Shown: positions 1 to 64,000 of the stretch, in pieces | Layout of the letters: each line of letters opens with the position of its first letter | Numbering within the stretch: position 1 is the stretch's first letter | Origin: Thermodesulfobacteriota bacterium | GTDB taxonomy: Bacteria > Desulfobacterota > Syntrophorhabdia > Syntrophorhabdales > JANXAF01 | Assembly: GCA_025062045.1 (NCBI GenBank) | Contig: JANXAF010000001.1 | Coordinates: forward strand, 62,001-126,000 | Direction of reading: 5' to 3' | DNA: 64,000 nucleotides | Translations under genes and position numbers: made by a program | Notes under the pieces: model-generated | What the model was told of the DNA's origin: nothing | The model's database searches: none | What the model saw: the letters and a program-made list of their open reading frames with translations, nothing else

Positions 1-98
1 CCTTCTTCGTTTATGATTACTTTGGGTTCTCCCCCTTCCATAATAGCAACTACAGAGTTTGTGGTACCAAGGTCAATACCAATAACTTTCCGTGGCAT
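1..98 (-). CDS. dnaK: DnaK chaperone, N-terminal fragment (runs off the window)
   Basis: The first 32 codons of an Hsp70 protein are present on the minus strand; the rest lies beyond the left edge. The translation begins [20 protein letters not shown], which is the Hsp70 phosphate-1 motif (GIDLGTTNS) at the expected place near the N-terminus. The ATG at 96-98 is preceded by a strong SD (GGAGGA, 105-110). DnaK is the ATP-dependent folding chaperone working with DnaJ and GrpE in the cytoplasm; neither partner is in the window. The EamA gene is upstream on the same strand, but a dedicated promoter lies between them. Confidence 0.93.
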
Positions 99-148
99 AA
101 TCTATCCTCCTTTTAAATTGCTTTCTAACTTGTGGAAACTCTTGAGTT

Positions 149-177
149 AATATAATTCCGCTCAAAATTCTTGTCAA
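149..177 (-). promoter_or_regulatory. sigma70-type promoter of dnaK
   Basis: Minus strand TTGACA (177-172), 17-nt spacer, TATATT (154-149), predicting a start near 142 and a leader of about 44 nt with a good SD. A 12-bp perfect palindrome (AACTCTTGAGTT, 137-148) overlaps the predicted start and could be an operator. It is not a CIRCE element. Confidence 0.7.
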
Positions 178-199
178 TAGAAGGGGTTTTTGGTATTTG

Positions 200-1087
200 C
201 TATTTACCGCAGTTTGTAAGATATATCCCGGCACTTACAAGAACAAGCCCAGCAATTAGGCCCTTTGTAAGTTCTTCTCCAAGAATCACAGAGCCAAAAA
301 AAACACCGAATACCGGAGAGAGAAAGGTAAAAACTGCAAGTTCAGAAACTGGATAGGTGTGGATCAGCCTGAACCAGCTAAGATACGACAAAAATGCCAC
401 AATAACGGACGAGTAGATCAGCGCAAGACAGGGAAGTAGACTTATCTCTTTTACCCATCGCTCCTCAAATACGAGGCTGAATCCAAATAGAATCGGCACC
501 GAAAGTACGAGTTGGTAAAGAAAGGTGTTTATCGGATGGACCTTCTCGGCGAGATACTTTTTTATGTAGAGTGTCGTTGCACCCCAAAAAAAGGCTGCAA
601 GTAACTCTAAGATGTCACCTATTAACATCGACCTTCCTGAATAAGATGGCTTTCCCTGAAAAACACAGAAGACTCCGAAAAACGAAAGGATAAGCCCTAA
701 AATCTTTAGAAGAGTAAGCCTTTCTTTTAGAAAGATATACGCCCCTAAAGCAACAATTATGGGTGAAAAGTTAATAAGGATTCCAGCCCTTGTGGAGTCA
801 GTGTATAAAAGACCGAGATAAATAAAGACAAACTCAAGTCCAAAAAGGCACCCAACCACAAACCCGTGCAAAAGTCTTCTGTCTTTGTGGAATAGAGGCT
901 GCCGTATCTTGAGACAGTAACCGATCCCAAAAATAGAGGCGATGGAGGATCTAAGAAACGAATTGAATATGGGAGAAAAACCTGTGTTAGAAATTTTAAT
1001 CGCACTGTAATTTAGACCCCAAAGTAAAGTTAAAATGAGCATGATAAAGAAACCTTTAACATCTATCTGATCTTTTTTCGAACCCAT
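200..1087 (-). CDS. EamA/DMT-family permease
   Basis: This is a 295-residue integral membrane protein of the drug/metabolite transporter superfamily. About ten hydrophobic segments are visible, in two homologous halves of five as expected for two EamA domains; each half ends in the typical Gly-rich helix (for example GVFFGSVILGEELTKGLIAGL near the C-terminus, where the conserved Glu of the repeat sits). Members export amino acids, nucleobases or other small metabolites, and the substrate cannot be read from sequence. The ATG at 1085-1087 has GGAG directly abutting it, too close to act as a normal SD, and the promoter predicts an almost leaderless transcript. Downstream on the same strand is dnaK, with its own promoter. 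Confidence 0.88.
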   Translation of the reverse strand: MGSKKDQIDVKGFFIMLILTLLWGLNYSAIKISNTGFSPIFNSFLRSSIASIFGIGYCLKIRQPLFHKDRRLLHGFVVGCLFGLEFVFIYLGLLYTDSTRAGILINFSPIIVALGAYIFLKERLTLLKILGLILSFFGVFCVFQGKPSYSGRSMLIGDILELLAAFFWGATTLYIKKYLAEKVHPINTFLYQLVLSVPILFGFSLVFEERWVKEISLLPCLALIYSSVIVAFLSYLSWFRLIHTYPVSELAVFTFLSPVFGVFFGSVILGEELTKGLIAGLVLVSAGIYLTNCGK

Positions 1088-1094
1088 CTCCTAA

Positions 1095-1123
1095 CCTATA
1101 TAACGAAGCTTCAAAGCTGTCAA
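1095..1123 (-). promoter_or_regulatory. promoter of the EamA gene, nearly at its start codon
   Basis: Minus strand TTGACA (1123-1118), 17-nt spacer, TATAGG (1100-1095); a 15-nt spacer to TATATA is the alternative. The predicted start, about 1088, is next to the ATG at 1087, so the mRNA would be leaderless. Confidence 0.5.
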
Positions 1124-1207
1124 CCAGTTTTCCATCTTTAGGGATCCATTTTTCCGCAATAGATGGTCTTTCAAAGATGTGATATTTTATCGAACGATTC
1201 CGAAAAG

Positions 1208-2356
1208 ATGGAAAATAGCCTAAAGATCATACTTTTCCTCGGACTTGTGAGTCTATTTTCCGACATCACATACGAAGGCGGAAGAAGTGTTTTCGGGCCT
1301 TACCTTTTTCTTCTCGGTGCAAGCGCGGCTACAGTCGGTTTCATATCAGGTCTCGGCGAACTTATTGGTTTTGCCTTTCGATTTCTCTCTGGCTACTTAG
1401 CCGATAGAACCGGCAAACATTGGGCATTCGTTTTTGTTGGCTATTTTATAAATCTCTTTTCCGTTCCCTTAGTCGGTTTTATGCAAAAATGGGAGTCTGT
1501 ATCTTTTCTCATCCTGATGGAACGCTTCGGAAAAGCGCTCAGGACCCCGGCAAGAGACGCAATAATAGCGCAATCTTTGAAACCGGAAAAGAGAGGTTTC
1601 GGCTTTGGTCTCCACGAAGCATTAGATCAGATAGGAGCCTTTTCTGGACCTTTAATTATGGCTTTTTTGGTGTATTTTTTTGGAAGTTACCAAAAAGGGT
1701 TACTATTTCTTTTTTTTCCGGCTCTTTTGGCCATTACTTTTCTTTTCTTGGCTAGGCGCTCTTCTACTGATGGACGGATCGCAAAAGAAGACACTAAATT
1801 ACATCTAAGTTTTAGGCCTAAGAGAGAATTTCTTCTCTACGTATCCGGTATGTGCCTTTTTGGAGCAGGCTTTTGTGACTTTAGCCTCATCTCTTTTCAC
1901 TTAAGGAAATCTGGTTTCCCCGATAGCTACATTCCGGTTCTTTATGCCTTCGCAATGGCAATAGATGGAGTCTCAGCCCCTTTTTTTGGAAAACTTTACG
2001 ATCGGCTCGGGCTTAAAGTAATTTTTCCACCGTTATTCTTTTCTAGTCTTTCTCCCGTCTTCGTGTTTACTGGAGAATTATCTTCAGTTATAGCTGGGAT
2101 GTTTTTTTGGGGTATTGGAATGGCAGTCCATGAATCAATAGCCAGGGCCCATGTGGCAAACCTTGCTCCGCCTAACTCAAAGGGAAGGGTGTTCGGAATC
2201 TTTAACGGAGCATTCGGTTTATCTTGGTTTCTTGGAAGTTCCTTATTGGGTATAGTCTACGAAATCTCAATTTCTTGGGTTGTCATATTTTCTTGCGGGA
2301 TTCAACTTTTCTCAATCCTTTTTATCTCTCTTGCTATGGACAAAAAAACCCAATAA
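1208..2356 (+). CDS. MFS transporter
   Basis: A major facilitator superfamily permease with about twelve predicted membrane helices. The loop after helix 2 has the MFS signature-like sequence GYLADRTGKH, and the symmetry-related loop in the second half reads GKLYDRLGLK. From the ATG at 1208 (M-E-N-S-L-K) the protein is 382 residues; an in-frame ATG at 1163 would add 15 polar residues before helix 1. Neither start has a clear SD. I prefer 1208 because the first helix follows at once and an extended -10-like sequence (TGATATTTT) lies just upstream of it. The ECF S-component gene follows after 21 nt with its own SD, so the two may be cotranscribed. Substrate unknown. Confidence 0.85.
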   Translation: MENSLKIILFLGLVSLFSDITYEGGRSVFGPYLFLLGASAATVGFISGLGELIGFAFRFLSGYLADRTGKHWAFVFVGYFINLFSVPLVGFMQKWESVSFLILMERFGKALRTPARDAIIAQSLKPEKRGFGFGLHEALDQIGAFSGPLIMAFLVYFFGSYQKGLLFLFFPALLAITFLFLARRSSTDGRIAKEDTKLHLSFRPKREFLLYVSGMCLFGAGFCDFSLISFHLRKSGFPDSYIPVLYAFAMAIDGVSAPFFGKLYDRLGLKVIFPPLFFSSLSPVFVFTGELSSVIAGMFFWGIGMAVHESIARAHVANLAPPNSKGRVFGIFNGAFGLSWFLGSSLLGIVYEISISWVVIFSCGIQLFSILFISLAMDKKTQ

Positions 2357-2377
2357 AATTAAGGATCGGGAGGAAAA

Positions 2378-3127
2378 TTGAGGTACGCGATTTTAATGTG
2401 GGGAAATACGCGAATGATTGTACTTTCGGCCACATGTGCCGCGATTTACGCTGCAACCTTATTGGCTTTTAAGACCGCAATCCCCTTAATTCCCGGAATC
2501 ACTGAGGTTAGAGTGGCTAACGTCTTCCCCATGGCTTTTGGGATAATGTTCGGACCGGCCGCTGCCTGGGGTTTGGCCATAGGAAACTTAATAGGAGATA
2601 TATTCGGTGGCACTTTAGGACCTGGATCCATAGCTGGGTTTTTTGGGAATTTCCTTTTAGGGTACATACCTTACGTTATGTGGACTAACTTCTTTCCGTT
2701 AAGCCCTCCTTTTTACGTTTGGGATAGAAAAAAACCGAGGCACTGGGTAAACTTCATGGTAATTAACTTTGTCTCATCCGCGTGCTGTGCTATAGTAATA
2801 AGCACGTTTCTCGATTTTTTGGGACTCGTTCCTTATCCTGTCCTTTCAAAGATAATAACGATAAACGACACCATAGGCGGAATAATCAGTGTATTTTTAT
2901 TGATCGCCGTGTACGAAACTGTAAAAAAGCAGTTAGGACTTATCTGGATAGACGTCATGATGCTGGAGGAAAAAAACAAAAGAAGTCCTCTTAAAACGGT
3001 TGGTTGCTACATCCTTCTTTTTGCATCAATTTTAGGAATTTTCGGACCTCACATTCTTCCTTTATCTTACTTACATGCGGGAGCTATTGCCTCGGCCTTA
3101 ATAATCGTCGGGACTTTCATCCTTTGA
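2378..3127 (+). CDS. ECF transporter S component (substrate-binding membrane subunit)
   Basis: A 249-residue hydrophobic protein with about six membrane helices and the N-terminal small-residue-rich helix typical of ECF S components (TCAAIYAATLLAF). The segment with Arg after the first loop (GITEVRVANVFPMAFG) and the Gly-rich loop (GNLIGDIFGGTLGPGS) recall QueT-type S components. The start is TTG at 2378 behind SD GGGAGGA. It overlaps the ATPase gene by one base (TGATG), and the T component follows, so 2378-5593 encodes a complete dedicated ECF importer. The substrate (vitamin, queuosine precursor or other) cannot be assigned; no riboswitch was found upstream. The protein is longer than a minimal S component and has an extra C-terminal hydrophobic hairpin. 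Confidence 0.8.
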   Translation: MRYAILMWGNTRMIVLSATCAAIYAATLLAFKTAIPLIPGITEVRVANVFPMAFGIMFGPAAAWGLAIGNLIGDIFGGTLGPGSIAGFFGNFLLGYIPYVMWTNFFPLSPPFYVWDRKKPRHWVNFMVINFVSSACCAIVISTFLDFLGLVPYPVLSKIITINDTIGGIISVFLLIAVYETVKKQLGLIWIDVMMLEEKNKRSPLKTVGCYILLFASILGIFGPHILPLSYLHAGAIASALIIVGTFIL

Positions 3128-4842
3128 TGGATCCCACGATCGCATTCGAAGAGCTCTCCTTCAGGTACGCGAACTCTTACGATTTTGCTCTAAAAAACAT
3201 AAGCGGGATTATCGACAATGGTACCTTCCTTACAGTAATGGGTAGGACAGGGGCCGGGAAATCTACACTCTGTTATTCTTTAAACGGGCTTGTTCCTCAT
3301 TTTTTCAAGGGCGATTATCACGGAAAAGTACGGGTCTCGGGGGAGGAGGTAAAAAAATCCAAGGTCTATGAAATGGCTCGAAAGGTCGGACTAGTCTTTC
3401 AAGATTTCGAAACTCAGCTTTTTTCCTCAAATGCTGAGCTCGAGGTGGCCTTTGGATTAGAAAATCTCGGCTTACCAAGGGAAGAAATTGAAAAGAGAAT
3501 CGATAAGTATCTGAAATTTGTGGATCTAATAGATCTAAAAAAAAGGGACATTTCGACTCTATCCGGAGGGCAAAAACAGAGGCTCGCGATAGCATCGGTT
3601 CTATCTATGGAACAGCCTGTGCTAGTACTTGACGAACCGCTTACGGATCTTGACCCCGAGGGAAGAAGAAGAATATTGGAAATTAGGGAAAAATTAAAGA
3701 GACAAAGTGGCATAGTCATCATGGTGGATAACGATCCGGAAAATTCTTTCGACTCAGATGAGATCTGGATCTTAAAGGATGCCGAAATTTTTGCGAGGGG
3801 AAATCCTAAGGAGATCTTAAAGAGAATTGAGCTACTTGAAGCCTGTGGCATCATGGTCCCTAAGCATTTTTATTTCTTTACTGAAATGGGATTAAAGGAC
3901 ATCCCTTTTACGTTTGAAGATTCCATGAGGATTTTGGAAAAAGAAGGGTATCTAACAAGAAGAAAAACCTTTAACCTCTCATCAATAAAATCTGATGAGC
4001 CCAAAGAAGGAATAATCGAATTTAGGGATGTCTCGTATTTTTACTTAGATTCCCAAATTATGGCTTTACGAAACATCAATCTCACTATAAAAGAAGGAGA
4101 ATTCGTGGCAATTGTAGGGTCTAACGGTTCTGGAAAGACAACCCTTGCAAAACATGCAAACGGTCTCCTAATACCGTCCAAGGGTCAGGTTCTTGTAAAC
4201 AAAAAGGACACGGTTAAACTTAATCGTAAAGAACTTGCCCGACAAGTGGGATACGTCTTTCAGAATCCCGACCATCAGATCTCTTGCAGAACTGTATTTG
4301 ATGAGGTGAGTTTTGGACTTTTGATGCTCGGTTTTGAAAAAAAGGAAATAAAAAGAAATGTGGAGGAGGCTTTGTGGGCAACAGGACTTGAGGGGTACGA
4401 AGATCGGTCACCGTTTTTACTTTCCAAGGGGGAGAGGCAGAGGGTAGCTTGCGCCTCGGTTCTTGCCACAAAACCACAAGTTTTAATTCTTGACGAACCT
4501 ACAACGGGCCTAGATTACGAACATCAGTTAAGGATGATGGAGATGTTGAAAGAGCTCAGAAAGAAAGGCCACACCATAGTTATTATCACTCACTCAGTCT
4601 GGGTAGTTGAAAACTACGCAGATCGTTGTATTGTTATGAAGGACGGAGAGATAATAAAGGACGATGTAACAAGGAAAGTATTCTTTGACGAAGATAAGTT
4701 AAAGGAGGCGGGAGTCTATCCGTCCATTCTCACAAGGATCGCAAATAGACTGGGGACAGAATCCTTGGAACCAAAAAAAATGATTGAGGAACTGAAAGAT
4801 GAGAGTTTCTCTTTACCAGGAGAAAGATACTCCAATCCATAG
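3127..4842 (+). CDS. ecfA: ECF transporter ATPase, two ABC domains fused (EcfA-EcfA')
   Basis: This 571-residue protein has two complete ABC ATPase domains in one chain and energises the ECF importer. Domain 1 has Walker A GRTGAGKST at residues 39-47, signature LSGGQKQRLAIAS and Walker B VLVLDEPL. Domain 2 has Walker A GSNGSGKTT near residue 331, an atypical signature LSKGERQRVACAS (Lys for the second Gly) and Walker B VLILDEPT. The frame is open upstream to 3004, but that stretch overlaps the S component; the ATG at 3127 shares its A with the S-component stop (TGATG), which indicates translational coupling. Most bacteria encode two separate ATPases, so the fusion fixes a 1:1 ratio. EcfT overlaps the 3' end by 44 nt. 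Confidence 0.92.
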   Translation: MDPTIAFEELSFRYANSYDFALKNISGIIDNGTFLTVMGRTGAGKSTLCYSLNGLVPHFFKGDYHGKVRVSGEEVKKSKVYEMARKVGLVFQDFETQLFSSNAELEVAFGLENLGLPREEIEKRIDKYLKFVDLIDLKKRDISTLSGGQKQRLAIASVLSMEQPVLVLDEPLTDLDPEGRRRILEIREKLKRQSGIVIMVDNDPENSFDSDEIWILKDAEIFARGNPKEILKRIELLEACGIMVPKHFYFFTEMGLKDIPFTFEDSMRILEKEGYLTRRKTFNLSSIKSDEPKEGIIEFRDVSYFYLDSQIMALRNINLTIKEGEFVAIVGSNGSGKTTLAKHANGLLIPSKGQVLVNKKDTVKLNRKELARQVGYVFQNPDHQISCRTVFDEVSFGLLMLGFEKKEIKRNVEEALWATGLEGYEDRSPFLLSKGERQRVACASVLATKPQVLILDEPTTGLDYEHQLRMMEMLKELRKKGHTIVIITHSVWVVENYADRCIVMKDGEIIKDDVTRKVFFDEDKLKEAGVYPSILTRIANRLGTESLEPKKMIEELKDESFSLPGERYSNP

Positions 4843-5593
4843 GCTCGACCCAAGAACGAAGATAATATCTTCCATTTTTCTTTTTTTGTGCGCTCTTACA
4901 TTCAATCACCCTCTCTACCTTTTATGGCTCTTTCTACTCTTACTCGTCTTTGCTTACATTGCCAAATCTTTCTATGCCATTTATAAACTCAGGTACGTGA
5001 TCCTAGTTCTATTTTCCTTCAGTTTACTTCTTTGGCCTTTTTTTGTTGAAGGTGAAAGAATAGTTTTTCACCTTTTTTCCCGTCCGATACACTTGGAGTC
5101 GATTTTGTATGCTTTTACTGTTGGTTTGAGACTTGTCTCGTTCGTGATAATTGGGCTTATCTACGTCTCAACCACTAAAAATGAGGAGACATCGTACGGT
5201 CTTTTAGCGCTTGGGCTCCCCTATCCTTTTTCTTTCGCGATATCGACCGCCCTTAGGCTTGTTCCCACATTTGTAGATAGTGCATTTACTATTCTTGAGG
5301 CTCAGATATCGAGAGGGCTAGACCTTCAAACGAAAAACCCAATAACTAGACTTAAAAGGCTTTTGGTTCTGGCTATTCCCATGTTCGTTACTGCCATCCG
5401 CGCAACAAACATGTTAGGGTGCGCTCTCGAATCGCGCGGTTTTAGCCCCTCATCTAGAAGGACTTTTTATCTTGTGCTTAAGATGGGAAAGTGGGATTAT
5501 TTAACAATCCTTTCTATTTCTACACTTTTTCTTTTGTGCCTCTATGCTCGTTTTTTTCTAAATCTCGGAATTTTAATAAAAGGAAGGATATGA
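4799..5593 (+). CDS. ecfT: ECF transporter T component (EcfT)
   Basis: EcfT is the transmembrane scaffold that couples the ATPases to the S component. The 264-residue protein begins with the family-typical polar stretch ending in IHRLDPRTKI, then about five or six membrane helices. Two copies of the coupling-helix A-x-G/SRG-type motif are present: AQISRGL and ALESRGF, which dock into the ATPase Q-loop grooves. The ATG at 4799 lies inside the ATPase gene (44-nt overlap) behind a GAGGA-like SD. It is the last gene of the S-AA'-T transporter and ends 7 nt before the convergent gpsA stop. Confidence 0.92.
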   Translation: MRVSLYQEKDTPIHRLDPRTKIISSIFLFLCALTFNHPLYLLWLFLLLLVFAYIAKSFYAIYKLRYVILVLFSFSLLLWPFFVEGERIVFHLFSRPIHLESILYAFTVGLRLVSFVIIGLIYVSTTKNEETSYGLLALGLPYPFSFAISTALRLVPTFVDSAFTILEAQISRGLDLQTKNPITRLKRLLVLAIPMFVTAIRATNMLGCALESRGFSPSSRRTFYLVLKMGKWDYLTILSISTLFLLCLYARFFLNLGILIKGRI

Positions 5594-5612
5594 GTAGGCC
5601 CTACTCTTCCTC
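5592..5612. terminator. possible bidirectional hairpin between ecfT and gpsA
   Basis: GAGTAG (5592-5597), 3-nt loop, CTACTC (5601-5606) lies exactly across the convergent stop codons. The stem is short and the T-run weak (TTCCTCTTT), so terminator activity is only possible. Confidence 0.3.
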
Positions 5613-6602
5613 TTTCATTTCTCTTTCCTTAATGTGCTTTATCGAGTCCTCAATGCTCTTTCCCTCGTATACAATCTGATAAAGTTCGGAGGTTATAGGC
5701 ATCTCTATCTTCATCCTCTGGGATAGATTGTACACAGCAAAAAGGGTGTAGTATCCTTCTATCACTCCTTTTTGAGATTCGAGAACTTCTTTTGGACTTT
5801 TACCTTTCGCTATTTCCATCCCAAAGTATCTGTTTCTACTTAAAGGTCCAAAAGATGTAAGAATGAGGTCCCCTACCCCTGAGAGCCCCATAAAGGTACT
5901 CTCTTTCGCTCCAAAAGCTTTTCCAAACCTTTTCATTTCTGCAAGGGCTCTCGTTATGTAAGCGGAAAGAGTGTTAGTCCCTAAAGAGAGGCCCTGTATT
6001 ATTCCTGCTCCTATCGCCATAACGTTTTTGAGGGCACCGCCAAGCTCAACACCAACTACATCATCACTTGTGTATACCCTCAAATTAAGCCCATGCGCCA
6101 GTCTCTGAAAGTATTTTGCGCAATCCTTATTTTGGGACGCAATGACTACCGATGTAAAAACCCCGGATGCCACTTCTCTCGCAAAGGAAGGACCGGAAAG
6201 GACAGCAATTCTTTCGCCTGAATCCATAAGAATCTCCTCTGCCACCTCGCTCATCCTTTTACACGTCTCTGCCTCGAGGCCCTTTGTGAGTATAAGTATG
6301 TTTTTATCTTTAAGTGCTTCTTTTCCCATTTTTTCCATTACCTTCCTTAAGGCATATGAGGGAACGGCAAAAACGATGTTTTCTGAATAGTTCGCCGCAT
6401 AGTCGAGTTCGTATGTTAGCTTTACATCATCAGGTAAAATAAAGCCTGGAAGATAAAACGTATTTTCCCTTTTTATCCCAATAATCTCAAAGAGGTCTCT
6501 TTCGTAAATCCAAAGGCAAACTTCTTTTTTCAGTTTCGCTAAATGGATCGAAAATGCTGTACCCCAAGCTCCAGCGCCTATCACTGATATTTTTTGGGAC
6601 AT
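5601..6602 (-). CDS. gpsA: NAD(P)-dependent glycerol-3-phosphate dehydrogenase
   Basis: GpsA reduces dihydroxyacetone phosphate to sn-glycerol 3-phosphate for phospholipid synthesis in the cytosol. The 333-residue protein starts MSQKISVIGAGAWGTAF, the Rossmann GxGxxG fold at residues 8-13, and contains VELGGALKNVMAIGAG with the catalytic Lys, plus AVLSGPSFAREV. The frame extends 18 codons upstream into the end of gyrA, but the ATG at 6602 sits 13 nt after the gyrA stop and has AAGGGG upstream, so it is the better start. The gene is cotranscribed with gyrA. Confidence 0.95.
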   Translation of the reverse strand: MSQKISVIGAGAWGTAFSIHLAKLKKEVCLWIYERDLFEIIGIKRENTFYLPGFILPDDVKLTYELDYAANYSENIVFAVPSYALRKVMEKMGKEALKDKNILILTKGLEAETCKRMSEVAEEILMDSGERIAVLSGPSFAREVASGVFTSVVIASQNKDCAKYFQRLAHGLNLRVYTSDDVVGVELGGALKNVMAIGAGIIQGLSLGTNTLSAYITRALAEMKRFGKAFGAKESTFMGLSGVGDLILTSFGPLSRNRYFGMEIAKGKSPKEVLESQKGVIEGYYTLFAVYNLSQRMKIEMPITSELYQIVYEGKSIEDSIKHIKEREMKEEE

Positions 6603-6615
6603 ACTTTTCCCCTTA

Positions 6616-9036
6616 TCATTCTTCTGAAACCTTTGCAACCCCCTTAATTTTTTCATCCTCGTTCACTTTTAAAAGCTTGACCCCAATCCTTCCCCTTTTA
6701 GTCACAGGAACGTCTCTAACTCTGAACCTGGCAGTTCTTCCCTTGTCTGTAATTAGAATGACATCGCAAGAAGGTGTGACATTTTTCACACATATAACGA
6801 AACCATTTTTGTCAGTCACTTTCACATTTTTTAAACCGTATCCCCCTCTGGCCTGTGGCCTATACTCTTTTGCCTCCACACATTTTCCAAAACCCTTCTC
6901 AGTGACTGTGAAAATAAAACTTTCGTCCTTTACCGAGTCACAGGAACACACCTCATCACCTTCTTTGAGTTTTATGCACTTTACTCCGTATGAAGCTCTT
7001 CCGCTGATTCTTATATTTTCCTCCTTTATCCTGATACACATCCCTTTTTTCGTTGCGATGAAGATGTCAGATTTCCCATCAGTTTCGATAACGTTTACAA
7101 GTCTGTCATCTTTGGGAATGTTCATAACTTTAGTTCCCTTAAGCCTTGCAAAAGAAAGATCCGAAACCTTTAACCTCTTTACGTATCCTTTTTTTGTCAC
7201 AAAAAACAGGAATCTTCTTTCATTCGACTCAGAAACAGGTGTTACGGCAACTATCTCTTCTCCCTGGCCGATATTTAAAAGGCTCGCCACCGGTTTACCC
7301 TTGGCATTAAGTGGTGCCTCTGGGATTGTGTAAACTTTTAGTCCGTAAACTTTTCCTGAATTAGTAAAGAAGAGTACGTAAGAGTGGGTCGATGCGATGT
7401 ATATATGCTCTACTACGTCTTCCTCCCTCACCGCTATACCTATTTTGCCCTTCCCTCCCCTAGACTGGTGTTTATACTGGTCGAGCGGGGTTCTTTTTAT
7501 GTAACCCTTCTGGGTTATTGTTACGACAACCTCTTCCTCCTTTATCATGTCCTCGGCAGATATCTCTGGTAACTCATCGACTATTTCCGTCATCCTATGG
7601 TCCCCGTATTTTTCCTTTATCTCCAACAGTTCTTCTTTGATTATGTTAAGTATTTTTCTCTCATCATTTAATATGGATGTTAGTCTTTGAATCTCTACAC
7701 TCGTTTCGGTATAGTCTTTAAAGATCTTTTCCCGCTCAAGGGAGGTAAGTCTTTGAAGTCGCATCTCAAGGATAGTTTGTGTCTGTTTTTCTGAAAGTCC
7801 GTATGCCTTGATTAGTCCTTCTTTCGCCTCTTGAACGCTTTTTGATCTTTTAATTAGCGCAATTACCTCATCTATGTGTGAAAGGGCGACCTTTAACCCC
7901 TCAAGTATGTGTAGCTTCTCTTTGGCTCTGTTTAACTCGAATGTAGTTCTCCTTTTAACTATCTCCTTTCTAAACTGGATGAATTCCTCCATGAGCGCTT
8001 TGAAGTTTAGAGTCTTGGGCTCATTGTTCTTTATCGTAAGAAAGGTTATTCCGAATGTAGTTTGGAGAGAAGTGTGTTTATAGAGCTTATTTAAAATAGG
8101 TGTTGGATTTTCGCCTCGTTTAAGCTCGATTACGATCCTCATTCCTTCTTTGCTAGACTCGTCCCTAATGCCTGAGATACCATCAATCTTTCGCGCGTTC
8201 ACAAGCTCAACAATATCTTCGATCAGTCTCGCCTTATTTTCCTGATAGGGAATCTCGGTTATGACGATCGAAGTTCTTCCATCTTTCTTGCTTTGCTCTA
8301 TATGGGCTCGAGCCCTTAAAACTATATGACCTTTTCCCGTCTCGTAAGCCTCACGGATGTTTCGTTTTCCATATATTATTCCCCTCGTCGGAAAATCAGG
8401 CCCGGGTACTATTTTCAAAATCTCATCGATCGTCATATCAGGGTTGTCGATCAACTTAACAAGCGCATCGACCACTTCCCTCAAGTTATGAGGAGGGATG
8501 TTAGTTGCCATTCCAACAGCGATACCTGAAGAACCGTTTATGAGGAGATTCGGTATCCTTGAAGGAAGAACTTCAGGTTCCATAAGCGACTCATCGTAGT
8601 TCGGTCTAAAATCGACAGTATCTTTCTCGATGTCCTTTAGGAGCTCCTCTGACAACCTAGAGAGCCTAATTTCCGTGTACCTCATGGCAGCAGGCTCGTC
8701 GCCGTCTATAGAGCCAAAATTCCCCTGCCCATCTATGAGGGGGTACCGAAGTGAAAAATCTTGAACCATCCTCGCTATTGCATCGTAGACGGCCTGGTCT
8801 CCGTGGGGATGGTATTTACCTATCACATCACCTACAACCCTTGCCGATTTTTTGTAAGGTTTATCATGGAAATTTCCAAGCTCATACATGGCGTAAAGTA
8901 TCCTTCGATGAACCGGTTTTAGCCCGTCTCTTACGTCAGGAAGAGCCCTTCCGATGATCGTGCTCATGGCATAATCGAGGTAAGATCTTTTCATTTCCTC
9001 TTCTATAGGAACGACAACAACGTTTTCTTTAAGCAA
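6616..9036 (-). CDS. gyrA: DNA gyrase subunit A
   Basis: GyrA is the breakage-reunion subunit of the type II topoisomerase that supercoils DNA with GyrB. The 806-residue protein has the N-terminal winged-helix/tower region with catalytic Tyr120 in AAMRYTE, followed by a C-terminal beta-pinwheel. A GyrA-box-like heptapeptide (QSRGGKG) near residue 535 favours GyrA over ParC. The start is TTG at 9034-9036 with a strong SD (GGAGGG, 9042-9047, 5-nt spacing). At the quinolone-determining position equivalent to E. coli Ser83 the residue is Gln81 (HGDQAVYDA), while Asp85 is kept. gyrB is not in the window. gpsA follows 13 nt downstream. Confidence 0.97.
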
Positions 9037-9124
9037 AATTGCCCTCCTTTGAGTTTTTGACTAAATCTATCACAAAGGCTCTCATATTGACAAACAAGGA
9101 TTCTCCGTGGAATCATAAATATCC

Positions 9125-9331
9125 GTGACGCCCAAGAAGGCGCTATTTCTCGTCCTTACCATTTTCAGTCTCTATTCCTGCTGTGGAAAAGAAGTGAAAA
9201 GTTTGGAAGAGGAGGTAAAAATCCTCAAAGAGGAGAACGCCTACCTCAAGGCAGAAAATAAGAGTCTAAAACGGGAAATCGACGAACTGTACAAAAAACT
9301 CGAAGAGATAAGGTCAACGTGTAAAAGATGA
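9125..9331 (+). CDS. small coiled-coil lipoprotein candidate
   Basis: A 68-residue protein starting at GTG 9125. Residues 1-18 form a signal-like hydrophobic stretch ending LYSCC, an approximate lipobox with a Cys for lipidation. The remainder is a highly charged heptad-like coiled coil rich in Leu, Glu and Lys (KSLEEEVKILKEENAYLK). It overlaps the truA start by 4 nt (ATGA), which argues for a real translated gene. There is no clear SD. No function is recognised; envelope lipoproteins of this build are often structural or oligomerising. Divergent from gyrA. Confidence 0.6.
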   Translation: MTPKKALFLVLTIFSLYSCCGKEVKSLEEEVKILKEENAYLKAENKSLKREIDELYKKLEEIRSTCKR

Positions 9332-10107
9332 GAAACGTAGCCATGGTTGTGGCTTATGACGGGACCGAATACCACGGTTGGCAGATACAGCCAGGTCTGA
9401 AAACTGTTGAGATGGTGCTTAAAGAAGCCATAGAGAAGGTTGTGGACCATAAAGTAACAATTGTTGCGGCGGCCCGTACTGACGCAGGAGTACACGCTTT
9501 AGGTCAAGTTGTGAATTTCAGGACTCAAACCTCTATCTCGCCCGAAAATATCTTAAAAGGCGTAAACACGTATTTGCCTCACGACATCAGAGTTATTAAC
9601 TGCGTTGACGTGGAGACTAGTTTTAACGCCAGGAGGTCTGCAAAGAGCAAAACCTACATTTACGTCATATCCAACTCGCCAGTTATCTCTCCCTTTTTTT
9701 TCAGGTACAGCTGGCACGTTCCTTACGAACTTGATGTTCCTTTTATGGATAGGCTGTGTGTCCATCTTGTGGGAAGGAAGGATTTTTCGGCGTTTAAAAA
9801 GAAAGACGAAATTTACAAAAAAACAGAGAGGGAGATTTTAAGGGCAAAGGTAAAAAAAAGAGGACAATTCATTTACTTTTTATTCGAGGGAACCGGTTTT
9901 ATGCGCTACATGGTTAGAACTATGGTCGGTACTCTCTTACTTGGGGGCCTCCGAAAGATCACCGAGGATGATTTTATTGGGATAATAGAGTCCAAGGACA
10001 GGGATCGGGCAGGACCCACGGCACCTGCAAAGGGTCTATTTTTAAAAAAAATAACTTATGATAGGTATTCTCTTTGCGGAAAGAATCAGATCTTGACCAA
10101 AGTATAG
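9328..10107 (+). CDS. truA: tRNA pseudouridine(38-40) synthase
   Basis: TruA isomerises uridines 38, 39 and 40 in the anticodon arm of tRNA. The 259-residue protein has the catalytic Asp52 in AARTDAGVHALGQ (the canonical motif is GRTDAGVHA) and the family-typical YDGTEYHGWQ at residues 10-19 and GTGFMRYMVR near the C-terminus. It starts with an ATGA overlap with the lipoprotein gene. Its last 22 nt overlap the convergent DUF362 gene. Confidence 0.96.
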   Translation: MRNVAMVVAYDGTEYHGWQIQPGLKTVEMVLKEAIEKVVDHKVTIVAAARTDAGVHALGQVVNFRTQTSISPENILKGVNTYLPHDIRVINCVDVETSFNARRSAKSKTYIYVISNSPVISPFFFRYSWHVPYELDVPFMDRLCVHLVGRKDFSAFKKKDEIYKKTEREILRAKVKKRGQFIYFLFEGTGFMRYMVRTMVGTLLLGGLRKITEDDFIGIIESKDRDRAGPTAPAKGLFLKKITYDRYSLCGKNQILTKV

Positions 10108-11189
10108 GTCCTATTACCCATTCCAAGCTTCTCAGCGTAAGCGAGCTGAATCTCCCAGTCCACATTTGGGTATAGATCCTTCCATTTGTCTGTCTTTGGC
10201 TCATGGGCTTTTTTTATTGCGGTTTTTGGAAAGGAGACCTCTTCATTCACAAGATCACATGAGGCTTTATCCAGTGCAACAGGATCAGTGGATGCCAAAA
10301 TACCAATATCTCTAACTATGGGAGAATCGCTATTTGGATAACAATCGCATGCCGGACTTACCTGCAAAACAAAGTTCACAAAGAAAATCTTTCCTTTCTT
10401 TTGTGACCAGACCCCATAGGCGTGTTCCACCATCTTTTTCTGGAACACTTCCGGTGGTTCGTTAAAATCTATCTTTATCGCCTTACTTTCGCAAACGATT
10501 ACGCATTCTGCGCACCCTATGCATTTTTTCGAATCGATCTTCGCTTTTTTCTCAACTATCTCTATTGCATCTTCTGGACAGTAGGATACGCAGACTCTAC
10601 ATCCTTTGCACGCCTGTACATCTACGTAGGGAGACACACTCGAATGCTGTACGAGTTTACCTTCCCGTGATGCGCAGCCCATACCCAGATTCTTAAGAGC
10701 ACCTCCAAAGCCTGTGAGTTCGTGTCCTTTGAAATGGGTGACAACAAAAAGGCCATCGGCTTCGCAGATTCCGTAAGCTATGCTCACCTCTTTTAGGATC
10801 TCACCATTTATGATTATCTTTTTTCCGCTTCTTCCTTTTAGCCCATCTGCGATGATTATTGGGCAACCCGTCGACGAGTAATCGAAACCGTTGTAAATCG
10901 CTGTAAGAACGTGGGATACCGCATCGCTTCTCGATCCCTTATAAAGGGTATTCGTATCAGTGAGAAAAGGTTTCACTTTGTATTCCAGAAGCTTTTCAAT
11001 GATAGGTCTTAAAAGGAGTGGCCTTATAAAGGCTGTGTTTCCTCTTTCGCCGAAATGCACTTTTATCCCGATGAGTTCTCCAGGCCTAAATGCTTTTTTC
11101 ACGTTCAGTCTCTCCACCATATTACCGATCTTATCGAGAAGACTCCTTTTGGGCTCCGTCCTTAGATCAGTAAAGAATACTTTGGACAT
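10086..11189 (-). CDS. DUF362-family protein with two 4Fe-4S clusters
   Basis: A 367-residue protein with a DUF362 domain (residues about 1-185, with VTHFKGHELTGFGGALKNLGMG) followed by a 2x4Fe-4S ferredoxin module: CKGCRVCVSYCP and CIGCAECVIVCE. The function of DUF362 is not settled; the module suggests electron transfer, and such proteins are common in anaerobes. The ATG at 11189 is preceded in frame by a GTG. It is divergent from the acyl-CoA dehydrogenase, and its 3' end overlaps truA by 22 nt in the convergent direction. Confidence 0.88.
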   Translation of the reverse strand: MSKVFFTDLRTEPKRSLLDKIGNMVERLNVKKAFRPGELIGIKVHFGERGNTAFIRPLLLRPIIEKLLEYKVKPFLTDTNTLYKGSRSDAVSHVLTAIYNGFDYSSTGCPIIIADGLKGRSGKKIIINGEILKEVSIAYGICEADGLFVVTHFKGHELTGFGGALKNLGMGCASREGKLVQHSSVSPYVDVQACKGCRVCVSYCPEDAIEIVEKKAKIDSKKCIGCAECVIVCESKAIKIDFNEPPEVFQKKMVEHAYGVWSQKKGKIFFVNFVLQVSPACDCYPNSDSPIVRDIGILASTDPVALDKASCDLVNEEVSFPKTAIKKAHEPKTDKWKDLYPNVDWEIQLAYAEKLGMGNRTYTLVKI

Positions 11190-11271
11190 CACTTAGGCCT
11201 TTGAGTTTAATTTGATGCAAAATTATGTTAAATGATTCTCTGTTTGTCAACACCAAAGGAGGAAAGTGCGT

Positions 11272-12453
11272 ATGATCGATTTTTCGGAAAAACACATTAT
11301 AATACGCCAAATAGCAGAAAAAGTAGCAAAAGAAAAGATCCTTCCAAGGGCTAAAGAAATAGATGAGACCGGTGCTTTCCCATGGGATATTGTGGAGGTT
11401 TACAAAAAACAAGGCTTTTTGAATCTTATGCTTCCAGAGAAGTTCGGCGGTCTAGACGGAGACATAACATCACTTTGCCTTGTTATCGAAGAGCTTGCCA
11501 AGGTTTCGGGTGCTTGCTCTTTGATACTTCTCGCTCACTGTGTGGGGCTCATGCCTGTGATGATAGCAGCCAATGAGGAACAGAAGGAGTATCTTTACAG
11601 TAAGATATCCCATCCGGAGGAAACCCATCTTTTCGCCTTTTGTCTCACTGAGGCTGAAGCCGGATCCGACGCGTCCCATATAAGGACAAGAGTTACAAAG
11701 GAGGGAAACTATTACTATCTCAACGGAAAGAAGACAATGATAACAAACGGTGCCGTAGCCTCAGTGTACACCGTATTTGCAACCTCCAATCCACAACTCC
11801 GAACAAAAGGAATTTCAGCTTTCTTTGTGGAGAGGGACTATCCAGGAGTCATCATAGGAAAAAGTGAAAAAAAGATGGGAATGAACGGATCCGACATTAC
11901 GGAAATAATATTCGACAATGTGAGGCTTTCTAAAGATAACCTTCTTGGAAAAGAGGGAGGGGGCTGGGATATAGCGATGTCGACCCTTAATTTATCCAGA
12001 CCTGCCGTTGGAGCCCAGGCTGTAGGAATAGCTCAAGGGGCTTTGGATTTTGCCGCGGAATACGCTTGGAAGAGAGTTCAGTTTGGTCAAAAGCTCGCTG
12101 ATTTTCAGGGTATACAATTTATGATAGCTGATATGGCAACTCAGGTTGAGGCCGCAAGGGCTCTCGTTTACGATGCAGCCCAGCTTCTAGATATGAAGGT
12201 TTATGAAAGGGACAAGATGAGTGCCATAGGTGTGGATAAACTTTCTGCTATGGCTAAGATGTATTCCGCAGATGTGGCCATGAAGGTAACGACTGATGCT
12301 GTCCAGATTTTAGGAGGTTACGGTTACACAAAGGAGTATCCTGTGGAAAGGATGATGAGGGACGCAAAAGCAACCCAGATCTATGAAGGAACGAACCAGA
12401 TCCAAAGAATAGTGATAGCAAGAGATATCTTTAGGAAATTTATCCGGACTTAA
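11272..12453 (+). CDS. acyl-CoA dehydrogenase
   Basis: A 393-residue FAD flavoenzyme catalysing alpha,beta-dehydrogenation of an acyl-CoA. Visible family motifs are FCLTEAEAGSDASHIRT (FAD/substrate loop), RVQFGQKLADFQ, the ETF-interacting region QILGGYGYTKEYPVERMMRDAK and the catalytic Glu in YEGTNQIQR, as in short/medium-chain and butyryl-CoA dehydrogenases. I use the ATG at 11272, 9 nt after a perfect AGGAGG (11257-11262), rather than the GTG at 11266. No ETF genes, ligase or hydratase are nearby, so the substrate is open. The gene stands alone between a divergent DUF362 gene and the convergent CCA enzyme (14-nt overlap). Confidence 0.95.
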   Translation: MIDFSEKHIIIRQIAEKVAKEKILPRAKEIDETGAFPWDIVEVYKKQGFLNLMLPEKFGGLDGDITSLCLVIEELAKVSGACSLILLAHCVGLMPVMIAANEEQKEYLYSKISHPEETHLFAFCLTEAEAGSDASHIRTRVTKEGNYYYLNGKKTMITNGAVASVYTVFATSNPQLRTKGISAFFVERDYPGVIIGKSEKKMGMNGSDITEIIFDNVRLSKDNLLGKEGGGWDIAMSTLNLSRPAVGAQAVGIAQGALDFAAEYAWKRVQFGQKLADFQGIQFMIADMATQVEAARALVYDAAQLLDMKVYERDKMSAIGVDKLSAMAKMYSADVAMKVTTDAVQILGGYGYTKEYPVERMMRDAKATQIYEGTNQIQRIVIARDIFRKFIRT

Positions 12454-13816
12454 GCTTTATGAGGCATTTTTTTGCGTATTCGAGAGCTTCATCCCGGCTT
12501 TTTATTTCCATTGAAATTTGTTTTTCTCTTATTTCCTTTAAAACCTTTCCAAGGTATGGTCCCTCTTCGTAACCTAAAGATAAAAGGTCATAACCATCGA
12601 CGAGCTTCGGAGGGGGTTCTTTTTTGAGTTCCCTATAGTTCTCCATGATAAGTTTTGCGTACGCCATTATCCTTCGTGTTGTTTCGTTCCGCCTTCCCTC
12701 CGTCGTCCCAAACATGTCACAGAGGGTTAAAAGGACCAAAGAAGGCGTGAGATCCCCCATCCTCAGAATCAGTCTCCGCGTAGCCTTATCTGTGGGTGAT
12801 TCCTTGCTAAGGAGGAATATCCACATGTGACTTTTGACCAAAGTTAGGATAGTTTTAATCTCTGAATTACTGAATCTTAGCCTTTCCATAATCTTTCTTG
12901 CCATCTCCTGTGAGATTTTTTCGTGGCCAAAGAAATGGACAATCCCTTTTTTTTCGTCAAGACTGAACGTTACCGGCTTTCCTAAATCATGGAAAAGCAG
13001 AGCGTAGGCAACATTTAACATCTCCGTCTCGTCAAGGCCCGTTATCCTTTTCAAAGGTTTTAAAAACTTGAGACCATAGAGAGTGTGGTTGAGCACTTTC
13101 AGTCTAAGGTTGTACTGTTTATCGAAGTCTCTTAATGGGATGAACTCCGGAAAAATATCGAATAAAAGTCCTGTCTCTTCCATAAGTTTTAGGCCTTCAT
13201 ATGCCATATCCGATCTTAATATTAAATCGAGCTCGTATTTTATCCTTTCCCCCGCCACATGTCTTATCATTTTTCTGTTTCTTGATATCATCTCCCTCGA
13301 GAGAGAATTTATCGAAAAGCCTTTCAAAGTCGCATAATGCCGTATCCCTTTCAGCATCCGTAGGGGATCTGAAATTAATGCGACTTCATCACTAAACCTT
13401 ATAATTTTTGAGATAAGATCTTCGAATCCTCCCAAAGGATCGAGAAGAATTTCATCGAATACATCATAACCCATGGCGTTTATCGTGAGATCCCTTCTTT
13501 TTAAATCGTCTTCTATGTCTTTGTCCGCAATTGTGATATCAATTGTGTAATCAGTACATATCCTATGTATGTGCAGAGGTTTCTTTCCAAGAACGATGGC
13601 TTTTCTTTCAAAGATCTCTTCAACCTTCTCCAAATCCTCAGCGTCCGTAAGCACAAGATCGAAATCGTTCGGGATCTTTCCCAAAGCCAAATCTCTCACA
13701 GCTCCTCCAACGAGGTAGACTTTGCCTTTTAAGGTTCTGGATTTGAGTCTGTCAATTATGGCCAGATTTTTAAGCCTTAGGATTAATCCGTTCCGAGACT
13801 TACATCTTTTCAACAA
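12440..13816 (-). CDS. CCA tRNA nucleotidyltransferase / poly(A) polymerase family with HD domain
   Basis: A class II nucleotidyltransferase of 458 residues. The N-terminal head has VYLVGGAVRDLALGKIPNDF followed by D-L-V (metal-binding D-x-D) and RRDLTINAMGYDV, the signatures of CCA-adding/poly(A) polymerases. The C-terminal half has an HD phosphohydrolase-type domain (LLFHDLGKPVTF). The likely role is adding or repairing the 3' CCA of tRNA. The start is TTG at 13816, overlapping the stop of the upstream PhoU-like gene by 17 nt with no strong SD, so it may be off by several codons. The 3' end overlaps the acyl-CoA dehydrogenase by 14 nt. Confidence 0.88.
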   Translation of the reverse strand: MLKRCKSRNGLILRLKNLAIIDRLKSRTLKGKVYLVGGAVRDLALGKIPNDFDLVLTDAEDLEKVEEIFERKAIVLGKKPLHIHRICTDYTIDITIADKDIEDDLKRRDLTINAMGYDVFDEILLDPLGGFEDLISKIIRFSDEVALISDPLRMLKGIRHYATLKGFSINSLSREMISRNRKMIRHVAGERIKYELDLILRSDMAYEGLKLMEETGLLFDIFPEFIPLRDFDKQYNLRLKVLNHTLYGLKFLKPLKRITGLDETEMLNVAYALLFHDLGKPVTFSLDEKKGIVHFFGHEKISQEMARKIMERLRFSNSEIKTILTLVKSHMWIFLLSKESPTDKATRRLILRMGDLTPSLVLLTLCDMFGTTEGRRNETTRRIMAYAKLIMENYRELKKEPPPKLVDGYDLLSLGYEEGPYLGKVLKEIREKQISMEIKSRDEALEYAKKCLIKLKSG

Positions 13817-14384
13817 AATTTCTCATTTCCCTTGAGACTTTCCTTATGGAATCGGTCATCTCTAAAAAAAGGTACGACGCCTTTGGCATGCAGATACCCG
13901 TAATGAGACGCCTCTGATGGGTCGTGTCAAACTCGTGGGCCATCTCTATAATCTTTTGGGTTTTCTCCGACAGAATCCTTTTTAGGTCCGGGTTCCGAGT
14001 GATGAGAAAGTCTTTGAGATCCCTTAAAGCTTCCTCCACCTCCCCCACCAGCTCCTCAATTTCGCCTTTTGCCCTTTCGCTGAAGATCACATCTCCTTCG
14101 ACCTTAGAAATCATCTTTTTCGTTAAATTCTCAATCCCTGAAGCTATAAGCTGAGCCGTAATTAGAAGATCGATTGCCTTCTTTTCTACTTCGTTCTTTT
14201 CTTTTTTCTTTACGATCTCCTCGAAGAACGGCAGGCTCGATTTTATCGTATCCCCGAACGCCCTAGCCTGCTCTTTAAGAACGGTCGAGCTTTCTTTCCT
14301 AAAACCTTCTTTTATGTTTCTCAAAATTGGTAATGCCTTCTCAAACATATCGTAAAAAACTCTAATTACCTCTTTTTCTTCCAT
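13800..14384 (-). CDS. PhoU-like helical protein
   Basis: A 194-residue, almost entirely helical, charged protein with no signal or membrane segment. The C-terminal segment HQRRLITGICMPKASYLFLE resembles the PhoU-like regulatory domain found in PhoU and at the C-terminus of Na/Pi cotransporters, so a PhoU-like three-helix-bundle fold is the best guess. No phosphate transporter is adjacent. The ATG at 14384 has a good SD (AAAGGAG); the in-frame GTG at 14390 overlaps that SD and is rejected. It lies between the EF-Tu-domain-like gene and the CCA enzyme, probably in one transcript. Confidence 0.65.
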   Translation of the reverse strand: MEEKEVIRVFYDMFEKALPILRNIKEGFRKESSTVLKEQARAFGDTIKSSLPFFEEIVKKKEKNEVEKKAIDLLITAQLIASGIENLTKKMISKVEGDVIFSERAKGEIEELVGEVEEALRDLKDFLITRNPDLKRILSEKTQKIIEMAHEFDTTHQRRLITGICMPKASYLFLEMTDSIRKVSREMRNFVEKM

Positions 14385-14394
14385 GGCCACTCCT

Positions 14395-14652
14395 TTATTC
14401 TTTCAAAAGATATACGGTATCACCCTCTCTCACCTTCTCTTTTACTTTTATGCCGACATTTTCTCCTTTTACCGCTTTATCTACTGGAGTATGCTCAATC
14501 TGCATCGATTCGATCTTCTGCTCGAAGTCTGTTGTGTGACCTTTTATCCTGATCGTATCCCCTATCTTCAGCTCTCCCTCTACTATCCTTATTGCCGCAA
14601 CCCCTATCTTTGAGAAGAACTTTTCAACCTTTCCCACTGCTATTTCCTCCAT
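14395..14652 (-). CDS. translation elongation factor-like (EF-Tu domain 2-like) small protein
   Basis: An 85-residue protein consisting of a single beta-barrel like domain 2 of EF-Tu/IF2 GTPases, without a GTPase domain. The diagnostic pattern is GVAAIRIVEGELKIGDTIRI and then VKGENVGIKVKEKVREGDTVY. Stand-alone proteins of this type occur in archaea and some anaerobic bacteria as 'translation elongation factor-like protein'; their role is unknown. It is the first gene of a run with the PhoU-like protein (10-nt gap) and the CCA enzyme. Confidence 0.75.
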   Translation of the reverse strand: MEEIAVGKVEKFFSKIGVAAIRIVEGELKIGDTIRIKGHTTDFEQKIESMQIEHTPVDKAVKGENVGIKVKEKVREGDTVYLLKE

Positions 14653-14727
14653 TTTGAAACCCCCTTTTCTTTTTTATAGTCTTAGTTTATAGAGAATAGC
14701 ACGAGGCTTCGCATTTTTGAAACACTT

Positions 14728-15768
14728 TTACGATTCTAACTTTCGCTTACGAGGTCTCCATTTTCTAAAGTCCTTTATCATCTCTCTCATCTTTTCGTAT
14801 CTAAAAAGGCGACTGTACTCGATAAGTCCTGCAAGGGCTCTAGATTTCGTTTTAATTCCGGTCTCTTCAAGTATAGATACCGCATTGAGACCACCAACCA
14901 CAATGGCCCCTACCCTTCCCTCATAGACAGGAATTTCCAAAAGACTGTGTCCCGGTAAACCCATCTCCAAAAGACCGCCCAAACCTATCTTGCGCATTTT
15001 TTCTGAGATCCGGAGTACCTCTTCTCTGCTCCCCACTGGGAACTCCCTAAAACTCGCACCTATTTTTCCATTTCCGTAACGGATAGCACCTAGATAGTCT
15101 GTCATTCCGCTTTTTACGAAGATCTCTAGTGGATCGACGCTTGTACCGTCGTACATAATGATCTCCACAAATCGGTACGGTCTGCCATTTCTCAATTCTA
15201 AAAGACCGCCGAACCGTGAGACTGTAGGTATTCCGTGTTTTAGTAAAACCCCGTTTAACGTTATTGAGCAGACAGTGGCAACTCCTATCTTACCCTCGGG
15301 CACAAAAATATGATTCAATCTCTCACCAGGCGGTAGAAAGGTAACAAGTTCTCCCATTGTATAGCCTTTTTCGAACACCTTCTCTATGAGAGGAATCTTT
15401 TTTTCGAATCTCTCAGGCTCCACTATAGTCAAATTAACAACCACTTTTCCCTTAAGTGTATTGATATCGAAGTCCATCGCGTAAGCCATCTGGTCGATTT
15501 TCGATGAGAGAAACCCAACTTTTTCTATAACCCTTGAAGATTCGATCTCTTCCATCCCCTTCTCGGTTATGGTGTATCCTCTCTTTTTTTCGAGTTTTGC
15601 GAGCCCTTCTTCCTCCATTTTTTTAAGATAAAACCTCACCGTTCTCTCACTCATCCTATACCCAGCGTGTAGAAGAGACTCCGAGATCTTCCTGCTACTT
15701 ACCGGCCTATTTAAGCCTTTCAAAAATTCAAGGATAAGAAGTTCTTTCCGTTTCGCTTCTTCCTTCAT
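14728..15768 (-). CDS. nrpR: NrpR-like transcriptional regulator (winged helix + DUF128)
   Basis: A 346-residue regulator: residues about 1-70 form a winged-helix domain (SERTVRFYLKKMEEEGLAKL) and the rest is one DUF128/NrpR regulatory domain (for example LPPGERLNHIFVPEGKIGVATV, and VPVYEG/IPVYEGRVGAIVVGGLN at the end). In methanogens NrpR represses nitrogen-assimilation genes and is released by 2-oxoglutarate. Here it is divergent from a glutamate-synthase-like gene, which fits a nitrogen role. I start at ATG 15768 with SD GGGAGGAG; the GTG at 15786 is upstream of that SD. Its own promoter start falls in a perfect dyad, which suggests autorepression. Confidence 0.88.
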   Translation of the reverse strand: MKEEAKRKELLILEFLKGLNRPVSSRKISESLLHAGYRMSERTVRFYLKKMEEEGLAKLEKKRGYTITEKGMEEIESSRVIEKVGFLSSKIDQMAYAMDFDINTLKGKVVVNLTIVEPERFEKKIPLIEKVFEKGYTMGELVTFLPPGERLNHIFVPEGKIGVATVCSITLNGVLLKHGIPTVSRFGGLLELRNGRPYRFVEIIMYDGTSVDPLEIFVKSGMTDYLGAIRYGNGKIGASFREFPVGSREEVLRISEKMRKIGLGGLLEMGLPGHSLLEIPVYEGRVGAIVVGGLNAVSILEETGIKTKSRALAGLIEYSRLFRYEKMREMIKDFRKWRPRKRKLES

Positions 15769-15795
15769 TGCTCCTCCCTCTGGCACGGAGTTATT

Positions 15796-15811
15796 TTGGC
15801 AAAAATGCCAA
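15796..15811. promoter_or_regulatory. candidate NrpR operator at the nrpR transcription start
   Basis: A perfect inverted repeat TTGGCA-AAAA-TGCCAA. The predicted nrpR start (about 15810) lies inside it, the position of a classical repressor site. That NrpR binds it is inference. Confidence 0.55.
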
Positions 15812-15816
15812 GTTTC

Positions 15817-15845
15817 ATTCTACCCTTTCAACCGCTTTTTGGCAA
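15817..15845 (-). promoter_or_regulatory. nrpR promoter
   Basis: Minus strand TTGCCA (15845-15840), 17-nt spacer, TAGAAT (15822-15817). The -35 overlaps a further TTGGCA half-site (15839-15844). Confidence 0.5.
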
Positions 15846-15882
15846 ATGATTTCGACTCTGATCGAGATTTTCTTTAAGTTTC

Positions 15883-15911
15883 TTGACTTCCGTTCCTTTT
15901 CGTGTTAACTT
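15883..15911 (+). promoter_or_regulatory. possible promoter of the glutamate-synthase-like gene
   Basis: TTGACT (15883-15888), 17-nt spacer, TAACTT (15906-15911). The -10 is weak. The predicted start near 15918 leaves a 65-nt leader containing a second dyad and a strong SD (AGGAGG, 15974-15979). Confidence 0.35.
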
Positions 15912-15932
15912 TCGAACGGTTTAATTTATGAA

Positions 15933-15951
15933 TTGGCAATTTATTGCCCAA
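15933..15951. promoter_or_regulatory. second TTGGCA dyad, upstream of the glutamate-synthase-like gene
   Basis: TTGGCAA (15933-15939) faces TTGCCCAA (15944-15951), an inverted repeat with one extra base, resembling the dyad at the nrpR start. It lies about 15-33 nt downstream of the predicted start, where a repressor could block transcription. GG-GC spacing (9 nt instead of 10) argues against a sigma54 promoter. Confidence 0.45.
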
Positions 15952-15984
15952 TACCACTTTCAAAAATGCTAATAGGAGGTAAAC

Positions 15985-17640
15985 ATGATAGAGTGGCCAA
16001 AATCGAATGACGTTTTGGGTACCGTAAACAGGGGGAATCCTGCTGAATCTGGACTATGCACGTTATGCAGAGCAGACTGCAGAGGAAGATGCGAAACTTG
16101 GCTTTCAAGTTTGAAGGGCAGAAAGATGCTCTATCCTAGGGATTTCGGAATGATTACTGCTGGAAGCAGTAATACCTGCCACATAGGGGTCTCTTATAAC
16201 TCTTTGAGAATACTTGGTTACAACTACGGTGCAAAAGGTCTTCCAAAGGGTCTCACTTCTTCCCCTGACGATTGTATCTTTCCTAATGTGGACATTCAAA
16301 CTGAATTTGGAAGCGACATAAAGACAAAATGCCGGATACCGATAATGACCGGAGCCTTAGGTTCAACTTTTATAGCTCAGAAGTACTGGGAACCCCTCGC
16401 AATAGGCGCGGCTCTTTGCGGATTTCCAATAGTTGTCGGAGAAAACGTGGTTGGTGTAGATAGGCAGGCTGTAATAAGAAACGGAAGGGTTGAGAAGGCC
16501 CCAGAGCTAGAAAGAAGAATAGATACTTACCTTAGGTACTTTGATGGGTATGGAGGAATCTTTGTCCAACTTAACGTGGAAGACACAAGAAACGGAGTGG
16601 CGGAATATGTAATAGAGAAGTATGGGGACAAAGTGATAATAGAGCTCAAATGGGGACAGGGCGCAAAAAGCATAGGTGGTGAGATCCAGGTAGAAAGTAT
16701 AGAATATGCGATTTTCTTGAAAGAGAGGGGATATGTGATCGACCCAGATCCCACAAAACCGGAGGTCCAAAAGGCTTTCGAGTCAGGCGCCATTAAGAGC
16801 TTCGCAAGACATAGTAGGCTTGGGTATACCGATCTTTCAACGGTGGAGGAAGTTTATGAAGCGTTCATGAAATTTGTGAGCTATCTAAGAAGCATAGGCT
16901 ACAAAAGAATATCACTTAAAACCGGCGCTTACGGAATGGAAGGTCTCGCGATGGCCATAAGGTTCGCATCGGATGCCAAGCTCGACCTTTTGACCATAGA
17001 TGGATCTGGCGGCGGAACTGGAATGAGTCCGTGGAATATGATGGAGACATGGGGTGTACCTTCTATTCTTCTGCACGCAAAGGCATACGAGTACGCTGAA
17101 ATCCTTGCGAAGAAAGGCCAAAAAGTGGTCGATATGGCATTCGCAGGAGGCTTTGCACGGGAGGATCACATATTTAAGGCTTTGGCTCTTGGTGCTCCAT
17201 ATGTAAAGGTAATCTGCATGGGAAGGGCTTTAATGATACCAGCTTTTGTTGGTTCAAACATAGAAGGCGTCCTTAGACCTGAAAGGAAAAGTCAAGTAAA
17301 TGGCAACTGGGACGAACTTCCTCCTTCTGTCAGAGAGCTAGGCACAAAGCCAGAAGAAATTTTTGCTGGCTACTTCGAGGTTCAGAAAAAAGTTGGAGCA
17401 AATGAGATGAAGAACATTCCTTTTGGAGCTATTGCCGTATGGACGCTCGTTGATAAACTCTCGGCTGGGCTCCAGCAGCTTATGGCAGGTGCAAGAAAGT
17501 TCACGCTTTCCGAAATCTCGAGAGAGGACATAGCTTCAGCCAATAGGGAAACAGAAAGAGAAACGAAGATACCCTTTATAACCGATATTCAGGACGAGAG
17601 GGCAAAAGAGATACTGGTGTCCGGGCTTAGGGCTTCCTAA
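15985..17640 (+). CDS. FMN-binding glutamate-synthase-like protein
   Basis: A 551-residue protein with the FMN-binding synthase domain of glutamate synthase (GltB); the hallmark glycine loop is LLTIDGSGGGTGMSPWNMME, preceded by SLKTGAYGMEGLAM. The expected role is the 2-oxoglutarate to glutamate half-reaction. Unusually, the 3Fe-4S cysteine cluster that normally follows (CxxxxxCxxxxC type) is missing: that region reads ICMGRALMIPAFVGSNIEG. Instead an N-terminal cysteine set (CTLCRADCRGRC, residues about 24-35) may bind another metal or cluster. There is no amidotransferase domain and no separate GltD gene nearby. The ATG at 15985 has a perfect SD, and a strong terminator follows. Confidence 0.85.
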   Translation: MIEWPKSNDVLGTVNRGNPAESGLCTLCRADCRGRCETWLSSLKGRKMLYPRDFGMITAGSSNTCHIGVSYNSLRILGYNYGAKGLPKGLTSSPDDCIFPNVDIQTEFGSDIKTKCRIPIMTGALGSTFIAQKYWEPLAIGAALCGFPIVVGENVVGVDRQAVIRNGRVEKAPELERRIDTYLRYFDGYGGIFVQLNVEDTRNGVAEYVIEKYGDKVIIELKWGQGAKSIGGEIQVESIEYAIFLKERGYVIDPDPTKPEVQKAFESGAIKSFARHSRLGYTDLSTVEEVYEAFMKFVSYLRSIGYKRISLKTGAYGMEGLAMAIRFASDAKLDLLTIDGSGGGTGMSPWNMMETWGVPSILLHAKAYEYAEILAKKGQKVVDMAFAGGFAREDHIFKALALGAPYVKVICMGRALMIPAFVGSNIEGVLRPERKSQVNGNWDELPPSVRELGTKPEEIFAGYFEVQKKVGANEMKNIPFGAIAVWTLVDKLSAGLQQLMAGARKFTLSEISREDIASANRETERETKIPFITDIQDERAKEILVSGLRAS

Positions 17641-17651
17641 GAAACTCATTT

Positions 17652-17681
17652 GGGGAAGACAAAAAGTCTTCCCCTCTTCTT
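17652..17681 (+). terminator. Rho-independent terminator after the glutamate-synthase-like gene
   Basis: A 9-bp perfect stem GGGGAAGAC (17652-17660) / GTCTTCCCC (17666-17674) with an AAAAA loop, followed by TCTTCTT. Confidence 0.85.
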
Positions 17682-17709
17682 GTCACATAAAGTGCTCTAA
17701 TGTTATACT
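17680..17709 (+). promoter_or_regulatory. promoter of carAB-mnmG
   Basis: TTGTCA (17680-17685), 18-nt spacer, TATACT (17704-17709). The predicted start near 17716 is downstream of the GTG at 17712, which makes the ATG at 17733 the likely carA start. Confidence 0.6.
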
Positions 17710-17732
17710 AAGTGCCGATTGCCAATAGACCT

Positions 17733-18872
17733 ATGAAAGATTTACCGATCAAAGCATACATTGCGTTAGAAGATGGGACCGTCTTTCAAGGTAAAAGTCT
17801 ATACTTTCACGGAGAGAAAGATGGCGAAATAGTATTTAACACAAGCATGACCGGTTACCAGGAGATAATGACGGATCCTTCATATAAGGGCCAAATAGTG
17901 ACCATGACTTATCCTCACATTGGCAATTACGGGGTAAACGAATATGACGTTGAGTCCTCATCTCCAAAGATCGAAGGTTTCATAGTCAAAGAAGTAAGTA
18001 GACTCACAAGCAACCATAGGGCACAGGATGATCTGCTCAATTATTGCAAAAAGCACAACGTCTTTCTGATCGAGGATGTCGATACCCGAGCTCTTACAAA
18101 GCACATAAGGGTTAAGGGAGCCATGAAGGGTGTAATATCGACAATCGATTCGGACTTCGAGAGCTTAGTTAGAAAAGCTAAAAATGCGAAAGGGATCGTA
18201 GGTGTAGATTTAGTTAGAGAAGTAACTTGCCAGACCCCCTACCTTTGGGAGAACGGAAATCGCAAAGATTTAAAAGAGTTTAAAAGGGATTTAGCCAAGC
18301 CTTTGTGTGTGGTTTTCGATTTCGGAGTAAAACTCAACATCTTGAGACTGCTTGAGAGTGTCGGATGCCAAATACTAGTTGTGCCAGCCTTTACGTCTGC
18401 GGAAGAGATCATGGATTTTAAGCCGAATGGAGTTATGCTGTCCAATGGCCCTGGAGATCCAGAGGCAGTCCCTTACGCGATCTCTGAAATAAAAAAACTC
18501 ATTGGAAGGGTTCCAATCTTTGGAATATGCCTCGGTCAGCAGCTTATTGGTCTTGCCCTAGGAGGAAAAACATACAAGCTTAAGTTTGGCCACAGGGGGG
18601 CCAACCAGCCAATAAAAGAGCTGTCTTCCGGAAGGGTTTATATAGCTTCAGAAAATCATGGCTTTGCTGTGGATGTAGATTCTATTGCCGACAAAAGGTT
18701 GAAAGTAACACACATAAACCTAAATGATATGACGGTGGAGGGGCTGGAACATGAAGAATATCCTCTATTTTCAGTGCAGTTCCACCCTGAAGCTTCACCT
18801 GGTCCACATGATTCTTACGGTTTATTCGAAAAATTTAGAAAGTTGATGGATAACTATGCCAAAAAGGGATGA
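17733..18872 (+). CDS. carA: carbamoyl-phosphate synthase small (glutaminase) subunit
   Basis: CarA hydrolyses glutamine and passes ammonia to CarB for carbamoyl phosphate synthesis, the entry to pyrimidines and arginine. The 379-residue protein has the CarA N-terminal domain ([20 protein letters not shown]) and a class I amidotransferase domain with nucleophile Cys266 in FGICLGQQL and the His/Glu pair in [14 protein letters not shown] use the ATG at 17733 because a promoter predicts transcription starting after the alternative GTG at 17712; the leader is short and lacks an SD. It overlaps carB by 17 nt. Confidence 0.96.
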
Positions 18873-21800
18873 TTTAAGAAGCGTTCTAATCATAGGCTCT
18901 GGGCCTATAGTCATAGGACAGGCTTGCGAGTTTGACTATTCTGGAAGTCAAGCATGTAAAGCCTTAAAGGAGGAGGGCATAAAAGTTATTCTCGTAAATA
19001 GCAATCCAGCAACGATTATGACCGATCCTGACATGGCTGATCGAGTTTATATAGAGCCTCTCACCCCAGAAATACTCGAATCAATAATTGAGATAGAGAG
19101 ACCTTCAGCCCTTCTGCCGACACTAGGTGGACAGACAGGACTTAACCTTGCCACTATTCTCTACGAGAGGGGGGTTCTTGAGAAATACGGAGTGGAACTT
19201 ATAGGTGCAAACTACGAGGCCATAAAAAAGGCCGAAGACAGGCTTGAATTTAAAAAAGCCATGGAAAGGATAGGCCTTGATATTCCGAGAAGTGCTTTAG
19301 CTTACTCGGTTGAAGAAGCAAAAAGGGTTGTCAAGGAAATAGGCTTTCCTGTGATTATAAGGCCTAGTTACACTCTGGGCGGAACTGGCGCATCGTGTGC
19401 TTACAACATAGAGGAGTTTGAGATCCTTGCTCAGAGAGGGATAGAAAGCAGTCTTATCAATGAGATACTGATTGAGGAGTCGGTTCTTGGTTGGAAAGAG
19501 TTTGAGCTTGAAGTGATGAGGGACAAAAATGACAACGTTGTAATAATCTGCTCCATTGAAAATCTGGACCCTATGGGCATCCATACAGGCGATAGTATAA
19601 CCGTTGCGCCAGCCCAGACCCTGACGGATAAAGAGTATCAGAAGATGCGGGACTGGGCAATAATGGTTATAAGAGAGATAGGGGTCGAAACCGGCGGTTC
19701 CAACATCCAGTTTGCGGTAAATCCTGAAAACGGAAGAATGGTAGTAATCGAAATGAATCCCAGGGTTTCTAGGAGTTCGGCCCTCGCTTCAAAAGCTACG
19801 GGTTTCCCGATAGCCAAAATTGCGGCTAAGCTTGCCATAGGTTATACCCTCGACGAGATTAGAAACGACATTACGAAAAAGACCCCTGCATCGTTTGAGC
19901 CTACAATAGATTACTGTGTCGTGAAGATACCCAGATTCGCCTTCGAAAAATTCCCGGGTGCCGATGAGACTCTCACCGTTCAGATGAAGTCGGTCGGTGA
20001 AACTATGGCAATTGGGAGGACATTTAAGGAAGCACTCCAGAAAGGTTTCAGGTCTTTAGAGATAGGGGTCGACGGAGTGATAAACCACAAATTAAAGAAC
20101 GTTGACAAAGAGATCTTAAGGCAGAAGCTAATGGTGCCCACAAGGGAGCGGCTCTTTTACGTTGTTTACGCGCTAAAAGAAGGATACTCCATCGATGAAA
20201 TCTACTCTCTCACAAAAATCGACAGATGGTTCCTGAATCAAATAGCAGAAATAGTTGAATGTGAGAAAGAGATACTTGAAGAAGGGCCTGCACTTTCAAA
20301 AGACCTTTTAAGTAAAGCGAAAAAATATGGTTTTTCTGACAGATACTTGGGCCATTTACTGGGAACTGATGAGCTGGAAGTCCGTAAAAGGAGAAAGGAG
20401 TTGGGTATCGAAAGCGTATTTAAGCTCGTTGACACATGTGCTGCCGAATTTGAGGCAGAGACCCCTTATTACTACTCCACTTACGAGTGCGAAGACGAAT
20501 CTAGAGTTTCTGAGAGAAGAAAGATTATGATCATAGGTGGCGGGCCCAATAGAATAGGCCAAGGGATAGAGTTCGACTACTGCTGTGTCCATGGTGTCTT
20601 CGCTCTAAAGGAACTGGGATACGAAACTATAATGGTCAACAGTAACCCCGAAACGGTAAGTACGGACTATGACACTTCCGACAAACTCTATTTTGAGCCG
20701 TTAACCTTCGAAAATGTTATGGACATTATAGAAAAGGAAAAGCCGGAAGGAGTGATCGTCCAGTTTGGTGGGCAGACGCCTCTCAACCTTGCTCTTCCGC
20801 TATCTAGAGCGGGAGTAAAGATCCTCGGTACGCCTTCTTCAAGTATAGACATAGCAGAGGATAGGGAGAAGTTCAAAACTCTAATAGCTAAGCTAAACCT
20901 TAAGCAGCCAGAAAGTGATGTGGCTTTTTCTTTCGAAGAGGCGAAAAGAGCAGCAAAGAAAATTGGCTATCCAGTAATAGTAAGACCTTCCTACGTGCTT
21001 GGCGGAAGGGCTATGGAGATCGTTTACAACGATGATGACCTTTTGGACTTCATTGCCAAGGCTGTTGAGGCGTCACCAGATAAGCCTATTTTAATAGATA
21101 AATTTTTGGAGGATGCGATAGAGTTAGATGTGGATGCCGTATGCGACGGAGAGAAATGCGTTATAGCTGGTATTATGGAACATATCGAGGAGGCAGGGAT
21201 ACATTCCGGGGACAGTGCCTGTGTTTTACCGCCTTTTTCGCTTTCAGACGAGATATTATCCAAAATAAGGAAGTACACCGAAATTATCGCGCTCGAGCTT
21301 AAAGTTCAAGGACTAATAAACATTCAGTACGCTGTAAAGGATGACGAGGTGTACGTTCTGGAAGTGAATCCTAGAGCTAGTAGAACGGTCCCATTTGTCA
21401 GTAAAGCGACCGGTGTACAGTGGGCAAAAGTGGCAGCCAAAGTCATGACAGGTGTAAAACTTAAGGATCTTGGGATAGAAAAGGAGGTCGAACTCAAGCA
21501 TTTCGCCGTAAAGGAGGCGGTATTCCCTTTTAACAAGTTTTTTGGAGTAGATCCAATTTTGGGGCCTGAGATGAAATCTACGGGTGAAGTGATGGGTATA
21601 GATTACAGCTTTGGTGCAGCATTCCTTAAATCGCAACTTGCCGCAGGAATGCAGCTTCCTTCTGAGGGCAACGTTCTTGTGAGTGTAAAGAATAAAGATA
21701 AGAGACATATCGTCCTTATCGCGAAAAAATTGGAAGATTTGGGTTTTAAGATCTTCGCAACAAAAGGCACCGGCAGGGTCTTAGAAAACGGGGGAATTAA

Positions 21801-22059
21801 AGTTACGTACGTGAACAAGGTCTCAGAAGGTAGACCCCACATAGTCGACATGATAAAAAATAGGGAGCTCCACTTCATAATAAACACACCCAGTGGGAGA
21901 CATCCAAAATTAGACGAGGTCATGATCAGAACGAATGCTGTCCAGTACAAAATACCATATACCACGACACTGTCCGGTGCTCAGGCTGTCACGTATGCTA
22001 TTGAATATTTAAAAAGCGGAAAAATAAGTGTAAAGGCCTTACAAGACTACTTCGTCTAA
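18856..22059 (+). CDS. carB: carbamoyl-phosphate synthase large subunit
   Basis: CarB makes carbamoyl phosphate from bicarbonate, ammonia and two ATP. The 1067-residue protein has the full tandem architecture: two ATP-grasp halves, each opening with a glycine-rich [19 protein letters not shown] / [18 protein letters not shown] motif, the metal-binding EVNPRASR and EMNPRVSR segments, and a C-terminal MGS-like allosteric domain (about residues 930-1067). It is the usual length. carA overlaps it by 17 nt and mnmG follows after 1 nt, so the three genes form one transcript. Confidence 0.98.
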
Positions 22060-22060
22060 A

Positions 22061-23923
22061 ATGGAAATTTTCGACGTCATCGTTGTTGGTGCCGGCCATG
22101 CAGGATGCGAAGCTGCGCTAGCATCCGCAAGGATGGGCATGGCCACTCTTTTACTTACCGTAAACCTCGATCACATAGCTTATATGTCCTGTAATCCCGC
22201 TGTTGGGGGCTTAGGAAAGAGCCATCTTGTAAAAGAAATAGATGCCCTTGACGGGGAAATGGCATTAAATACCGACAGAGCCGGTATCCAGTTCAGGGTC
22301 CTTAATATGAGGAAGGGACCGGCTGTCCACTCAACAAGGGTGCAGGCGGATAAAGCAAAGTACTCTCTTTTTATGAAGAGAAGGCTCGAGAACCAGAAAA
22401 ATCTCTATCTCAGACAGGCAACAGTGGAAAGATTGCTTGTCCAAGACAGAGTTGTAAAGGGGGTCGAGACCACTTACGGGGAAAGATTCTTTGGCAAGGC
22501 TGTCATTCTTACAACGGGCACCTTTTTAGGAGGACTCATACACATAGGACTTATGAGTTTTGAGGGGGGGAGGTTAGGAGATCCTGCATCCTACGGACTC
22601 TCCCAAGATCTAAAAAAGCTCGGTTTTAAAATGGGGAGGTTAAAGACCGGAACATGTCCTAGACTTGATGGGAGAACGATAGACTTTTCGAAAATGGAGA
22701 TACAGCCAAGTGATTACCCTCCGAAGCCTTTCTCATACATGACTGAGAGGATAGAAAACCCTCTCGTACCTTGCTATCTTACGTACACGACGGAAAGTAC
22801 CCACGAAATAATAAGATCCGGCCTGGATAGATCCCCTCTCTATACTGGAAAGATAAAAGGCACAGGTGTTAGGTACTGTCCCTCCATTGAGGACAAGGTT
22901 GTGAGATTCGCAGATAAGGAAAGACACAGGGTTTTTATCGAACCTGAAGGTTTGGATACTCTGGAATACTACCCGAATGGGCTCTCCACAAGTCTTCCCT
23001 TGGACGTGCAGATAAAAATGCTAAGAACTATTCCAGGACTGGAAAATGTGAGAATCACAAGACCAGGCTATGCAATTGAGTACGATTTCGTCTTTCCAAC
23101 CCAACTTTATCCTACCCTTGAAACCAAGCTCATCTCTAATCTATTTTTTGCAGGCCAGATAAATGGTACAACTGGCTACGAGGAGGCTGCAGCTCAAGGG
23201 ATAATTGCAGGAATAAACGCTGCACTCAAAGTAAGGGGAGAGGAACCGTTTGTACTTTCAAGGGATGAAGCGTACATAGCGGTTATGATCGATGATCTCG
23301 TAACTAAAGGTACTGACGAGCCCTATAGGATGTTTACATCGAGAGCGGAATATAGACTCCTTTTAAGGGAAGACAACGCCGATTTGCGACTTACAGAGAA
23401 GGGTTTTAAAAGGGGGCTTGTTAGTGAGGAAAGGTATAAAAGGTACGAGAGAAAAAAAAGAGAGATAGAGGAAGTAAAAGAGATTCTAAGATCGGTTGTT
23501 ATAAGGCCACAAGGGACAGCGAGAGAAATTCTCGAAAAAAGTCTCATCCACCCACAAACTAAGCCAACAACTCTTGAGGAACTATTAAAGAAACCGGAAG
23601 TGAGTCTGGAATTACTTAAAGAACTGGAGCCACGCCTACGGGATTTCGAGGATGACGTTCTTACAAACGTTGAGCTCGACATAAAGTATGAAGGATACCT
23701 GAAGAGGCAAGCCGAGATGATGGAGAAGTTCAAAAAGTTGGAGGAGAGAAGGATTCCTGAAAATCTAGACTATTCTTCTGTTCCAGGACTTTCAAGGGAA
23801 GTTGTGGAAAAACTATCAAAAATTAGGCCTTTGACATTGGGACAGGCATCGCGGATTCCAGGAGTTACGCCTTCTGCCCTGAGTGCACTAATCATCCATT
23901 TCAAGAAGACAGGTATCCTATAG
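22061..23923 (+). CDS. mnmG: tRNA uridine-5-carboxymethylaminomethyl modification enzyme MnmG
   Basis: MnmG (GidA), with MnmE, installs the cmnm5 group on wobble U34 of several tRNAs using FAD. The 620-residue protein starts with the dinucleotide-binding [19 protein letters not shown], contains the MnmG signatures [13 protein letters not shown] and [16 protein letters not shown], and ends with the helical MnmE-interacting domain ([13 protein letters not shown]). It begins 1 nt after the carB stop. The pairing with carAB looks like transcriptional economy rather than shared function. Confidence 0.97.
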
Positions 23924-23976
23924 CTTGAAAGAGATAAGAGAGCCAAATTCCGTTGGTGAGTGTCTCTGATTTATTT

Positions 23977-23999
23977 CACTTGTACAAAAGTGCTTTTTT
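23977..23999 (+). terminator. weak terminator after mnmG
   Basis: A short stem CACTT (23977-23981) / AAGTG (23988-23992) followed by C and six T. The stem is only 5 bp, so efficiency is doubtful. Confidence 0.35.
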
Positions 24000-24000
24000 G

Positions 24001-24029
24001 TTGACAGGAAAAAATAACCATACTATTTA
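24001..24029 (+). promoter_or_regulatory. promoter of the TAXI-TRAP operon
   Basis: TTGACA (24001-24006), 17-nt spacer, TATTTA (24024-24029). The predicted leader of about 25 nt carries a strong SD (GGAAAGGAGGAG). Confidence 0.6.
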
Positions 24030-24060
24030 TGTAAAAAATGGGGAAAGGAGGAGAAAAATC

Positions 24061-25044
24061 ATGAAACGTTTGACCTCGATTCTAATCCTTAAACTACTCT
24101 TGATTACCCTTGCCGTTGGAGCTCACGCTCAGGAAAGAAAAGGCTGGCCAACAAAAGGTGTGACGATCGGGGCAGCACCAGTTGGAGGAGTCTACTACAT
24201 ATGGGCAGGGGGACCCGCCAAAGTCCTGACTGAAAAGATGGGTATTCCCGCCTCCATCGAATCAACTGGCGGTCCTGTCCATAACACCCAGCTCGTCGAT
24301 AATAAAGAGCTAGACTTTGGAATGGTAACCAGTGCTCCCGTGTATGAGGGATGGACTGGAACTGGGTGGGCAAAAGGAAAAAAACACCAAAATGTGAGGG
24401 CCGTATTCCCAATGTACACGACCTATTTCCACATGTACGCCCTGAAAAAGAGTGGTATCAAAACTTTAAAGGATCTAGATGGAAAAATAGTAGGTACCGG
24501 ACCTGTCGGTGGAACACCTGCAACTTATTGGCCGCTTATATTCGAAGAGGCCGGAGTTAAACCAAAAAGGATCGTCAATGCTTCATCTTCGGATCTCGAC
24601 AATCAGCTAAAAGACGGGTTAATCCACGCTAACGCACAGGCACTCGGCTTGCCGTGGGGTCTGATACTATCTGCAGAAACGACGCATGAGATAGTTGTTT
24701 TGGGAGTTGAAGACGATGTGGCAACTAGATTTATGAGAAAGCATCCGTATTTCTCCAAAGGTGTCATTCCCAAGGGGACCTACAAGAGTGCTCCATACGA
24801 TATTCCAACACTCACACTTTGGAACTTCATGATAACTCATAAAGATATGCCTGCCGACTTTATCTATGAATTTACAAAACAGATATTTAGGAATAAGGAC
24901 ATCCTTGTAAGTGTACATAAGTCCGCAGTTGAGGTTGAACCGAAAAATATACTTTACTCTCCTATTCCTCTCCATCCTGGCGCAATCAAGTATTACGAAG
25001 AGATAGGGATAAGGATCCCGAAGGAGTTGAGGCCCGAAAGTTAG
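24061..25044 (+). CDS. TAXI-family TRAP transporter substrate-binding protein
   Basis: A 327-residue periplasmic solute receptor of the TAXI type. Residues 1-23 are a Sec signal peptide ending AHA before QER. The mature part shows the TAXI family pattern: TIGAAPVGGVYYIWAG near the N-terminus, the ...STGGPVHNTQLVDNKELDFGM segment, and GVIPKGTYKSAPYDIPTL toward the C-terminus. The frame is open to 23953, but the ATG at 24061 has the SD and begins the signal peptide. The fused permease follows 22 nt downstream. Such receptors bind carboxylates or amino acids such as glutamate; the ligand here is unknown. Confidence 0.93.
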   Translation: MKRLTSILILKLLLITLAVGAHAQERKGWPTKGVTIGAAPVGGVYYIWAGGPAKVLTEKMGIPASIESTGGPVHNTQLVDNKELDFGMVTSAPVYEGWTGTGWAKGKKHQNVRAVFPMYTTYFHMYALKKSGIKTLKDLDGKIVGTGPVGGTPATYWPLIFEEAGVKPKRIVNASSSDLDNQLKDGLIHANAQALGLPWGLILSAETTHEIVVLGVEDDVATRFMRKHPYFSKGVIPKGTYKSAPYDIPTLTLWNFMITHKDMPADFIYEFTKQIFRNKDILVSVHKSAVEVEPKNILYSPIPLHPGAIKYYEEIGIRIPKELRPES

Positions 25045-25066
25045 TTTAAAAAAAGAGGAGGGATGA

Positions 25067-26974
25067 GTGGCAGACAGGGCCGTAGATTTGTCTAAAATAA
25101 GGGATGCGGAGCTTTTAAGGACAAGGGAATTCGGAAAGTTCGGTTCTGCTGTAGTGTATGTGGTCGGAGCAGCTTGTTCCCTCCTCCATTTATACTTTCT
25201 CCTTATAAGTCCCATAGACCCCTGGTTTTTCAGAGGGATGCACATCGTTTTTTTGTCTTTTTTGTGCTTCTTACTCTTTCCAGGCTGGGAAAAGGCAAGA
25301 CATAAGGTCCACCCTTTGGACTATGTCTTTATGGCTATGACGATAATTCCTTATATCTATGTTATCGTGAATTTTGACCAATGGATCTACAGAGTAGGAG
25401 TGGCGCCCACAAAGTGGGATACAATAGTATCGCTTATGTTTGTTCTAGCCATACTCGAGATGACCCGAAGAACAACCGGTCTTGCCTTATCTATAATAGC
25501 AGGGCTTTTCATACTTTACGGTTACTTCGGAAAGTATTTACCTGGTCTCCTATACCATAAAGGCTATAGCTGGCCAAGAATACTTACTTATCTATTTAGC
25601 CTCGATGGCATCTTGGGTCTCCCCATATTCGTATCCGCAACTTACGTTTATATTTTCGTAATATTCGGTTCCTTCCTTAAAAGCTCGGGTGTCGGCGACT
25701 ATTTTATAAAATTTGCAAATGCTTTGGTGGGATGGGCAAGGGGCGGTCCTGCCAAAGTTGCGGTTATATCCAGTTCTCTTTTTGGAACTGTATCCGGGAG
25801 TTCGGCCGCGAACGTCGTTGGCACAGGAAGCTTCACAATTCCCATGATGAAAAACATGGGATATAAACCCCATTTTGCGGCGGCTGTGGAAGCCGTGGCT
25901 TCAACGGGCGGACAAATTATGCCTCCAGTCATGGGAGCTGGGGCTTTTCTTATGGCTGAGATCTTAGGTATCCCCTACGTAAAAGTTCTTGTTGCCGCAA
26001 TTCTTCCTGCTGTGCTCTATTACATTGCGGTCTATTTTATGGTCGACTTCGAAGCTGCCAAAACGGGATTGAAAGGGTTACCAAAGGAGAAGCTTCCAAG
26101 CAAAAGGGAGACCCTTAAGGAACTATACATGTTTACCCCCCTTGCTGTCCTCATTTACTTTTTGGCCATTCAGCTTGCTTCAATAATTAAGGCCGGAACG
26201 ATGGCTTTGGCCTCATGCGTTGTAATAAGCTGGGTGAACAAAGAAAGGAGGATGGGGATAAAAAAGATCATAGATTCGCTTGCTGGAGGGGCCAGAGGAG
26301 CAATAGAGATAGCGGGAACATGCGCAGCCGCGGGGATAGTGATTGGGGTCATTTCGCAGACAGGCGTTGGACTCAAATTCGCAACAATCCTTCTTAGCCT
26401 TTCGGAAAATTCTTTGGCTTTAGCTTTGGTTCTTTCAATGGTTGTAGCAATAATACTCGGTATGGGTATGCCTACGACAGCAGCATATGCAATCTGCGCG
26501 GCAGTTATAACAACGGGGCTTATGAAACTAGGGGCGATTCCTATTGCAGCTCATCTTTTCGTCTTTTACTTCGCCTGCATATCGGCGATTACGCCCCCTG
26601 TCGCACTTGCGGCTTATGCGGGAGCAGCAATAGCGAAAGCTCATCCAAACCAGGTCGGCTTTACTGCCATGAAGCTTGGTTCAGCTGCATTTATTGTACC
26701 TTTCATGTTCGTGTACAATCCGGCATTACTCTTTCAAGGTCAAGTCGCTGAAATAGTGCTTGCTTCCCTTACGGCAATCATAGGTGCTTTCTCTTTAGCC
26801 TGTGGTATGCAGGGCTACTTTTGGGGAAAGGTTGTACCTTTCTATTTGAGGATCCCTCTTCTCGCATCAGCAGTACTTCTTATTAAACCCGGGTTGTACA
26901 CTGATTTTATGGGTCTTGCGCTTTTGGGACTCGTAGCAATCTTTTCCAGATTCAAGGGTACAAAAATCGAATAA
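25067..26974 (+). CDS. TRAP transporter permease, fused small and large subunits
   Basis: A 635-residue membrane protein in which the 4-helix DctQ-like domain is fused to the 12-helix DctM-like domain, the usual arrangement for TAXI-type TRAP systems. The DctM half contains SGSSAANVVGTGSFTIPMMK and GQIMPPVMGAGAFLMAE in the first half, mirrored by GMGMPTTAAYAICAAVI and ITPPVALAAYAGAAIA, the pseudo-symmetric substrate and sodium-binding hairpins. The start is GTG 25067 right after SD GAGGAGGG; the nearby ATG at 25063 is out of frame. Together with the upstream receptor it makes a complete secondary importer driven by an ion gradient. Confidence 0.94.
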   Translation: MADRAVDLSKIRDAELLRTREFGKFGSAVVYVVGAACSLLHLYFLLISPIDPWFFRGMHIVFLSFLCFLLFPGWEKARHKVHPLDYVFMAMTIIPYIYVIVNFDQWIYRVGVAPTKWDTIVSLMFVLAILEMTRRTTGLALSIIAGLFILYGYFGKYLPGLLYHKGYSWPRILTYLFSLDGILGLPIFVSATYVYIFVIFGSFLKSSGVGDYFIKFANALVGWARGGPAKVAVISSSLFGTVSGSSAANVVGTGSFTIPMMKNMGYKPHFAAAVEAVASTGGQIMPPVMGAGAFLMAEILGIPYVKVLVAAILPAVLYYIAVYFMVDFEAAKTGLKGLPKEKLPSKRETLKELYMFTPLAVLIYFLAIQLASIIKAGTMALASCVVISWVNKERRMGIKKIIDSLAGGARGAIEIAGTCAAAGIVIGVISQTGVGLKFATILLSLSENSLALALVLSMVVAIILGMGMPTTAAYAICAAVITTGLMKLGAIPIAAHLFVFYFACISAITPPVALAAYAGAAIAKAHPNQVGFTAMKLGSAAFIVPFMFVYNPALLFQGQVAEIVLASLTAIIGAFSLACGMQGYFWGKVVPFYLRIPLLASAVLLIKPGLYTDFMGLALLGLVAIFSRFKGTKIE

Positions 26975-27008
26975 TCATCTACCCCAAAATAAGATTCGCT
27001 CAAATTTG

Positions 27009-27017
27009 TGTTAAAAT
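27009..27017 (+). promoter_or_regulatory. extended -10 promoter of recD2-rlmN
   Basis: TG-T-TAAAAT (27009-27017) without an obvious -35 box. The predicted start near 27024 leaves a leader of about 9 nt without SD before the ATG at 27033. Confidence 0.4.
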
Positions 27018-27032
27018 GATTCCGAAGATCCC

Positions 27033-29189
27033 ATGGTAGTGATCGAAGGACAGGTGGAAAGAATAACATACAGAAACGAATCAGACGGTTACACGGTTGC
27101 CAAAATCAAAATAAAAGGTGAAAATTCGCTAGTAACAATTGTGGGTTACATCTCAAGCCTCGCCTGTGGTGAAATCCTAAGAGTAAAAGGCTACTGGGAA
27201 AACAACAAAAGGTTCGGGACTCAGTTCCACGTCGTCTCCTACGAGTCTATTCCTCCAGGAACGGTTCAGGCGATTGAGAAGTATCTTGGCTCAGGAATGA
27301 TAAAGGGAATAGGCCCGGAGCTAGCAAAGAGAATCGTCTCTACCTTTGGAAAGGACACCTTAAAGATCATATCTTCCGATGTAGAAAGATTAAGGGAAGT
27401 ACCGAGTATAAAGGAGAAGAGAATTCAAATGATAAAAGAGGGCTGGCAGAAAACAAGCGAATTTGTCGATGTAATCATCTCCCTTCAGTCTTTGGGGATT
27501 ACTCAGAGTATGGCACTAAAGATTTTCAAACATTACGGCCGCGATGCAGTAAAGATAGTAAAAACAAATCCATATAGGCTTGCCCAAGACATATATGGAA
27601 TCGGCTTTCTAACTGCGGACAGAATTGCAAAGACGTTGAACATTGAGAAAGATTCAAATTTGAGAATAGAATCGGCTATAGAGTACGTTTTAAAAAAAGC
27701 CGAAGAGGAAGGACACGTTTACTATCCGTTGGAGAAACTAGTCAATGACTGTTCGGCACTACTTGAAATTGACGAATCAAAAGTGAGGGATGTCCTTCCC
27801 AAAGTCCTCGATTCAGGAAAAATTGTCATTGAAGAGTCATATCCGGAGAGGCCAGTTTATCTCAAAGGCCTCTACATTGCGGAAGTTGTGACATCTGAAA
27901 GACTAAAAAAAATAGCTTCTGGCGCAAAAAGGCTAGGACTCGGATATCCTGAAGGAGCTATTGAAAAAGTTGAGAAAAAACTCTCCCTAAACTTGACGGA
28001 AGCTCAAAGACTCGCAATAAGGACGTCATTGGAAAATAAGATCACTATCATAACCGGGGGTCCTGGAACGGGCAAGACAACCGTTGTAAAGGGAATATTG
28101 GAAGCTTACAAAGAGCTAGGGGCAAAGGTTTTTCTCTGCGCACCTACTGGAAGAGCAGCAAAAAAGATGGAAGAGGCAACAGGGTACGAGGCTCAAACTA
28201 TTCATCGGCTTCTTGAATATAATCCCAACACAAAGGCTTTCAGAAGGAACGAAAAATATCCTCTCGACTGTGATCTCATAGTGGTAGATGAATCCTCTAT
28301 GGTTGACATCGTTCTCATGCACCATCTAATAAAGGCTTTACCGCTTCACGCATCGATCGTTTTTGTAGGAGATGTGGACCAGCTTCCATCTGTAGGTCCA
28401 GGTACTGTATTTAAAGACATGATCGAATCCCAATTTGCGAAAACAGTAAGACTAAAAGAAGTGTTTAGGCAGTCAAAAGAAAGCCTTATTGTTACGAATG
28501 CCCATAGAATAAACAGAGGGATAATGCCAATCCTCGATGGAAAAAAGGATTTTTTATTCTACCACAGGGACGAACCTGAATCTGTAATAAAGACGATAAT
28601 CGATCTTGTCTTTTCGCATATTCCTTCAAAATACGGAATACCTAAAGAGGAGATCCAGGTCCTTACCCCGATGTACAAAGGGGAGATTGGAGTTTCGAAT
28701 TTGAATTCCGTACTTAAAGATGTGATAAACCCTGCTGGTGAAGAATTACAAAGAGGGGGAAAGAGTTTTAGAGTGGGCGACAAGGTCATTCAGATGAGGA
28801 ACAATTATGAAAAGGACGTCTATAACGGCGATATAGGGAAAATAACAGCAATCGACAAAGATAACGGGGAAATAAGGGTGCTTTACGACCTAAAAGAAGT
28901 GAGTTACGATCTCTCAGAGCTAGATGAGATAATGCCTGCATATGCCATATCAATTCATAAATCCCAAGGAAGCGAGTACGAGGCAGTAATAGTTCCTGTT
29001 ATGACTCATCATTACGTCCTTTTACAGAGAAACCTTATCTACACTGCCCTTACAAGAGCAAAGAAATTGGCGGTATTTATAGGCACAAAAAAAGCCCTTG
29101 CTATTGCCATAAAAAACAATAAACCCACACTTCGTTACAGTCTCCTAAAAGAGAGGCTCAAACTGAATACAGATGGAATCCTTTTTTGA
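27033..29189 (+). CDS. recD2: RecD2-type ATP-dependent DNA helicase
   Basis: A superfamily 1B 5'-3' helicase of 718 residues, acting without RecBC. The order is an OB-fold-like N-terminus (IEGQVERITYRNESDGYTVAK), a helix-hairpin-helix region (GIGPELAKRI and GIGFLTADRIAKTL), then the ATPase with Walker A GGPGTGKTT near residue 342, Walker B VVDESSMVD, and motifs VGDVDQLPSVGPG and SIHKSQGSEYEAV (motif V/VI region). The long N-terminal extension separates RecD2 from RecBCD-type RecD. rlmN starts 17 nt before its stop. Confidence 0.94.
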   Translation: MVVIEGQVERITYRNESDGYTVAKIKIKGENSLVTIVGYISSLACGEILRVKGYWENNKRFGTQFHVVSYESIPPGTVQAIEKYLGSGMIKGIGPELAKRIVSTFGKDTLKIISSDVERLREVPSIKEKRIQMIKEGWQKTSEFVDVIISLQSLGITQSMALKIFKHYGRDAVKIVKTNPYRLAQDIYGIGFLTADRIAKTLNIEKDSNLRIESAIEYVLKKAEEEGHVYYPLEKLVNDCSALLEIDESKVRDVLPKVLDSGKIVIEESYPERPVYLKGLYIAEVVTSERLKKIASGAKRLGLGYPEGAIEKVEKKLSLNLTEAQRLAIRTSLENKITIITGGPGTGKTTVVKGILEAYKELGAKVFLCAPTGRAAKKMEEATGYEAQTIHRLLEYNPNTKAFRRNEKYPLDCDLIVVDESSMVDIVLMHHLIKALPLHASIVFVGDVDQLPSVGPGTVFKDMIESQFAKTVRLKEVFRQSKESLIVTNAHRINRGIMPILDGKKDFLFYHRDEPESVIKTIIDLVFSHIPSKYGIPKEEIQVLTPMYKGEIGVSNLNSVLKDVINPAGEELQRGGKSFRVGDKVIQMRNNYEKDVYNGDIGKITAIDKDNGEIRVLYDLKEVSYDLSELDEIMPAYAISIHKSQGSEYEAVIVPVMTHHYVLLQRNLIYTALTRAKKLAVFIGTKKALAIAIKNNKPTLRYSLLKERLKLNTDGILF

Positions 29190-30189
29190 TCTCACACAGA
29201 AAGAACTCGAAGATCTTCTCGTTAGATGCAAAAATGAGAAATACAGGGCAAAACAGCTCTTGAGATGGGTTTATAATAAAGGCATTTTCGATTTTGACTC
29301 CATGACAGACATATCTAAGAATCTAAGATCGTTATTCCGGGAAATGTTCTTTTTCGATTTTATGGAGCCAGAAAGTATAGAGAAGTCAAAGGACGGGTCA
29401 ACAAAATTTGCTTTCAGAACCAAAGATGGCCACATCGTTGAGACGGTGCTCATGCCGGAAGTTAAAAGGACGACGCTTTGTGTATCGACGCAGATAGGTT
29501 GCAAGATGGGGTGTAAGTTCTGTGTCACAGGCCAGGTCGGCTTTATAAGGAATCTAAGGACTTCGGAAATAATCTCCCAAATTATGACTGTAAGAAGACT
29601 TATTTCTGTACAAATAACAAACGTGGTTCTCATGGGGATGGGAGAACCCCTAGACAACCTCGAAAACGTCAAAAAGGCTATAGAGATAATGGGAAACCCG
29701 TACGGAATGAATCTGTCAAAAAGAAAGATCACCCTCTCGACAGTTGGCCTTCTTGACGGCTTAAAACATATCCCACCTCAGTCCTGTGTTATCGCAATAT
29801 CGCTTAATGCAGCGGATGAAGAAAAAAGGACTTACCTTATGCCCATAAATAGAGTCTATCCTCTCACCGAAATTTTAAATTTCGCAAAAAACTTGAAGCT
29901 AAAAAAAAGGGAGAGGATAACTTTCGAATACGTTCTCATAAAGGACATTAACGATTCAAAAGAAGACGCTGAGAAACTTGCAGATATACTGTCAGGTATC
30001 AAGTGTAAGATAAATCTGATCCCCTATAATGAATCGCCATACCTGCCTTTTAAGTCCCCAAGAGAAAACGATGTTTACGCGTTTCAGAGGATCCTTCTAA
30101 AAAACAGATACACGGCAACAGTAAGAAAATCAAAAGGTCAAGATGTTTTTGCTGCCTGCGGTCAACTCGGGTCTCGATACCTTATGTGA
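29173..30189 (+). CDS. rlmN: 23S rRNA (adenine2503-C2) methyltransferase
   Basis: RlmN is a radical SAM enzyme that methylates C2 of A2503 in 23S rRNA (and A37 of some tRNAs). The 338-residue protein has the cluster-binding CKMGCKFC with Cys110, Cys114 and Cys117, the RlmN signature TQIGCKMGCKFCVTGQ, NVVLMGMGEPLDN, and a C-terminal Cys in FAACGQL that acts as the methyl-carrying residue in the family. It overlaps recD2 by 17 nt and converges on hflX with a 28-nt overlap. Confidence 0.97.
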   Translation: MESFFDLTQKELEDLLVRCKNEKYRAKQLLRWVYNKGIFDFDSMTDISKNLRSLFREMFFFDFMEPESIEKSKDGSTKFAFRTKDGHIVETVLMPEVKRTTLCVSTQIGCKMGCKFCVTGQVGFIRNLRTSEIISQIMTVRRLISVQITNVVLMGMGEPLDNLENVKKAIEIMGNPYGMNLSKRKITLSTVGLLDGLKHIPPQSCVIAISLNAADEEKRTYLMPINRVYPLTEILNFAKNLKLKKRERITFEYVLIKDINDSKEDAEKLADILSGIKCKINLIPYNESPYLPFKSPRENDVYAFQRILLKNRYTATVRKSKGQDVFAACGQLGSRYLM

Positions 30190-31829
30190 TGATTTTCGTT
30201 TAAAAGGAGCTCTTCTATTCTCTTAACAAGAATGTCAATATTCGTCTGGTCCATGCAAGAAATTGAAATGGCATTGTACCTTTTTTCCATGTTTTTCAAA
30301 TAGTCTTTATGCAGGTCTGAAAGTTTATCTATCTTGTTAAAGACGATCAGTCTTTTCTTTTCTTTTAGTCCCAACCTCTCCAAGATCTTCTCCACAGAAC
30401 TAATCTTCTCTTCCACATCCTCGTCCGATATGTCCACAAGGTGGATAAGTAGATCCGAGTACTTGAGTTCTTCAAATGTAGAGAGAAAGGCATCGAAGAG
30501 TGTTTCGGGAAGGTTGCGAATAAGCCCCACAGTATCGCTTATTATGATATTTTTCCTCTCAGGGTACTTTACTGTTCTCGTTGTGGGTGAGAGTGTGCTG
30601 AAAGGCCTTCGGTCCACATCTACTTTACTTTTTGTTAAAAGGTTAAGAAGACTCGATTTTCCAGAATTAGCATAGCCCACTATAGAAATGGAAGGTATCG
30701 GAGATTCCATCCTCCTTACCCTTTTAGTCTCTCTTACCCTCTTTATCTCCTCCAACTTCCTCTCCAGTAAAACTATTCTGTCCCTTATCCTTCTTCTGTC
30801 GATTTCGAGTTTTGTTTCGCCAGGACCTCTACCACCTATACCACCTGTGAGTCTCGAAAAAGCCGTGTTTTTTTCTGAAAGCCTAGGAAAGATATACCTT
30901 AGCTGGGCTAGCTCCACTTGAATCTTTGCCTCTTTTGTTTTCGCCTTTGTTGCGAAAATATCAAGGATAAGCTGATTTCTGTCGATTACCTTAAGGTCAG
31001 TCAGCGCAGATATATTCTTTAGCTGGACAGGGCTTAGCTCCTCATCGAATACAAGCATATCCGCGCCCATGCTTGTAGATCTCATAATGATCTCTTCCAT
31101 TTTTCCCTTTCCGACGATATACCCAGGGTGAATCTTTCTAGGCTTCTGGATGAAAGTGTCAAGAACTGTGAGTCCAGCCGCTTCGCATAAAGATTTCATC
31201 TCACTTAGATGCTCTTCAATGTCCTTTTTGAACTTGGGGATGGCGATGGAAACAATAACGCACGTTTCTAGTTGCGTTCTTACCGGTCTTGCAACACCTT
31301 CGGCTTTTAGAAATTCGTTTTCAAGTTCAGTTATAAATTCAAGAAAATCTAGCTCTATCTCGTCTTGGGGTGATGGACCTATAAAATCGAAAATCTTTCC
31401 TGTCTTCGCGTTTGGAATCAGATATCCCGCATGAAGTATTTCGCTTTCACTCCCCTTTTTCTCAGTGATACAAACAACAAGATCGAGTCTTTCCAAGGCG
31501 AGAGTGTTTAGGTCTTCCTTTGAAAGGAGCTCTCCGTCTAAGTGAGTGTGTATAAACCGGAGACCGCTAAATTTTGACCTCGTTCCTGTTTCTTTTACGA
31601 TTTCGGGAATCCTTATTCCCCTCCTTTCTCCTACTATGACACGCTCAATATTCCCCCTTCTGTTTACGAGGATTCCCACTTCCCTTTCTATCTCTTTCGA
31701 AATTCCAAGCATCGTTTTTGCTACATCCGGACTGACGATAGAGCGTGGATCTATTCTTTTTTTGTAAATCTTGATCAGTCTCCGTTTTATTCTTGGATTA
31801 AGACCGGCCGTATTTCCGTAGATTTCTAT
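30162..31829 (-). CDS. hflX: GTPase HflX, apparent AUA start codon
   Basis: HflX is a ribosome-associated GTPase that rescues or splits stalled 70S/50S particles. The GTPase core has G1 GYANSGKSSLLN, G3 DTVGL and G4 NKID. From the first ATG (31712) the protein has 516 residues, but the same frame is open for 39 more codons and encodes what I recognise as the normal N-terminus of longer HflX proteins (EIYGNTAGLNPRIKRRL, then RIDPRSIVSPDVAKT). That stretch has no ATG, GTG or TTG. An ATA at 31829-31827 is 6 nt after a perfect GGAGGG (31841-31836), itself right after the in-frame TAG of the upstream nusG paralogue. I therefore annotate 555 residues starting at ATA. Alternatives are a sequencing error or initiation at ATG 31712. 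Confidence 0.85.
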   Translation of the reverse strand: MEIYGNTAGLNPRIKRRLIKIYKKRIDPRSIVSPDVAKTMLGISKEIEREVGILVNRRGNIERVIVGERRGIRIPEIVKETGTRSKFSGLRFIHTHLDGELLSKEDLNTLALERLDLVVCITEKKGSESEILHAGYLIPNAKTGKIFDFIGPSPQDEIELDFLEFITELENEFLKAEGVARPVRTQLETCVIVSIAIPKFKKDIEEHLSEMKSLCEAAGLTVLDTFIQKPRKIHPGYIVGKGKMEEIIMRSTSMGADMLVFDEELSPVQLKNISALTDLKVIDRNQLILDIFATKAKTKEAKIQVELAQLRYIFPRLSEKNTAFSRLTGGIGGRGPGETKLEIDRRRIRDRIVLLERKLEEIKRVRETKRVRRMESPIPSISIVGYANSGKSSLLNLLTKSKVDVDRRPFSTLSPTTRTVKYPERKNIIISDTVGLIRNLPETLFDAFLSTFEELKYSDLLIHLVDISDEDVEEKISSVEKILERLGLKEKKRLIVFNKIDKLSDLHKDYLKNMEKRYNAISISCMDQTNIDILVKRIEELLLNENHHIRYRDPS

Positions 31830-31841
31830 AAGAGACCCTCC
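31827..31841 (-). promoter_or_regulatory. Shine-Dalgarno and non-AUG start of hflX
   Basis: Minus strand GGAGGG (31841-31836), 6-nt spacer TCTCTT, then ATA GAA ATC. The SD-to-codon distance is ideal and no ATG, GTG or TTG is present between the preceding TAG (31844-31842) and codon 40. Confidence 0.6.
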
Positions 31842-32348
31842 CTACGATCCACTAGATCCGGTGTATGGAGTAATAAGTTCTCTGTGGATTATCATTCTGG
31901 CGTAGTAATTTAGACCTTCCAAAAGTATTGAGACTCTCTCTGCGGGTTTAAGTTCTTTCTCGAAGATACCAACTATGCCTTTGAATGGACCCTCAGTTAT
32001 TATCACCCTATCTCCAGAGTTTATAGGTCTCCTTTCTACTTCTGCAATCCCGTTTTTCAATCTCCTCTTTATAAACTCGATTACATTCTCTTCAACTGGC
32101 ACTATTTTATTCCCAAACCGGACCACATCTTTGACACCTCTCGTGTATTTGACTTTCCTATAATCGGAAATGGAAAAAAACCGTACAAATATATAACCGG
32201 GAAACATCTCTTCGATCACTTCCTTTATCGTCCCATCCTTCAACTTTCTGTACCTAATTTTAGGGGCCAAAACTTCAAATCCGCCATTTTCTAAGTTTCT
32301 TTTAGCCCTTTCCTCGTTCTTAGGCTTCGTCCTCACAACAAACCACAT
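31842..32348 (-). CDS. NusG paralogue (RfaH-like transcription antiterminator)
   Basis: A 168-residue NusG-family protein: N-terminal NGN domain beginning MWFVVRTKPKNEERAKRNLE and including EEMFPGYIFVRF, then a KOW motif (NSGDRVIITEGPFKGIVGIF). The MWFVVRTKP start and the divergent NGN core match RfaH/UpxY-type specialised paralogues rather than housekeeping NusG, which would sit with secE and rplK. Such factors bind RNA polymerase and suppress pausing in specific long operons; no target can be named. hflX follows immediately in the same frame after the stop. Its ATG lacks an SD and lies about 8 nt from the predicted transcription start. Confidence 0.83.
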   Translation of the reverse strand: MWFVVRTKPKNEERAKRNLENGGFEVLAPKIRYRKLKDGTIKEVIEEMFPGYIFVRFFSISDYRKVKYTRGVKDVVRFGNKIVPVEENVIEFIKRRLKNGIAEVERRPINSGDRVIITEGPFKGIVGIFEKELKPAERVSILLEGLNYYARMIIHRELITPYTGSSGS

Positions 32349-32362
32349 AAAGGTTCAGTATA

Positions 32363-32391
32363 ATTATCCACCTTTTGGCCCCCTTTATCAA
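32363..32391 (-). promoter_or_regulatory. promoter of nusG paralogue-hflX
   Basis: Minus strand TTGATA (32391-32386), 17-nt spacer, GATAAT (32368-32363). The predicted start is near 32356, about 8 nt before the ATG. Confidence 0.5.
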
Positions 32392-32421
32392 ATCTTTTTC
32401 GTTGAAGAGCTTTAACTGGTG

Positions 32422-32427
32422 TATAAT
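32422..32427 (+). promoter_or_regulatory. -10 box upstream of the TIM-barrel gene
   Basis: A consensus TATAAT at 32422-32427 without a convincing -35; the predicted start is about 12 nt before the ATG at 32446, and no SD is present. Confidence 0.4.
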
Positions 32428-32445
32428 TAATCGGTTGGCCCTTCT

Positions 32446-33222
32446 ATGTCTCGAAAAAACGTTCTCATAAATGTACCATACGATTTGATTGAGGCTAATA
32501 TCAAAAGGATCGTCGATTTGAATCTCGGAATTGAGGTCTACTTTGAGAATAATCTTATAGACGAGCTTAAGGAGAACCAAATAAAGGAGCTTTCGAAGAA
32601 ACTGAAAGAAAACGGGATTATTTGCACATGCCATGCCCCTTATTTCGACTTAAGCCCAGGTGGAATCGACAGAAGAGTAAGGAGCATAACCATCGAAAAG
32701 CTAAAAAAAACGTTCTTTTTTGCTCAGCTACTTGAAGCGAGGGTCGTAATCTGCCATCCTGGTTACAGTAAATGGTACTTTGATGGGAATGAGGAGATTT
32801 GGTTTGAAAATAGCATTCTCACATGGAACGAGGTTCTGAAAGAGAAAGACAAGAATGTCACAGCGGCTCTCGAAAATGTCTTTGAGGAGACTCCGGAAAC
32901 TCTGATTGAGCTGATCAAGTATTTTAAAGGTCAGATTTTTTTCTGTTTCGACACCGGGCATTTTAATCTTTTTTCAAAAACGAATATGGAAGCCTGGCTT
33001 TTGCCTCTTAAAGACTGGCTCGTTGAGTTTCATCTCCATGACAATTACGGAACAAATGACGACCATATGCCTATTGGCTACGGCAATTTTCCTTTTCGTG
33101 AACTTAAGGCTTTTATAAAGGCTCTCTACCGGAGCGAACTATTCTTTGTTGCAGAACCACATGATGAGGCATCTGCTTTGGAAAGCATAAAAAGTATCAG
33201 AGATTTCTTATCTTCGCTATGA
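32446..33222 (+). CDS. sugar phosphate isomerase/epimerase-like TIM-barrel protein
   Basis: A 258-residue xylose-isomerase-like TIM barrel (AP endonuclease 2 superfamily). Metal-ligand segments of the fold can be placed: TCHAPYFDLSPG, VVICHPGY, AALENVFEETPETL, FCFDTGHFNL, EFHLHDNYGTNDDHMPIGYG and FVAEPH. Members isomerise or epimerise sugars or act on abasic DNA; the short length and lack of the endonuclease IV signature favour an isomerase-like role, but the substrate is unknown. The purL start overlaps its stop (ATGA), so the two genes are translationally coupled. Confidence 0.82.
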   Translation: MSRKNVLINVPYDLIEANIKRIVDLNLGIEVYFENNLIDELKENQIKELSKKLKENGIICTCHAPYFDLSPGGIDRRVRSITIEKLKKTFFFAQLLEARVVICHPGYSKWYFDGNEEIWFENSILTWNEVLKEKDKNVTAALENVFEETPETLIELIKYFKGQIFFCFDTGHFNLFSKTNMEAWLLPLKDWLVEFHLHDNYGTNDDHMPIGYGNFPFRELKAFIKALYRSELFFVAEPHDEASALESIKSIRDFLSSL

Positions 33223-36200
33223 TATGGAGAATTGAAGTCGCCTATAAGGAGTGGGTAGAGGACCCGGCAGGAAAGAGGATAAAAAGAAGGCTTGTGCGGG
33301 ACTTACATGTCGATGTGACAAACGTTAGGATAGTAGACGTTTATACAGTAGTGGGAGAGCTAGAGGATAGTGTAATTGAACTTTTAAGGCGGGACGGATT
33401 CTGCGACCCTATCGTGCAGGAAGCCTATATAAACGAACCATGTCCGTACATTGGGGACTGGGTGATAGAAGTGGGGTTTAAGCCCGGTGTTACAGATAAC
33501 GTGGGAAGAACGGCAAAAGAAGTAATTGAGGCTATCTCCGGCTACTGCTTTAGAGAAGGAGAAGGTGTTTACACATCTCGTATGTACATGATATGGGGAA
33601 AAATGAGTGAGGAGGAAGTTGTAAAAATAGCTGAAGGTGTTTTGGCCAACGTACTGATTCAGAACTACAGGTACAAGAATAGAAACGATTATTTGAGAGA
33701 CCGTGGTATGGGGATCTACGTTCCCAGGTTAACATTCAAAACACCCCCAAAAGTGGAGATATTCGATATTGATATGGGCATCGATAACTGGCTTAAAATG
33801 AGCCGAGAAAGAACTTGGGCTTTATCGGAAAAGGAAATAGAGGCCATAATCGAGTACTACCGAAAAGAGGACACAAAAAGAAGAAGAAAAGAGATGGGAA
33901 TCTCCGAGAACCCTTCTGATGTGGAAATAGAGGCTATTGCCCAGACCTGGTCTGAGCACTGCAAGCATAAGATCTTCAATGCCACAATTGAGTACGAAGA
34001 AGACGGAAAGCGAACGAGTATAAAAAGTATATTTAGGACCTTCATCGTAAAGGCTACGGAGGAGATAAGAAAGAGAAAAAGAAGAGATTTCTGCCTTTCC
34101 GTTTTTACCGACAACGCAGGGGTTATAAGTTTTAACAGGAAATATAATCTGGCCTTCAAGGTAGAAACCCATAATACACCCTCCGCTCTTGACCCTTATG
34201 GAGGTGCTTTAACTGGCATAGTGGGGGTCAATAGGGACCCCTTTGGAACGGGAAAGGGTGCGGAACTAATATTCAATACGGATGTTTTTTGTTTCGCTCC
34301 TCCAGACTACGAAGGAAGCATTCCTCCGAGACTCTTCCATCCGAAAAGGGTATTAGAAGGGGTAAGGGAGGGTGTTGAACATGGTGGAAATAAAAGTGGA
34401 ATTCCCACGATCAACGGCTCAATAACCTTCCATCAAAATTTTTTAGGAAAACCGCTTGTCTTTTGCGGTACATGCGGAATAATGCCAAAAAAGATAAAGG
34501 GGGAGCCTTCCTACGAAAAAAAAGCAAAAAATGGTGACCTCATCGTCATGGTTGGAGGAAGGATAGGCAAAGACGGTATCCATGGAGCAACTTTCTCTTC
34601 GGAGGAGCTTTCCGAGAGTTCCCCAACAAGCGCTGTTCAGATTGGGGATCCCATAACTCAGAAAAGGATGACAGATTTCCTATTGGTTGCCCGAGATAGA
34701 GGGCTTTTCAACTCCATAACCGACTGCGGTGCCGGTGGGCTTTCATCTTCAGTGGGGGAGATGGCAAAAGACACGAATGGCTGTGTAATATATTTAGATA
34801 AACCACCGCTCAAGTATGAAGGACTTTCTCCCTGGGAGATTCTGCTTTCCGAGGCCCAAGAGAGGATGACACTCGCGGTCCCAAAAGAAAACATAGAGGA
34901 GTTTTTAAGCCTGAGCACGAGAATGGGTGTAGAATCTACAGTTATTGGAGAATTTCAGGACACTGGAATCTTCCACTGTCTCTACGAAGGTAAAACCGTT
35001 GCTTACCTTCATATGGATTTTTTACACAACGGCCTTCCGGAAATGAAACTTAAAGCGAAATGGGAAAGAAAATTAACGGATGAGGAAGTCCCACCGGAGA
35101 CGATAGATCTAAACGAAGCAGTCCTTTCTGTTCTGAAAAGATGGAACGTTTGTAGCAAAGAGTACGTGGTCAGGCAGTATGACCATGAAGTTAAGGGCCA
35201 AACGGTAATAAAGCCACTAGTTGGAAAACAGGATGACGGTCCAAGCGATGGGTCCGTTATAAGACCTGATCCGAAAAGTAAGGAGGCAATTGTCGTAAGC
35301 CACGGAATATGTCCGAAGTTTTCTGAGTTCGACACATACCATATGGCTGCCTGCGCTTTAGCTGAGGCCTTGGCGAACAATCTCGCAGTTGGCGGAACCC
35401 TAAAGAAAATGGCCCTTCTCGATAATTTTTGCTGGCCAGATCCGGTGGAATCGGAAAAGAATCCCGACGGCGCATATAAGCTTGGCCAGCTTGTGAGAGC
35501 AGCTAAAGCATTGTACGAGTACGCGACGTTTTTCGGCACTCCTTTTATCTCTGGAAAAGACAGTATGAAAAACGACTACATATATGGAAATATAAAGATA
35601 TCGATTCCGCCTACTGTGCTCATATCTGCCATATCAATAATAGACGATATTGAAAAATGCGTGACAATGGATTTTAAAGAACCTGGAAGTCTTATAATCG
35701 TCGTAGGTTTGACGTTTCCAGAGATGGCAGGAACAGAATATTTTAGTATGCGTAAGGTGCGGGGAAATATCTGTCCCAAAGTTAGAAAAAGGTTGGCAAA
35801 AAAGGTGTTTTTAAGCATTGACAGGGCAACGAAGATGAAACTTCTCCTTTCTTGCCATGATGTCTCTGATGGAGGTCTTGCCTCCGCTTTTTGTGAATCT
35901 GCGATTGCGGGATGCCTGGGTGCTGAGATTGATCTTTCAAAGTTACCTAGTGTATCCATTTTCAGAGACGATTACGCTCTTTTTTCGGAGTCTCCAAGTC
36001 GCTTCGTTGTGACTGTAAGAGAAGACGATTTAGACTCAGTGGTCAAAGTCTTTAGTGGAATCCCCCACGCTATCGTTGGCAAAGTACGAAGTGATGAAAG
36101 ACTTATAATAAAAGGTCTCACAGGGAGAGTGATTGTGGATCTAGATACGGAGACTTTAAGACAGGCGTGGAAATCACCCTTCAACGTCCATTTTGAGTAA
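33219..36200 (+). CDS. purL: phosphoribosylformylglycinamidine synthase, synthase subunit with PurS-like N-terminus
   Basis: PurL converts FGAR to FGAM in purine synthesis. At 993 residues it is longer than small PurL and shorter than the ~1300-residue form. Residues about 1-68 and 75-155 both resemble PurS (first copy: YKEWVEDPAGKRIKRRLV, second: EVGFKPGVTDNVGRTAKEV), matching the pseudo-dimeric N-terminal domain of large PurL. The synthase follows, with catalytic His in WSEHCKHK, KVETHNTPSALDPYGGA and GAGGLSSSVGEM, then a second AIR-synthase-like half. There is no C-terminal glutaminase domain, so a separate PurQ must supply ammonia; none is in the window. purF lies 0.9 kb downstream. Confidence 0.93.
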   Translation: MIWRIEVAYKEWVEDPAGKRIKRRLVRDLHVDVTNVRIVDVYTVVGELEDSVIELLRRDGFCDPIVQEAYINEPCPYIGDWVIEVGFKPGVTDNVGRTAKEVIEAISGYCFREGEGVYTSRMYMIWGKMSEEEVVKIAEGVLANVLIQNYRYKNRNDYLRDRGMGIYVPRLTFKTPPKVEIFDIDMGIDNWLKMSRERTWALSEKEIEAIIEYYRKEDTKRRRKEMGISENPSDVEIEAIAQTWSEHCKHKIFNATIEYEEDGKRTSIKSIFRTFIVKATEEIRKRKRRDFCLSVFTDNAGVISFNRKYNLAFKVETHNTPSALDPYGGALTGIVGVNRDPFGTGKGAELIFNTDVFCFAPPDYEGSIPPRLFHPKRVLEGVREGVEHGGNKSGIPTINGSITFHQNFLGKPLVFCGTCGIMPKKIKGEPSYEKKAKNGDLIVMVGGRIGKDGIHGATFSSEELSESSPTSAVQIGDPITQKRMTDFLLVARDRGLFNSITDCGAGGLSSSVGEMAKDTNGCVIYLDKPPLKYEGLSPWEILLSEAQERMTLAVPKENIEEFLSLSTRMGVESTVIGEFQDTGIFHCLYEGKTVAYLHMDFLHNGLPEMKLKAKWERKLTDEEVPPETIDLNEAVLSVLKRWNVCSKEYVVRQYDHEVKGQTVIKPLVGKQDDGPSDGSVIRPDPKSKEAIVVSHGICPKFSEFDTYHMAACALAEALANNLAVGGTLKKMALLDNFCWPDPVESEKNPDGAYKLGQLVRAAKALYEYATFFGTPFISGKDSMKNDYIYGNIKISIPPTVLISAISIIDDIEKCVTMDFKEPGSLIIVVGLTFPEMAGTEYFSMRKVRGNICPKVRKRLAKKVFLSIDRATKMKLLLSCHDVSDGGLASAFCESAIAGCLGAEIDLSKLPSVSIFRDDYALFSESPSRFVVTVREDDLDSVVKVFSGIPHAIVGKVRSDERLIIKGLTGRVIVDLDTETLRQAWKSPFNVHFE

Positions 36201-36205
36201 AAAAG

Positions 36206-36979
36206 TTAAATTTCTATAACCATTCCCTGTCTAAGAAAACGGAGATTTTTTCTTTTTGAGTCCAAAACCTCTTTTTTTATGGCCTTTATGAAGTAAGGTT
36301 TCATGTGGTAAATGTAGGTAGGCTTTTTTGTGAGTCCGTACCTGTCAAGAACAGAAAGAAGCATCGACAACGTCATGTGGCAAGAAAGCTCCGCCACTTT
36401 TCTTTCACTTTCTGGGAAGGAAACGTCAGCTATTACGAATTCGATTTCATCATCCTTTGCGACTTCCCAGATCCTTTCTGTATCTTTTGTGTCCGATGTG
36501 AACATGAACCCTTTTTTTTCCTTTTCCTTTACAACGAAGCCTGTCGTGTAAACGGTATGGGAAACTGGTATCGCCTTAATCATAAGCCCCTCAAATTCGA
36601 ATTCACTATCGATAGGGATCTCCTGGAATCTTATTAAAGCGTCTTCGGCCGATGGGATACTCGTAAAGTCGGGCCAAATAAGATCATTGAAACCGTTTTT
36701 CGTTATAACTTCGATCGTTGGTTTGGCCGAAAATACACTAATCCCCTTAGCTTTTAGGGCGGCCAACTCATCGACAAGTGGAAATAAACCCTTTATATGG
36801 TCCAGGTGGGCATGTGAGATGAAAACAGCCTTTAGTTTCTTTATCCTTTCGTAACTTAGGACCTCAGTTATAGTCCCTGCGTCTATAAGAATTGCATCGT
36901 TTATCAAAAAGGATGTAGTCCGATAGCGTCCTACAACACCTCCGTAACATCCTAGTATCTCGATTTTCACAACGATCAT
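36206..36979 (-). CDS. MBL-fold hydrolase, class II cyclic-nucleotide phosphodiesterase-like
   Basis: A 257-residue metallo-beta-lactamase-fold protein. The metal motif HAHLDHIKGL (in VFISHAHLDHIKGLFPLVDE) matches the HxHLDHxxG signature of class II 3',5'-cyclic-nucleotide phosphodiesterases better than the usual HxHxDH of generic MBL proteins; further ligands are HT in IPVSHTVYTTGF, D in FTSDTKDTE and H in YIYHMKPYF. Whether it cleaves cAMP or another cyclic nucleotide is unproven. The ATG at 36979 fits the beginning of the fold; no SD is seen at any candidate start. It lies between purL and purF on the opposite strand. Confidence 0.78.
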   Translation of the reverse strand: MIVVKIEILGCYGGVVGRYRTTSFLINDAILIDAGTITEVLSYERIKKLKAVFISHAHLDHIKGLFPLVDELAALKAKGISVFSAKPTIEVITKNGFNDLIWPDFTSIPSAEDALIRFQEIPIDSEFEFEGLMIKAIPVSHTVYTTGFVVKEKEKKGFMFTSDTKDTERIWEVAKDDEIEFVIADVSFPESERKVAELSCHMTLSMLLSVLDRYGLTKKPTYIYHMKPYFIKAIKKEVLDSKRKNLRFLRQGMVIEI

Positions 36980-37029
36980 AGTAAAAAGAGTAAGATATTC
37001 TGTCAAGATTTTTTTGATTTTCGGGTTAC

Positions 37030-37058
37030 TTGTCTATACGAAAAAAAATTGCTATAAG
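37030..37058 (+). promoter_or_regulatory. purF promoter abutting the start codon
   Basis: TTGTCT (37030-37035), 17-nt spacer, TATAAG (37053-37058). The predicted start is 37064-37066 and the purF ATG is at 37067, so the mRNA should be leaderless. Confidence 0.55.
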
Positions 37059-37066
37059 TAACTCGC

Positions 37067-38512
37067 ATGTGCGGAATATTCGGGATTTTTAACCATAAGT
37101 ATGCATCCAATATGGTCTATCTTGGTCTACATGCCCTCCAGCACCGGGGACAGGAAAGCTCAGGTATCGCAGCGTCGAATGGAACAGGCATGACATATCA
37201 TAAGGCGATGGGGCTTGTCTCGGATGCGTACACAGGGGAGATAATAAAAAAGCTCTCAGGACATTCCGCTATCGGACATGTGAGATACTCTACAGCCGGA
37301 ACAACAAGTCTTTCTAATGCCCAACCGCTTGTTATCGAATACTCTTATGGTTCACTCGCCATTGCCCACAACGGAAACCTAATAAACGCATCTATCCTGA
37401 GACAGAAGCTTGAACTTAGAGGTTCCATATTCCAATCTACGACCGACTCAGAGGTGATCATCCATCTCATGGCTATATCCAGAAAGAAAACAACAGTGGA
37501 AAGACTGATCGATGCTTTAAAAAAGGTAAACGGATCATACTCTCTTCTTTTGCTCACAAACTCCGAACTCATAGCCGCAAGGGATCCTTATGGCATAAGG
37601 CCCCTTGTTATGGGAAGACTCAAAGATTCATACGTTTTTGCAAGCGAAAGTTGCGCCTTCGACTTAATAGGTGCCAGGTACGAGAGGGAGGTAAACCCGG
37701 GGGAGATAATCCTTGTTACGCAAAACGAGGTCCGCTCATTTTACCCTTTCAAAAAGGTCAAACCCAGAAACTGCATATTTGAGTACATATACTTCGCAAG
37801 GCCTGATAGTACCGTCTTTGGAAGGTCCGTATACGTTGTAAGGAAGTCTTTAGGCAAACAGCTCGCAAAAGAGACGCATGTGGACGTGGATATGGTTATT
37901 CCTATTCCGGATTCCGGAATCGGTGCCGCAATAGGCTACGCCCATGAGGTCAATCTTCCGTTCGAGCTTGGGCTTATAAGGAACCACTACGTTGGGAGAA
38001 CCTTCATAGAGCCTGAAGAAAGGATTAGACATTTCGGGGTAAGGCTGAAACTTAACCCTGTTTATCAGGCGGTTAAAGGAAAGAGGATCGTTGTCATAGA
38101 CGATTCTATAGTCAGGGCAACAACTGGAAGAAAAGTAATAAGAATGCTGCGGGACTGTGGGGCTAAGGAGATTCATTTCCGAGTGAGTTCACCTCCAGTT
38201 ACCCATCCTTGTTTTTACGGAATAGACACACCGTCAAGAAAAGAGCTTATAGCTTCATCCCACGATTTGGAAGAGATAAGGAAGTACATGGGGACCGACA
38301 CTCTCGAGTATTTGAGTGTGGAGGGCATGAAGAAGGCTGTAACCGAGACAGGAGATTCAAAGGAATACACATTCTGTGATGCTTGCTTTACTGGGAGGTA
38401 TCCTATTAAATTTCCGTGTCAAATGACTCTCGAAGACGTAGAAGCACTGGCTGGAAAAAGGCGGCAACTAAACAATAAAAAGGCTTTATCTTTAGTTTCC
38501 GCGAGAGGGTAA
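37067..38512 (+). CDS. purF: amidophosphoribosyltransferase
   Basis: PurF commits PRPP to purine synthesis. The 481-residue protein begins MCGIFGIF with the Ntn-type nucleophile Cys2 exposed after Met removal and no propeptide. It has the glutaminase segments QHRGQESSGIA and HVRYSTAG and the PRPP-binding loop VVIDDSIVRATT. Cysteines C236, C382, C437 and C440-type positions (NCIFEYIYFARPDS, HPCFYGIDTP, CDACFTG) are consistent with the 4Fe-4S-containing Bacillus-type enzyme. The ATG has no SD and is adjacent to the predicted transcription start. The lytic transglycosylase gene begins 2 nt after the stop. Confidence 0.97.
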   Translation: MCGIFGIFNHKYASNMVYLGLHALQHRGQESSGIAASNGTGMTYHKAMGLVSDAYTGEIIKKLSGHSAIGHVRYSTAGTTSLSNAQPLVIEYSYGSLAIAHNGNLINASILRQKLELRGSIFQSTTDSEVIIHLMAISRKKTTVERLIDALKKVNGSYSLLLLTNSELIAARDPYGIRPLVMGRLKDSYVFASESCAFDLIGARYEREVNPGEIILVTQNEVRSFYPFKKVKPRNCIFEYIYFARPDSTVFGRSVYVVRKSLGKQLAKETHVDVDMVIPIPDSGIGAAIGYAHEVNLPFELGLIRNHYVGRTFIEPEERIRHFGVRLKLNPVYQAVKGKRIVVIDDSIVRATTGRKVIRMLRDCGAKEIHFRVSSPPVTHPCFYGIDTPSRKELIASSHDLEEIRKYMGTDTLEYLSVEGMKKAVTETGDSKEYTFCDACFTGRYPIKFPCQMTLEDVEALAGKRRQLNNKKALSLVSARG

Positions 38513-38514
38513 AG

Positions 38515-39978
38515 ATGTTTGTTCCCCCTTTTATCCTTCCTCTTCTTCTTTTTACTTTTTTCTTTACTACCAATGTTACAGAGGCCCAAGGACACAAGGC
38601 ATTAGCTTCCCTGGGATCGCTGGCTTCCGAAAGGAAAGATCAAGAAGAACGGCTATCGACATTGGGAGAAAGCCAAAACACTTCTTACCTTACTTTGAGC
38701 GACCCCCAGCAATCGGATGTCGTGGCAACCCCGGAAGAAGGTGACATACGAAGTCTTCTTGAAGAAAAACTACCGGAAGAGTTCGATATTCCTATTGTCT
38801 TCAACGAAGCCGTAGAGTATTTCATAAACTATTTCACCACTGTAAAACGTAAGGTATTTGCCAATTGGCTAAAAAGATCGGAAAAGTACGTTCCTTTCAT
38901 GAGACAGATTCTCAAGGAGGAGGGCCTTCCAGAAGATCTCGTTTATCTTGCGATGATCGAGAGCGGGTTTAATCCCAAGGCCTACTCCCCTGCCAAAGCC
39001 TGCGGTCCTTGGCAGTTTATATATAAAACTGGCGAAAGGTACGGTCTCAAAGTAAATTACTGGATCGATGAAAGAAGGGACCCTGAAAAATCCACTGTTG
39101 CCGCCGCTAGATACCTCAAGGACCTTTTCAATCAGTTCGGTTGCTGGTATCTTGCAGCAGCATCGTACAATGTTGGGGAAAAAAAGGTAGAAAGGATTTT
39201 AGAACAGCATAACACAAAAGACATCTGGGAGATAATAAAATATAACAGTTTGCCAAAAGAGACTAGAGAATACATACCTAAGCTTATAGCGGCCGCCATC
39301 ATAGCCAAAAACCCCGAAGCTTTTGGGTTCGAAAAGGTAAATTATGGAAACCCTGTAAATTTCGCTAAATTCGTCGTACCCCGCGCAACCCCGCTAAAAA
39401 ATATAGCTAGGGCTGCGGGTGTGAGTCTCGAGACCGTAAAATCCTTAAACCCCGAAATTCTGCGCGGTATCACCCCCCCTGACAGAGAGTTCGTGATTAA
39501 ATTACCAAAGGAAGTGGATGAGCAGACGTTTTATGAAAAAATATCCGAGCTTGCCTCTCGAGAGAAAAAGGTGAAAGGGTATTTCGCATACAGGGTAAAA
39601 AAGACAGATACGCTCCATAAGATATCAACAACATATGGGGTACCAAAAGAGACATTGTGTCTTTGGAATAGCGACAGGGAAAGTATGAGGATAAAACCGG
39701 GAAATATCATATATATCCCTAGGTTCGCAGCCGAGAAGGAGATTGCGCATCTTGGAAAAGAAAGACCTGGTACGAAGCTCGCCCATTACAGAAAAAAAGG
39801 AAAGCCTGGTGCGACTTCCAAAAGGATCATCTATTACAGAGTAAAAAAGGGCGATACTCTCTCTCTGATCTCAAAACGTCACGGTGTGGCTTTACATTCA
39901 ATAAAATCTTTTAATAATCTTAGAGGTGACAGGATCGTTCCCGGTATGATTATCAAAATACCGGTCGAGAAAGGATAG
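38515..39978 (+). CDS. MltD-like lytic transglycosylase with two LysM domains
   Basis: A 487-residue exported murein hydrolase. The N-terminal hydrophobic segment (residues 1-24, ending TEAQG) is a signal peptide. After a low-complexity linker comes an SLT domain with catalytic Glu in AMIESGFNPKAYSPAKACGP and downstream AAARYLKDL and AAASYNVG, the MltD/Slt family 1 pattern. Two LysM peptidoglycan-binding modules follow: YRVKKTDTLHKISTTYGV and YRVKKGDTLSLISKRHGV. It cleaves glycan strands to 1,6-anhydromuropeptides during wall turnover. It starts 2 nt after purF and is probably cotranscribed. Unlike E. coli MltD it shows no obvious lipobox. Confidence 0.93.
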   Translation: MFVPPFILPLLLFTFFFTTNVTEAQGHKALASLGSLASERKDQEERLSTLGESQNTSYLTLSDPQQSDVVATPEEGDIRSLLEEKLPEEFDIPIVFNEAVEYFINYFTTVKRKVFANWLKRSEKYVPFMRQILKEEGLPEDLVYLAMIESGFNPKAYSPAKACGPWQFIYKTGERYGLKVNYWIDERRDPEKSTVAAARYLKDLFNQFGCWYLAAASYNVGEKKVERILEQHNTKDIWEIIKYNSLPKETREYIPKLIAAAIIAKNPEAFGFEKVNYGNPVNFAKFVVPRATPLKNIARAAGVSLETVKSLNPEILRGITPPDREFVIKLPKEVDEQTFYEKISELASREKKVKGYFAYRVKKTDTLHKISTTYGVPKETLCLWNSDRESMRIKPGNIIYIPRFAAEKEIAHLGKERPGTKLAHYRKKGKPGATSKRIIYYRVKKGDTLSLISKRHGVALHSIKSFNNLRGDRIVPGMIIKIPVEKG

Positions 39979-39999
39979 CTGGAAACTCTTTACTCTTTC

Positions 40000-40029
40000 T
40001 CACGAATGTCCCTTTCGTGAACCGATTTT
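40000..40029 (+). terminator. likely terminator after the transglycosylase gene
   Basis: TCACGAA (40000-40006) / TTCGTGA (40014-40020), a 7-bp stem with a 7-nt loop, followed after ACCGA by TTTTT. Confidence 0.45.
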
Positions 40030-40096
40030 TCATAGTTTCGCGTAGGAAATTGAACGATTGTCTAGAAGAAAACTGGTCGTACAGGATCTTTTTATG

Positions 40097-40125
40097 TTGA
40101 CTTATCCTAATCCTTCTGATAAGTG
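40097..40125 (+). promoter_or_regulatory. possible promoter with dyad, FAD oxidase operon
   Basis: TTGACT (40097-40102), 17-nt spacer, TAAGTG (40120-40125). An inverted repeat ACTTATC (40100-40106) / GATAAGT (40118-40124) spans the spacer and could be an operator. The -10 is poor. The rest of 39979-40161 holds nothing recognisable except the hairpin at 40000. Confidence 0.35.
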
Positions 40126-40161
40126 AGTCATATATGCAAATTCGAAAAGAGGAGAGAAAAG

Positions 40162-41619
40162 ATGAAGATTAAGGAGGAACTGTCAAAAATTGTGGGTGAA
40201 GAGAATGTAAATTGTTCAATGGAAGAAAGGCTTAAATACTCCAAAGATTATAGCCTTACCCCCCCTTGCGTTCCAGAAGCTGTCGCTTATCCAAAAGATG
40301 CCAATGAGGTAAGCGAAATAGTAAAATGGTGTAACAAGAACGGGATTCCAATTGTTCCTGTAAGCTCGAAGATCCACTTTTACGGGGCTACTGTCCCGAC
40401 TCTCGGAGGTATCGTCGTTGATCTCTCCAGAATGTCTAAGATCCACGAGATAGATACGGAAAACAGGTTTGTACGGTTTGAGCCAGGTGTTAGTTGGGGG
40501 GTGCTCGTTCATGAGTTAAAAAAGAAAGGCATGAGGGTTATTATGCCTCTTACCCCGCCTGCCGAGAGATCTCCCCTTACCGATTGTCTTGAGCGGGAAA
40601 TTCCAACAAACGTAGTTTATGATTATGGCGAGCCTATGCAGTCAGTGGAGGTCGTCTGGCCACAGGGTCATATCTTTAGATGTGGTTCTGCAAGCGTTGA
40701 AGGCTTTCCAAATTCAAAATCAAGGGGTGTCAATCCCTCCGGACCTGGTATCGATTTTTATCGGTTTATTCAGGGAGCACAAGGCACATTCGGGATAGTT
40801 ACCTGGATGAGTATGAAGATCGAATCGATTCCAAAGATCGATAAGGTCTATTTTGGACCCACGAAAGATTTGCCGTACACGATAGAGTTTCTTTATAGGA
40901 TTCTTCCGCGGAGAATAGGACAGGAATGCCTTTTACTTAACAACGTCAGTTTTTCCCTGATCCTTTCTGAGAGAATACCGGAGGATTTTGAAAATTTAAG
41001 AAAGGAGTTACCACCCTGGACGCTTATTCTCACGATAAGCGGACTTTTGCGCAGGCCAGAAGAAAAGATAGCTTACGAGGAAAAATTCTTAAATGAGGTC
41101 TTAAGGAACGAGTTTCCTAAAATGGAACTCAAAGAGGTTTTGGGAGGTTTTCCGAATTTAGGAGAGAGGATGCTTAAGATCCTAAGGGAGCCATATCCGG
41201 CTCAGAAGAAACACTGGAAGATTGCGCTAAAAGGGGGTTGCCAAAGTTTATTTTTCATAACGAAACCGTATAAGGCGCCGATGTTTATCGATATCGTCGA
41301 TTCCGTGGCCATGAAATTCGAATATCCCCCTTCCATGATTGGAAAATACATCCAGCCCATTGAGCACAACAGAGCCTGTCACGTGGAGTTCAACTTTTTC
41401 TTCAACCCTGAAGATGAAGAAGAAAAACAAACTGTGAAAAAGATTTTCCTTGAGGCTTCAAGAATAATCATGGACAACGGTGGCTTTTTCACAAGACCTT
41501 ACGGAGATCTGAGTAAAATTGTCTACGAAAGAGCGGCAAGCTATACAATGACCCTCAAAAGGCTAAAGAAGATATTCGACCCGAATAACATAATGAATCC
41601 TGGTAAGCTCTGTTTTTAA
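40162..41619 (+). CDS. FAD-binding oxidase/dehydrogenase (GlcD/VAO type)
   Basis: A 485-residue flavoprotein of the VAO/PCMH superfamily. The N-terminal FAD domain has EAVAYPKDANEVSEIVKWCN, IPIVPVSSK and GGIVVDLSRMSKIHEID, followed by the Gly-containing FAD pyrophosphate region GAQGTFGIVTWMSMKIE; the C-terminal domain ends FDPNNIMNPGKLCF, the standard end of FAD-linked oxidase C-terminal domains. The frame is open from 40123, but the ATG at 40162 follows SD GAGGAG. The gene is 10 nt upstream of an Fe-S subunit and a second FAD subunit, an arrangement like glycolate oxidase GlcDEF. Substrate unknown; a 2-hydroxyacid or alkylphenol-type alcohol is possible. Confidence 0.87.
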   Translation: MKIKEELSKIVGEENVNCSMEERLKYSKDYSLTPPCVPEAVAYPKDANEVSEIVKWCNKNGIPIVPVSSKIHFYGATVPTLGGIVVDLSRMSKIHEIDTENRFVRFEPGVSWGVLVHELKKKGMRVIMPLTPPAERSPLTDCLEREIPTNVVYDYGEPMQSVEVVWPQGHIFRCGSASVEGFPNSKSRGVNPSGPGIDFYRFIQGAQGTFGIVTWMSMKIESIPKIDKVYFGPTKDLPYTIEFLYRILPRRIGQECLLLNNVSFSLILSERIPEDFENLRKELPPWTLILTISGLLRRPEEKIAYEEKFLNEVLRNEFPKMELKEVLGGFPNLGERMLKILREPYPAQKKHWKIALKGGCQSLFFITKPYKAPMFIDIVDSVAMKFEYPPSMIGKYIQPIEHNRACHVEFNFFFNPEDEEEKQTVKKIFLEASRIIMDNGGFFTRPYGDLSKIVYERAASYTMTLKRLKKIFDPNNIMNPGKLCF

Positions 41620-41629
41620 GGAGGAAGAG

Positions 41630-42943
41630 ATGATAAAAAAGGAAGAGATGTTTGATACCCCGAAAAAAGAGGTGAGCTTAGATGTAACAGACCTTAGGAA
41701 TTTCGTATACGACATGTCAAGGTGCATAAAATGTAAAGGCTGCTACTGGGTCGATCACATATACATGCCTGGAATAGATTTTATGGTCAGATGTCCAAGT
41801 AACCTTTGGAAGGACTTCGATTCATACGGCGCATTCGGAAAGATGAGAATAGGAATAGCTCTTTTTGAAGGAAGATTGAGCTGGTCTGAAAAGCTCCTTG
41901 AGATCCTTTACGCATGTACACTTTGCGGGGCCTGTGATGTGGGATGTAAAAGGAACCTTGATCTTGAAATAGGATTAACTCTTGAGGCATTACGCATAAA
42001 AGCGGTAAAAGATAGGGTTGCTCCCCTACCGGCCCATAAAAAGATAATTGAGAACATTCAGAAAACACACAATAAGTTCGGGGTAGATAATAAGGGGAGA
42101 AGAGCCTGGGCAGAAAAAGTACCCTTAGATGACACTTCCGATCTCATATACTTTGTCGGATGTTCAAGTTCCTTCGTAAATCGAGAGATTCCTCTAGCTG
42201 TATCAGAGGTCCTTTCGAAAACAAATAAAAAATTTGCGCTTTTTGATAATGAATGGTGTTGTGGAAACGTCCCATACTCTGTCGGAGCCTATGAAGAAGC
42301 AAAAGCTATAGCTCGACGGAACGTAGAGTACGTGAGATCAAAGGGGTGTAAAACTGTGCTTCTAAGCTGTGCTGAATGTTATAGGATGTGGAAGGTTGAC
42401 TATCCAAAGCTGCTTGGTATATCCACGGATGATCTTGGTTTTGAGGTTATACATTTCATAGAGTACGTTGAGAAGGCCAAAAAAGAAGGGTTACTCAAGC
42501 TTACAAAACCAATCAAAAAAAGGCTCACTTACCATGATTCTTGCGGAGTTAGCAGGCTTTGCGATCCGTGGATAAACTGGAAAGGGACAAGGGGATGGAT
42601 GGGAATTGTGGAACCGAAGTTAAAGAGGAGAAGAGGTACTTATGGTCTATACTTTCAGGCGAGAGAGATCTTAAGTAGCATTCCCGGTCTCAAATTCGTT
42701 GAGATGCCGAGAACTAGAGAGAATTCACTCTGCTGTGGAGCAGGGAGAGGAACAAAAGAGGCATTTCCCCAATTTACTGAATTTATTGTGAATGAGAGGA
42801 TGAGAGAGGTAAAACACGTAGGGGCTGAGCTTCTTGTCTCCGCATGTCCTTGGTGTAAGACTAATTTCAAACGCGCAATAAAGGATGGAGATGGTATAGA
42901 GGTCCTTGACATATCAGAACTCGTCGCTTTATCCATGGAGTGA
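41630..42943 (+). CDS. CCG-domain iron-sulfur oxidoreductase subunit (GlpC/GlcF/HdrD-like)
   Basis: A 437-residue electron-transfer subunit. The N-terminal part has two cysteine groups for 4Fe-4S clusters: CIKCKGCYWVD with a distal CP, and CTLCGACDVGCK. Two CCG cysteine-rich domains follow: the first has EWCCGNVPYSVG and LLSCAECYRMW, the second YHDSCGVSRL, LCCGAGRGTK and SACPWCKTNF. Such subunits take electrons from a flavin dehydrogenase to quinone, heterodisulfide or ferredoxin-like acceptors. The first cluster motif is irregular (wide gap before the last Cys). It is flanked by two FAD oxidases with short gaps, so all three likely form one complex. Confidence 0.87.
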   Translation: MIKKEEMFDTPKKEVSLDVTDLRNFVYDMSRCIKCKGCYWVDHIYMPGIDFMVRCPSNLWKDFDSYGAFGKMRIGIALFEGRLSWSEKLLEILYACTLCGACDVGCKRNLDLEIGLTLEALRIKAVKDRVAPLPAHKKIIENIQKTHNKFGVDNKGRRAWAEKVPLDDTSDLIYFVGCSSSFVNREIPLAVSEVLSKTNKKFALFDNEWCCGNVPYSVGAYEEAKAIARRNVEYVRSKGCKTVLLSCAECYRMWKVDYPKLLGISTDDLGFEVIHFIEYVEKAKKEGLLKLTKPIKKRLTYHDSCGVSRLCDPWINWKGTRGWMGIVEPKLKRRRGTYGLYFQAREILSSIPGLKFVEMPRTRENSLCCGAGRGTKEAFPQFTEFIVNERMREVKHVGAELLVSACPWCKTNFKRAIKDGDGIEVLDISELVALSME

Positions 42944-42954
42944 GGAGGCGTAAA

Positions 42955-44571
42955 ATGGCTATAAACAGAGAAGCTTATAATGTTTTGAAGTCCATAGTTG
43001 GAGACGATTACATATCCGACGACCCTGTAATATGTGAGGGGTATAGGGCAGGTCCAGGAGGGTACGAATGCGGTCTAGGGTATGAGAGAGTGATGAGTAA
43101 GGTTCCGGGCGCTGTAATCCTCCCGAAAACTACAGAAGAGGTGCAAAGGATTGTAAAGGTTTGCAATAGGTACAGAGTACCCTTTGTACCTTACAGTACA
43201 GGTTTTTACGGTCCCCGCTCCCACTGCCATGTGGAAGGAGAACTTCTCATAGATTTAAAGCGCATGAGGCATTTCGAAATAGATGAGAAACACTTTTACG
43301 TCGTTGTTGGTCCGGGCGTCATATATTCACCTATCCAGCAGGAAGCATTAAACAGAGGAGCCTACGTTGTTATAGGTGGCGGTGGGGCTCAGGCTTCAGC
43401 GATCGCAAATCTCATAGGGGATGGATGGTCACCGCTCAGCCACAGAATAGGCCTACCCCACAGACGGATCTTAGGGACTGAGCTTGTACTTCCGGACGGG
43501 GAGCTAGTCAAACTAGGTTCTTATGCTATAAGTGACGATCCTTTCTGGGGAGAGGGAATCGGTCCAGATTTGAGAGGTTTACTAAGAGGTTATACAGGTC
43601 TTAGAGGGTGCCTTGGAATAGTCACTAAAATGGCGATAAAAACGCTTCCGTTTCAGCCGGAGCCGCTTATTCCGACTGGCGTATCCCCCAATACGGCACT
43701 AAAACTTCCACTCAATAGAGTTAAGTGGATAAATTACCAGCTACCTTCCAAAGAGTCTCAAATAAAGGCCATGTTTGAGATAGCTAAGGCGGAGATCGCA
43801 GGGGCGGTTACAAAGGTTCCGCTCTTCTGGAGGGCTATAGCAAAGGCTGAATCGAAAGAGGAATTTTGGGAACTGTGGGGAAAGGAAAGTGAAGAAACGA
43901 TAAAGAACTTCTTTATAATCCGTGTGCTACTTATAGGTTACACATCAGAAGAGCAGATGAGGTACGATGAAAACGTTTTAAACGATATAATGCAGGAATT
44001 GGGCGGAGTTCCTAGACCGACAAAGCCGACTGACGAATCGTGGATAAAAAATGCGGATTCAGCTGGCATGTGGCTTATGTGTGGATCTTACGTTTCAGTC
44101 GACTATGTCATTGAGTCTCTGTCTCAAGCCGTCGTTCACGGTGAATACTACGCCGAGCTTAAAAGGAAATACACACCACCGCTTATGCCGGATCACGGAG
44201 ATCCAGGATGGTTTCAGAGCTTTGAACTAGGACATCAAGGCTACTCTGAATTCTTAATATACTGGGATCAGGATGAGGACACAACCGGTGTGGATCACTT
44301 CTACGTCGAAACTTCTAAAATGAACATAAGGGAACGTTTTTACACCGCATTACTCGGTCCCCATCAGCCCCTTTACCTTACTGGACCAAAGTACGGTCCA
44401 AATTACCACGAATGGCTCCTCAAAATTAAGAATGAATTCGACCCACTTTGGGTATGCCATCCTCCCGTGCCACTGGCCCATGACGTATTCGTAAACCGGG
44501 CTGAATGGATGAAACCAATAAAAGATTGGGAATCTCCTGAAAGTCTACCTATCCCCGAGTGGTGGAAATAA
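42955..44571 (+). CDS. second FAD-binding oxidase (PCMH/VAO-like)
   Basis: A 538-residue FAD-binding PCMH-type protein, paralogous to the first flavoprotein of the operon but longer. The FAD domain shows GAVILPKTTEEVQRIVKVCN, VPFVPYSTGF and LLIDLKRMRHFEID, then GLRGCLGIVTKMAIKTLP. The C-terminal part is divergent, with IYWDQDEDTTGVDHFYVET and an end YHEWLLKIKNEFDP. The GTG at 42940 overlaps the SD (GAGGAGG), so the ATG at 42955 is the start. p-Cresol methylhydroxylase and vanillyl-alcohol oxidase are relatives by fold, but no cytochrome partner is present; the Fe-S protein is the probable electron acceptor. A terminator follows directly. Confidence 0.85.
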   Translation: MAINREAYNVLKSIVGDDYISDDPVICEGYRAGPGGYECGLGYERVMSKVPGAVILPKTTEEVQRIVKVCNRYRVPFVPYSTGFYGPRSHCHVEGELLIDLKRMRHFEIDEKHFYVVVGPGVIYSPIQQEALNRGAYVVIGGGGAQASAIANLIGDGWSPLSHRIGLPHRRILGTELVLPDGELVKLGSYAISDDPFWGEGIGPDLRGLLRGYTGLRGCLGIVTKMAIKTLPFQPEPLIPTGVSPNTALKLPLNRVKWINYQLPSKESQIKAMFEIAKAEIAGAVTKVPLFWRAIAKAESKEEFWELWGKESEETIKNFFIIRVLLIGYTSEEQMRYDENVLNDIMQELGGVPRPTKPTDESWIKNADSAGMWLMCGSYVSVDYVIESLSQAVVHGEYYAELKRKYTPPLMPDHGDPGWFQSFELGHQGYSEFLIYWDQDEDTTGVDHFYVETSKMNIRERFYTALLGPHQPLYLTGPKYGPNYHEWLLKIKNEFDPLWVCHPPVPLAHDVFVNRAEWMKPIKDWESPESLPIPEWWK

Positions 44572-44600
44572 AAGGGAGGGCTACCCTCCCTTTTATTTCT
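44567..44600. terminator. bidirectional terminator between FAD oxidase and PaaK-like genes
   Basis: A perfect stem of up to 14 bp centred on loop CTA (44581-44583): AAAGGGAGGG (44571-44580) / CCCTCCCTTT (44584-44593), extended by A/T pairs on both sides. It carries the first gene's stop codon and serves both convergent transcripts. Confidence 0.85.
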
Positions 44601-45924
44601 GCTTTCTTAAGTCTTTGAATCTTTTGGCCTTCACATCGTATCTTGGAAGGCTACCAAAAGGGTGGACTTCAATGTTGTACCCTATGTTTGTTTTGAGTCT
44701 CAGCTCGTTTTGGAGTCTTTGGAGAATCTCTTTTTCCTTAGACTCATAACCGGGTCTTATCTCTATCTTTAGCGTTATGTCGTCTATGTCTCCCTTTTTC
44801 GTGACAATTACTTCGTATTCGTCTGAAAGTTCTTTGAAAGACCTCACCACCTCTTCTATGGCCGTGGGAGCAAGTAAAACTCCTTTTACCTTCGTTATAT
44901 CATCTGCCCTACCTATAACCCCTCCATCTATGAGCCTAAAGGTTCTGCCGCATTCGCATACGTGATCGGCCCATTTAATCACATCTTTTGAATCGAATCT
45001 AATGCAAGGTTTTGCAATTCTGTCGAACGTGGTTACGACCATCTTGCCTTGCCTATTCGGTTCTTCTATTATTTCCCCTGTCTCCATGTCCTCTATCTCC
45101 ACTAGGAAAAATGCCTCGTTTACATGGAGCATAAGGGGAGAATGGGTACACTCAAAGCTCCATGCCCCTATCTCTGTCGCACCTATGTGATCGAATACTC
45201 TTGCACCCCATACCTCTTCTATCCTTTTTCTAGTCGATGGAATACTCGCACCAGGCTCACCGGCGCATGTTATCTTTTCGATGTGGAGGTCTTTTTTGGG
45301 ATCTATACCCATCTTTAGGGCTGTTTCTCCCATCCCTAAAACGTAAGTGGGAGTGGCGAGAAAGGCGTTACATTTAAGTTCCTTCATTTTTAAGATCCGT
45401 GCCTCCGTGTTTAGAACCCCACCGGGGATCACCTCACACCCTATCTTTTCTGCCGCGTAATGAGCATTCCAGAAAGCTGTAAAGACGTTGTATCCGAAGG
45501 GAAAGAAAACCCTGTCTTTGGGTCTATAGGTCTGGGCGTAAAGAATGTAAGACCAACACTCAGCCTGCCATTCCCAGTCCTGCCAAGTATCGCCCTGGTA
45601 GACCGGAACTCCCGTTGTACCGCTCGTTTGCCTAAAGGCAACAACCTCTTCCAAAGGGACCGCCAGAATGTCCCCGTAAGGGAATGGCTCCCGTGTCTGT
45701 ACCTCCCTGAGCATATCTTTCTCTATCTTTGGCACCTTCTTTATGTCGTCAAACGTCTTTACATCTTCCGGATGAAACCCCAAAGAATCATAGTATCTTT
45801 TATAGAAGGGTGAATTTTCATACGCCCATCTGAGTATCCTTTTAAACTTTTTAAACTGTAAGAGTCTGAGTTTCTCCCTAGGAAGGGTCTCAATGTAAGG
45901 GTTCCAGTAAAGATCTGCCTTCAT
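44593..45924 (-). CDS. phenylacetate-CoA ligase family protein
   Basis: A 443-residue adenylate-forming enzyme of the PaaK type. Motifs are the P-loop RQTSGTTGVPVY, DHIGATEIGAWSFEC, KMVVTTFDRIAKPCIRFDSKDV and RADDITKVKGVLLAP, in family order and spacing, with the small C-terminal domain ending RYDVKAKRFKDLR. It activates an aryl (or other) carboxylate to the CoA thioester with ATP. The operon is iclR, a 60-residue coiled-coil protein, then this gene; IclR regulators commonly control aromatic acid catabolism. The specific acid is unknown. Phenylacetate or indoleacetate would link it to the IOR genes 15 kb away, which is speculative. Confidence 0.9.
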   Translation of the reverse strand: MKADLYWNPYIETLPREKLRLLQFKKFKRILRWAYENSPFYKRYYDSLGFHPEDVKTFDDIKKVPKIEKDMLREVQTREPFPYGDILAVPLEEVVAFRQTSGTTGVPVYQGDTWQDWEWQAECWSYILYAQTYRPKDRVFFPFGYNVFTAFWNAHYAAEKIGCEVIPGGVLNTEARILKMKELKCNAFLATPTYVLGMGETALKMGIDPKKDLHIEKITCAGEPGASIPSTRKRIEEVWGARVFDHIGATEIGAWSFECTHSPLMLHVNEAFFLVEIEDMETGEIIEEPNRQGKMVVTTFDRIAKPCIRFDSKDVIKWADHVCECGRTFRLIDGGVIGRADDITKVKGVLLAPTAIEEVVRSFKELSDEYEVIVTKKGDIDDITLKIEIRPGYESKEKEILQRLQNELRLKTNIGYNIEVHPFGSLPRYDVKAKRFKDLRKQK

Positions 45925-45939
45925 TTCAGTCCCTCCTTT

Positions 45940-46122
45940 CTACTTCTCTCTTTCTAGCTCTACTAAATCTGTAATGTTAAGCTCGAGCATCTTGATGTTG
46001 GCGAGGATCTTCTTCAAATTCTTATTCACCGTCTGGATGTGACCACCAATCTTGAGCATCTCCTCAGAAGTACTCCTAAGATCCCTTATCTTTTCTGAAA
46101 GTTTAAGTAAGGTTTCATCCAT
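45940..46122 (-). CDS. small coiled-coil protein between iclR and the ligase gene
   Basis: A 60-residue acidic/basic amphipathic protein with heptad spacing of Leu/Ile (ETLLKLSEKIRDLRSTSEEML and onwards), no Cys, no signal peptide. The ATG at 46122 overlaps the iclR stop by 8 nt and has SD GGAGGGG. It sits 15 nt upstream of the PaaK-like gene. I do not recognise the family; position suggests an accessory or stabilising subunit of the ligase or an adaptor for the regulator. Confidence 0.6.
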   Translation of the reverse strand: MDETLLKLSEKIRDLRSTSEEMLKIGGHIQTVNKNLKKILANIKMLELNITDLVELEREK

Positions 46123-46894
46123 GATCGTTCCCCTCCTTTCTCCAAAAGGTCTCATAAGCGAGAGCAATTAGCTCAGCCGTCCTTTTTACCTCCTTTATAA
46201 TCTCCTCTTTCATCTCCTCTCTGAAAAAGCTTGTAAATCCCACTATCCATATGACACCAAGAGACCTTCTTTCCGAAAAAATGGGAGCAGCGCATGCCCA
46301 CACACCTCTCATGTATTCTTCAACCTCCATCGAATAACCAAGCATTCTTGCCCTGCGAACCTCCTCCAAAAATTCAGTTTCATCAGATACACTCCTCTCT
46401 GTGTACTTTTTGAGGCCTTTCTTCCTTATTATGGCTCTTACTTCCTCATCAGTGGAGAAGGACAGAACTACCTTTCCTGTAGCACCCGCCGTAAGCGGAA
46501 GTTTTGTCCCAGGAGGGGAGCTTATTTTATAAGGTTTTAAAGGCTCAACTGCATCAAGTATCTCAATATAATCTCCGTTTCTCACACCCAAAAACACCGT
46601 TTCATCAAATTTCTTAGACAATCTCTCTAGAAAAGGACGAGCAATGCCAGAAAGATTCGATTTTCGTAAGATTTTCTTTGCAAGATCAACAAGACGCGCA
46701 GATATGTGGTAGGTTTTCCTCTCTTTATCCTTTCTTATATACCCTTTGTCTTCGAGGGCTAAAAGAATGCCGTAGAGTGTTCCCCTATTTAAGCCTGTCT
46801 TTTTCGCAAGGTAACTGAGTCTCAAATCATTATTGTCCTCTAACAGGACTTCAAGAACGTCAAAGACTTTTCTGACGAGAGGAGCGCGATACAT
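46115..46894 (-). CDS. IclR-family transcriptional regulator
   Basis: A 259-residue IclR protein: N-terminal winged helix (LSYLAKKTGLNRGTLYGILL, residues about 26-45) and C-terminal GAF-like effector domain with TAGATGKVVLSF and LGVIWIVGFTSFF. It should control the PaaK-like operon and/or the divergent lutB-like/AOR operon; both -35 boxes lie in an inverted repeat in the shared promoter region. The ATG at 46894 coincides with the predicted transcription start (leaderless); a TTG at 46912 would precede it. Effector unknown, probably an aromatic acid or CoA ester. Confidence 0.9.
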   Translation of the reverse strand: MYRAPLVRKVFDVLEVLLEDNNDLRLSYLAKKTGLNRGTLYGILLALEDKGYIRKDKERKTYHISARLVDLAKKILRKSNLSGIARPFLERLSKKFDETVFLGVRNGDYIEILDAVEPLKPYKISSPPGTKLPLTAGATGKVVLSFSTDEEVRAIIRKKGLKKYTERSVSDETEFLEEVRRARMLGYSMEVEEYMRGVWACAAPIFSERRSLGVIWIVGFTSFFREEMKEEIIKEVKRTAELIALAYETFWRKEGNDHG

Positions 46895-46898
46895 GTCT

Positions 46899-46929
46899 AT
46901 TATAAAAAACAAATTTTAAAACATGTCAA
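46899..46929 (-). promoter_or_regulatory. iclR promoter
   Basis: Minus strand TTGACA (46929-46924), 19-nt spacer, TATAAT (46904-46899). Both hexamers are consensus but the spacing is long. The predicted start falls on the iclR ATG. Confidence 0.5.
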
Positions 46930-46947
46930 GGACAAATTGCTTGACAT
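46923..46947. promoter_or_regulatory. inverted repeat over the divergent -35 boxes, candidate IclR operator
   Basis: ATGTCAAG (46923-46930), 9-nt spacer, CTTGACAT (46940-46947): perfect 8-bp arms containing the -35 boxes of both divergent promoters. A repressor here would block both operons. ACATGTC is also repeated directly at 46891 and 46921, 30 bp apart. Confidence 0.5.
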
Positions 46948-46970
46948 TTTTAGAAATCGTGGCATATTAT
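46941..46970 (+). promoter_or_regulatory. promoter of the lutB-like/AOR operon
   Basis: TTGACA (46941-46946), 18-nt spacer, TATTAT (46965-46970). The predicted start near 46977 is about 4 nt before the ATG at 46981, so translation would be SD-independent. Confidence 0.6.
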
Positions 46971-46980
46971 AACATTGTTT

Positions 46981-48285
46981 ATGATAGTTAACGGACGGAT
47001 CCCAAGGGTTTACGTTTTTGAGCCTTCATCCGATGAGAAAAGAAAGCATGTGGCTTCCATCCATGCGGGGAAAAAATCCGAACGTAAAGACCTCTCAGAG
47101 ATAAAGAGTCAATTAAGGGAAGTAAGGCTAAGAAACAGAGAGCTTCTCGACAAAAATGTAGAGAGGTTTAAAGAGGTTTTAACCGAAAACTCTTTTTTTA
47201 AACTCCATTTTGCGCAAGATGCTAAGACGTTTCTCGGACTACTACGGAAGAGTACAGATAAAACAAAAGTAGTCTCATTAAACAAATCGAATGTTCTCAT
47301 AAACGAGGTAAGACCATTCCTTAGGCGCTACGGATATAGATCATTTGTGAGGTATTTTTCAGAGTTCAACGATTTTACCCCCGAAAAAAAATTTTTCACG
47401 GATTATTGGATGCTTCCAGGTCTTCACGAAAAAAATCTAATTGAAACGTTTGGGCTTAAATCCATAATAGATCTCTCCATACCAAAAAACGGAAAAGACT
47501 ATGTTACGGTTTTAGGCGTAAATGCCGCATCGGCTAAAACAGGAAATCTCTATTTTCTTCAGCACATGTCGAATATCACCAAGGATTTGGAAGAGGCAAA
47601 GACCATCTTTGTCCTCGTTCCATTGGAAAAGATAGTGGAGTATGACGGTGATGCGAAATTGCACGTGCAATCGATGGGAATATTTGGGCTCGAATCTGTT
47701 ATCCTCGATCTAAAACCCAAACGCGAAGAGGTCTTCGAGTTTGAGCGTATTCCTTTCTCGGATGGTAAGAAGGAAGTCCACATTGTTATTTTCGATAATG
47801 GGAGAAAAAGGCTCCTATCCACAGCTTATTCTGATCTTCTCCTCTGTATCGATTGTAGAGCTTGCGCAAGACAATGTCCGGTAGGACAGCATATAAAAAG
47901 TGTAAAAGAGTTAGTTTATAGCCCAAAAAATCTTCTCTTCCTTTACCTCATTGGAAGGCGTAAACCTTTCGAATTCTGTCTCCATTGCGGAAGATGTGAG
48001 GTTGAATGTCCGGTCGGCATTCCAATCCCTGAGTTACTCTGGAAGTCACAGATAGACTACTCACAGAAAAAAGGAAGATCAATATTCAAGGTCATGTTCG
48101 ACAATCCTGAGCTTTTCGCGAAGGTCGGAACTTTACTTTCTCCAGTTTCGAACTGGCTGCTAGAAATCCCGATCGTTCGAACGTTGATAAGCATAATTCC
48201 TGGGATTCACGCAAAGGCAAAATTGCCCAAATTTTCGAGGACCACATTTAGAGAGTGGTACGAGGAAAGGAAGAAACGTGGATAA
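46981..48285 (+). CDS. LUD-domain iron-sulfur protein (LutB-like)
   Basis: A 434-residue protein with an N-terminal LUD-type domain (residues about 50-270) and a 2x4Fe-4S module: CIDCRACARQCPVGQ (Cys289, 292, 295, 299) and CLHCGRCEVECPVGI (Cys333, 336, 339, 343). LutB is part of the LutABC L-lactate oxidation complex, but here no LutC is present and the partner genes encode AOR, so an electron-transfer role for an aldehyde or aromatic oxidation complex is equally possible. The ATG at 46981 is chosen over TTG 46975. The CCG protein gene overlaps the 3' end by 8 nt. Confidence 0.82.
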   Translation: MIVNGRIPRVYVFEPSSDEKRKHVASIHAGKKSERKDLSEIKSQLREVRLRNRELLDKNVERFKEVLTENSFFKLHFAQDAKTFLGLLRKSTDKTKVVSLNKSNVLINEVRPFLRRYGYRSFVRYFSEFNDFTPEKKFFTDYWMLPGLHEKNLIETFGLKSIIDLSIPKNGKDYVTVLGVNAASAKTGNLYFLQHMSNITKDLEEAKTIFVLVPLEKIVEYDGDAKLHVQSMGIFGLESVILDLKPKREEVFEFERIPFSDGKKEVHIVIFDNGRKRLLSTAYSDLLLCIDCRACARQCPVGQHIKSVKELVYSPKNLLFLYLIGRRKPFEFCLHCGRCEVECPVGIPIPELLWKSQIDYSQKKGRSIFKVMFDNPELFAKVGTLLSPVSNWLLEIPIVRTLISIIPGIHAKAKLPKFSRTTFREWYEERKKRG

Positions 48286-49009
48286 AGTCGTTTATTTTAC
48301 AGGGTGTTTCTCAAACTATTACGATCCGGAAATAGCAAAATCGTTCGTTACTGTCATGGAAATAAACGAAATAGAGGTCCTTGTCCCTGAGCAGGTATGT
48401 TGTGGAATGCCGATTATGGCAAACGCAAATTACAAGGGAGCAAAAAGGAACTTTGAGAAAATCGTGAGGTCTCTATTTAAAGCTTCTGAGGGAAAATACC
48501 CCATAGTTACGACATGTCCAAGTTGTAACATGATGCTAAAAAAGGAAGGAAAGACTTTTTTCCCATCCGCCGAGGCGAATTATGTATCGAGTATGATATA
48601 CGATTCTTCCGAGTTCGTTATGAACTTAGACTTAAAAAGGAAACTCAATAGGTTTTTTGGAAGGCTTGAACTAAAGGTTCTTTATCACAATCCGTGCCAC
48701 CTCAAAGTACAAAATATAGATGCCACCATATACGTTCTGAAGCTCATTCCCGGAATCGAAGTCATAGGCATAAATAGGGATTGCTGCGGTCTTGGAGGTT
48801 CTTTCGGTATGAAAAGGAAAAACTATCCCATCTCTTATGCTATCGGAACAAAAATCTGGAGAATGGTTGAAGAACTAAAACCAGATGCCGTTGTCACTGA
48901 GTGCGGTGGTTGCGGACTTCAGATAAGTTCAAAAAGACCAGTAAAGATCTACCATCCGATGGTGCTTCTCAACATGGCATACTCGGCTGCCTCGCATGAG
49001 GCTGCATGA
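48278..49009 (+). CDS. CCG-domain iron-sulfur protein (LutA/HdrB-like)
   Basis: A 243-residue protein with two cysteine-rich CCG domains: EQVCCGMPIMAN and TTCPSCNMML in the first, YHNPCHLKVQ, RDCCGLGGSFG and TECGGCGLQIS in the second. These bind unusual [4Fe-4S] clusters as in HdrB or form the LutA subunit. The start is GTG 48278, overlapping the upstream gene by 8 nt. With the LUD protein it forms a LutBA-like pair at the head of the AOR operon. Confidence 0.86.
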   Translation: MDKVVYFTGCFSNYYDPEIAKSFVTVMEINEIEVLVPEQVCCGMPIMANANYKGAKRNFEKIVRSLFKASEGKYPIVTTCPSCNMMLKKEGKTFFPSAEANYVSSMIYDSSEFVMNLDLKRKLNRFFGRLELKVLYHNPCHLKVQNIDATIYVLKLIPGIEVIGINRDCCGLGGSFGMKRKNYPISYAIGTKIWRMVEELKPDAVVTECGGCGLQISSKRPVKIYHPMVLLNMAYSAASHEAA

Positions 49010-49031
49010 TTTTTAAAATAAGGAGGGAACC

Positions 49032-49289
49032 ATGTTCAAGGATACATCTACCGCTGAGACATTGAAGTCCACAAGGACTTACGGTCAGGTGAGATGTCCA
49101 AACCCCACTTGCCTTGACAGGCTTGTCCCTAAACCGGGAGATAAGACGATAAAATGTCCAAAATGTGGGACCGAGTGGAGGGTTGTGTGGCTAAAGCCAG
49201 ATCTTCCAAGGATCCGCGGCCCGGTTTGGGAGACAAATATTGAGATTGCAAAAAAGAAGTTAGAAGAAATTGAGAAAAAAGGAGGCTAA
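49032..49289 (+). CDS. zinc-ribbon small protein in the AOR operon
   Basis: An 85-residue protein with a single metal ribbon: RCPNPTCLDR (CxxxxC) and KCPKCGTEW (CxxC), followed by WLKPDLPRIRGPVWE and a charged helix. The ATG at 49032 has SD AAGGAGGG. It lies 2 nt upstream of the AOR gene. I do not recognise a function; it could be a rubredoxin-like or zinc-binding accessory subunit or a maturation factor specific to this AOR. Confidence 0.7.
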   Translation: MFKDTSTAETLKSTRTYGQVRCPNPTCLDRLVPKPGDKTIKCPKCGTEWRVVWLKPDLPRIRGPVWETNIEIAKKKLEEIEKKGG

Positions 49290-49291
49290 AT

Positions 49292-51235
49292 ATGGCACTG
49301 AGCAGAAGAATCGCTTACATCGATCTTTCAACCGGTAAGATTGAAACAAAACCAATACCTATCGAAATGAGACGTAAATTCTTGGGTGGGAGGGGATTAG
49401 ACGCCTATTTACTCTACAACCACTGTGAAAAAGGCATAGATCCATTCTCCCCGGAGAATCCCTTGATTGTAAGTGCGGGATTACTTGTTGGAACGCTTGC
49501 CTCGGCCACTTCCAGGACCCATGTTATGGCAAAATCGCCTCTTACTGGGATGCTAGGAAGCTGTAACATGGGAGGGTTTTTCGCTCCGGAGTTGAGGTGG
49601 GCCGGGTTTGACCACTTGGTCATAAAGGGAAAAGCTGACAAACCCGTCTACATTTGGATACACAACGGAGAAATAGAGATAAGGGATGCAAAAAACCTTT
49701 GGGGTAAGTCAGTGACCGAAGCCCAGTGGGCAGTAAGGGAAGAGCTTGGTGATCCCGATGTTAAGTGCCTTGTGTGCGGCCCTGCTGGAGAAAAGCTCGT
49801 AAGATTCGCAAACGTTATGACAGGTATTAAAAACGCGGGTGGAAGGACAGGGATGGGGGCCGTTATGGGCTCTAAAAACTTGAAGCTCATAGCGGTCAGA
49901 GGAACGATGGATATAAAGATCGCTTATCCGAAGGAGGCCCTGGAATTCAATAAGAGATTCATCGAACAGATAACCACGGCTAAGGTAAACCAGACAATGG
50001 GAATCTTGGGCACTCCTTTTATCTGGGGTGCGACTAACTCATGGGGTGGAGTAAGGGTTAACAACTTCCAGTATAACCAGCTACTTTACGCCGACGATGT
50101 AGAACCAGAAAGGTTCCACGAGATAGCCAACGAGACCTTTGGTAAGTACCACATGGCCGGGTGTTTTGCTTGCCAAGTTCACTGTAGGGCCAGATACAGA
50201 ATTCCCGATGGGCCTTACAAGGGTTGTTACGACGAGGGGCCCGAATACACAACACAGGGTGCTTTTGCAAGTGAGGTCGGTTGTACAAGCGCGCTTACCG
50301 TCCTTACAGGAAACTATCTCTGCAACCAGTACGGCGTCGATTGGCTTGAGCTTGGAAGTTTAATTGCATGGGCAATGGAACTTTACGAAAAAGGCATTCT
50401 TACCATAAGAGACACAGGTGGAATAGATCTGAGATTTGGTAATGACGAGGCCGTAATCGAAATGATAAAGCACGTTTGTGAGAGAGACACATGGTTAGGA
50501 GATGTTCTCGCAGAGGGAGGGCTAAAAGCGGCTGAAATTATAGGCAGGGATTCTATAAAATACTTGATCCACGTAAAAGGAATGCAGAATTTACATTCAG
50601 ATGAGAGACCAACCCCTGCCCTTGCATTAAATATAGCGACCGCATCCAGAGGGTCTGACCATCTAAGAAGCAGACCGGCCATAGATTTATACCATTTACC
50701 TGAGCCTGTTCTTAGAAAGATATACTCTAACCCCGTCCCATACGATGGACCTCTAAGCTCCGATTTCAGATCATATGAGGGTAAAGCTTGGCAGGTATTT
50801 TGGCAGGAACAGTGTTTCATGGCTGTGGATAGTCTAGGTATCTGTAAGTACCACACCACATTTTTGGGTGCGACTCTTCCCAATTTTGAAGATTGGACAA
50901 AGGTCATCTACTACAATACTGGTCTAGAGTTTACTCCTCAGGAGCTGTGGACTATCGCCGAGAGGTGCAATAACATGGAAAGGCTCTTTAACATCAGGGA
51001 AGGGTTGACCCCTGACGATCCTTTTAAAGGAGACATTCTTGTAGATAGATACTTTACTGAACCGACTAAGAGAGGCGCTCCGGATGTAATTGGTACTTGC
51101 ATAGATAGGGAGAAGTTTTTGAAAATGAGGGAAGAATTCTATAGGTATCACGGATGGGACGAAAAGACGGGTGCTCCAACTGAAGAGACTCTTATAAGAC
51201 TCGGCATAGATAACGAACCATCCCATCTTCTGTAG
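49292..51235 (+). CDS. tungsten-dependent aldehyde:ferredoxin oxidoreductase
   Basis: A 647-residue AOR-family enzyme oxidising aldehydes to acids (or the reverse) with a bis-pterin W/Mo cofactor and one 4Fe-4S cluster. The N-terminus (IAYIDLSTGKIETKPI, KFLGGRGLDAYLL) and the pterin-binding region (KSPLTGMLGSCNMGGFFAPEL, NAGGRTGMGAVMGSKNLK) match the family. Cluster cysteines are C291, C294, C298 (CFACQVHC) and C518 (SLGICKY). Its sequence is canonical AOR rather than the benzoyl-CoA reductase subunit BamB. The dedicated ferredoxin and MoaD-like genes follow. Given the PaaK-like ligase in the divergent operon, an aryl aldehyde substrate is plausible but unproven. Confidence 0.94.
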   Translation: MALSRRIAYIDLSTGKIETKPIPIEMRRKFLGGRGLDAYLLYNHCEKGIDPFSPENPLIVSAGLLVGTLASATSRTHVMAKSPLTGMLGSCNMGGFFAPELRWAGFDHLVIKGKADKPVYIWIHNGEIEIRDAKNLWGKSVTEAQWAVREELGDPDVKCLVCGPAGEKLVRFANVMTGIKNAGGRTGMGAVMGSKNLKLIAVRGTMDIKIAYPKEALEFNKRFIEQITTAKVNQTMGILGTPFIWGATNSWGGVRVNNFQYNQLLYADDVEPERFHEIANETFGKYHMAGCFACQVHCRARYRIPDGPYKGCYDEGPEYTTQGAFASEVGCTSALTVLTGNYLCNQYGVDWLELGSLIAWAMELYEKGILTIRDTGGIDLRFGNDEAVIEMIKHVCERDTWLGDVLAEGGLKAAEIIGRDSIKYLIHVKGMQNLHSDERPTPALALNIATASRGSDHLRSRPAIDLYHLPEPVLRKIYSNPVPYDGPLSSDFRSYEGKAWQVFWQEQCFMAVDSLGICKYHTTFLGATLPNFEDWTKVIYYNTGLEFTPQELWTIAERCNNMERLFNIREGLTPDDPFKGDILVDRYFTEPTKRGAPDVIGTCIDREKFLKMREEFYRYHGWDEKTGAPTEETLIRLGIDNEPSHLL

Positions 51236-51249
51236 TTAAGGAGGTAGCC

Positions 51250-51756
51250 ATGCACGCAAATCCTAAAGCTCTCGTTATAAACTATGAAAAATGCACAGGC
51301 TGCAGACTCTGTGAACTTGTCTGCTCCGTCCATCATCACGGGGTCTCAAACCCCGCCAAATCTAGAATCAAAGTTGAGAAATGGGAATGGGAAGGACTTT
51401 ACATCCCTATGTCATGTAAGCAGTGCATAGATGCGCCTTGTATGAACGTTTGTCCTGTTAAAGCCATCTCTAGAGATGAAATCCTCTCTAGAGTCGTTGT
51501 CGATCACAATCTTTGTATAGGTTGCAGATCGTGCGTTGCTGTTTGTCCCTTCGGCGCCATGGGATTCGACCCTGTAGAAAAGAAGGTTTTTAAGTGCGAT
51601 CTTTGCGACGGCGACCCTAAATGTGTCTATTTCTGCGATGAAAAGGCGGTAGATTACGTTGAAGTCTCAAGAGAAGCGCTTCTAAGAAAAAGGGAAGCGG
51701 CAGAAAAGATAGCCCAGGCCCATAGAAGAGCAGTAGAGCTCATGTCGGAGATTTAA
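51250..51756 (+). CDS. 4Fe-4S ferredoxin subunit of the AOR (HycB/AorA-like)
   Basis: A 168-residue polyferredoxin with four 4Fe-4S motifs of the HycB/DMSO-reductase beta type: CTGCRLCELVCSVHH, CKQCIDAPCMNVCP, CIGCRSCVAVCP and CDLCDGDPKCVYFC. It probably carries electrons from the AOR to ferredoxin or another partner. The ATG at 51250 has SD AAGGAGG. It lies 14 nt downstream of the AOR gene, and a strong hairpin separates it from the MoaD gene. Confidence 0.92.
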   Translation: MHANPKALVINYEKCTGCRLCELVCSVHHHGVSNPAKSRIKVEKWEWEGLYIPMSCKQCIDAPCMNVCPVKAISRDEILSRVVVDHNLCIGCRSCVAVCPFGAMGFDPVEKKVFKCDLCDGDPKCVYFCDEKAVDYVEVSREALLRKREAAEKIAQAHRRAVELMSEI

Positions 51757-51757
51757 A

Positions 51758-51782
51758 AAAGGGGCGGTAAAACCGCCCCTTT
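51758..51782 (+). terminator. strong hairpin between ferredoxin and MoaD genes
   Basis: AAAGGGGCGGT (51758-51768), AAA loop, ACCGCCCCTTT (51772-51782), an 11-bp perfect stem. Only three T follow before the SD (GGAGG, 51783-51787) of the next gene, so it may act as a leaky terminator or mRNA-stabilising processing element. Confidence 0.55.
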
Positions 51783-51792
51783 GGAGGTACAA

Positions 51793-52059
51793 ATGGCAGT
51801 AAAAATAGTCGTTCATCCATTTTTAAACAACGGAAAAGAATTAGAGGTTTTAACAACCGGAGCCACTGTTGGAGAATGTATAAAAGAGCTCATAAATCTC
51901 CACCCACACATCGAAGAAAAACTGTTCGACAAAAACAAAAAGTTAAGAGGTTATGTTGAGATCCTAGTAAACGCTAAAAGTACATACCCACAGGAACTCT
52001 CTTACCCTGTAAATGACGGGGATACAATAAACCTTATCGTATTTCTTTCTGGTGGATAA
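51793..52059 (+). CDS. MoaD/ThiS-family sulfur carrier
   Basis: An 88-residue ubiquitin-fold protein ending in the diagnostic Gly-Gly (IVFLSGG), which is adenylated and thiocarboxylated by MoaB/ThiF-type enzymes. It supplies dithiolene sulfur for molybdopterin, or in AOR operons for the tungstopterin cofactor. The ATG at 51793 has SD GGAGG; the TTG at 51781 overlaps the SD. Location at the end of the AOR operon supports cofactor synthesis for that enzyme and possibly for the convergent molybdenum hydroxylase. Confidence 0.86.
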   Translation: MAVKIVVHPFLNNGKELEVLTTGATVGECIKELINLHPHIEEKLFDKNKKLRGYVEILVNAKSTYPQELSYPVNDGDTINLIVFLSGG

Positions 52060-52062
52060 ACC

Positions 52063-52515
52063 TTAGGCCAAAGCTTTGAGTTTCTCCTGTAAGTTCTTCG
52101 TAAATTCCTTCTCCACATCTTTCGCTTTGGCCCTCATAATTCTGTCTCCGAACATTGCGAGTTTTCCAACTATCTGCACATCAGTTTTATAAGTTATCTC
52201 GACTTCTCCATTTCCCAAATCCTTAAGGTCTACGACACTTTTCTGTCTAAAATGCCCAAGCTTCGTAATATCCTCCCCTTCGCCTTCAAGCTCTATATGA
52301 TTAGGTCTTTCGACTCTCGTGAGCCTGCTTATGAACTTAAGTTTTGCCGAGATAGGCCCAACCTTTTGTTTCACGACGCACTCATAAGTATTCTCTCCTA
52401 TGAGTTTTACGGATTCGGCTCCGGGAAGGCATGTTAAAATCGTCTCGGGCTTTAAGAGAAAGTCGAATAGCTTCTCTATGTCGGCCTTTAGTCTGAATTC
52501 CCCTTCTATAACCAT
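52063..52515 (-). CDS. CoxG-like SRPBCC-domain protein
   Basis: A 150-residue START/SRPBCC-fold protein of the carbon monoxide dehydrogenase subunit G (CoxG) family: MVIEGEFRLKADIEKLFDFL, the CLPGAESVKLIGENTYECV segment and GKVGPISAKLKF-like stretches match the family. CoxG anchors or assists assembly of molybdenum hydroxylases. The start has SD AGGAGGG. It is the last gene of the molybdenum hydroxylase operon and converges on the MoaD gene with a 3-nt gap. Confidence 0.88.
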   Translation of the reverse strand: MVIEGEFRLKADIEKLFDFLLKPETILTCLPGAESVKLIGENTYECVVKQKVGPISAKLKFISRLTRVERPNHIELEGEGEDITKLGHFRQKSVVDLKDLGNGEVEITYKTDVQIVGKLAMFGDRIMRAKAKDVEKEFTKNLQEKLKALA

Positions 52516-52525
52516 CCCTTCCCTC

Positions 52526-52747
52526 CTACTCTTTTATTTCGGCCTGAGCTTCTTCTACGAGTTTTGAGAGTATCTCATAACTTCTGTTTCCTGGACCGGC
52601 TGTCTGCTCTAAGAGCAAATCTATAAAAGAATAACCCCTAGACTCTACCCAAGCCCTGTGGGGTTTATCACCTGTTCCAAAGATATGGCGTGCAACCTGC
52701 ATACTTGTTGCGTATTGTTTCTTGCAGACGGGACACTTAAAGTTCAC
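52526..52747 (-). CDS. small C2H2-type zinc-finger protein in the hydroxylase operon
   Basis: A 73-residue protein starting at GTG 52747 (SD AAAGGAGG). Residues about 5-28 contain CPVCKKQYATSMQVARHIFG with a later His, a C2H2-like single finger. The rest is a polar helix. I do not recognise the family; its place between the large subunit and CoxG suggests a role in assembly or regulation of the molybdenum hydroxylase. Confidence 0.65.
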   Translation of the reverse strand: MNFKCPVCKKQYATSMQVARHIFGTGDKPHRAWVESRGYSFIDLLLEQTAGPGNRSYEILSKLVEEAQAEIKE

Positions 52748-52762
52748 AGTATGCCTCCTTTC

Positions 52763-55093
52763 CTACTTTTCCTCCTTTTTTTCCTTCTCTTTCAAAGCCT
52801 TAAGGATCCTTTCCGGAGTGAATGGCAGCTCTTTAAGCTGGATTCCCAGGGCGTGGAAAATGGCATTTCCAAGCGCAGCAGCGGTTGGGTTGGTCAAGCC
52901 CTCACCAGCTTCTTTGGCCCCGTACGGGCCTTCTGCCTCGTAAGTATCTATTTCGATCATCCCTGTCTTTGGCATATCGGCAGCCCTTATAACTTTGTAG
53001 TCCACAAGGTTAGGGTTCAGAATCTTTCCCTCTTCCATGGGCTGATCTTCAAGATACCCGTATCCTAAGGCCATAGCCGCAGCCCCTTCTAGCTGTCCCA
53101 AAAGCCCCAAAGGATTTATAGGCTGGCCGCAGTCATGGGCAGTCATTACTTCGTGAATCTTTATCTTTCCAGTTTCAGGATCAACCTCAGCATCAACAGC
53201 CTGCATCATGTAACTATAGGCAGGAGATATCATTCCTTTCCTTCTGGGCGTGTAGTAACCACGACCGATTATCCTCTGTCCGTCCTTTGCCCTGATGGCC
53301 TTCTTTACGAGATCCTCGTATTTCATTCCCCTTTCAGGTCTAGCAATTACGTGAACCCATCTGTCCTTTATGTCCAAGTCATAGACTATGTTTAGGCCCA
53401 TCTCTGCGTAGGCGTACTCAAGTAACTGCCTCTTTGCGTCTTCGGCTGCCATCTTTACCGCGTTTCCAGCCATAAGTGTCTGACGGGATCCCCACGCACC
53501 CAAATCAGGCGGACAAATACCAGTATCTCCTGAGAAGACACGCACATCCTCCACTTTTACCCCCAAAGTTTCGGCGCAGATCATGGCTAATGTGGTGTTT
53601 GAACCTTGCCCAATGTCCTGAGCCCCAACATAGAGATCCACAGTTCCGTCATAGTTTATAACTACAACTGCGGAGGAAAAGGAGTAAGGCGTGTCAAACC
53701 AGTTAAATATACCTCCGGACATGAAACCAGCAGCCGATATCCCGATTGCCCGGTTTGGACCTAAATCTCCCTTCGATTTGACCCACTCTTCTATCTTGTC
53801 TATACACTGAACCATGCCACAACTTTGAATATAGGCTTGACCTGGCACTTCGTAACATTCGGTGTGCGCATTCTTCCTTCTCACCTCAAAAGGATCGAGG
53901 CCTAAATCCTTGCACATCCATTCAATCTGTTGTTCGGAACAGAACATGGCTTGAGGAGCACCAAAACCTCTCATTGCGGTTGAAGGGATCGTATTTGTGT
54001 ATACTCTAAAACCATCGTATCTATAAGCTTTCCATTTATAAGGGAAGGAGCAGAAAAAGCCTGTTAAGTAAAGCGCGGTGGCACCCATTCCCGTATAAGC
54101 CCCACCGTTTGTAAAGACGCGGACCTCCCTTGCCAAAAAAGTTCCGTCTTTTTTCATCGCTGTTCTTATGTAATAGTACATGGGAGTCCTTCTTTTGGAT
54201 GCTATAAAATCTTCCTCTCTGGTAAACACTATCTTTACAGGTCTGCAGACCTTCTTTGAAAGTACAGCGCTACAGAAAATCGCGGCATCAAGCTCGAACT
54301 TTCCACCAAAACCTCCACCTACGTACTGTGCAATGACCCTCACATCGCCTTCCCTTAAGCCCAAAACCCATGCAAGAAGAGCCTGCATGTAATAAGGCGC
54401 TTGGGTCGAACACCAAACTGTAAGTTTTCCGTCTGGTGTGTAACTCGCCACAGCCGCTCTCGTCTCCATACACATGTGATGCTGACTCGATGTCCTAAAC
54501 CAGTCCTCCCTTATGTAACCGTCTCTTTCGGCCTCAGCAAAAGCTTCCTCCACGTCTCCCCACTCTATATGTCTAGTTACGTTAATGTTCCTTTCCACAC
54601 CTTCGTGGATTTCTGGTGCGTCTTTCCTTATAGCCTCCATGGGAGTAAAAACGGCTGGTAACACCTCGTATTCCACTTCTATCAACTCCAATGCCTTCTC
54701 AGCTATCTCTTCGGTCACTGCACAAACTGCCGCAACTGGTTCCCCAATATACCTTACCTTTTCCAATGGAAGGATCTGTTCGTCACAAAGTTCTTTATAC
54801 CTTCTCCATATACCCTGCTTTATCCCCAAAGTGTCCTGACCCGTTGCAACAGCCATGACACCGGGAAGTTCCAGCGCCTTAGAATAGTCGATCTTTTTTA
54901 TTTTAGCATGGGGATAAGGGCTTCTTAGGATTTTCCCGTAAAGCATATTCGGCAGTTTTATATCCGATGCGTACTGGGCCCTCCCCGTAACCTTAGCGTA
55001 ACCATCGATATTGCGCGTCTTGTGGTTGATAACCGAGTATTTTACGCCCGGTTTAAAGACAGAGTACTTTATGTCTCTTGCTTCATGGCTCAT
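52763..55093 (-). CDS. xanthine dehydrogenase-family molybdopterin-binding subunit
   Basis: The 776-residue catalytic subunit of a molybdenum hydroxylase. Pterin/Mo-site motifs are VGGGFGGKFELDA, TAMRGFGAPQAMFC, GQDIGQGSNTTLAM and, near the C-terminus, EGPYGAKEAGEGL with the catalytic Glu of GxxE. The CO dehydrogenase loop (VAYRCSF) is absent, so it is not a CODH; it belongs to the broad xanthine/nicotinate/aldehyde group, which hydroxylates N-heterocycles or aldehydes. Operon order: 71-residue Cys protein, FAD subunit, 2Fe-2S subunit, this gene, zinc finger, CoxG. SD GGAGGG lies upstream. Confidence 0.93.
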   Translation of the reverse strand: MSHEARDIKYSVFKPGVKYSVINHKTRNIDGYAKVTGRAQYASDIKLPNMLYGKILRSPYPHAKIKKIDYSKALELPGVMAVATGQDTLGIKQGIWRRYKELCDEQILPLEKVRYIGEPVAAVCAVTEEIAEKALELIEVEYEVLPAVFTPMEAIRKDAPEIHEGVERNINVTRHIEWGDVEEAFAEAERDGYIREDWFRTSSQHHMCMETRAAVASYTPDGKLTVWCSTQAPYYMQALLAWVLGLREGDVRVIAQYVGGGFGGKFELDAAIFCSAVLSKKVCRPVKIVFTREEDFIASKRRTPMYYYIRTAMKKDGTFLAREVRVFTNGGAYTGMGATALYLTGFFCSFPYKWKAYRYDGFRVYTNTIPSTAMRGFGAPQAMFCSEQQIEWMCKDLGLDPFEVRRKNAHTECYEVPGQAYIQSCGMVQCIDKIEEWVKSKGDLGPNRAIGISAAGFMSGGIFNWFDTPYSFSSAVVVINYDGTVDLYVGAQDIGQGSNTTLAMICAETLGVKVEDVRVFSGDTGICPPDLGAWGSRQTLMAGNAVKMAAEDAKRQLLEYAYAEMGLNIVYDLDIKDRWVHVIARPERGMKYEDLVKKAIRAKDGQRIIGRGYYTPRRKGMISPAYSYMMQAVDAEVDPETGKIKIHEVMTAHDCGQPINPLGLLGQLEGAAAMALGYGYLEDQPMEEGKILNPNLVDYKVIRAADMPKTGMIEIDTYEAEGPYGAKEAGEGLTNPTAAALGNAIFHALGIQLKELPFTPERILKALKEKEKKEEK

Positions 55094-55094
55094 A

Positions 55095-55580
55095 TTAGCC
55101 CTCCTTGTATTCTCCCCTTGAGACTGCCTGAATAGCTCTGATAATGCTATTATATCCCGTACATCTACATATGTTTCCGTCTATTCCTTCTCTAATCTCC
55201 TCCTCTGTGAGCACCCTTCCTTCGTTTTCTTTAAGCAGCGCAGTGGCCGACATTAACATTCCCGGTGTGCAGAACCCGCACTGAAATGCTCCGTAGTCAA
55301 GGAAAGCCTCCTGAATGGGACTTAGCTTTCCGTTCTTCTCTAAGCCTTCAACCGTCGTGATATTCATGCCTTCCACTTGAACTGCAAGCACGGAACAAGA
55401 TTTTACAGCCATGCCATCCACTAAAACTGTGCAAGCACCACAAGAGCCGCTTTCACATCCTTTTTTCGTTCCTGTCAAACCGATGTGATCCCTTATTGCA
55501 TCGACAAGAAGTGTCTTTGGATTTATAAAAAGCTCGTATTCAAGGCCGTTCACCTTCAAGTGGACAATTTTCTTCTCCAT
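55095..55580 (-). CDS. 2Fe-2S subunit of the molybdenum hydroxylase
   Basis: A 161-residue small subunit with two [2Fe-2S] clusters: the plant-ferredoxin-type GCESGSCGACTVLVDG with a fourth Cys in KSCSVL, and the alpha-helical CGFCTPGMLMSATALL plus GNICRCTGY. It relays electrons from the Mo site to FAD. It lies between the FAD and Mo subunits, 1 nt from the latter, with SD GGAGGG. The length matches CoxS/HcrC-type proteins. Confidence 0.95.
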   Translation of the reverse strand: MEKKIVHLKVNGLEYELFINPKTLLVDAIRDHIGLTGTKKGCESGSCGACTVLVDGMAVKSCSVLAVQVEGMNITTVEGLEKNGKLSPIQEAFLDYGAFQCGFCTPGMLMSATALLKENEGRVLTEEEIREGIDGNICRCTGYNSIIRAIQAVSRGEYKEG

Positions 55581-55590
55581 AATCCCTCCT

Positions 55591-56457
55591 CTATTTTACA
55601 GCCTTATAGGCAGAGGCAAGCATCCTTCTCGTCAAGACTGCTACAAGGTGTCTTCTAAATTCCTCCGAACCATAAATGTCGGAAACAGGCTCACACTCAG
55701 AAGAAGCCAAGGCCCCTGCTTTTTCGAAGAGTTTCTCGTTGTATTTCTCTCCTTTGACTGATTCTTCCGCTTTTTTTGCCCGAATCGGGACTCTCCCTGC
55801 ATTTGCTAAGCAGATCTTGGCATCTTTTATCGTCCCATCATCCATAAGGGTAACCTTGCAGGCTACTCCAACTATAGCCATGTCATTTTTTAGAAGGTTG
55901 AACTTGTAATACACACATGCACTTTTCGGTTCAGGTGGAGGAACCCTTATCTCCTTTAGAAGCTCATTCTCTTTAAGCTCAGTAGTGAAATAATCTACAA
56001 AGAAATCTTCAAGAGGCATCTTTCTTTCTCCGTTAACGCTGGTCATCGTGACCTCTGCTCCTAATGTAATCAAAACGGGCGCAGGATCTCCCGCAGGATC
56101 AGCATGGGCAAGATTTCCGCCTATAGTCCCCCAGTTTCTCGTTTGGATGGAGGCTAAATTCCTCTCCATCTCCACAAGGACCGGATAGTACTTCTTTACC
56201 GTTTCAGATTTTTCTATTGTTCTGTGAGTCGTTGTAGCACCTATAGAGAGTCCCTCTTTCTCATCGAAGGTTATGTAGTCCAACTCCTTGAGGTGCTTTA
56301 TGTCGATCAAATATTCTGGTCTAACCATCCCTTGTCTCATAAGGATTAGCAGCGACTGGCCTCCGCATATTATTTTGCATGCCTCTCCGTATTCAGCGAG
56401 CATTGAGAGAGCTTCACCTAGAGATGCGGGTTTCAAATAATGAAAATCGTGTATCAT
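55591..56457 (-). CDS. FAD-binding subunit of the molybdenum hydroxylase
   Basis: The 288-residue CoxM-type medium subunit. FAD contacts appear as KIICGGQSLLILM (residues about 28-40), RNWGTIGGNLAHADPAGDPAP, and a CO dehydrogenase flavoprotein C-terminal domain (VRIPIRAKKAEESVKG region). The extra 4Fe-4S insertion of 4-hydroxybenzoyl-CoA reductase HcrB is absent, so this is not a classic HcrABC. It starts with an ATGA overlap with the small Cys protein and ends 10 nt before the 2Fe-2S gene. Confidence 0.94.
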   Translation of the reverse strand: MIHDFHYLKPASLGEALSMLAEYGEACKIICGGQSLLILMRQGMVRPEYLIDIKHLKELDYITFDEKEGLSIGATTTHRTIEKSETVKKYYPVLVEMERNLASIQTRNWGTIGGNLAHADPAGDPAPVLITLGAEVTMTSVNGERKMPLEDFFVDYFTTELKENELLKEIRVPPPEPKSACVYYKFNLLKNDMAIVGVACKVTLMDDGTIKDAKICLANAGRVPIRAKKAEESVKGEKYNEKLFEKAGALASSECEPVSDIYGSEEFRRHLVAVLTRRMLASAYKAVK

Positions 56458-56669
56458 AGCTCGCTCCTTTCTATTAATTCTTCGACATTTTTAATGAGCT
56501 TTTTTGCCTCGAAAAGATCCTCAAGCTCACCAAAGTCCAAAGAGATTCCTCTATCTTCTTCTCTTCCGTTTTGCCTCTGCTCACAAATATAATAGTGCCT
56601 TCCACGGTAGATGGGACATTCTACACACGCACATCTAATTATAGGACAAAAAATCTTACTTTTTCCCAT
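56454..56669 (-). CDS. small Cys-rich protein at the head of the hydroxylase operon
   Basis: A 71-residue protein with a cysteine cluster near the N-terminus (CPIIRCACVECPIY, plus YYICEQ) and a helical C-terminus (FEAKKLIKNVEELIERSEL). It overlaps the FAD subunit start by 4 nt (ATGA). The five Cys could bind an Fe-S cluster or zinc. No strong SD precedes the ATG at 56669. Family not recognised; a maturation or electron-transfer accessory role is suggested only by position. Confidence 0.65.
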   Translation of the reverse strand: MGKSKIFCPIIRCACVECPIYRGRHYYICEQRQNGREEDRGISLDFGELEDLFEAKKLIKNVEELIERSEL

Positions 56670-56738
56670 TTTTACGCTTTAGTCCGCAATTCGGCCGATT
56701 TTAAGGAGAGTCTGTTCATGGTTCCGAAATTGGATTAA

Positions 56739-56767
56739 ACTTTAGCCCGTCTACTGGGAAAAGTCAA
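56739..56767 (-). promoter_or_regulatory. promoter of the molybdenum hydroxylase operon
   Basis: Minus strand TTGACT (56767-56762), 17-nt spacer, TAAAGT (56744-56739); predicted start about 56732, leader about 63 nt. Confidence 0.55.
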
Positions 56768-56777
56768 CTATTTTTCG

Positions 56778-56813
56778 GTTCATTTTAATGAATTTTCGTT
56801 CATTATCATGAAC
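56778..56813. promoter_or_regulatory. tandem palindromes, candidate regulator binding site
   Basis: GTTCAT-N4-ATGAAT (56778-56793) and GTTCAT-N4-ATGAAC (56798-56813), repeating every 20 bp, i.e. on one face of the helix. They lie roughly midway between the divergent hydroxylase and trpB2 promoters, about 46-84 bp upstream of each predicted start, where an activator would sit. Confidence 0.6.
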
Positions 56814-56826
56814 ATCCAGTTTCTTC

Positions 56827-56855
56827 TTGACAAGGGCCGGAAACGAAGGTATAAA
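56827..56855 (+). promoter_or_regulatory. promoter of the attenuated trpB2-ior operon
   Basis: TTGACA (56827-56832), 17-nt spacer, TATAAA (56850-56855). Predicted start about 56862, 2 nt before the leader peptide ATG. Confidence 0.75.
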
Positions 56856-56863
56856 ATGATTAT

Positions 56864-56926
56864 ATGACCAGTAAGCAAGCTATAATTAGATCCTGGATAT
56901 GGTGGAGAAGGGTTAGTGTGGTGTGA
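56864..56926 (+). CDS. tryptophan-rich attenuator leader peptide
   Basis: A 20-codon ORF, too short for standard gene calling. It begins MTSKQAIIRS and has three Trp codons at positions 11, 13 and 14 (TGG at 56894, 56900 and 56903), then two Arg codons, and stops at TGA 56924-56926. The stop lies inside the first arm of the downstream hairpin, as expected for ribosome-controlled attenuation. The peptide probably has no function beyond sensing charged tRNA-Trp. The ATG is about 2 nt from the predicted transcription start, so it would be translated from a leaderless mRNA. Confidence 0.8.
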   Translation: MTSKQAIIRSWIWWRRVSVV

Positions 56927-57014
56927 AGCCGCCTAATATAAGCCATGGGCGGCTTCGCACCGCCCATGGCTTATCTGGGGCCATGGGTTCATAACCCATG
57001 GCCCTTTTATTTTT
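56920..57014 (+). promoter_or_regulatory. transcription attenuator with competing hairpins and terminator
   Basis: Arm 1 (56920-56933) pairs with arm 2 (56948-56961) over 14 positions with one G-U. Arm 2 also belongs to the left strand of a 15-bp hairpin (56938-56952 with 56960-56974). The right strand of that hairpin can instead pair with 56980-56987. The last alternative is the terminator: GGGCCATGGGTT (56978-56989), loop CAT, AACCCATGGCCC (56993-57004), then TTTTATTTTT. The pairings are mutually exclusive, the logic of the trp attenuator. The rest of 56670-57028 holds the two promoters and the tandem palindromes. Confidence 0.8.
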
Positions 57015-57028
57015 GTGGGGAGGTCCGG

Positions 57029-58387
57029 ATGGTAAAGAAGATCATTTTATCTGACAGTGAGATTCCAAGGTTTTGGTACAACATTCAGGGAGATCTTAAA
57101 AAACCCCTTCCTTCTCCGCTCGATCCCCAAACTAAGAAACCCATAGACCCAGAAACGCTTTTCCGCATATTTCCGGCTAATCTCGTAGAACAGGAGATGA
57201 GTACACAAAGATGGATAAAGATACCGGACGAGGTTATAGAAAAACTTGCAATCTGGAGACCTACCCCTCTTTACAGGGCATACTCTCTTGAAAGATTTCT
57301 TGGAACGCCGGCAAGGATTTACTATAAGAACGAAAGTGTAAGCCCCTCTGGAAGCCACAAGCCTAATACAGCAATCGCGCAAGCTTACTATAACAAGGTC
57401 TTCGGAACAAAAAGGTTAACTACGGAAACAGGCGCGGGACAATGGGGGAGTGCTCTGGCTTTCGCATGTAATCAGTTTGGGCTCGAATTAAAAGTCTACA
57501 TGGTAAGAGTTAGTTACAATCAGAAACCTTATAGGCGGATGCTCATCGAGGCATACGGAGGGAAATGTGTGCCAAGCCCAAGTATGGATACTGAGATAGG
57601 CAAAAGTTACTGTCAAAAAGATCCGGACCATCCCGGAAGCCTGGGTATCGCTATAAGTGAAGCAATAGAGGATGCTATGACCTCTGAAAAGACAAAATAC
57701 TCTTTAGGTAGCGTCCTAAATCACGTTCTCCTCCACCAAACGATAATAGGGCTTGAGGCAAAAAAACAACTCGAATCGATAAAAGAATACCCAGATATTG
57801 TGATAGGATGCGTTGGAGGGGGGAGCAATTTTGCCGGACTTTCGTTTCCTTTTCTATTCGACAAGATAAACGGAAAGGAAGTAAAGGTCATAGCATGCGA
57901 ACCCGCATCCTGTCCTACCTTAACCAAAGGTCATTATGTCTACGATTTCGGAGACAGCGCAGGAGTAACACCTCTTCTGCCAATGCATTCCATAGGCCAC
58001 AAGTTTGTACCTCCACCAATACACGCAGGTGGGCTGAGATACCATGGAATGGCACCACTTGTAAGCTTACTTGTGAAAGAAGGCCTAATTGAGGCAAGAT
58101 CTTACAGTCAGACTGCCACATTTTCGGCAGGTTTAGTATTCGCTAGAACCGAAGGTTTCATTCCTGCGCCAGAGACCAACCATGCTTTAGCCTGTGTGAT
58201 AGAAGAGGCAAAAAAGGCAAAAGACGCAAAGGAAGAAAAGGTGATCCTTGTGAACTTTAGCGGACACGGGATTCTGGATCTTCTAGCTTATGAATCCTAC
58301 ATCCTTGGGAAACTCGAAGATTATTCTCTCTCTCAGGAAGAGATAGACTTGCTCCTTCATGATCTTAGAGAATTTCCGAGGCCGTGA
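57029..58387 (+). CDS. trpB2: tryptophan synthase beta-like protein TrpB2
   Basis: A 452-residue PLP enzyme that condenses indole with serine (or O-phosphoserine) to tryptophan. PLP-binding Lys111 is in [24 protein letters not shown] and the phosphate-binding [11 protein letters not shown] follow. The long N-terminus (about 80 residues before [12 protein letters not shown]) and overall length mark the TrpB2 subgroup, which does not need TrpA; no trpA, trpB1 or other trp gene is in the window. The frame is open to 56945, but that stretch is the attenuator; the ATG at 57029 follows SD GGGGAGG. It is the first structural gene of the attenuated operon. Confidence 0.93.
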
Positions 58388-58389
58388 TT

Positions 58390-59499
58390 ATGGATTTAAA
58401 AGTTTTAATGTCGGAAAGAATCAAAAATATTAGACCCTCAGGAGTCAGAAGAATATTCGATCTGGTTCAGACTGTTAAAGATCCTATCAATTTAAGTATC
58501 GGTGAACCAGACTTCGACGTTCCCCCTCCCATCAAAAACGAGGCTGTAAGATGGATTGAAATGGGGTTCAATAAGTATACACCGTCAGGTGGTATTCCCG
58601 AATTGCGCCATAAGCTTTTGGAGTACCTTAAAAAGAAGGGGATATTCTGCGAAGACGTAATTATAACACCAGGTGTGACAGGAGGTCTTTTGCTTGCATT
58701 TTTTGTCATTTTAAATCCTGGTGACGAGGTTGTAATACCCGACCCTTATTTTGTTTTATACGAATACCAGATAAGGTTAGTTGGGGCAAAACCCGTCTTT
58801 TTTGAAACTTACCCCGATTTTAAAATAAGAGAAGAGCCCCTAAGACGTGCCATCTCGAAGAAAACGAAGGCAATTTTAATAAATAGTCCAAACAATCCTA
58901 CGGGGGCAGTTTACTCGAGGGATGAACTTTTGCTTATAAAGGAAGTCGCAAAAGAAAAGGGGCTCCTTGTTTTTTCCGATGATATATACGATGCTTTCGT
59001 CTACGATGATGACACCGAAAGAGTTTACATGGGCGAGCTTTATGAAAGAACACTGACCTTCGGAGGCTTTTCAAAGACGTGGGGAATGACAGGATGGAGA
59101 CTCGGGTATGTGGCAGGTCCCAAAGAGATCATAAATTCAATGGTTACGATCCAACAATACGTTTTTAGTAGCGTAACATCTTTCGCCCAGAAGGCAGCAC
59201 TTTTGGCACTCGATTACGACATGACCCCAGTGATAGAATCTTACAAAAGAAAAAGGGACCTCATCTACGAGGCAATAAAGGACAAGTATAATGTTTTAAA
59301 GCCAAAAGGTGCTTACTATATATTTCCTGAGGCTCCTGGAGGTGATGGTGACTCTTTTGTCGAAAGAGCGCTGAAAGAGAAACTCTTTGTCATTCCTGGA
59401 AGCGTCTTTTCTAAACGGAAATCCCACATACGGATATCTTTTGCCCAAAAAGAGGATGTACTACTTAAAGCAATTGAAATTTTAAGGAGGCTAGCTTAA
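58390..59499 (+). CDS. class I/II pyridoxal-phosphate aminotransferase
   Basis: A 369-residue fold-type I aminotransferase with NSPNNPTGAVYSRDEL, SDDIYDAFVY, PLP Lys229 in FGGFSKTWGMTGWRLGYVAGP and a C-terminal Arg in SHIRISFAQKED for the substrate carboxylate. It belongs to the aspartate/aromatic aminotransferase group. Placement between trpB2 and the IOR genes suggests interconversion of tryptophan (or phenylalanine/tyrosine) with the aryl pyruvate used by IOR. The start is taken as ATG 58390 (GAGG 8 nt upstream); GTG 58384 overlapping the trpB2 stop is the alternative. Confidence 0.9.
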   Translation: MDLKVLMSERIKNIRPSGVRRIFDLVQTVKDPINLSIGEPDFDVPPPIKNEAVRWIEMGFNKYTPSGGIPELRHKLLEYLKKKGIFCEDVIITPGVTGGLLLAFFVILNPGDEVVIPDPYFVLYEYQIRLVGAKPVFFETYPDFKIREEPLRRAISKKTKAILINSPNNPTGAVYSRDELLLIKEVAKEKGLLVFSDDIYDAFVYDDDTERVYMGELYERTLTFGGFSKTWGMTGWRLGYVAGPKEIINSMVTIQQYVFSSVTSFAQKAALLALDYDMTPVIESYKRKRDLIYEAIKDKYNVLKPKGAYYIFPEAPGGDGDSFVERALKEKLFVIPGSVFSKRKSHIRISFAQKEDVLLKAIEILRRLA

Positions 59500-59510
59500 A
59501 TATTTAGCCC

Positions 59511-60740
59511 ATGTTTAAAGATATAGTGCAGCTACTCATAGAAGAAGGTATTGAATTCATTTACACCTCTAGAAAAGCTCTTCCTCTCCTAGAAGTACCT
59601 TTTTGCCACCCTAAAGTACACATAGAAACGGTTATTAACGAAAAAGTTGCCTATGAGTTTGCTCTTTCTGCAAGCATAGTAAAAAAAAGATCGTGTTTTA
59701 TAACTGGTACCCGTGAGTTATGTGAAGCCCTAGATCCCATTATGAGCTCAGCTTATATGGGCGTACTTGGACCGCTGCTCATCGTGGCAGTCCGTGACCA
59801 AGACCATGACTTTGCTTTTCTTGGTCCCTTTTCAAAGCTACCTCTCATTGTAGAGGGAAGAAGTGAAAAATTCAGAGATGCGATAAGCTTCGGGATGTAT
59901 ATTTCAGAGAAGTTTGAGATCCCTGTAATTGTGGAACTCGATGTACTTTATTTGGACAAACTTTGCCCGATCTCAAAAACTGGCTCAATGGTCCAAACGA
60001 CAGGTTCTTTTGAATTCCACAAAAACCCTTCAAGATGGGCGGCAACTCCTAGTTTTAGATATAAACTCCATAAGATTCTCAATGAAAAAATAAAGTCAAT
60101 AAGGGAAGAGTTCGAAAACTACCAAGGAAATGAGATAAGACTAAAAGGTACTACTGGTTTCATCTCGTATAGACAGAGTGCCCTTTCTTTCTTTTTCGAG
60201 GACTTTAGCACGCTTTATCTCTCAACCGTCCATCCTCTGCCTTTAAAGCTCGTCTCGAGATTTTTAGAAGATGTGGATGAGGCCTTCGTTCTTTCGGATC
60301 CCCATTCTGTCATTGAGTACCAAATATGTGACTTTAAGGAAAAGATAAAACCCTTTGACTATCAAAACAGTATTAAAAAAAATATCCACGGCAAAGCTGA
60401 AACGATCTTCGGTTACGAGGTAGTAAGGGATACATTGGGTCCTGCATCATCGATAAACATGGCCCACGGAATAAAAAAGACCAATCCCGAAAGAAGGATC
60501 CTAGCCATCACATACGAAGACCATTTCTTTCACTCAGGAATTCCAGCCTTCATAAATACGTTGTACAATGATTCGCATTACCACCTTTTGATCCTTGCAA
60601 AAAATAGGGTCTCGGACCTTAAAGTCTTCATGGAAGGGATCGGATTTAAGGATTACTACACGGTGGAGAAACTGGAGGATCTCAAAGAGTATTTGACAAA
60701 GGATGGGCTTACGGTCTTCATAATGGAAGGAAGTATATGA
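59511..60740 (+). CDS. degenerate IorA-like protein
   Basis: A 409-residue protein that aligns by eye with IorA but lacks its catalytic and cluster features. Its N-terminal domain keeps ETVINEKVAYEFAL, matching the Glu-containing EWSVNERVAYEVAY of the intact IorA downstream. In the C-terminal domain the TPP/Mg motif GDSTFFHACLPAI is replaced by YEDHFFHSGIPAF (about residue 335) and the downstream Asn ligand is lost; the CSGCPH segment and the C-terminal ferredoxin domain are absent. It is intact as a reading frame, overlaps iorB by ATGA, and follows the aminotransferase after 11 nt, so it looks like a maintained pseudoenzyme or partner subunit rather than a decaying copy. Confidence 0.75.
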   Translation: MFKDIVQLLIEEGIEFIYTSRKALPLLEVPFCHPKVHIETVINEKVAYEFALSASIVKKRSCFITGTRELCEALDPIMSSAYMGVLGPLLIVAVRDQDHDFAFLGPFSKLPLIVEGRSEKFRDAISFGMYISEKFEIPVIVELDVLYLDKLCPISKTGSMVQTTGSFEFHKNPSRWAATPSFRYKLHKILNEKIKSIREEFENYQGNEIRLKGTTGFISYRQSALSFFFEDFSTLYLSTVHPLPLKLVSRFLEDVDEAFVLSDPHSVIEYQICDFKEKIKPFDYQNSIKKNIHGKAETIFGYEVVRDTLGPASSINMAHGIKKTNPERRILAITYEDHFFHSGIPAFINTLYNDSHYHLLILAKNRVSDLKVFMEGIGFKDYYTVEKLEDLKEYLTKDGLTVFIMEGSI

Positions 60741-61312
60741 GATCTAAAGGATTATCCATCGAGATTATATGCGCCGGGATTGGGGGTCGGGGAGTACTTT
60801 TAGCCTCAACTCTCCTTATAGACTCGGCTGTAAGGAAGAACGTCTATGCAATAGGATCGGATGAATACGGGATGAGTCAAAGAGGGGGTTCTGTCATATC
60901 CCAGGTCAAAATAGGTAATGTGAAGAGCCCGATTGTTGGAAAGGGGCGTGCCGACATACTTTTGGGTTTTGAAGAGAGCGAATTTTTGAGGAACGTTTCT
61001 TACTTGAAAAAGAAGGGCATAGGGATAGTAAACACCAATAAATCTGAGATTGATCGGAAAGTAACGGATGCTTTAAAAGAGAGAAGTGTAAGGCTCTACC
61101 TTTTGGATGCGGACGAAATAGCAAGGAGAGAGGGTCTTTTTCTGGCATCAAACATGGCCGTTCTCGGTTTTCTCTCATCTTTGGGAATAGAACCATTAAC
61201 TTACGAAAACCTCAAAGAAGCCATAATTTATAGGCTCCAGGGGAAAATGTTGGAGGGGAACCTTAAAGTATTTGAGAATGGTTACAGAAAAGGATTGGAG
61301 ATTTTAAAATGA
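60737..61312 (+). CDS. iorB: indolepyruvate:ferredoxin oxidoreductase beta subunit
   Basis: The 191-residue gamma-type (POR gamma domain) subunit of IOR. The glycine-rich start IICAGIGGRGVLLASTLL, YGMSQRGGSVISQVKIG and GRADILLGFEESEFLRN are typical of IorB. With IorA it oxidatively decarboxylates aryl pyruvates to aryl-acetyl-CoA with ferredoxin, or runs in reverse. It overlaps both neighbours by ATGA, so three genes are translationally coupled. Confidence 0.93.
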   Translation: MRSKGLSIEIICAGIGGRGVLLASTLLIDSAVRKNVYAIGSDEYGMSQRGGSVISQVKIGNVKSPIVGKGRADILLGFEESEFLRNVSYLKKKGIGIVNTNKSEIDRKVTDALKERSVRLYLLDADEIARREGLFLASNMAVLGFLSSLGIEPLTYENLKEAIIYRLQGKMLEGNLKVFENGYRKGLEILK

Positions 61313-63033
61313 ACGAGTTGATGATAGGCAATTATGCGATTGCGAGGGGATTCGTTGAAGCCGGGCTAGAGATAGCCGCAGCGTATCCGGGAACACCGAG
61401 CTCTGAGATACTGCCAGGAATAGTAGAATTTTCAAAAAGGGAAAATGCAGAAATACATTGTGAATGGTCAGTAAACGAAAGGGTCGCTTATGAAGTTGCA
61501 TACGGTGCGGCGCTTTATGGAAAAAAGGCGGCATGTATGATGAAGCAGGTAGGTTTGAACGTTGCATTCCCAGCCTTTTACAATTTTAAACACCACGAGA
61601 TAAAAGGATCGTTCGTTATTGTCTCCTGCGATGATCCGGGTCCCCAGTCATCCCAAACCGAGCAGGACACAAGGATGCTATGTACTTTCATGGACGTTAC
61701 GTGCTTTGATCCTTCTAGCCCTAAAGAGGCAGCCGATGTGGCGTATTTTGCTCTTCGCCTGTCTTTTGAGACTAAAAGACCGATAGTTATAAGACCAACC
61801 CACAGGGTGAGCCACTCGAGAGAGGCCGTCCCCCTCTATAGACCGGGAAAAAGAAGGGTAAGATTAAAGGAAGGGTTAATCAGCAAAGGAAAGACCGCCA
61901 AATTAGGTATTGTCGCATCTGGTATGTCATTTTCGGTCGCAATTGATGTTCTAACCGAGCTCAACCTCATAAGAATGATTCCAGTCTATAAGGTACTTAG
62001 AGTCCATCCTTTGGACACAAAAGTAAAGGAATTCGCACAAAGCTTACAAAAGGTCTTAATCCTTGAAGAGACTGACGCGGTGATTGAGGCTAAGCTTAAC
62101 GATTCAAAAAGAGTCTACGGAAGGCTAAACGGTTTTTTAAGTGGTGCAGGAGAATTAACCTACGATGTAATAAAAGAGGCTATTACAAGTTTATGCAGGG
62201 ATTCGGGAATTGAAGTACAAAATGAGATCGATTATGCGTTGGAAGATCTAAGTAAAACTATTAACATAGTTCCAAGACCTCCCAAGCTTTGCAGCGGATG
62301 TCCACACAGGGCCTGTTTTTATGCAATGAGGGAGGCTTTTCCGGAAGCCATATTTCCTGGAGACATAGGTTGTTATACACTTGGAATCCCGCTTGGGGCT
62401 GTGGATACGGTTGTGGATATGGGTGGAAGTGTGAGTTTGGCCTCTGGCTTTTACAACGTTTTCTCAAAGGAAAATCGGAATATTCCTATCCTCGCTTCCT
62501 TAGGCGACTCCACATTCTTCCACGCCTGCCTTCCCGCAATATACGATGCCAGAAAAAAGAATAAGAAGTTTATTTTAGTGATTCTCGATAACGGCACAAC
62601 GGCCATGACAGGTATGCAGCCAACACCGCAGACTGGGATCACCGCAAAAGGAGAAAAAAGTAGATCAATAAGTATTGAGGCTACTTTGCGAGCTTTAGGA
62701 ATCGAAAACATACGTATTGTCGACCCGTATGATATTCCTTTTGTAATCAATACCATAAAAGAAGCCCATCACCACCTCCAAAAGGGAGAGGGTCCTTTCG
62801 CGATAATTTCAAGGAGGGAATGTCTCCTCCTTTCAAAGAGAAGATTTGAAGTGAAGATAGACCTTGAAGAAGTCTGCACTGGCTGTAAAAGATGTATAAG
62901 GTACTTCGATTGCCCTTCTTTGGAGTTCGACGAGAAAGAAAAGAAAGTGAAAATAAACCGGGATCTTTGCGTACAGTGCGGAAATTGCTTATATGTCTGT
63001 CCCGCAAAAAGAAAGAGGCTTGATAGCCTTTGA
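61309..63033 (+). CDS. iorA: indolepyruvate:ferredoxin oxidoreductase alpha subunit
   Basis: The 574-residue catalytic subunit. The N-terminal pyrimidine domain includes AAYPGTPSSEILPGI and catalytic Glu in SVNERVAYEV; the TPP domain has CSGCPHRACFYAM (from residue 328) and GDSTFFHA (from residue 399) with ILDNGTTAMTGMQPTPQTG; the C-terminal ferredoxin domain has CTGCKRCIRYFDCPS (from about residue 523) and CVQCGNCLYVCPAK. The first cluster motif has a longer final gap than the usual CxxCxxCxxxC, as common in IorA. It starts by ATGA overlap with iorB. The glycosyltransferase gene overlaps its stop. Confidence 0.96.
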   Translation: MNELMIGNYAIARGFVEAGLEIAAAYPGTPSSEILPGIVEFSKRENAEIHCEWSVNERVAYEVAYGAALYGKKAACMMKQVGLNVAFPAFYNFKHHEIKGSFVIVSCDDPGPQSSQTEQDTRMLCTFMDVTCFDPSSPKEAADVAYFALRLSFETKRPIVIRPTHRVSHSREAVPLYRPGKRRVRLKEGLISKGKTAKLGIVASGMSFSVAIDVLTELNLIRMIPVYKVLRVHPLDTKVKEFAQSLQKVLILEETDAVIEAKLNDSKRVYGRLNGFLSGAGELTYDVIKEAITSLCRDSGIEVQNEIDYALEDLSKTINIVPRPPKLCSGCPHRACFYAMREAFPEAIFPGDIGCYTLGIPLGAVDTVVDMGGSVSLASGFYNVFSKENRNIPILASLGDSTFFHACLPAIYDARKKNKKFILVILDNGTTAMTGMQPTPQTGITAKGEKSRSISIEATLRALGIENIRIVDPYDIPFVINTIKEAHHHLQKGEGPFAIISRRECLLLSKRRFEVKIDLEEVCTGCKRCIRYFDCPSLEFDEKEKKVKINRDLCVQCGNCLYVCPAKRKRLDSL

Positions 63034-64000
63034 ACCCACAAGGAACCATATCGGTTCTTGTAGTCACAAAGGATACGCCAAATCTTCTATCAAGGCTCAT
63101 AACATCGATACTAGAGGACAGAGAGCTCTTTTCTGAAATAAGAGAATTGATCGTTGTGGATAACGGTAGCGATTTAGAAACCGAAGAAATCGTAAAAAGG
63201 TTTAGCATCGGAATAAAATACCTGCGACAAAATAGAAATCTCGGATTCGCCAAGGCTGTAAATTTAGGTGCCTCCATATCTACTGGCAAGTACTTGCTTC
63301 TTCTTAATTCCGACATCCTTTTGCCTAAAGGAGAGATCTTAAAGCTAAAAAAAGTTATGGATTCATATCCGAATATCGCGGTATCCGGTCCGTCCCTTAT
63401 ATATCCTGACGGTTCATTCCAACGCTCTTACTCCCATGTCCCGTCCCTTCTTGTCGAAATAGTTCCTCGTTTCGTCTATGAGGCTCTATTTACAAATAGG
63501 AGTAGAAAACTGATCCATTCTGATCCCTTATTAGGACAGATTTTTGAAGTAGAATCCCTAATAGGTGCCTGCCTTATGATAAGGAGGAGCACATTTGAAA
63601 GACTCGGTGGGTTCGATGAAAGGTTTTTCTTCTTCTTCGAGGAGACCGATTTTTGCTTGCGAGTAAAAAAGATTGAAGGATCTTGTGTTTTTGTCCCTTC
63701 TTGCAAGGTCATTCACGACCAGGGGATGACAGTAAGAAAGGTTTGGGTTTTAGGAAGGCTAGAGTACAATATTTCTCTTCTTAAATTCATCCGGAAACAC
63801 TATCCCGTTTGGTACTCAAATACATTCGTTTTTGTTAGGTTTTTAAAGACTCTACTCGGAACGCTTCTACTTTTGGGTTTTTTTCCAGTTACGTTCCTTT
63901 CAGAAAAAAGAAAAAGGATCCTCAGTTACTACCTTCGTACTCTTTTTTGGTTTTTAAAAGGTCTCCCAGACGACTACGGTTTAAAGAGCTTAATTTTCAA
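63030..64000 (+). CDS. family 2 glycosyltransferase, 3' end outside the window
   Basis: An open frame of at least 323 codons from TTG 63030 (TTGA overlap with the iorA stop; in-frame TAG at 63024-63026). It has the GT-A fold pattern of family 2 transferases: SVLVVTKDTPNLLSRL, LIVVDNGSDLETEE, NRNLGFAKAVNLGAS, LLLNSDI (the DxD-like metal site as NSD), GACLMIRRSTFERLGGFD and FFEETDFCLRVK. Two hydrophobic segments follow near the C-terminus. It resembles rhamnosyltransferase-like cell-surface polysaccharide enzymes. Its link to the upstream operon is probably only transcriptional; it may instead head a surface polysaccharide locus continuing to the right. Confidence 0.9.
   Translation, partial: MNPQGTISVLVVTKDTPNLLSRLITSILEDRELFSEIRELIVVDNGSDLETEEIVKRFSIGIKYLRQNRNLGFAKAVNLGASISTGKYLLLLNSDILLPKGEILKLKKVMDSYPNIAVSGPSLIYPDGSFQRSYSHVPSLLVEIVPRFVYEALFTNRSRKLIHSDPLLGQIFEVESLIGACLMIRRSTFERLGGFDERFFFFFEETDFCLRVKKIEGSCVFVPSCKVIHDQGMTVRKVWVLGRLEYNISLLKFIRKHYPVWYSNTFVFVRFLKTLLGTLLLLGFFPVTFLSEKRKRILSYYLRTLFWFLKGLPDDYGLKSLIF

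Follow-up and report, generated by a model that had tools for sequence, protein, structure and literature searches.

In the window, the whole 64,000-nucleotide stretch of DNA analyzed here, the gene for HflX is close to certain to begin at an AUA codon, judged from sequence comparison, and this start codon has very probably been retained by selection. Relatives throughout its order and in most of its phylum begin hflX at AUA, AUU or AUC, as is the case for infC, the gene for IF3. This parallel suggests that the amount of HflX depends in part on that of IF3.

Read on the minus strand from 31844 to 31827, the start region consists of TAG (31844-31842), GGAGGG (31841-31836), TCTCTT (31835-31830) and ATA (31829-31827), and the open frame from this ATA runs to 30162. 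The original prediction, that the first 39 codons contain no ATG, GTG or TTG and that the TAG of the preceding gene lies in the same frame as the ATA with 12 nt between them, was borne out by direct reading; codon 40 is ATG. The encoded protein is HflX, matching TIGR03156 with 411.2 bits, above the cut-off of 216.75 for the HflX GTPase, and the match to the E. coli-type model PRK11058 begins only at residue 192 of the 559-residue frame. The features of the region are listed below, with ATH (AUH in RNA) standing for ATA, ATT or ATC, and canonical codons being ATG, GTG and TTG.

31827 to 31829, minus strand: ATA, the start codon of hflX (all 42 order loci read have ATH at the aligned position; a single-codon Ile column).
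31836 to 31841, minus strand: Shine-Dalgarno sequence GGAGGG, whose GGAGG ends 7 nt before the ATA (from the sequence and from scores relative to coding positions).
30162 to 31829, minus strand: hflX coding sequence as read from the ATA, 555 codons plus stop.
31710 to 31712, minus strand: ATG (Met40), the first in-frame canonical codon, judged internal and lying within predicted helix 34-47.
31842 to 32348, minus strand: NusG/RfaH-type gene with its stop codon TAG 12 nt before the hflX ATA.

Rfam yielded no matches in the window, and ARAGORN found no tRNA there. A special RNA structure at the hflX start was considered and discarded: the 85 nt folded gave a z-score of 0.88, and 165 of 200 shuffles folded at least as well. 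The uORFC-6-1 motif upstream of hflX was likewise set aside, being described as a leader element mostly of Bacillales (PMC8632094) and a different thing.

The order was sampled with 46 genomes including the source genome (1.76 Mb in 29 contigs), and the 5' end of hflX was read in 42 of them; G005, G007, G027 and G045, in which no hflX match spanned the N-terminus, were left out of the counts. The nearest relatives by hflX were the metagenome-assembled genomes Deltaproteobacteria isolate SKW240 (72% identity) and an uncultured bacterium (70%), together with UBA4796, Syntrophorhabdus sp. PtaB.Bin027 and two Syntrophorhabdaceae. These six records coincide with genomes already in the order set and were counted once. 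A conserved G-N-(T/I/L) motif anchored the alignment, the start being the codon four codons before it. This codon was ATH in all of the first 40 loci (38 ATA, 1 ATC and 1 ATT) and ATA in two loci read later, bringing the totals to 42 of 42 for ATH and 40 of 42 for ATA. Owing to the relatedness of the order genomes, these counts do not represent independent trials, but the genes have diverged at their other third positions. The comparison of codon 1 in orthologues, proposed with the original prediction as a check, thus backed AUA as the start of hflX.

From the upstream stop to the conserved motif, 35 of 40 order loci had no in-frame ATG, GTG or TTG. Of the order ATH codons, 0.45 were preceded by a Shine-Dalgarno run of 5 nt or longer, compared with 0.05 at coding positions, and 0.78 by a run of at least 4 nt, compared with 0.21; the run was only 3 nt long in 9 of 40 loci, which counts against the assignment. 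The order hflX genes therefore show what marks a conserved AUH-start class: no available canonical start, conservation of the codon and Shine-Dalgarno spacing. In two loci of one genus (L009 and L268), an ATG stands two codons upstream of the conserved AUA, 1 nt after the Shine-Dalgarno core. This ATG crowds the Shine-Dalgarno sequence; its presence counts against the AUA reading at these two loci, where the start is possibly in transition.

Seventy further hflX starts were taken from other families of the phylum in two sets (10 and 60), mainly one per family; in the source pool, hflX was matched in 265 of 297 genomes. They comprised 53 ATA, ATT or ATC codons, 2 ACG codons and 15 ATG, GTG or TTG codons. 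Position -5 to the motif, the main start column, had ATH in 51 loci and a canonical codon in 7. Each of the remaining positions from -1 to -12 had ATH in 0 to 3 loci, except for position -2, which is rich in Ile (29 loci). Since canonical codons replace ATH at position -5, this position is the start column. No canonical codon was present in frame before the motif in 44 of the 70 loci. Shine-Dalgarno runs of at least 5 and at least 4 nt preceded 0.71 and 0.98 of the phylum ATH codons, respectively, compared with 0.07 and 0.23 at coding positions. Outside the order, the codons at position -5 (ATC 22, ATT 16 and ATA 13) roughly matched ordinary Ile usage (ATC 335, ATT 176 and ATA 125), and this mix speaks against selection for one particular triplet there. 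In two loci of one family (L070 and L087, family f16), a Shine-Dalgarno sequence precedes an ACG codon at which hflX apparently starts.

Beyond the phylum, hflX started at ATG in 11 and at GTG in 1 of the loci examined, 11 from Clostridium and one from Leptotrichiaceae, and E. coli hflX starts at TTG. Within the loci covered here, an AUH start of hflX is thus a trait of this phylum. When read by eye in the same Clostridium and Leptotrichiaceae genomes, infC (11 found) started at ATT in 9, at ATA in 1 and was unclear in 1. Clostridium infC thus retains an AUH start, whereas Clostridium hflX does not.

The original prediction had invoked infC as a gene with a comparable start, and this comparison held because, in the genomes of the order, infC too starts with AUA. 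Within the order, infC was matched in 43 of 46 genomes, 30 loci were fetched, and starts were assigned by Shine-Dalgarno position. All 30 assigned starts were ATA, 31 of 31 with the source genome included. In the latter, infC lies on the minus strand at 8311 (L267, contig C3) and reads GGAGGTGA-AGCT-ATA, the first canonical codon being 31 codons downstream. Across the phylum, starts were assigned in 49 of 59 infC loci: ATA 29, ATC 12, CTG 3, ATT 2, ACG 1, ATG 1 and GTG 1, where the CTG and ACG assignments follow from Shine-Dalgarno position alone. The CTG starts were in L187, L220 and L224, from three other families. The control GTPase gene der had a canonical codon available in 29 of 29 order loci read (30 were sought; L243 was unread). 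In a scan of 424 kb of the source genome with 340 called genes, a loose rule gave ATH as the best-scoring start for 34 genes. Inspected by eye, only hflX and infC combined a good Shine-Dalgarno sequence with an ATH codon that preceded all canonical codons and had no plausible canonical start close to it. At the level of sequence, these comparisons demonstrate the AUA start of hflX, its conservation, the codon class that it has in common with infC and its rarity in the genome sample.

The initiator tRNA would still insert formyl-methionine at the near-cognate AUA start. We propose that hflX would be translated from its AUA, positioned by the Shine-Dalgarno sequence, and that this weak codon would be retained by selection as a throttle. 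IF3 makes complexes on non-canonical codons dissociate more and blocks the rejoining of 30S to 50S subunits (PMC8266586, PMC9067457), and HflX splits stalled ribosomes under stress (PMC9067457). Because IF3 rejects non-AUG initiation complexes, HflX output should follow IF3 scarcity: HflX would be scarce when IF3 is plentiful on 30S subunits, and more of it would be made when free IF3 is scarce. HflX would then be under the same feedback that infC exerts on itself. The difference is that infC is controlled by its own product, and any control of hflX would, by analogy, be exerted by IF3 in trans. We infer a low output, IF3 sensitivity and a physiological purpose for the hflX AUA. Taken with the published work on IF3, HflX and S. 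aureus starts, IF3-limited synthesis would be the most economical reading, and probably a better one than autoregulation by HflX. We put IF3-dependent control of HflX at an even chance. An IF3-controlled pair of infC and hflX in most of the phylum, in which loss of free IF3 raises both products, falls just short of that. A link to IF3 would not be obligatory, because Clostridium combines ATG or GTG starts of hflX with mostly ATT starts of infC, and 15 of 70 phylum hflX genes have canonical starts.

Alternatively, the AUA start may only keep HflX scarce, without control by IF3, and its level may change through transcription or because its synthesis is coupled to that of the upstream gene. Near-cognate starts generally reduce output (PMC13009471), a NusG-like gene lies close upstream in many loci, and Clostridium has infC with ATT alongside hflX with ATG. 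Codon identities in infC and hflX also fail to track each other across the phylum (infC ATA occurs with hflX ATT in 8, ATC in 7 and ATA in 6 genomes). Both genomes with a canonical infC (G072 and G287; n = 2) also have hflX with ATG. Scarcity alone appears insufficient, however: a weak Shine-Dalgarno sequence or a GTG or TTG start would equally reduce output, and an AUH codon is kept in hflX alongside that of infC and in almost no other of the 340 sampled genes. We regard the scarcity explanation as a substantial possibility, somewhat below the even mark.

Regulation by IF3, the reading that we prefer, can be set beside known near-cognate starts. Like hflX, infC (AUU/AUA) is a translation factor gene with a long-conserved AUH start and a Shine-Dalgarno sequence; it starts at AUA in S. 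aureus (PMC13009471), and its AUU start in E. coli controls translation (PMC1780047). Near-cognate starts with reduced output are also found in S. aureus ccpN (AUA) and cvfC1 (AUU), where they are conserved (PMC13009471), and outside infC in E. coli pcnB (AUU) (PMC1780047). Reporters in S. aureus with other non-canonical starts gave approximately 10 to 30% of the AUG output (PMC13009471). The products of ccpN, cvfC1 and pcnB are not ribosome-splitting factors, unlike that of hflX. Conservation of the ccpN and cvfC1 starts is described within Staphylococci or to B. subtilis, whereas that of hflX extends across most of a phylum. E. coli hflX belongs to the orthologous family and likewise has a non-AUG start, but its TTG is an ordinary alternative start codon.

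If the conserved ATA were an ordinary Ile codon, synthesis would start at Met40, or the region would be reached by readthrough or reinitiation from upstream. The ATH proportions in the wider phylum do resemble Ile codon use, and in the window the stop of the preceding gene shares the frame of the ATA. Ile codons within the order behave differently, however. Among 30 full-length hflX genes, 19 columns were at least 90% Ile, and codon 1, ATA in 30 of 30, was the sole single-codon column; in the other 18, the commonest codon made up a fraction of 0.38 to 0.67. Over the first 120 codons of 40 order loci, Ile was encoded by ATC 229, ATA 160 and ATT 106 times. Many loci have a stop close upstream and a frame without a canonical codon, and canonical codons substitute for ATH in the same column. 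Moreover, Met40 lies within a conserved, folded domain. When the window was compared with three relatives, codons 2 to 39 differed mostly at third positions (9, 4 and 21 at the first, second and third positions for the nearest). Across 13 HflX sequences, some of them from Clostridium, G5 and L18 never varied and N6 was nearly invariant. The AlphaFold2 model of HflX (mean pLDDT 76.2, pTM 0.53; residues 1-50 modelled with confidence, at block means of 78 to 92) has a strand at residues 3-5 and helices at 12-22 and 34-47. The last helix spans Met40, so a start at this residue would, in the model, cut into the helix. An ordinary Ile codon is therefore very unlikely.

The original prediction also raised the possibility that readthrough of the TAG gives an antiterminator-HflX fusion, and this part of it did not hold. 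The protein encoded upstream of hflX matches NusG (PF02357), with RfaH as the best, sub-threshold equivalog. In 39 order loci with a same-strand open reading frame of at least 60 residues close upstream, sorted by pattern with two checked against Pfam, a NusG-like C-terminus preceded hflX in 29, an RlmN-like one in 4 and others in 6. The window stop is in frame with the ATA, but the gap was a multiple of three in only 6 of the 29 NusG-like pairs, as expected by chance, and gap lengths in the order loci varied between -4 and 256 nt. Of the two nearest relatives, one has TAA in place of the TAG, and in the second the upstream gene ends in a different frame. In addition, the gene preceding hflX is of another type in 10 of 39 order loci. 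With neither frame relation nor gap conserved, readthrough is not a conserved device, and we consider the fusion extremely improbable. Ordinary operon coupling of the NusG-like gene and hflX is possible. Finally, although the source is an assembly, a misreading of ATG as ATA in sequencing or assembly has a negligible probability and is rejected because the identical triplet is conserved across the order, in 40 of 42 genomes.

To our knowledge, a start at AUU, AUA or AUC has been established for only a few bacterial genes. Text searches of the literature for hflX together with start codon, AUU or non-AUG wordings returned no report of such a start among the matches listed. One relevant survey outside their coverage, reportedly an arXiv study of genes preferring non-AUG starts by Gvozdjak and Samanta from 2020, may include hflX.

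Gene callers restricted to ATG, GTG and TTG would misplace the N-terminus of HflX. Beyond annotation, this AUH start suggests that IF3 and ribosome rescue are directly linked. If the proposal is true, IF3, which holds subunits apart, and HflX, the splitter of stalled ribosomes, would share one class of IF3-rejected start codons in most of the phylum, and HflX would be the trans target of a ribosome-homeostasis circuit based on the start codon.

What the first reader, a model, noticed from the sequence alone, without database searches (positions are those of the whole stretch)
56827..57028. Tryptophan attenuator in front of an orphan trpB2-aminotransferase-IOR operon
A TTGACA-N17-TATAAA promoter is followed by a 20-codon leader ORF with Trp codons 11, 13 and 14, a stop codon inside hairpin arm 1, three successively overlapping pairings and a perfect 12-bp terminator with a T-run, then the SD of trpB2. 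This is the full set of parts of a ribosome-mediated trp attenuator. Known trp attenuators precede trpE-type biosynthetic operons; here it controls TrpB2 and an indolepyruvate oxidoreductase. I know of no described case.
Basis: partly seen in the sequence, partly recalled or inferred. Interest (0 to 1): 0.88.

Follow-up and report, generated by a model that had tools for sequence, protein, structure and literature searches.

The report
Tryptophan attenuator on a salvage operon
A short RNA switch in which a translating ribosome measures tryptophan sits in front of trpB2, aminotransferase and indolepyruvate-oxidoreductase genes across a whole bacterial order, most of whose genomes lack the usual tryptophan pathway, so these genes are probably how such bacteria refill tryptophan from scavenged indole compounds.

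Summary
It is not chance: a covariance model built without the window or its family finds it at E=1.4e-18; 33 of 39 trpB2 genes in the order (named contigs are Syntrophorhabdaceae) carry it; the 1:2 and terminator helices covary (0/500 shuffles). Nascent-RNA folding flips sharply between read-through and termination, at a point lying between the ribosome's positions on the Trp codons and on the stop codon. It is canonical ribosome-mediated attenuation (E. coli trpL geometry) with two coupled terminators, absent from Rfam.

New are the targets (trpB2-aminotransferase-IOR, aminotransferase-IOR without trpB2, a TRAP importer), with sister Phe/Tyr leaders. Of 37 near-complete genomes 22 lack trpE, trpC and trpA; 20 of these keep trpB2 and/or the IOR-operon gene, 18 with a strong Trp-type leader. 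This supports an anabolic, salvage role for IOR. Trp response, enzyme direction and substrate remain untested. Other Desulfobacterota carry Trp leaders before orphan trpB2 and trpE, so the regulatory principle is ordinary; the target and the inferred pathway are not.

The parts
56827..56855 (+). promoter TTGACA-N17-TATAAA
   Evidence: read; a TTGACA-type -35 recurs at the same spacing in the relatives' leaders
56864..56926 (+). leader ORF MTSKQAIIRSWIWWRRVSVV*, Trp codons 11, 13, 14; 5'UTR only a few nt
   Evidence: 26 aligned order members have leaders of 14-23 codons with 3-4 Trp codons just before the stop
56918..56935 (+). arm 1 (5' arm of the antiterminator, overlaps the stop codon)
   Evidence: fold; 1:2 covariation (97.9% paired, 6 pairs with compensatory changes, 0/500 shuffles)
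56946..56963 (+). arm 2 (3' arm of 1:2), overlapping the 5' arm of hairpin 2:3
56938..56974 (+). hairpin 2:3 (T1, 15 bp); an intrinsic terminator in most relatives, here without a U-run
56962..56988 (+). helix 3:4 (11 bp), the lock that keeps arm 4 from forming T2
   Evidence: (99.1% paired, little covariation)
56978..57014 (+). terminator T2 (4:5), 12 bp plus U-run
57017..57023 (+). Shine-Dalgarno GGGGAGG of trpB2
57029..58387 (+). trpB2 (TrpB-like PLP enzyme)
   Evidence: NF009057 730 bits, TIGR01415 675 bits
58384..59499 (+). class I aminotransferase, GTG start
   Evidence: PF00155
59511..60740 (+). IorX: degenerate IOR-alpha-like subunit without the 4Fe-4S domain
   Evidence: only a partial TIGR03336 match; 21-24% identity to IorA in pieces; kept across the order
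60737..61312 (+). iorB
   Evidence: PF01558; NCBIfam indolepyruvate oxidoreductase beta models, below their cut-offs
61309..63033 (+). iorA
   Evidence: TIGR03336 522 bits, below the 650.9 cut-off
63030..63998 (+). family 2 glycosyltransferase overlapping iorA, conserved last gene of the cluster; runs past the window end

Best explanation
A ribosome-mediated transcription attenuator that switches on trpB2-aminotransferase-iorX-iorB-iorA when charged tRNA-Trp is scarce. RNA starts 2-5 nt before the leader AUG and is translated at once. When Trp is low the ribosome stalls on Trp codons 11-14; its front edge ends before arm 1, so arm 1 pairs with arm 2 as the RNA emerges, arm 3 is left free to pair with arm 4, terminator 4:5 is pre-empted and polymerase reads on. 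When Trp is ample the ribosome reaches the stop codon and covers arm 1; 2:3 forms, arm 4 is released, T2 forms and transcription ends. Hence Trp represses the operon, and the enzymes are read as anabolic: TrpB2 (indole to Trp), and IOR run reductively plus the aminotransferase (indoleacetyl-CoA to indolepyruvate to Trp). SHOWN from sequence: parts, conservation, covariation, exclusive pairings, spacing, targets, absence of trpE/C/A in most of the order. INFERRED: start site, Trp response, kinetic preference, IOR direction and substrate. The confidence given is for the Trp attenuator; for the salvage reading of the genes it is about 0.65.
For: Leader with 3-4 Trp codons before trpB2 throughout the order. 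Independent model. Covariation of 1:2 and T1+T2, 0/500 shuffles, slid controls far lower. In all 26 sequences the transcript up to arm 4 with arm 1 free gives mean P(1:2)=0.98, P(T1)=0.00, P(3:4)=0.94; with arm 1 masked P(T1)=0.98, P(T2)=0.95. In the window the flip is between first free nt 56924 and 56926; assuming a ribosome front edge about 13 nt past the A-site's first base, a stall at Trp14 frees bases from ~56917 and a ribosome at the stop frees bases from ~56938. Same spacing as E. coli trpL. Same layout with Phe/Tyr codons before an aminotransferase pair and Phe/Tyr/Trp codons before DAHP synthase. Trp leaders sit directly on aminotransferase-IOR operons without trpB2 (L195, L198, L199, L226) and on a DctP-DctQ-DctM TRAP importer. 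22 of 37 near-complete genomes lack trpE, trpC and trpA; 20 of the 22 keep TrpB2 and/or IorX, 18 with a strong Trp-type leader. IOR in methanogens is described as assimilating indoleacetate by reductive carboxylation (PMC6737245).
Against: No expression data. At full-length equilibrium T2 wins whether arm 1 is free or not (P=0.97 in the window), and just past T1 with arm 1 free T1 beats 1:2 (0.91 against 0.06), so the switch must be kinetic. 3:4 has almost no covariation. G001, same family, keeps only one Trp codon; some trpB2 copies (G003, G007, second copy in G033) have no leader. The window's own genome has a complete trp operon without a Trp leader. No CoA ligase was recognised in the operon or the TRAP operon. 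10 of 14 genomes with trpE and trpC also keep TrpB2, so salvage is not simply a replacement.
Confidence: 0.85

Rival explanations
1. Trp attenuator as above, but IOR is not a salvage enzyme: TrpB2 is the regulated biosynthetic enzyme and the aminotransferase-IOR genes are catabolic or fermentative passengers.
For: IOR is known as an oxidative enzyme of peptide fermentation (PMC6737245); orphan trpB2 alone, without IOR, carries Trp leaders elsewhere in the phylum; no CoA ligase recognised in the cluster.
Against: Trp leaders also sit directly on aminotransferase-IOR operons that lack trpB2; IorX is present in most genomes of the order, including 18 of 22 without trpE/C/A; making a Trp-degrading enzyme only when Trp is scarce is hard to rationalise.
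Confidence: 0.25
2. Inducible TnaC-like arrest: free Trp stalls the ribosome near the stop codon and induces a catabolic operon.
For: Trp-containing leader peptide before genes that could degrade Trp.
Against: A ribosome held at the stop masks arm 1 and gives the terminated state, i.e. repression; intrinsic terminators rather than a Rho region; leader residues outside the Trp codons are not conserved across the order, and the same chassis works with Phe/Tyr codons.
Confidence: 0.03
3. Only a tandem terminator of upstream transcription, the mini-ORF and helix 1:2 being incidental.
For: T1 and T2 hairpins alone score with the model on both strands; Trp clusters occur by chance.
Against: The gene upstream (55591-56457) is divergent, so no incoming transcript needs ending; promoter, ORF, codons and 1:2 covariation are conserved; codon identity tracks the downstream gene.
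Confidence: 0.02

Closest known systems
E. coli trpL-trpE attenuator (ribosome-mediated transcription attenuation)
   Same: Short leader peptide with Trp codons shortly before the stop (last Trp 6-21 nt before it here, 12 in E. coli), antiterminator 5' arm 11-17 nt after the last Trp codon (17 in E. coli), mutually exclusive antiterminator and intrinsic terminator.
   Different: No clear protector hairpin ahead of the antiterminator, a second terminator coupled through 3:4, near-leaderless ORF, targets trpB2-AT-IOR instead of trpE; no Rfam match.
Sinorhizobium meliloti trpLE(G) attenuator / rnTrpL
   Same: Ribosome-mediated Trp attenuator whose RNA starts at the leader AUG, so the leader ORF is leaderless (PMC7298713).
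   Different: Controls trpE(G); no tandem coupled terminator mentioned in the text read.
Trp attenuators of Actinobacteria, including trpB2A of Corynebacterium diphtheriae
   Same: Attenuators with runs of UGG; one precedes an operon named trpB2A (PMC1262725).
   Different: There trpB2A is called a biosynthetic operon with trpA; here trpB2 is TIGR01415/NF009057 type without trpA and with IOR genes.
Trp, Phe/Tyr and mixed leaders of other Desulfobacterota (found here)
   Same: Leader peptide plus tandem terminators before trpE, DAHP synthase, ADH synthase or orphan trpB2.
   Different: In the leader-bearing loci inspected outside the order, trpB2 is not followed by AT-IOR.
Indoleacetate/phenylacetate assimilation through IOR in methanogens
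   Same: IOR used anabolically, as proposed here (PMC6737245 citing Tersteegen 1997 and Porat).
   Different: Archaea; phenylacetyl-CoA ligase present; no Trp attenuator mentioned in the text read.

Membership tests
ribosome-mediated amino-acid attenuator | leader ORF with clustered codons of the regulated amino acid | tested here: met
   3 Trp codons in 4 (window); 3-4 Trp codons in 26 aligned leaders
ribosome-mediated amino-acid attenuator | mutually exclusive antiterminator and intrinsic terminator | tested here: met
ribosome-mediated amino-acid attenuator | spacing that lets ribosome position choose the structure | tested here: met
   last Trp codon to antiterminator arm 11-17 nt in 25 of 26 (the motif was mis-located in L057), 17 in E. 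coli; flip at 56924-56926
ribosome-mediated amino-acid attenuator | conserved in front of orthologous operons | tested here: met
   33 of 39 trpB2 genes; independent model
ribosome-mediated amino-acid attenuator | read-through rises when the cognate charged tRNA falls | not testable with these tools
   needs a reporter or RNA-seq
E. coli-type trp leader (segments 1:2:3:4) | protector/pause hairpin formed by the Trp-codon segment | tested here: inconclusive
   only a weak small hairpin over arm 1 in the consensus fold
Rfam families incl. Trp_leader | match to the family model | tested here: not met
   no family at gathering in the window, and only a tRNA in 15 related loci; no Trp_leader hit up to E=10
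T-box riboswitch | T-box covariance model | tested here: not met
TrpB2 (TrpB-like) | above curated NCBIfam cut-off | tested here: met
   NF009057 730.5 (cut-off 366), TIGR01415 675.5 (518.85)
indolepyruvate:ferredoxin oxidoreductase | above curated cut-offs for alpha and beta | tested here: not met
   IOR models are the best matches for both subunits, but alpha scores 522 of 650.9 and beta (TIGR03334) 123 of 205.8: IOR-like, substrate not proven

The most novel reading that the evidence does not exclude
In most of this bacterial order the only tryptophan made in the cell comes from salvage: a TRAP importer brings in an indole acid, an IOR with a degenerate extra subunit carboxylates it reductively, an aminotransferase and TrpB2 finish Trp, and all these transcription units are switched by one family of tandem-terminator Trp attenuators.
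Probability: 0.4. Interest if true: 0.85.

Novelty: new variant of a known kind. Interest (0 to 1): 0.68.

Why it matters
The direction in which indolepyruvate oxidoreductase runs in uncultured anaerobes is usually undecidable from the genome. A Trp attenuator in front of it is a physiological label: it says the operon is wanted when Trp is short. Together with the loss of trpE, trpC and trpA in most near-complete genomes of the order, it makes a specific, testable proposal for how these syntrophs obtain tryptophan, and gives TrpB2 a regulated role. The lock between two successive terminators is also a simple way to tighten an attenuator, with a clear prediction (no translation means read-through) that differs from E. 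coli.

Tried and rejected
Rfam searches of the window and 15 related loci: no attenuator family; the best sub-threshold match is RF02871 ncS54 (35.5 bits, gathering 43), not pursued. Chance Trp cluster: a real risk alone (3 other mini-ORFs), rejected by comparative evidence. TnaC-like induction and plain terminator: see rivals. A Trp leader on the genome's own trp operon: looked for, none; in the order 7 of 17 trpE genes do have a WWW leader of another type. A CoA ligase in the operon or TRAP operon: none recognised. Nitrospirota trpB2 (about 70% identical): no leader in the sequence available up to 350 nt upstream. Literature: ten searches of the open-access library found no Trp attenuator on trpB2-IOR or in this order; subscription surveys of attenuators (Vitreschak 2004; Merino and Yanofsky) were not read.

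Full report
OBSERVATION. There are four chained helices: 1:2 (18 bp), 2:3 (15 bp), 3:4 (11 bp) and 4:5 (12 bp plus U-run). The leader folds 5.5 sd below dinucleotide shuffles. With TATAAA as the -10, RNA should start near 56862, two bases before the AUG; relatives show a similar promoter-to-AUG spacing, so the leader ORF is leaderless or nearly so. This is inference from promoter spacing.

OPERON. trpB2 (NF009057, above cut-off), class I aminotransferase, an IOR-alpha-like protein without the ferredoxin domain (IorX), iorB, iorA, then a family 2 glycosyltransferase. The IOR subunits fall below NCBIfam's equivalog cut-offs, so 'indolepyruvate' is the best family, not a proven substrate. Relatives have the same gene order, in one large family usually with a small cysteine-containing gene after trpB2.

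RELATIVES. The window's genome is G000 (1.76 Mb, 97% complete). Contigs of same-order genomes coincide in length and position with named records of Syntrophorhabdaceae/Syntrophorhabdus, so the order is taken to be Syntrophorhabdales. A TrpB-type match was found in 54 of 60 relatives. Upstream of trpB2 lies an ORF of 14-23 codons ending in WWWW, WIWW, WAWWW or the like, then the same helices. In 26 aligned leaders 1:2 is paired in 97.9% of cells with 6 compensatory pairs, and T1+T2 in 95.3% with 9; 0 of 500 shuffles reach these, and sliding the partner by 1-3 columns gives 19-49% pairing. 3:4 is paired in 99.1% but its arm 4 is nearly invariant, so covariation says little. Model R1 matches all 46 genomes of the order; 33 of 39 trpB2 genes have a strong match within 700 nt upstream. 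Because R1 contains the window, R2 was built from the large sister family only; it finds the window at 76.9 bits, E = 1.4e-18.

MECHANISM. The last Trp codon lies 11-17 nt before arm 1 in 25 of 26 leaders (the motif was mis-located in L057) and 6-21 nt before the stop; in E. coli trpL the figures are 17 and 12. Arm 1 here therefore corresponds to E. coli segment 2, and 1:2 is the antiterminator. Folding nascent transcripts: with arm 1 free and RNA made up to arm 4, 1:2 plus 3:4 form (mean 0.98 and 0.94) and T1 does not (0.00); with arm 1 masked, T1 (0.98) and T2 (0.95) form. In the window the outcome flips when the first free base moves from 56924 to 56926. With a ribosome front edge about 13 nt beyond the A site's first base (general knowledge), a ribosome at Trp14 leaves bases from about 56917 free and one at the stop leaves bases from about 56938, on opposite sides of the flip. 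Caveat: at equilibrium the full RNA forms T2 either way, and just past T1 the free-arm RNA prefers T1; the switch has to be kinetic. In most relatives T1 also has a U-run and should be a terminator; in the window it has lost the U-run but kept a perfect 15-bp stem, which fits a role in freeing arm 4.

REGULON. In the same genome, 14 kb past the window, a second copy has the leader MERVVKLSGFYFYFRNWHP* before two tandem aminotransferases. Across the order: Trp leaders precede trpB2, aminotransferase-IOR operons without trpB2, and a DctP-DctQ-DctM TRAP transporter; Phe/Tyr leaders precede the aminotransferase pair; mixed Tyr/Trp/Phe leaders precede DAHP synthase; runs of Tyr precede another aminotransferase. 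The codons follow the downstream gene, which is the strongest sign that they are the sensor. Elsewhere in the phylum similar tandem-terminator leaders precede trpE, DAHP synthase, ADH synthase and orphan trpB2.

PATHWAY. trpE was found in 17 of 46, trpC in 16 and trpA in 15 genomes of the order; all three families were found in all 14 control genomes. Of 37 near-complete genomes 22 have none of the three; at a 10% chance of losing an operon from an assembly this has probability 2e-13. Of the 22, 19 have TrpB2, 18 have IorX and 18 have a strong Trp-type leader match; two have neither protein. The window's genome keeps a full trp operon, preceded by no Trp leader. A Trp-repressed operon of TrpB2, aminotransferase and IOR in bacteria without trpE/C/A is best read as Trp salvage. 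IOR running reductively from indoleacetate is described for methanogens (PMC6737245). No CoA ligase was recognised nearby, a gap in the proposal.

COMPARISON AND NOVELTY. It works like, and belongs to, ribosome-mediated attenuation on the sequence features that could be tested; the transcriptional response could not be, and an E. coli-type protector hairpin was inconclusive. It matches no Rfam family. Leaderless trpL has a precedent in Sinorhizobium and an attenuator before a trpB2A operon in Corynebacterium. I found no described Trp attenuator on an IOR operon or a TRAP importer in the open-access library; the classical subscription surveys were not read. Verdict: new variant of a known kind, with a new target that carries a metabolic prediction.

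Noticed in passing
G000:C1:139963-140070 (L155 1453-1608), outside the window: Phe/Tyr-type attenuator (MERVVKLSGFYFYFRNWHP*) with the same layout before two tandem class I aminotransferases.
   Followed up: partly
46 genomes of the order: trpE, trpC and trpA absent together from 22 of 37 near-complete genomes; G013 keeps only a truncated trpE open frame (176 aa).
   Followed up: yes
window 59511-60740: IorX, a degenerate IOR-alpha-like subunit without ferredoxin domain and no Pfam match, kept in most genomes of the order: an unusual three-subunit IOR.
   Followed up: partly
L188-L194, L196, L197, L254: TRAP transporter (DctP-DctQ-DctM) under a WAWWW-type leader; substrate unknown, perhaps an indole acid.
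   Followed up: partly
L203, L214, L218, L220: Leaders with 6-8 consecutive Tyr codons before another class I aminotransferase.
   Followed up: no
L230-L250: Tandem-terminator leaders with aromatic codons before trpE, DAHP synthase and ADH synthase elsewhere in the phylum; attenuators not catalogued in Rfam.
   Followed up: partly
L048 2576-2815 and equivalents: About 80-aa cysteine-containing protein after trpB2 (MEIYCxQLG...), no Pfam or NCBIfam match; similar short proteins follow trpB2 in other Desulfobacterota.
   Followed up: partly
window 63030-63998: Family 2 glycosyltransferase usually following iorA in the cluster; no obvious link to Trp.
   Followed up: no
window 56934-57012: Sub-threshold match to Rfam RF02871 ncS54, a Burkholderia sRNA (35.5 bits, gathering 43); perhaps also an attenuator-derived RNA.
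   Followed up: no
window 52763-56457 (minus strand): Divergent molybdopterin-dehydrogenase-type operon shares the intergenic region with the attenuator.
   Followed up: no
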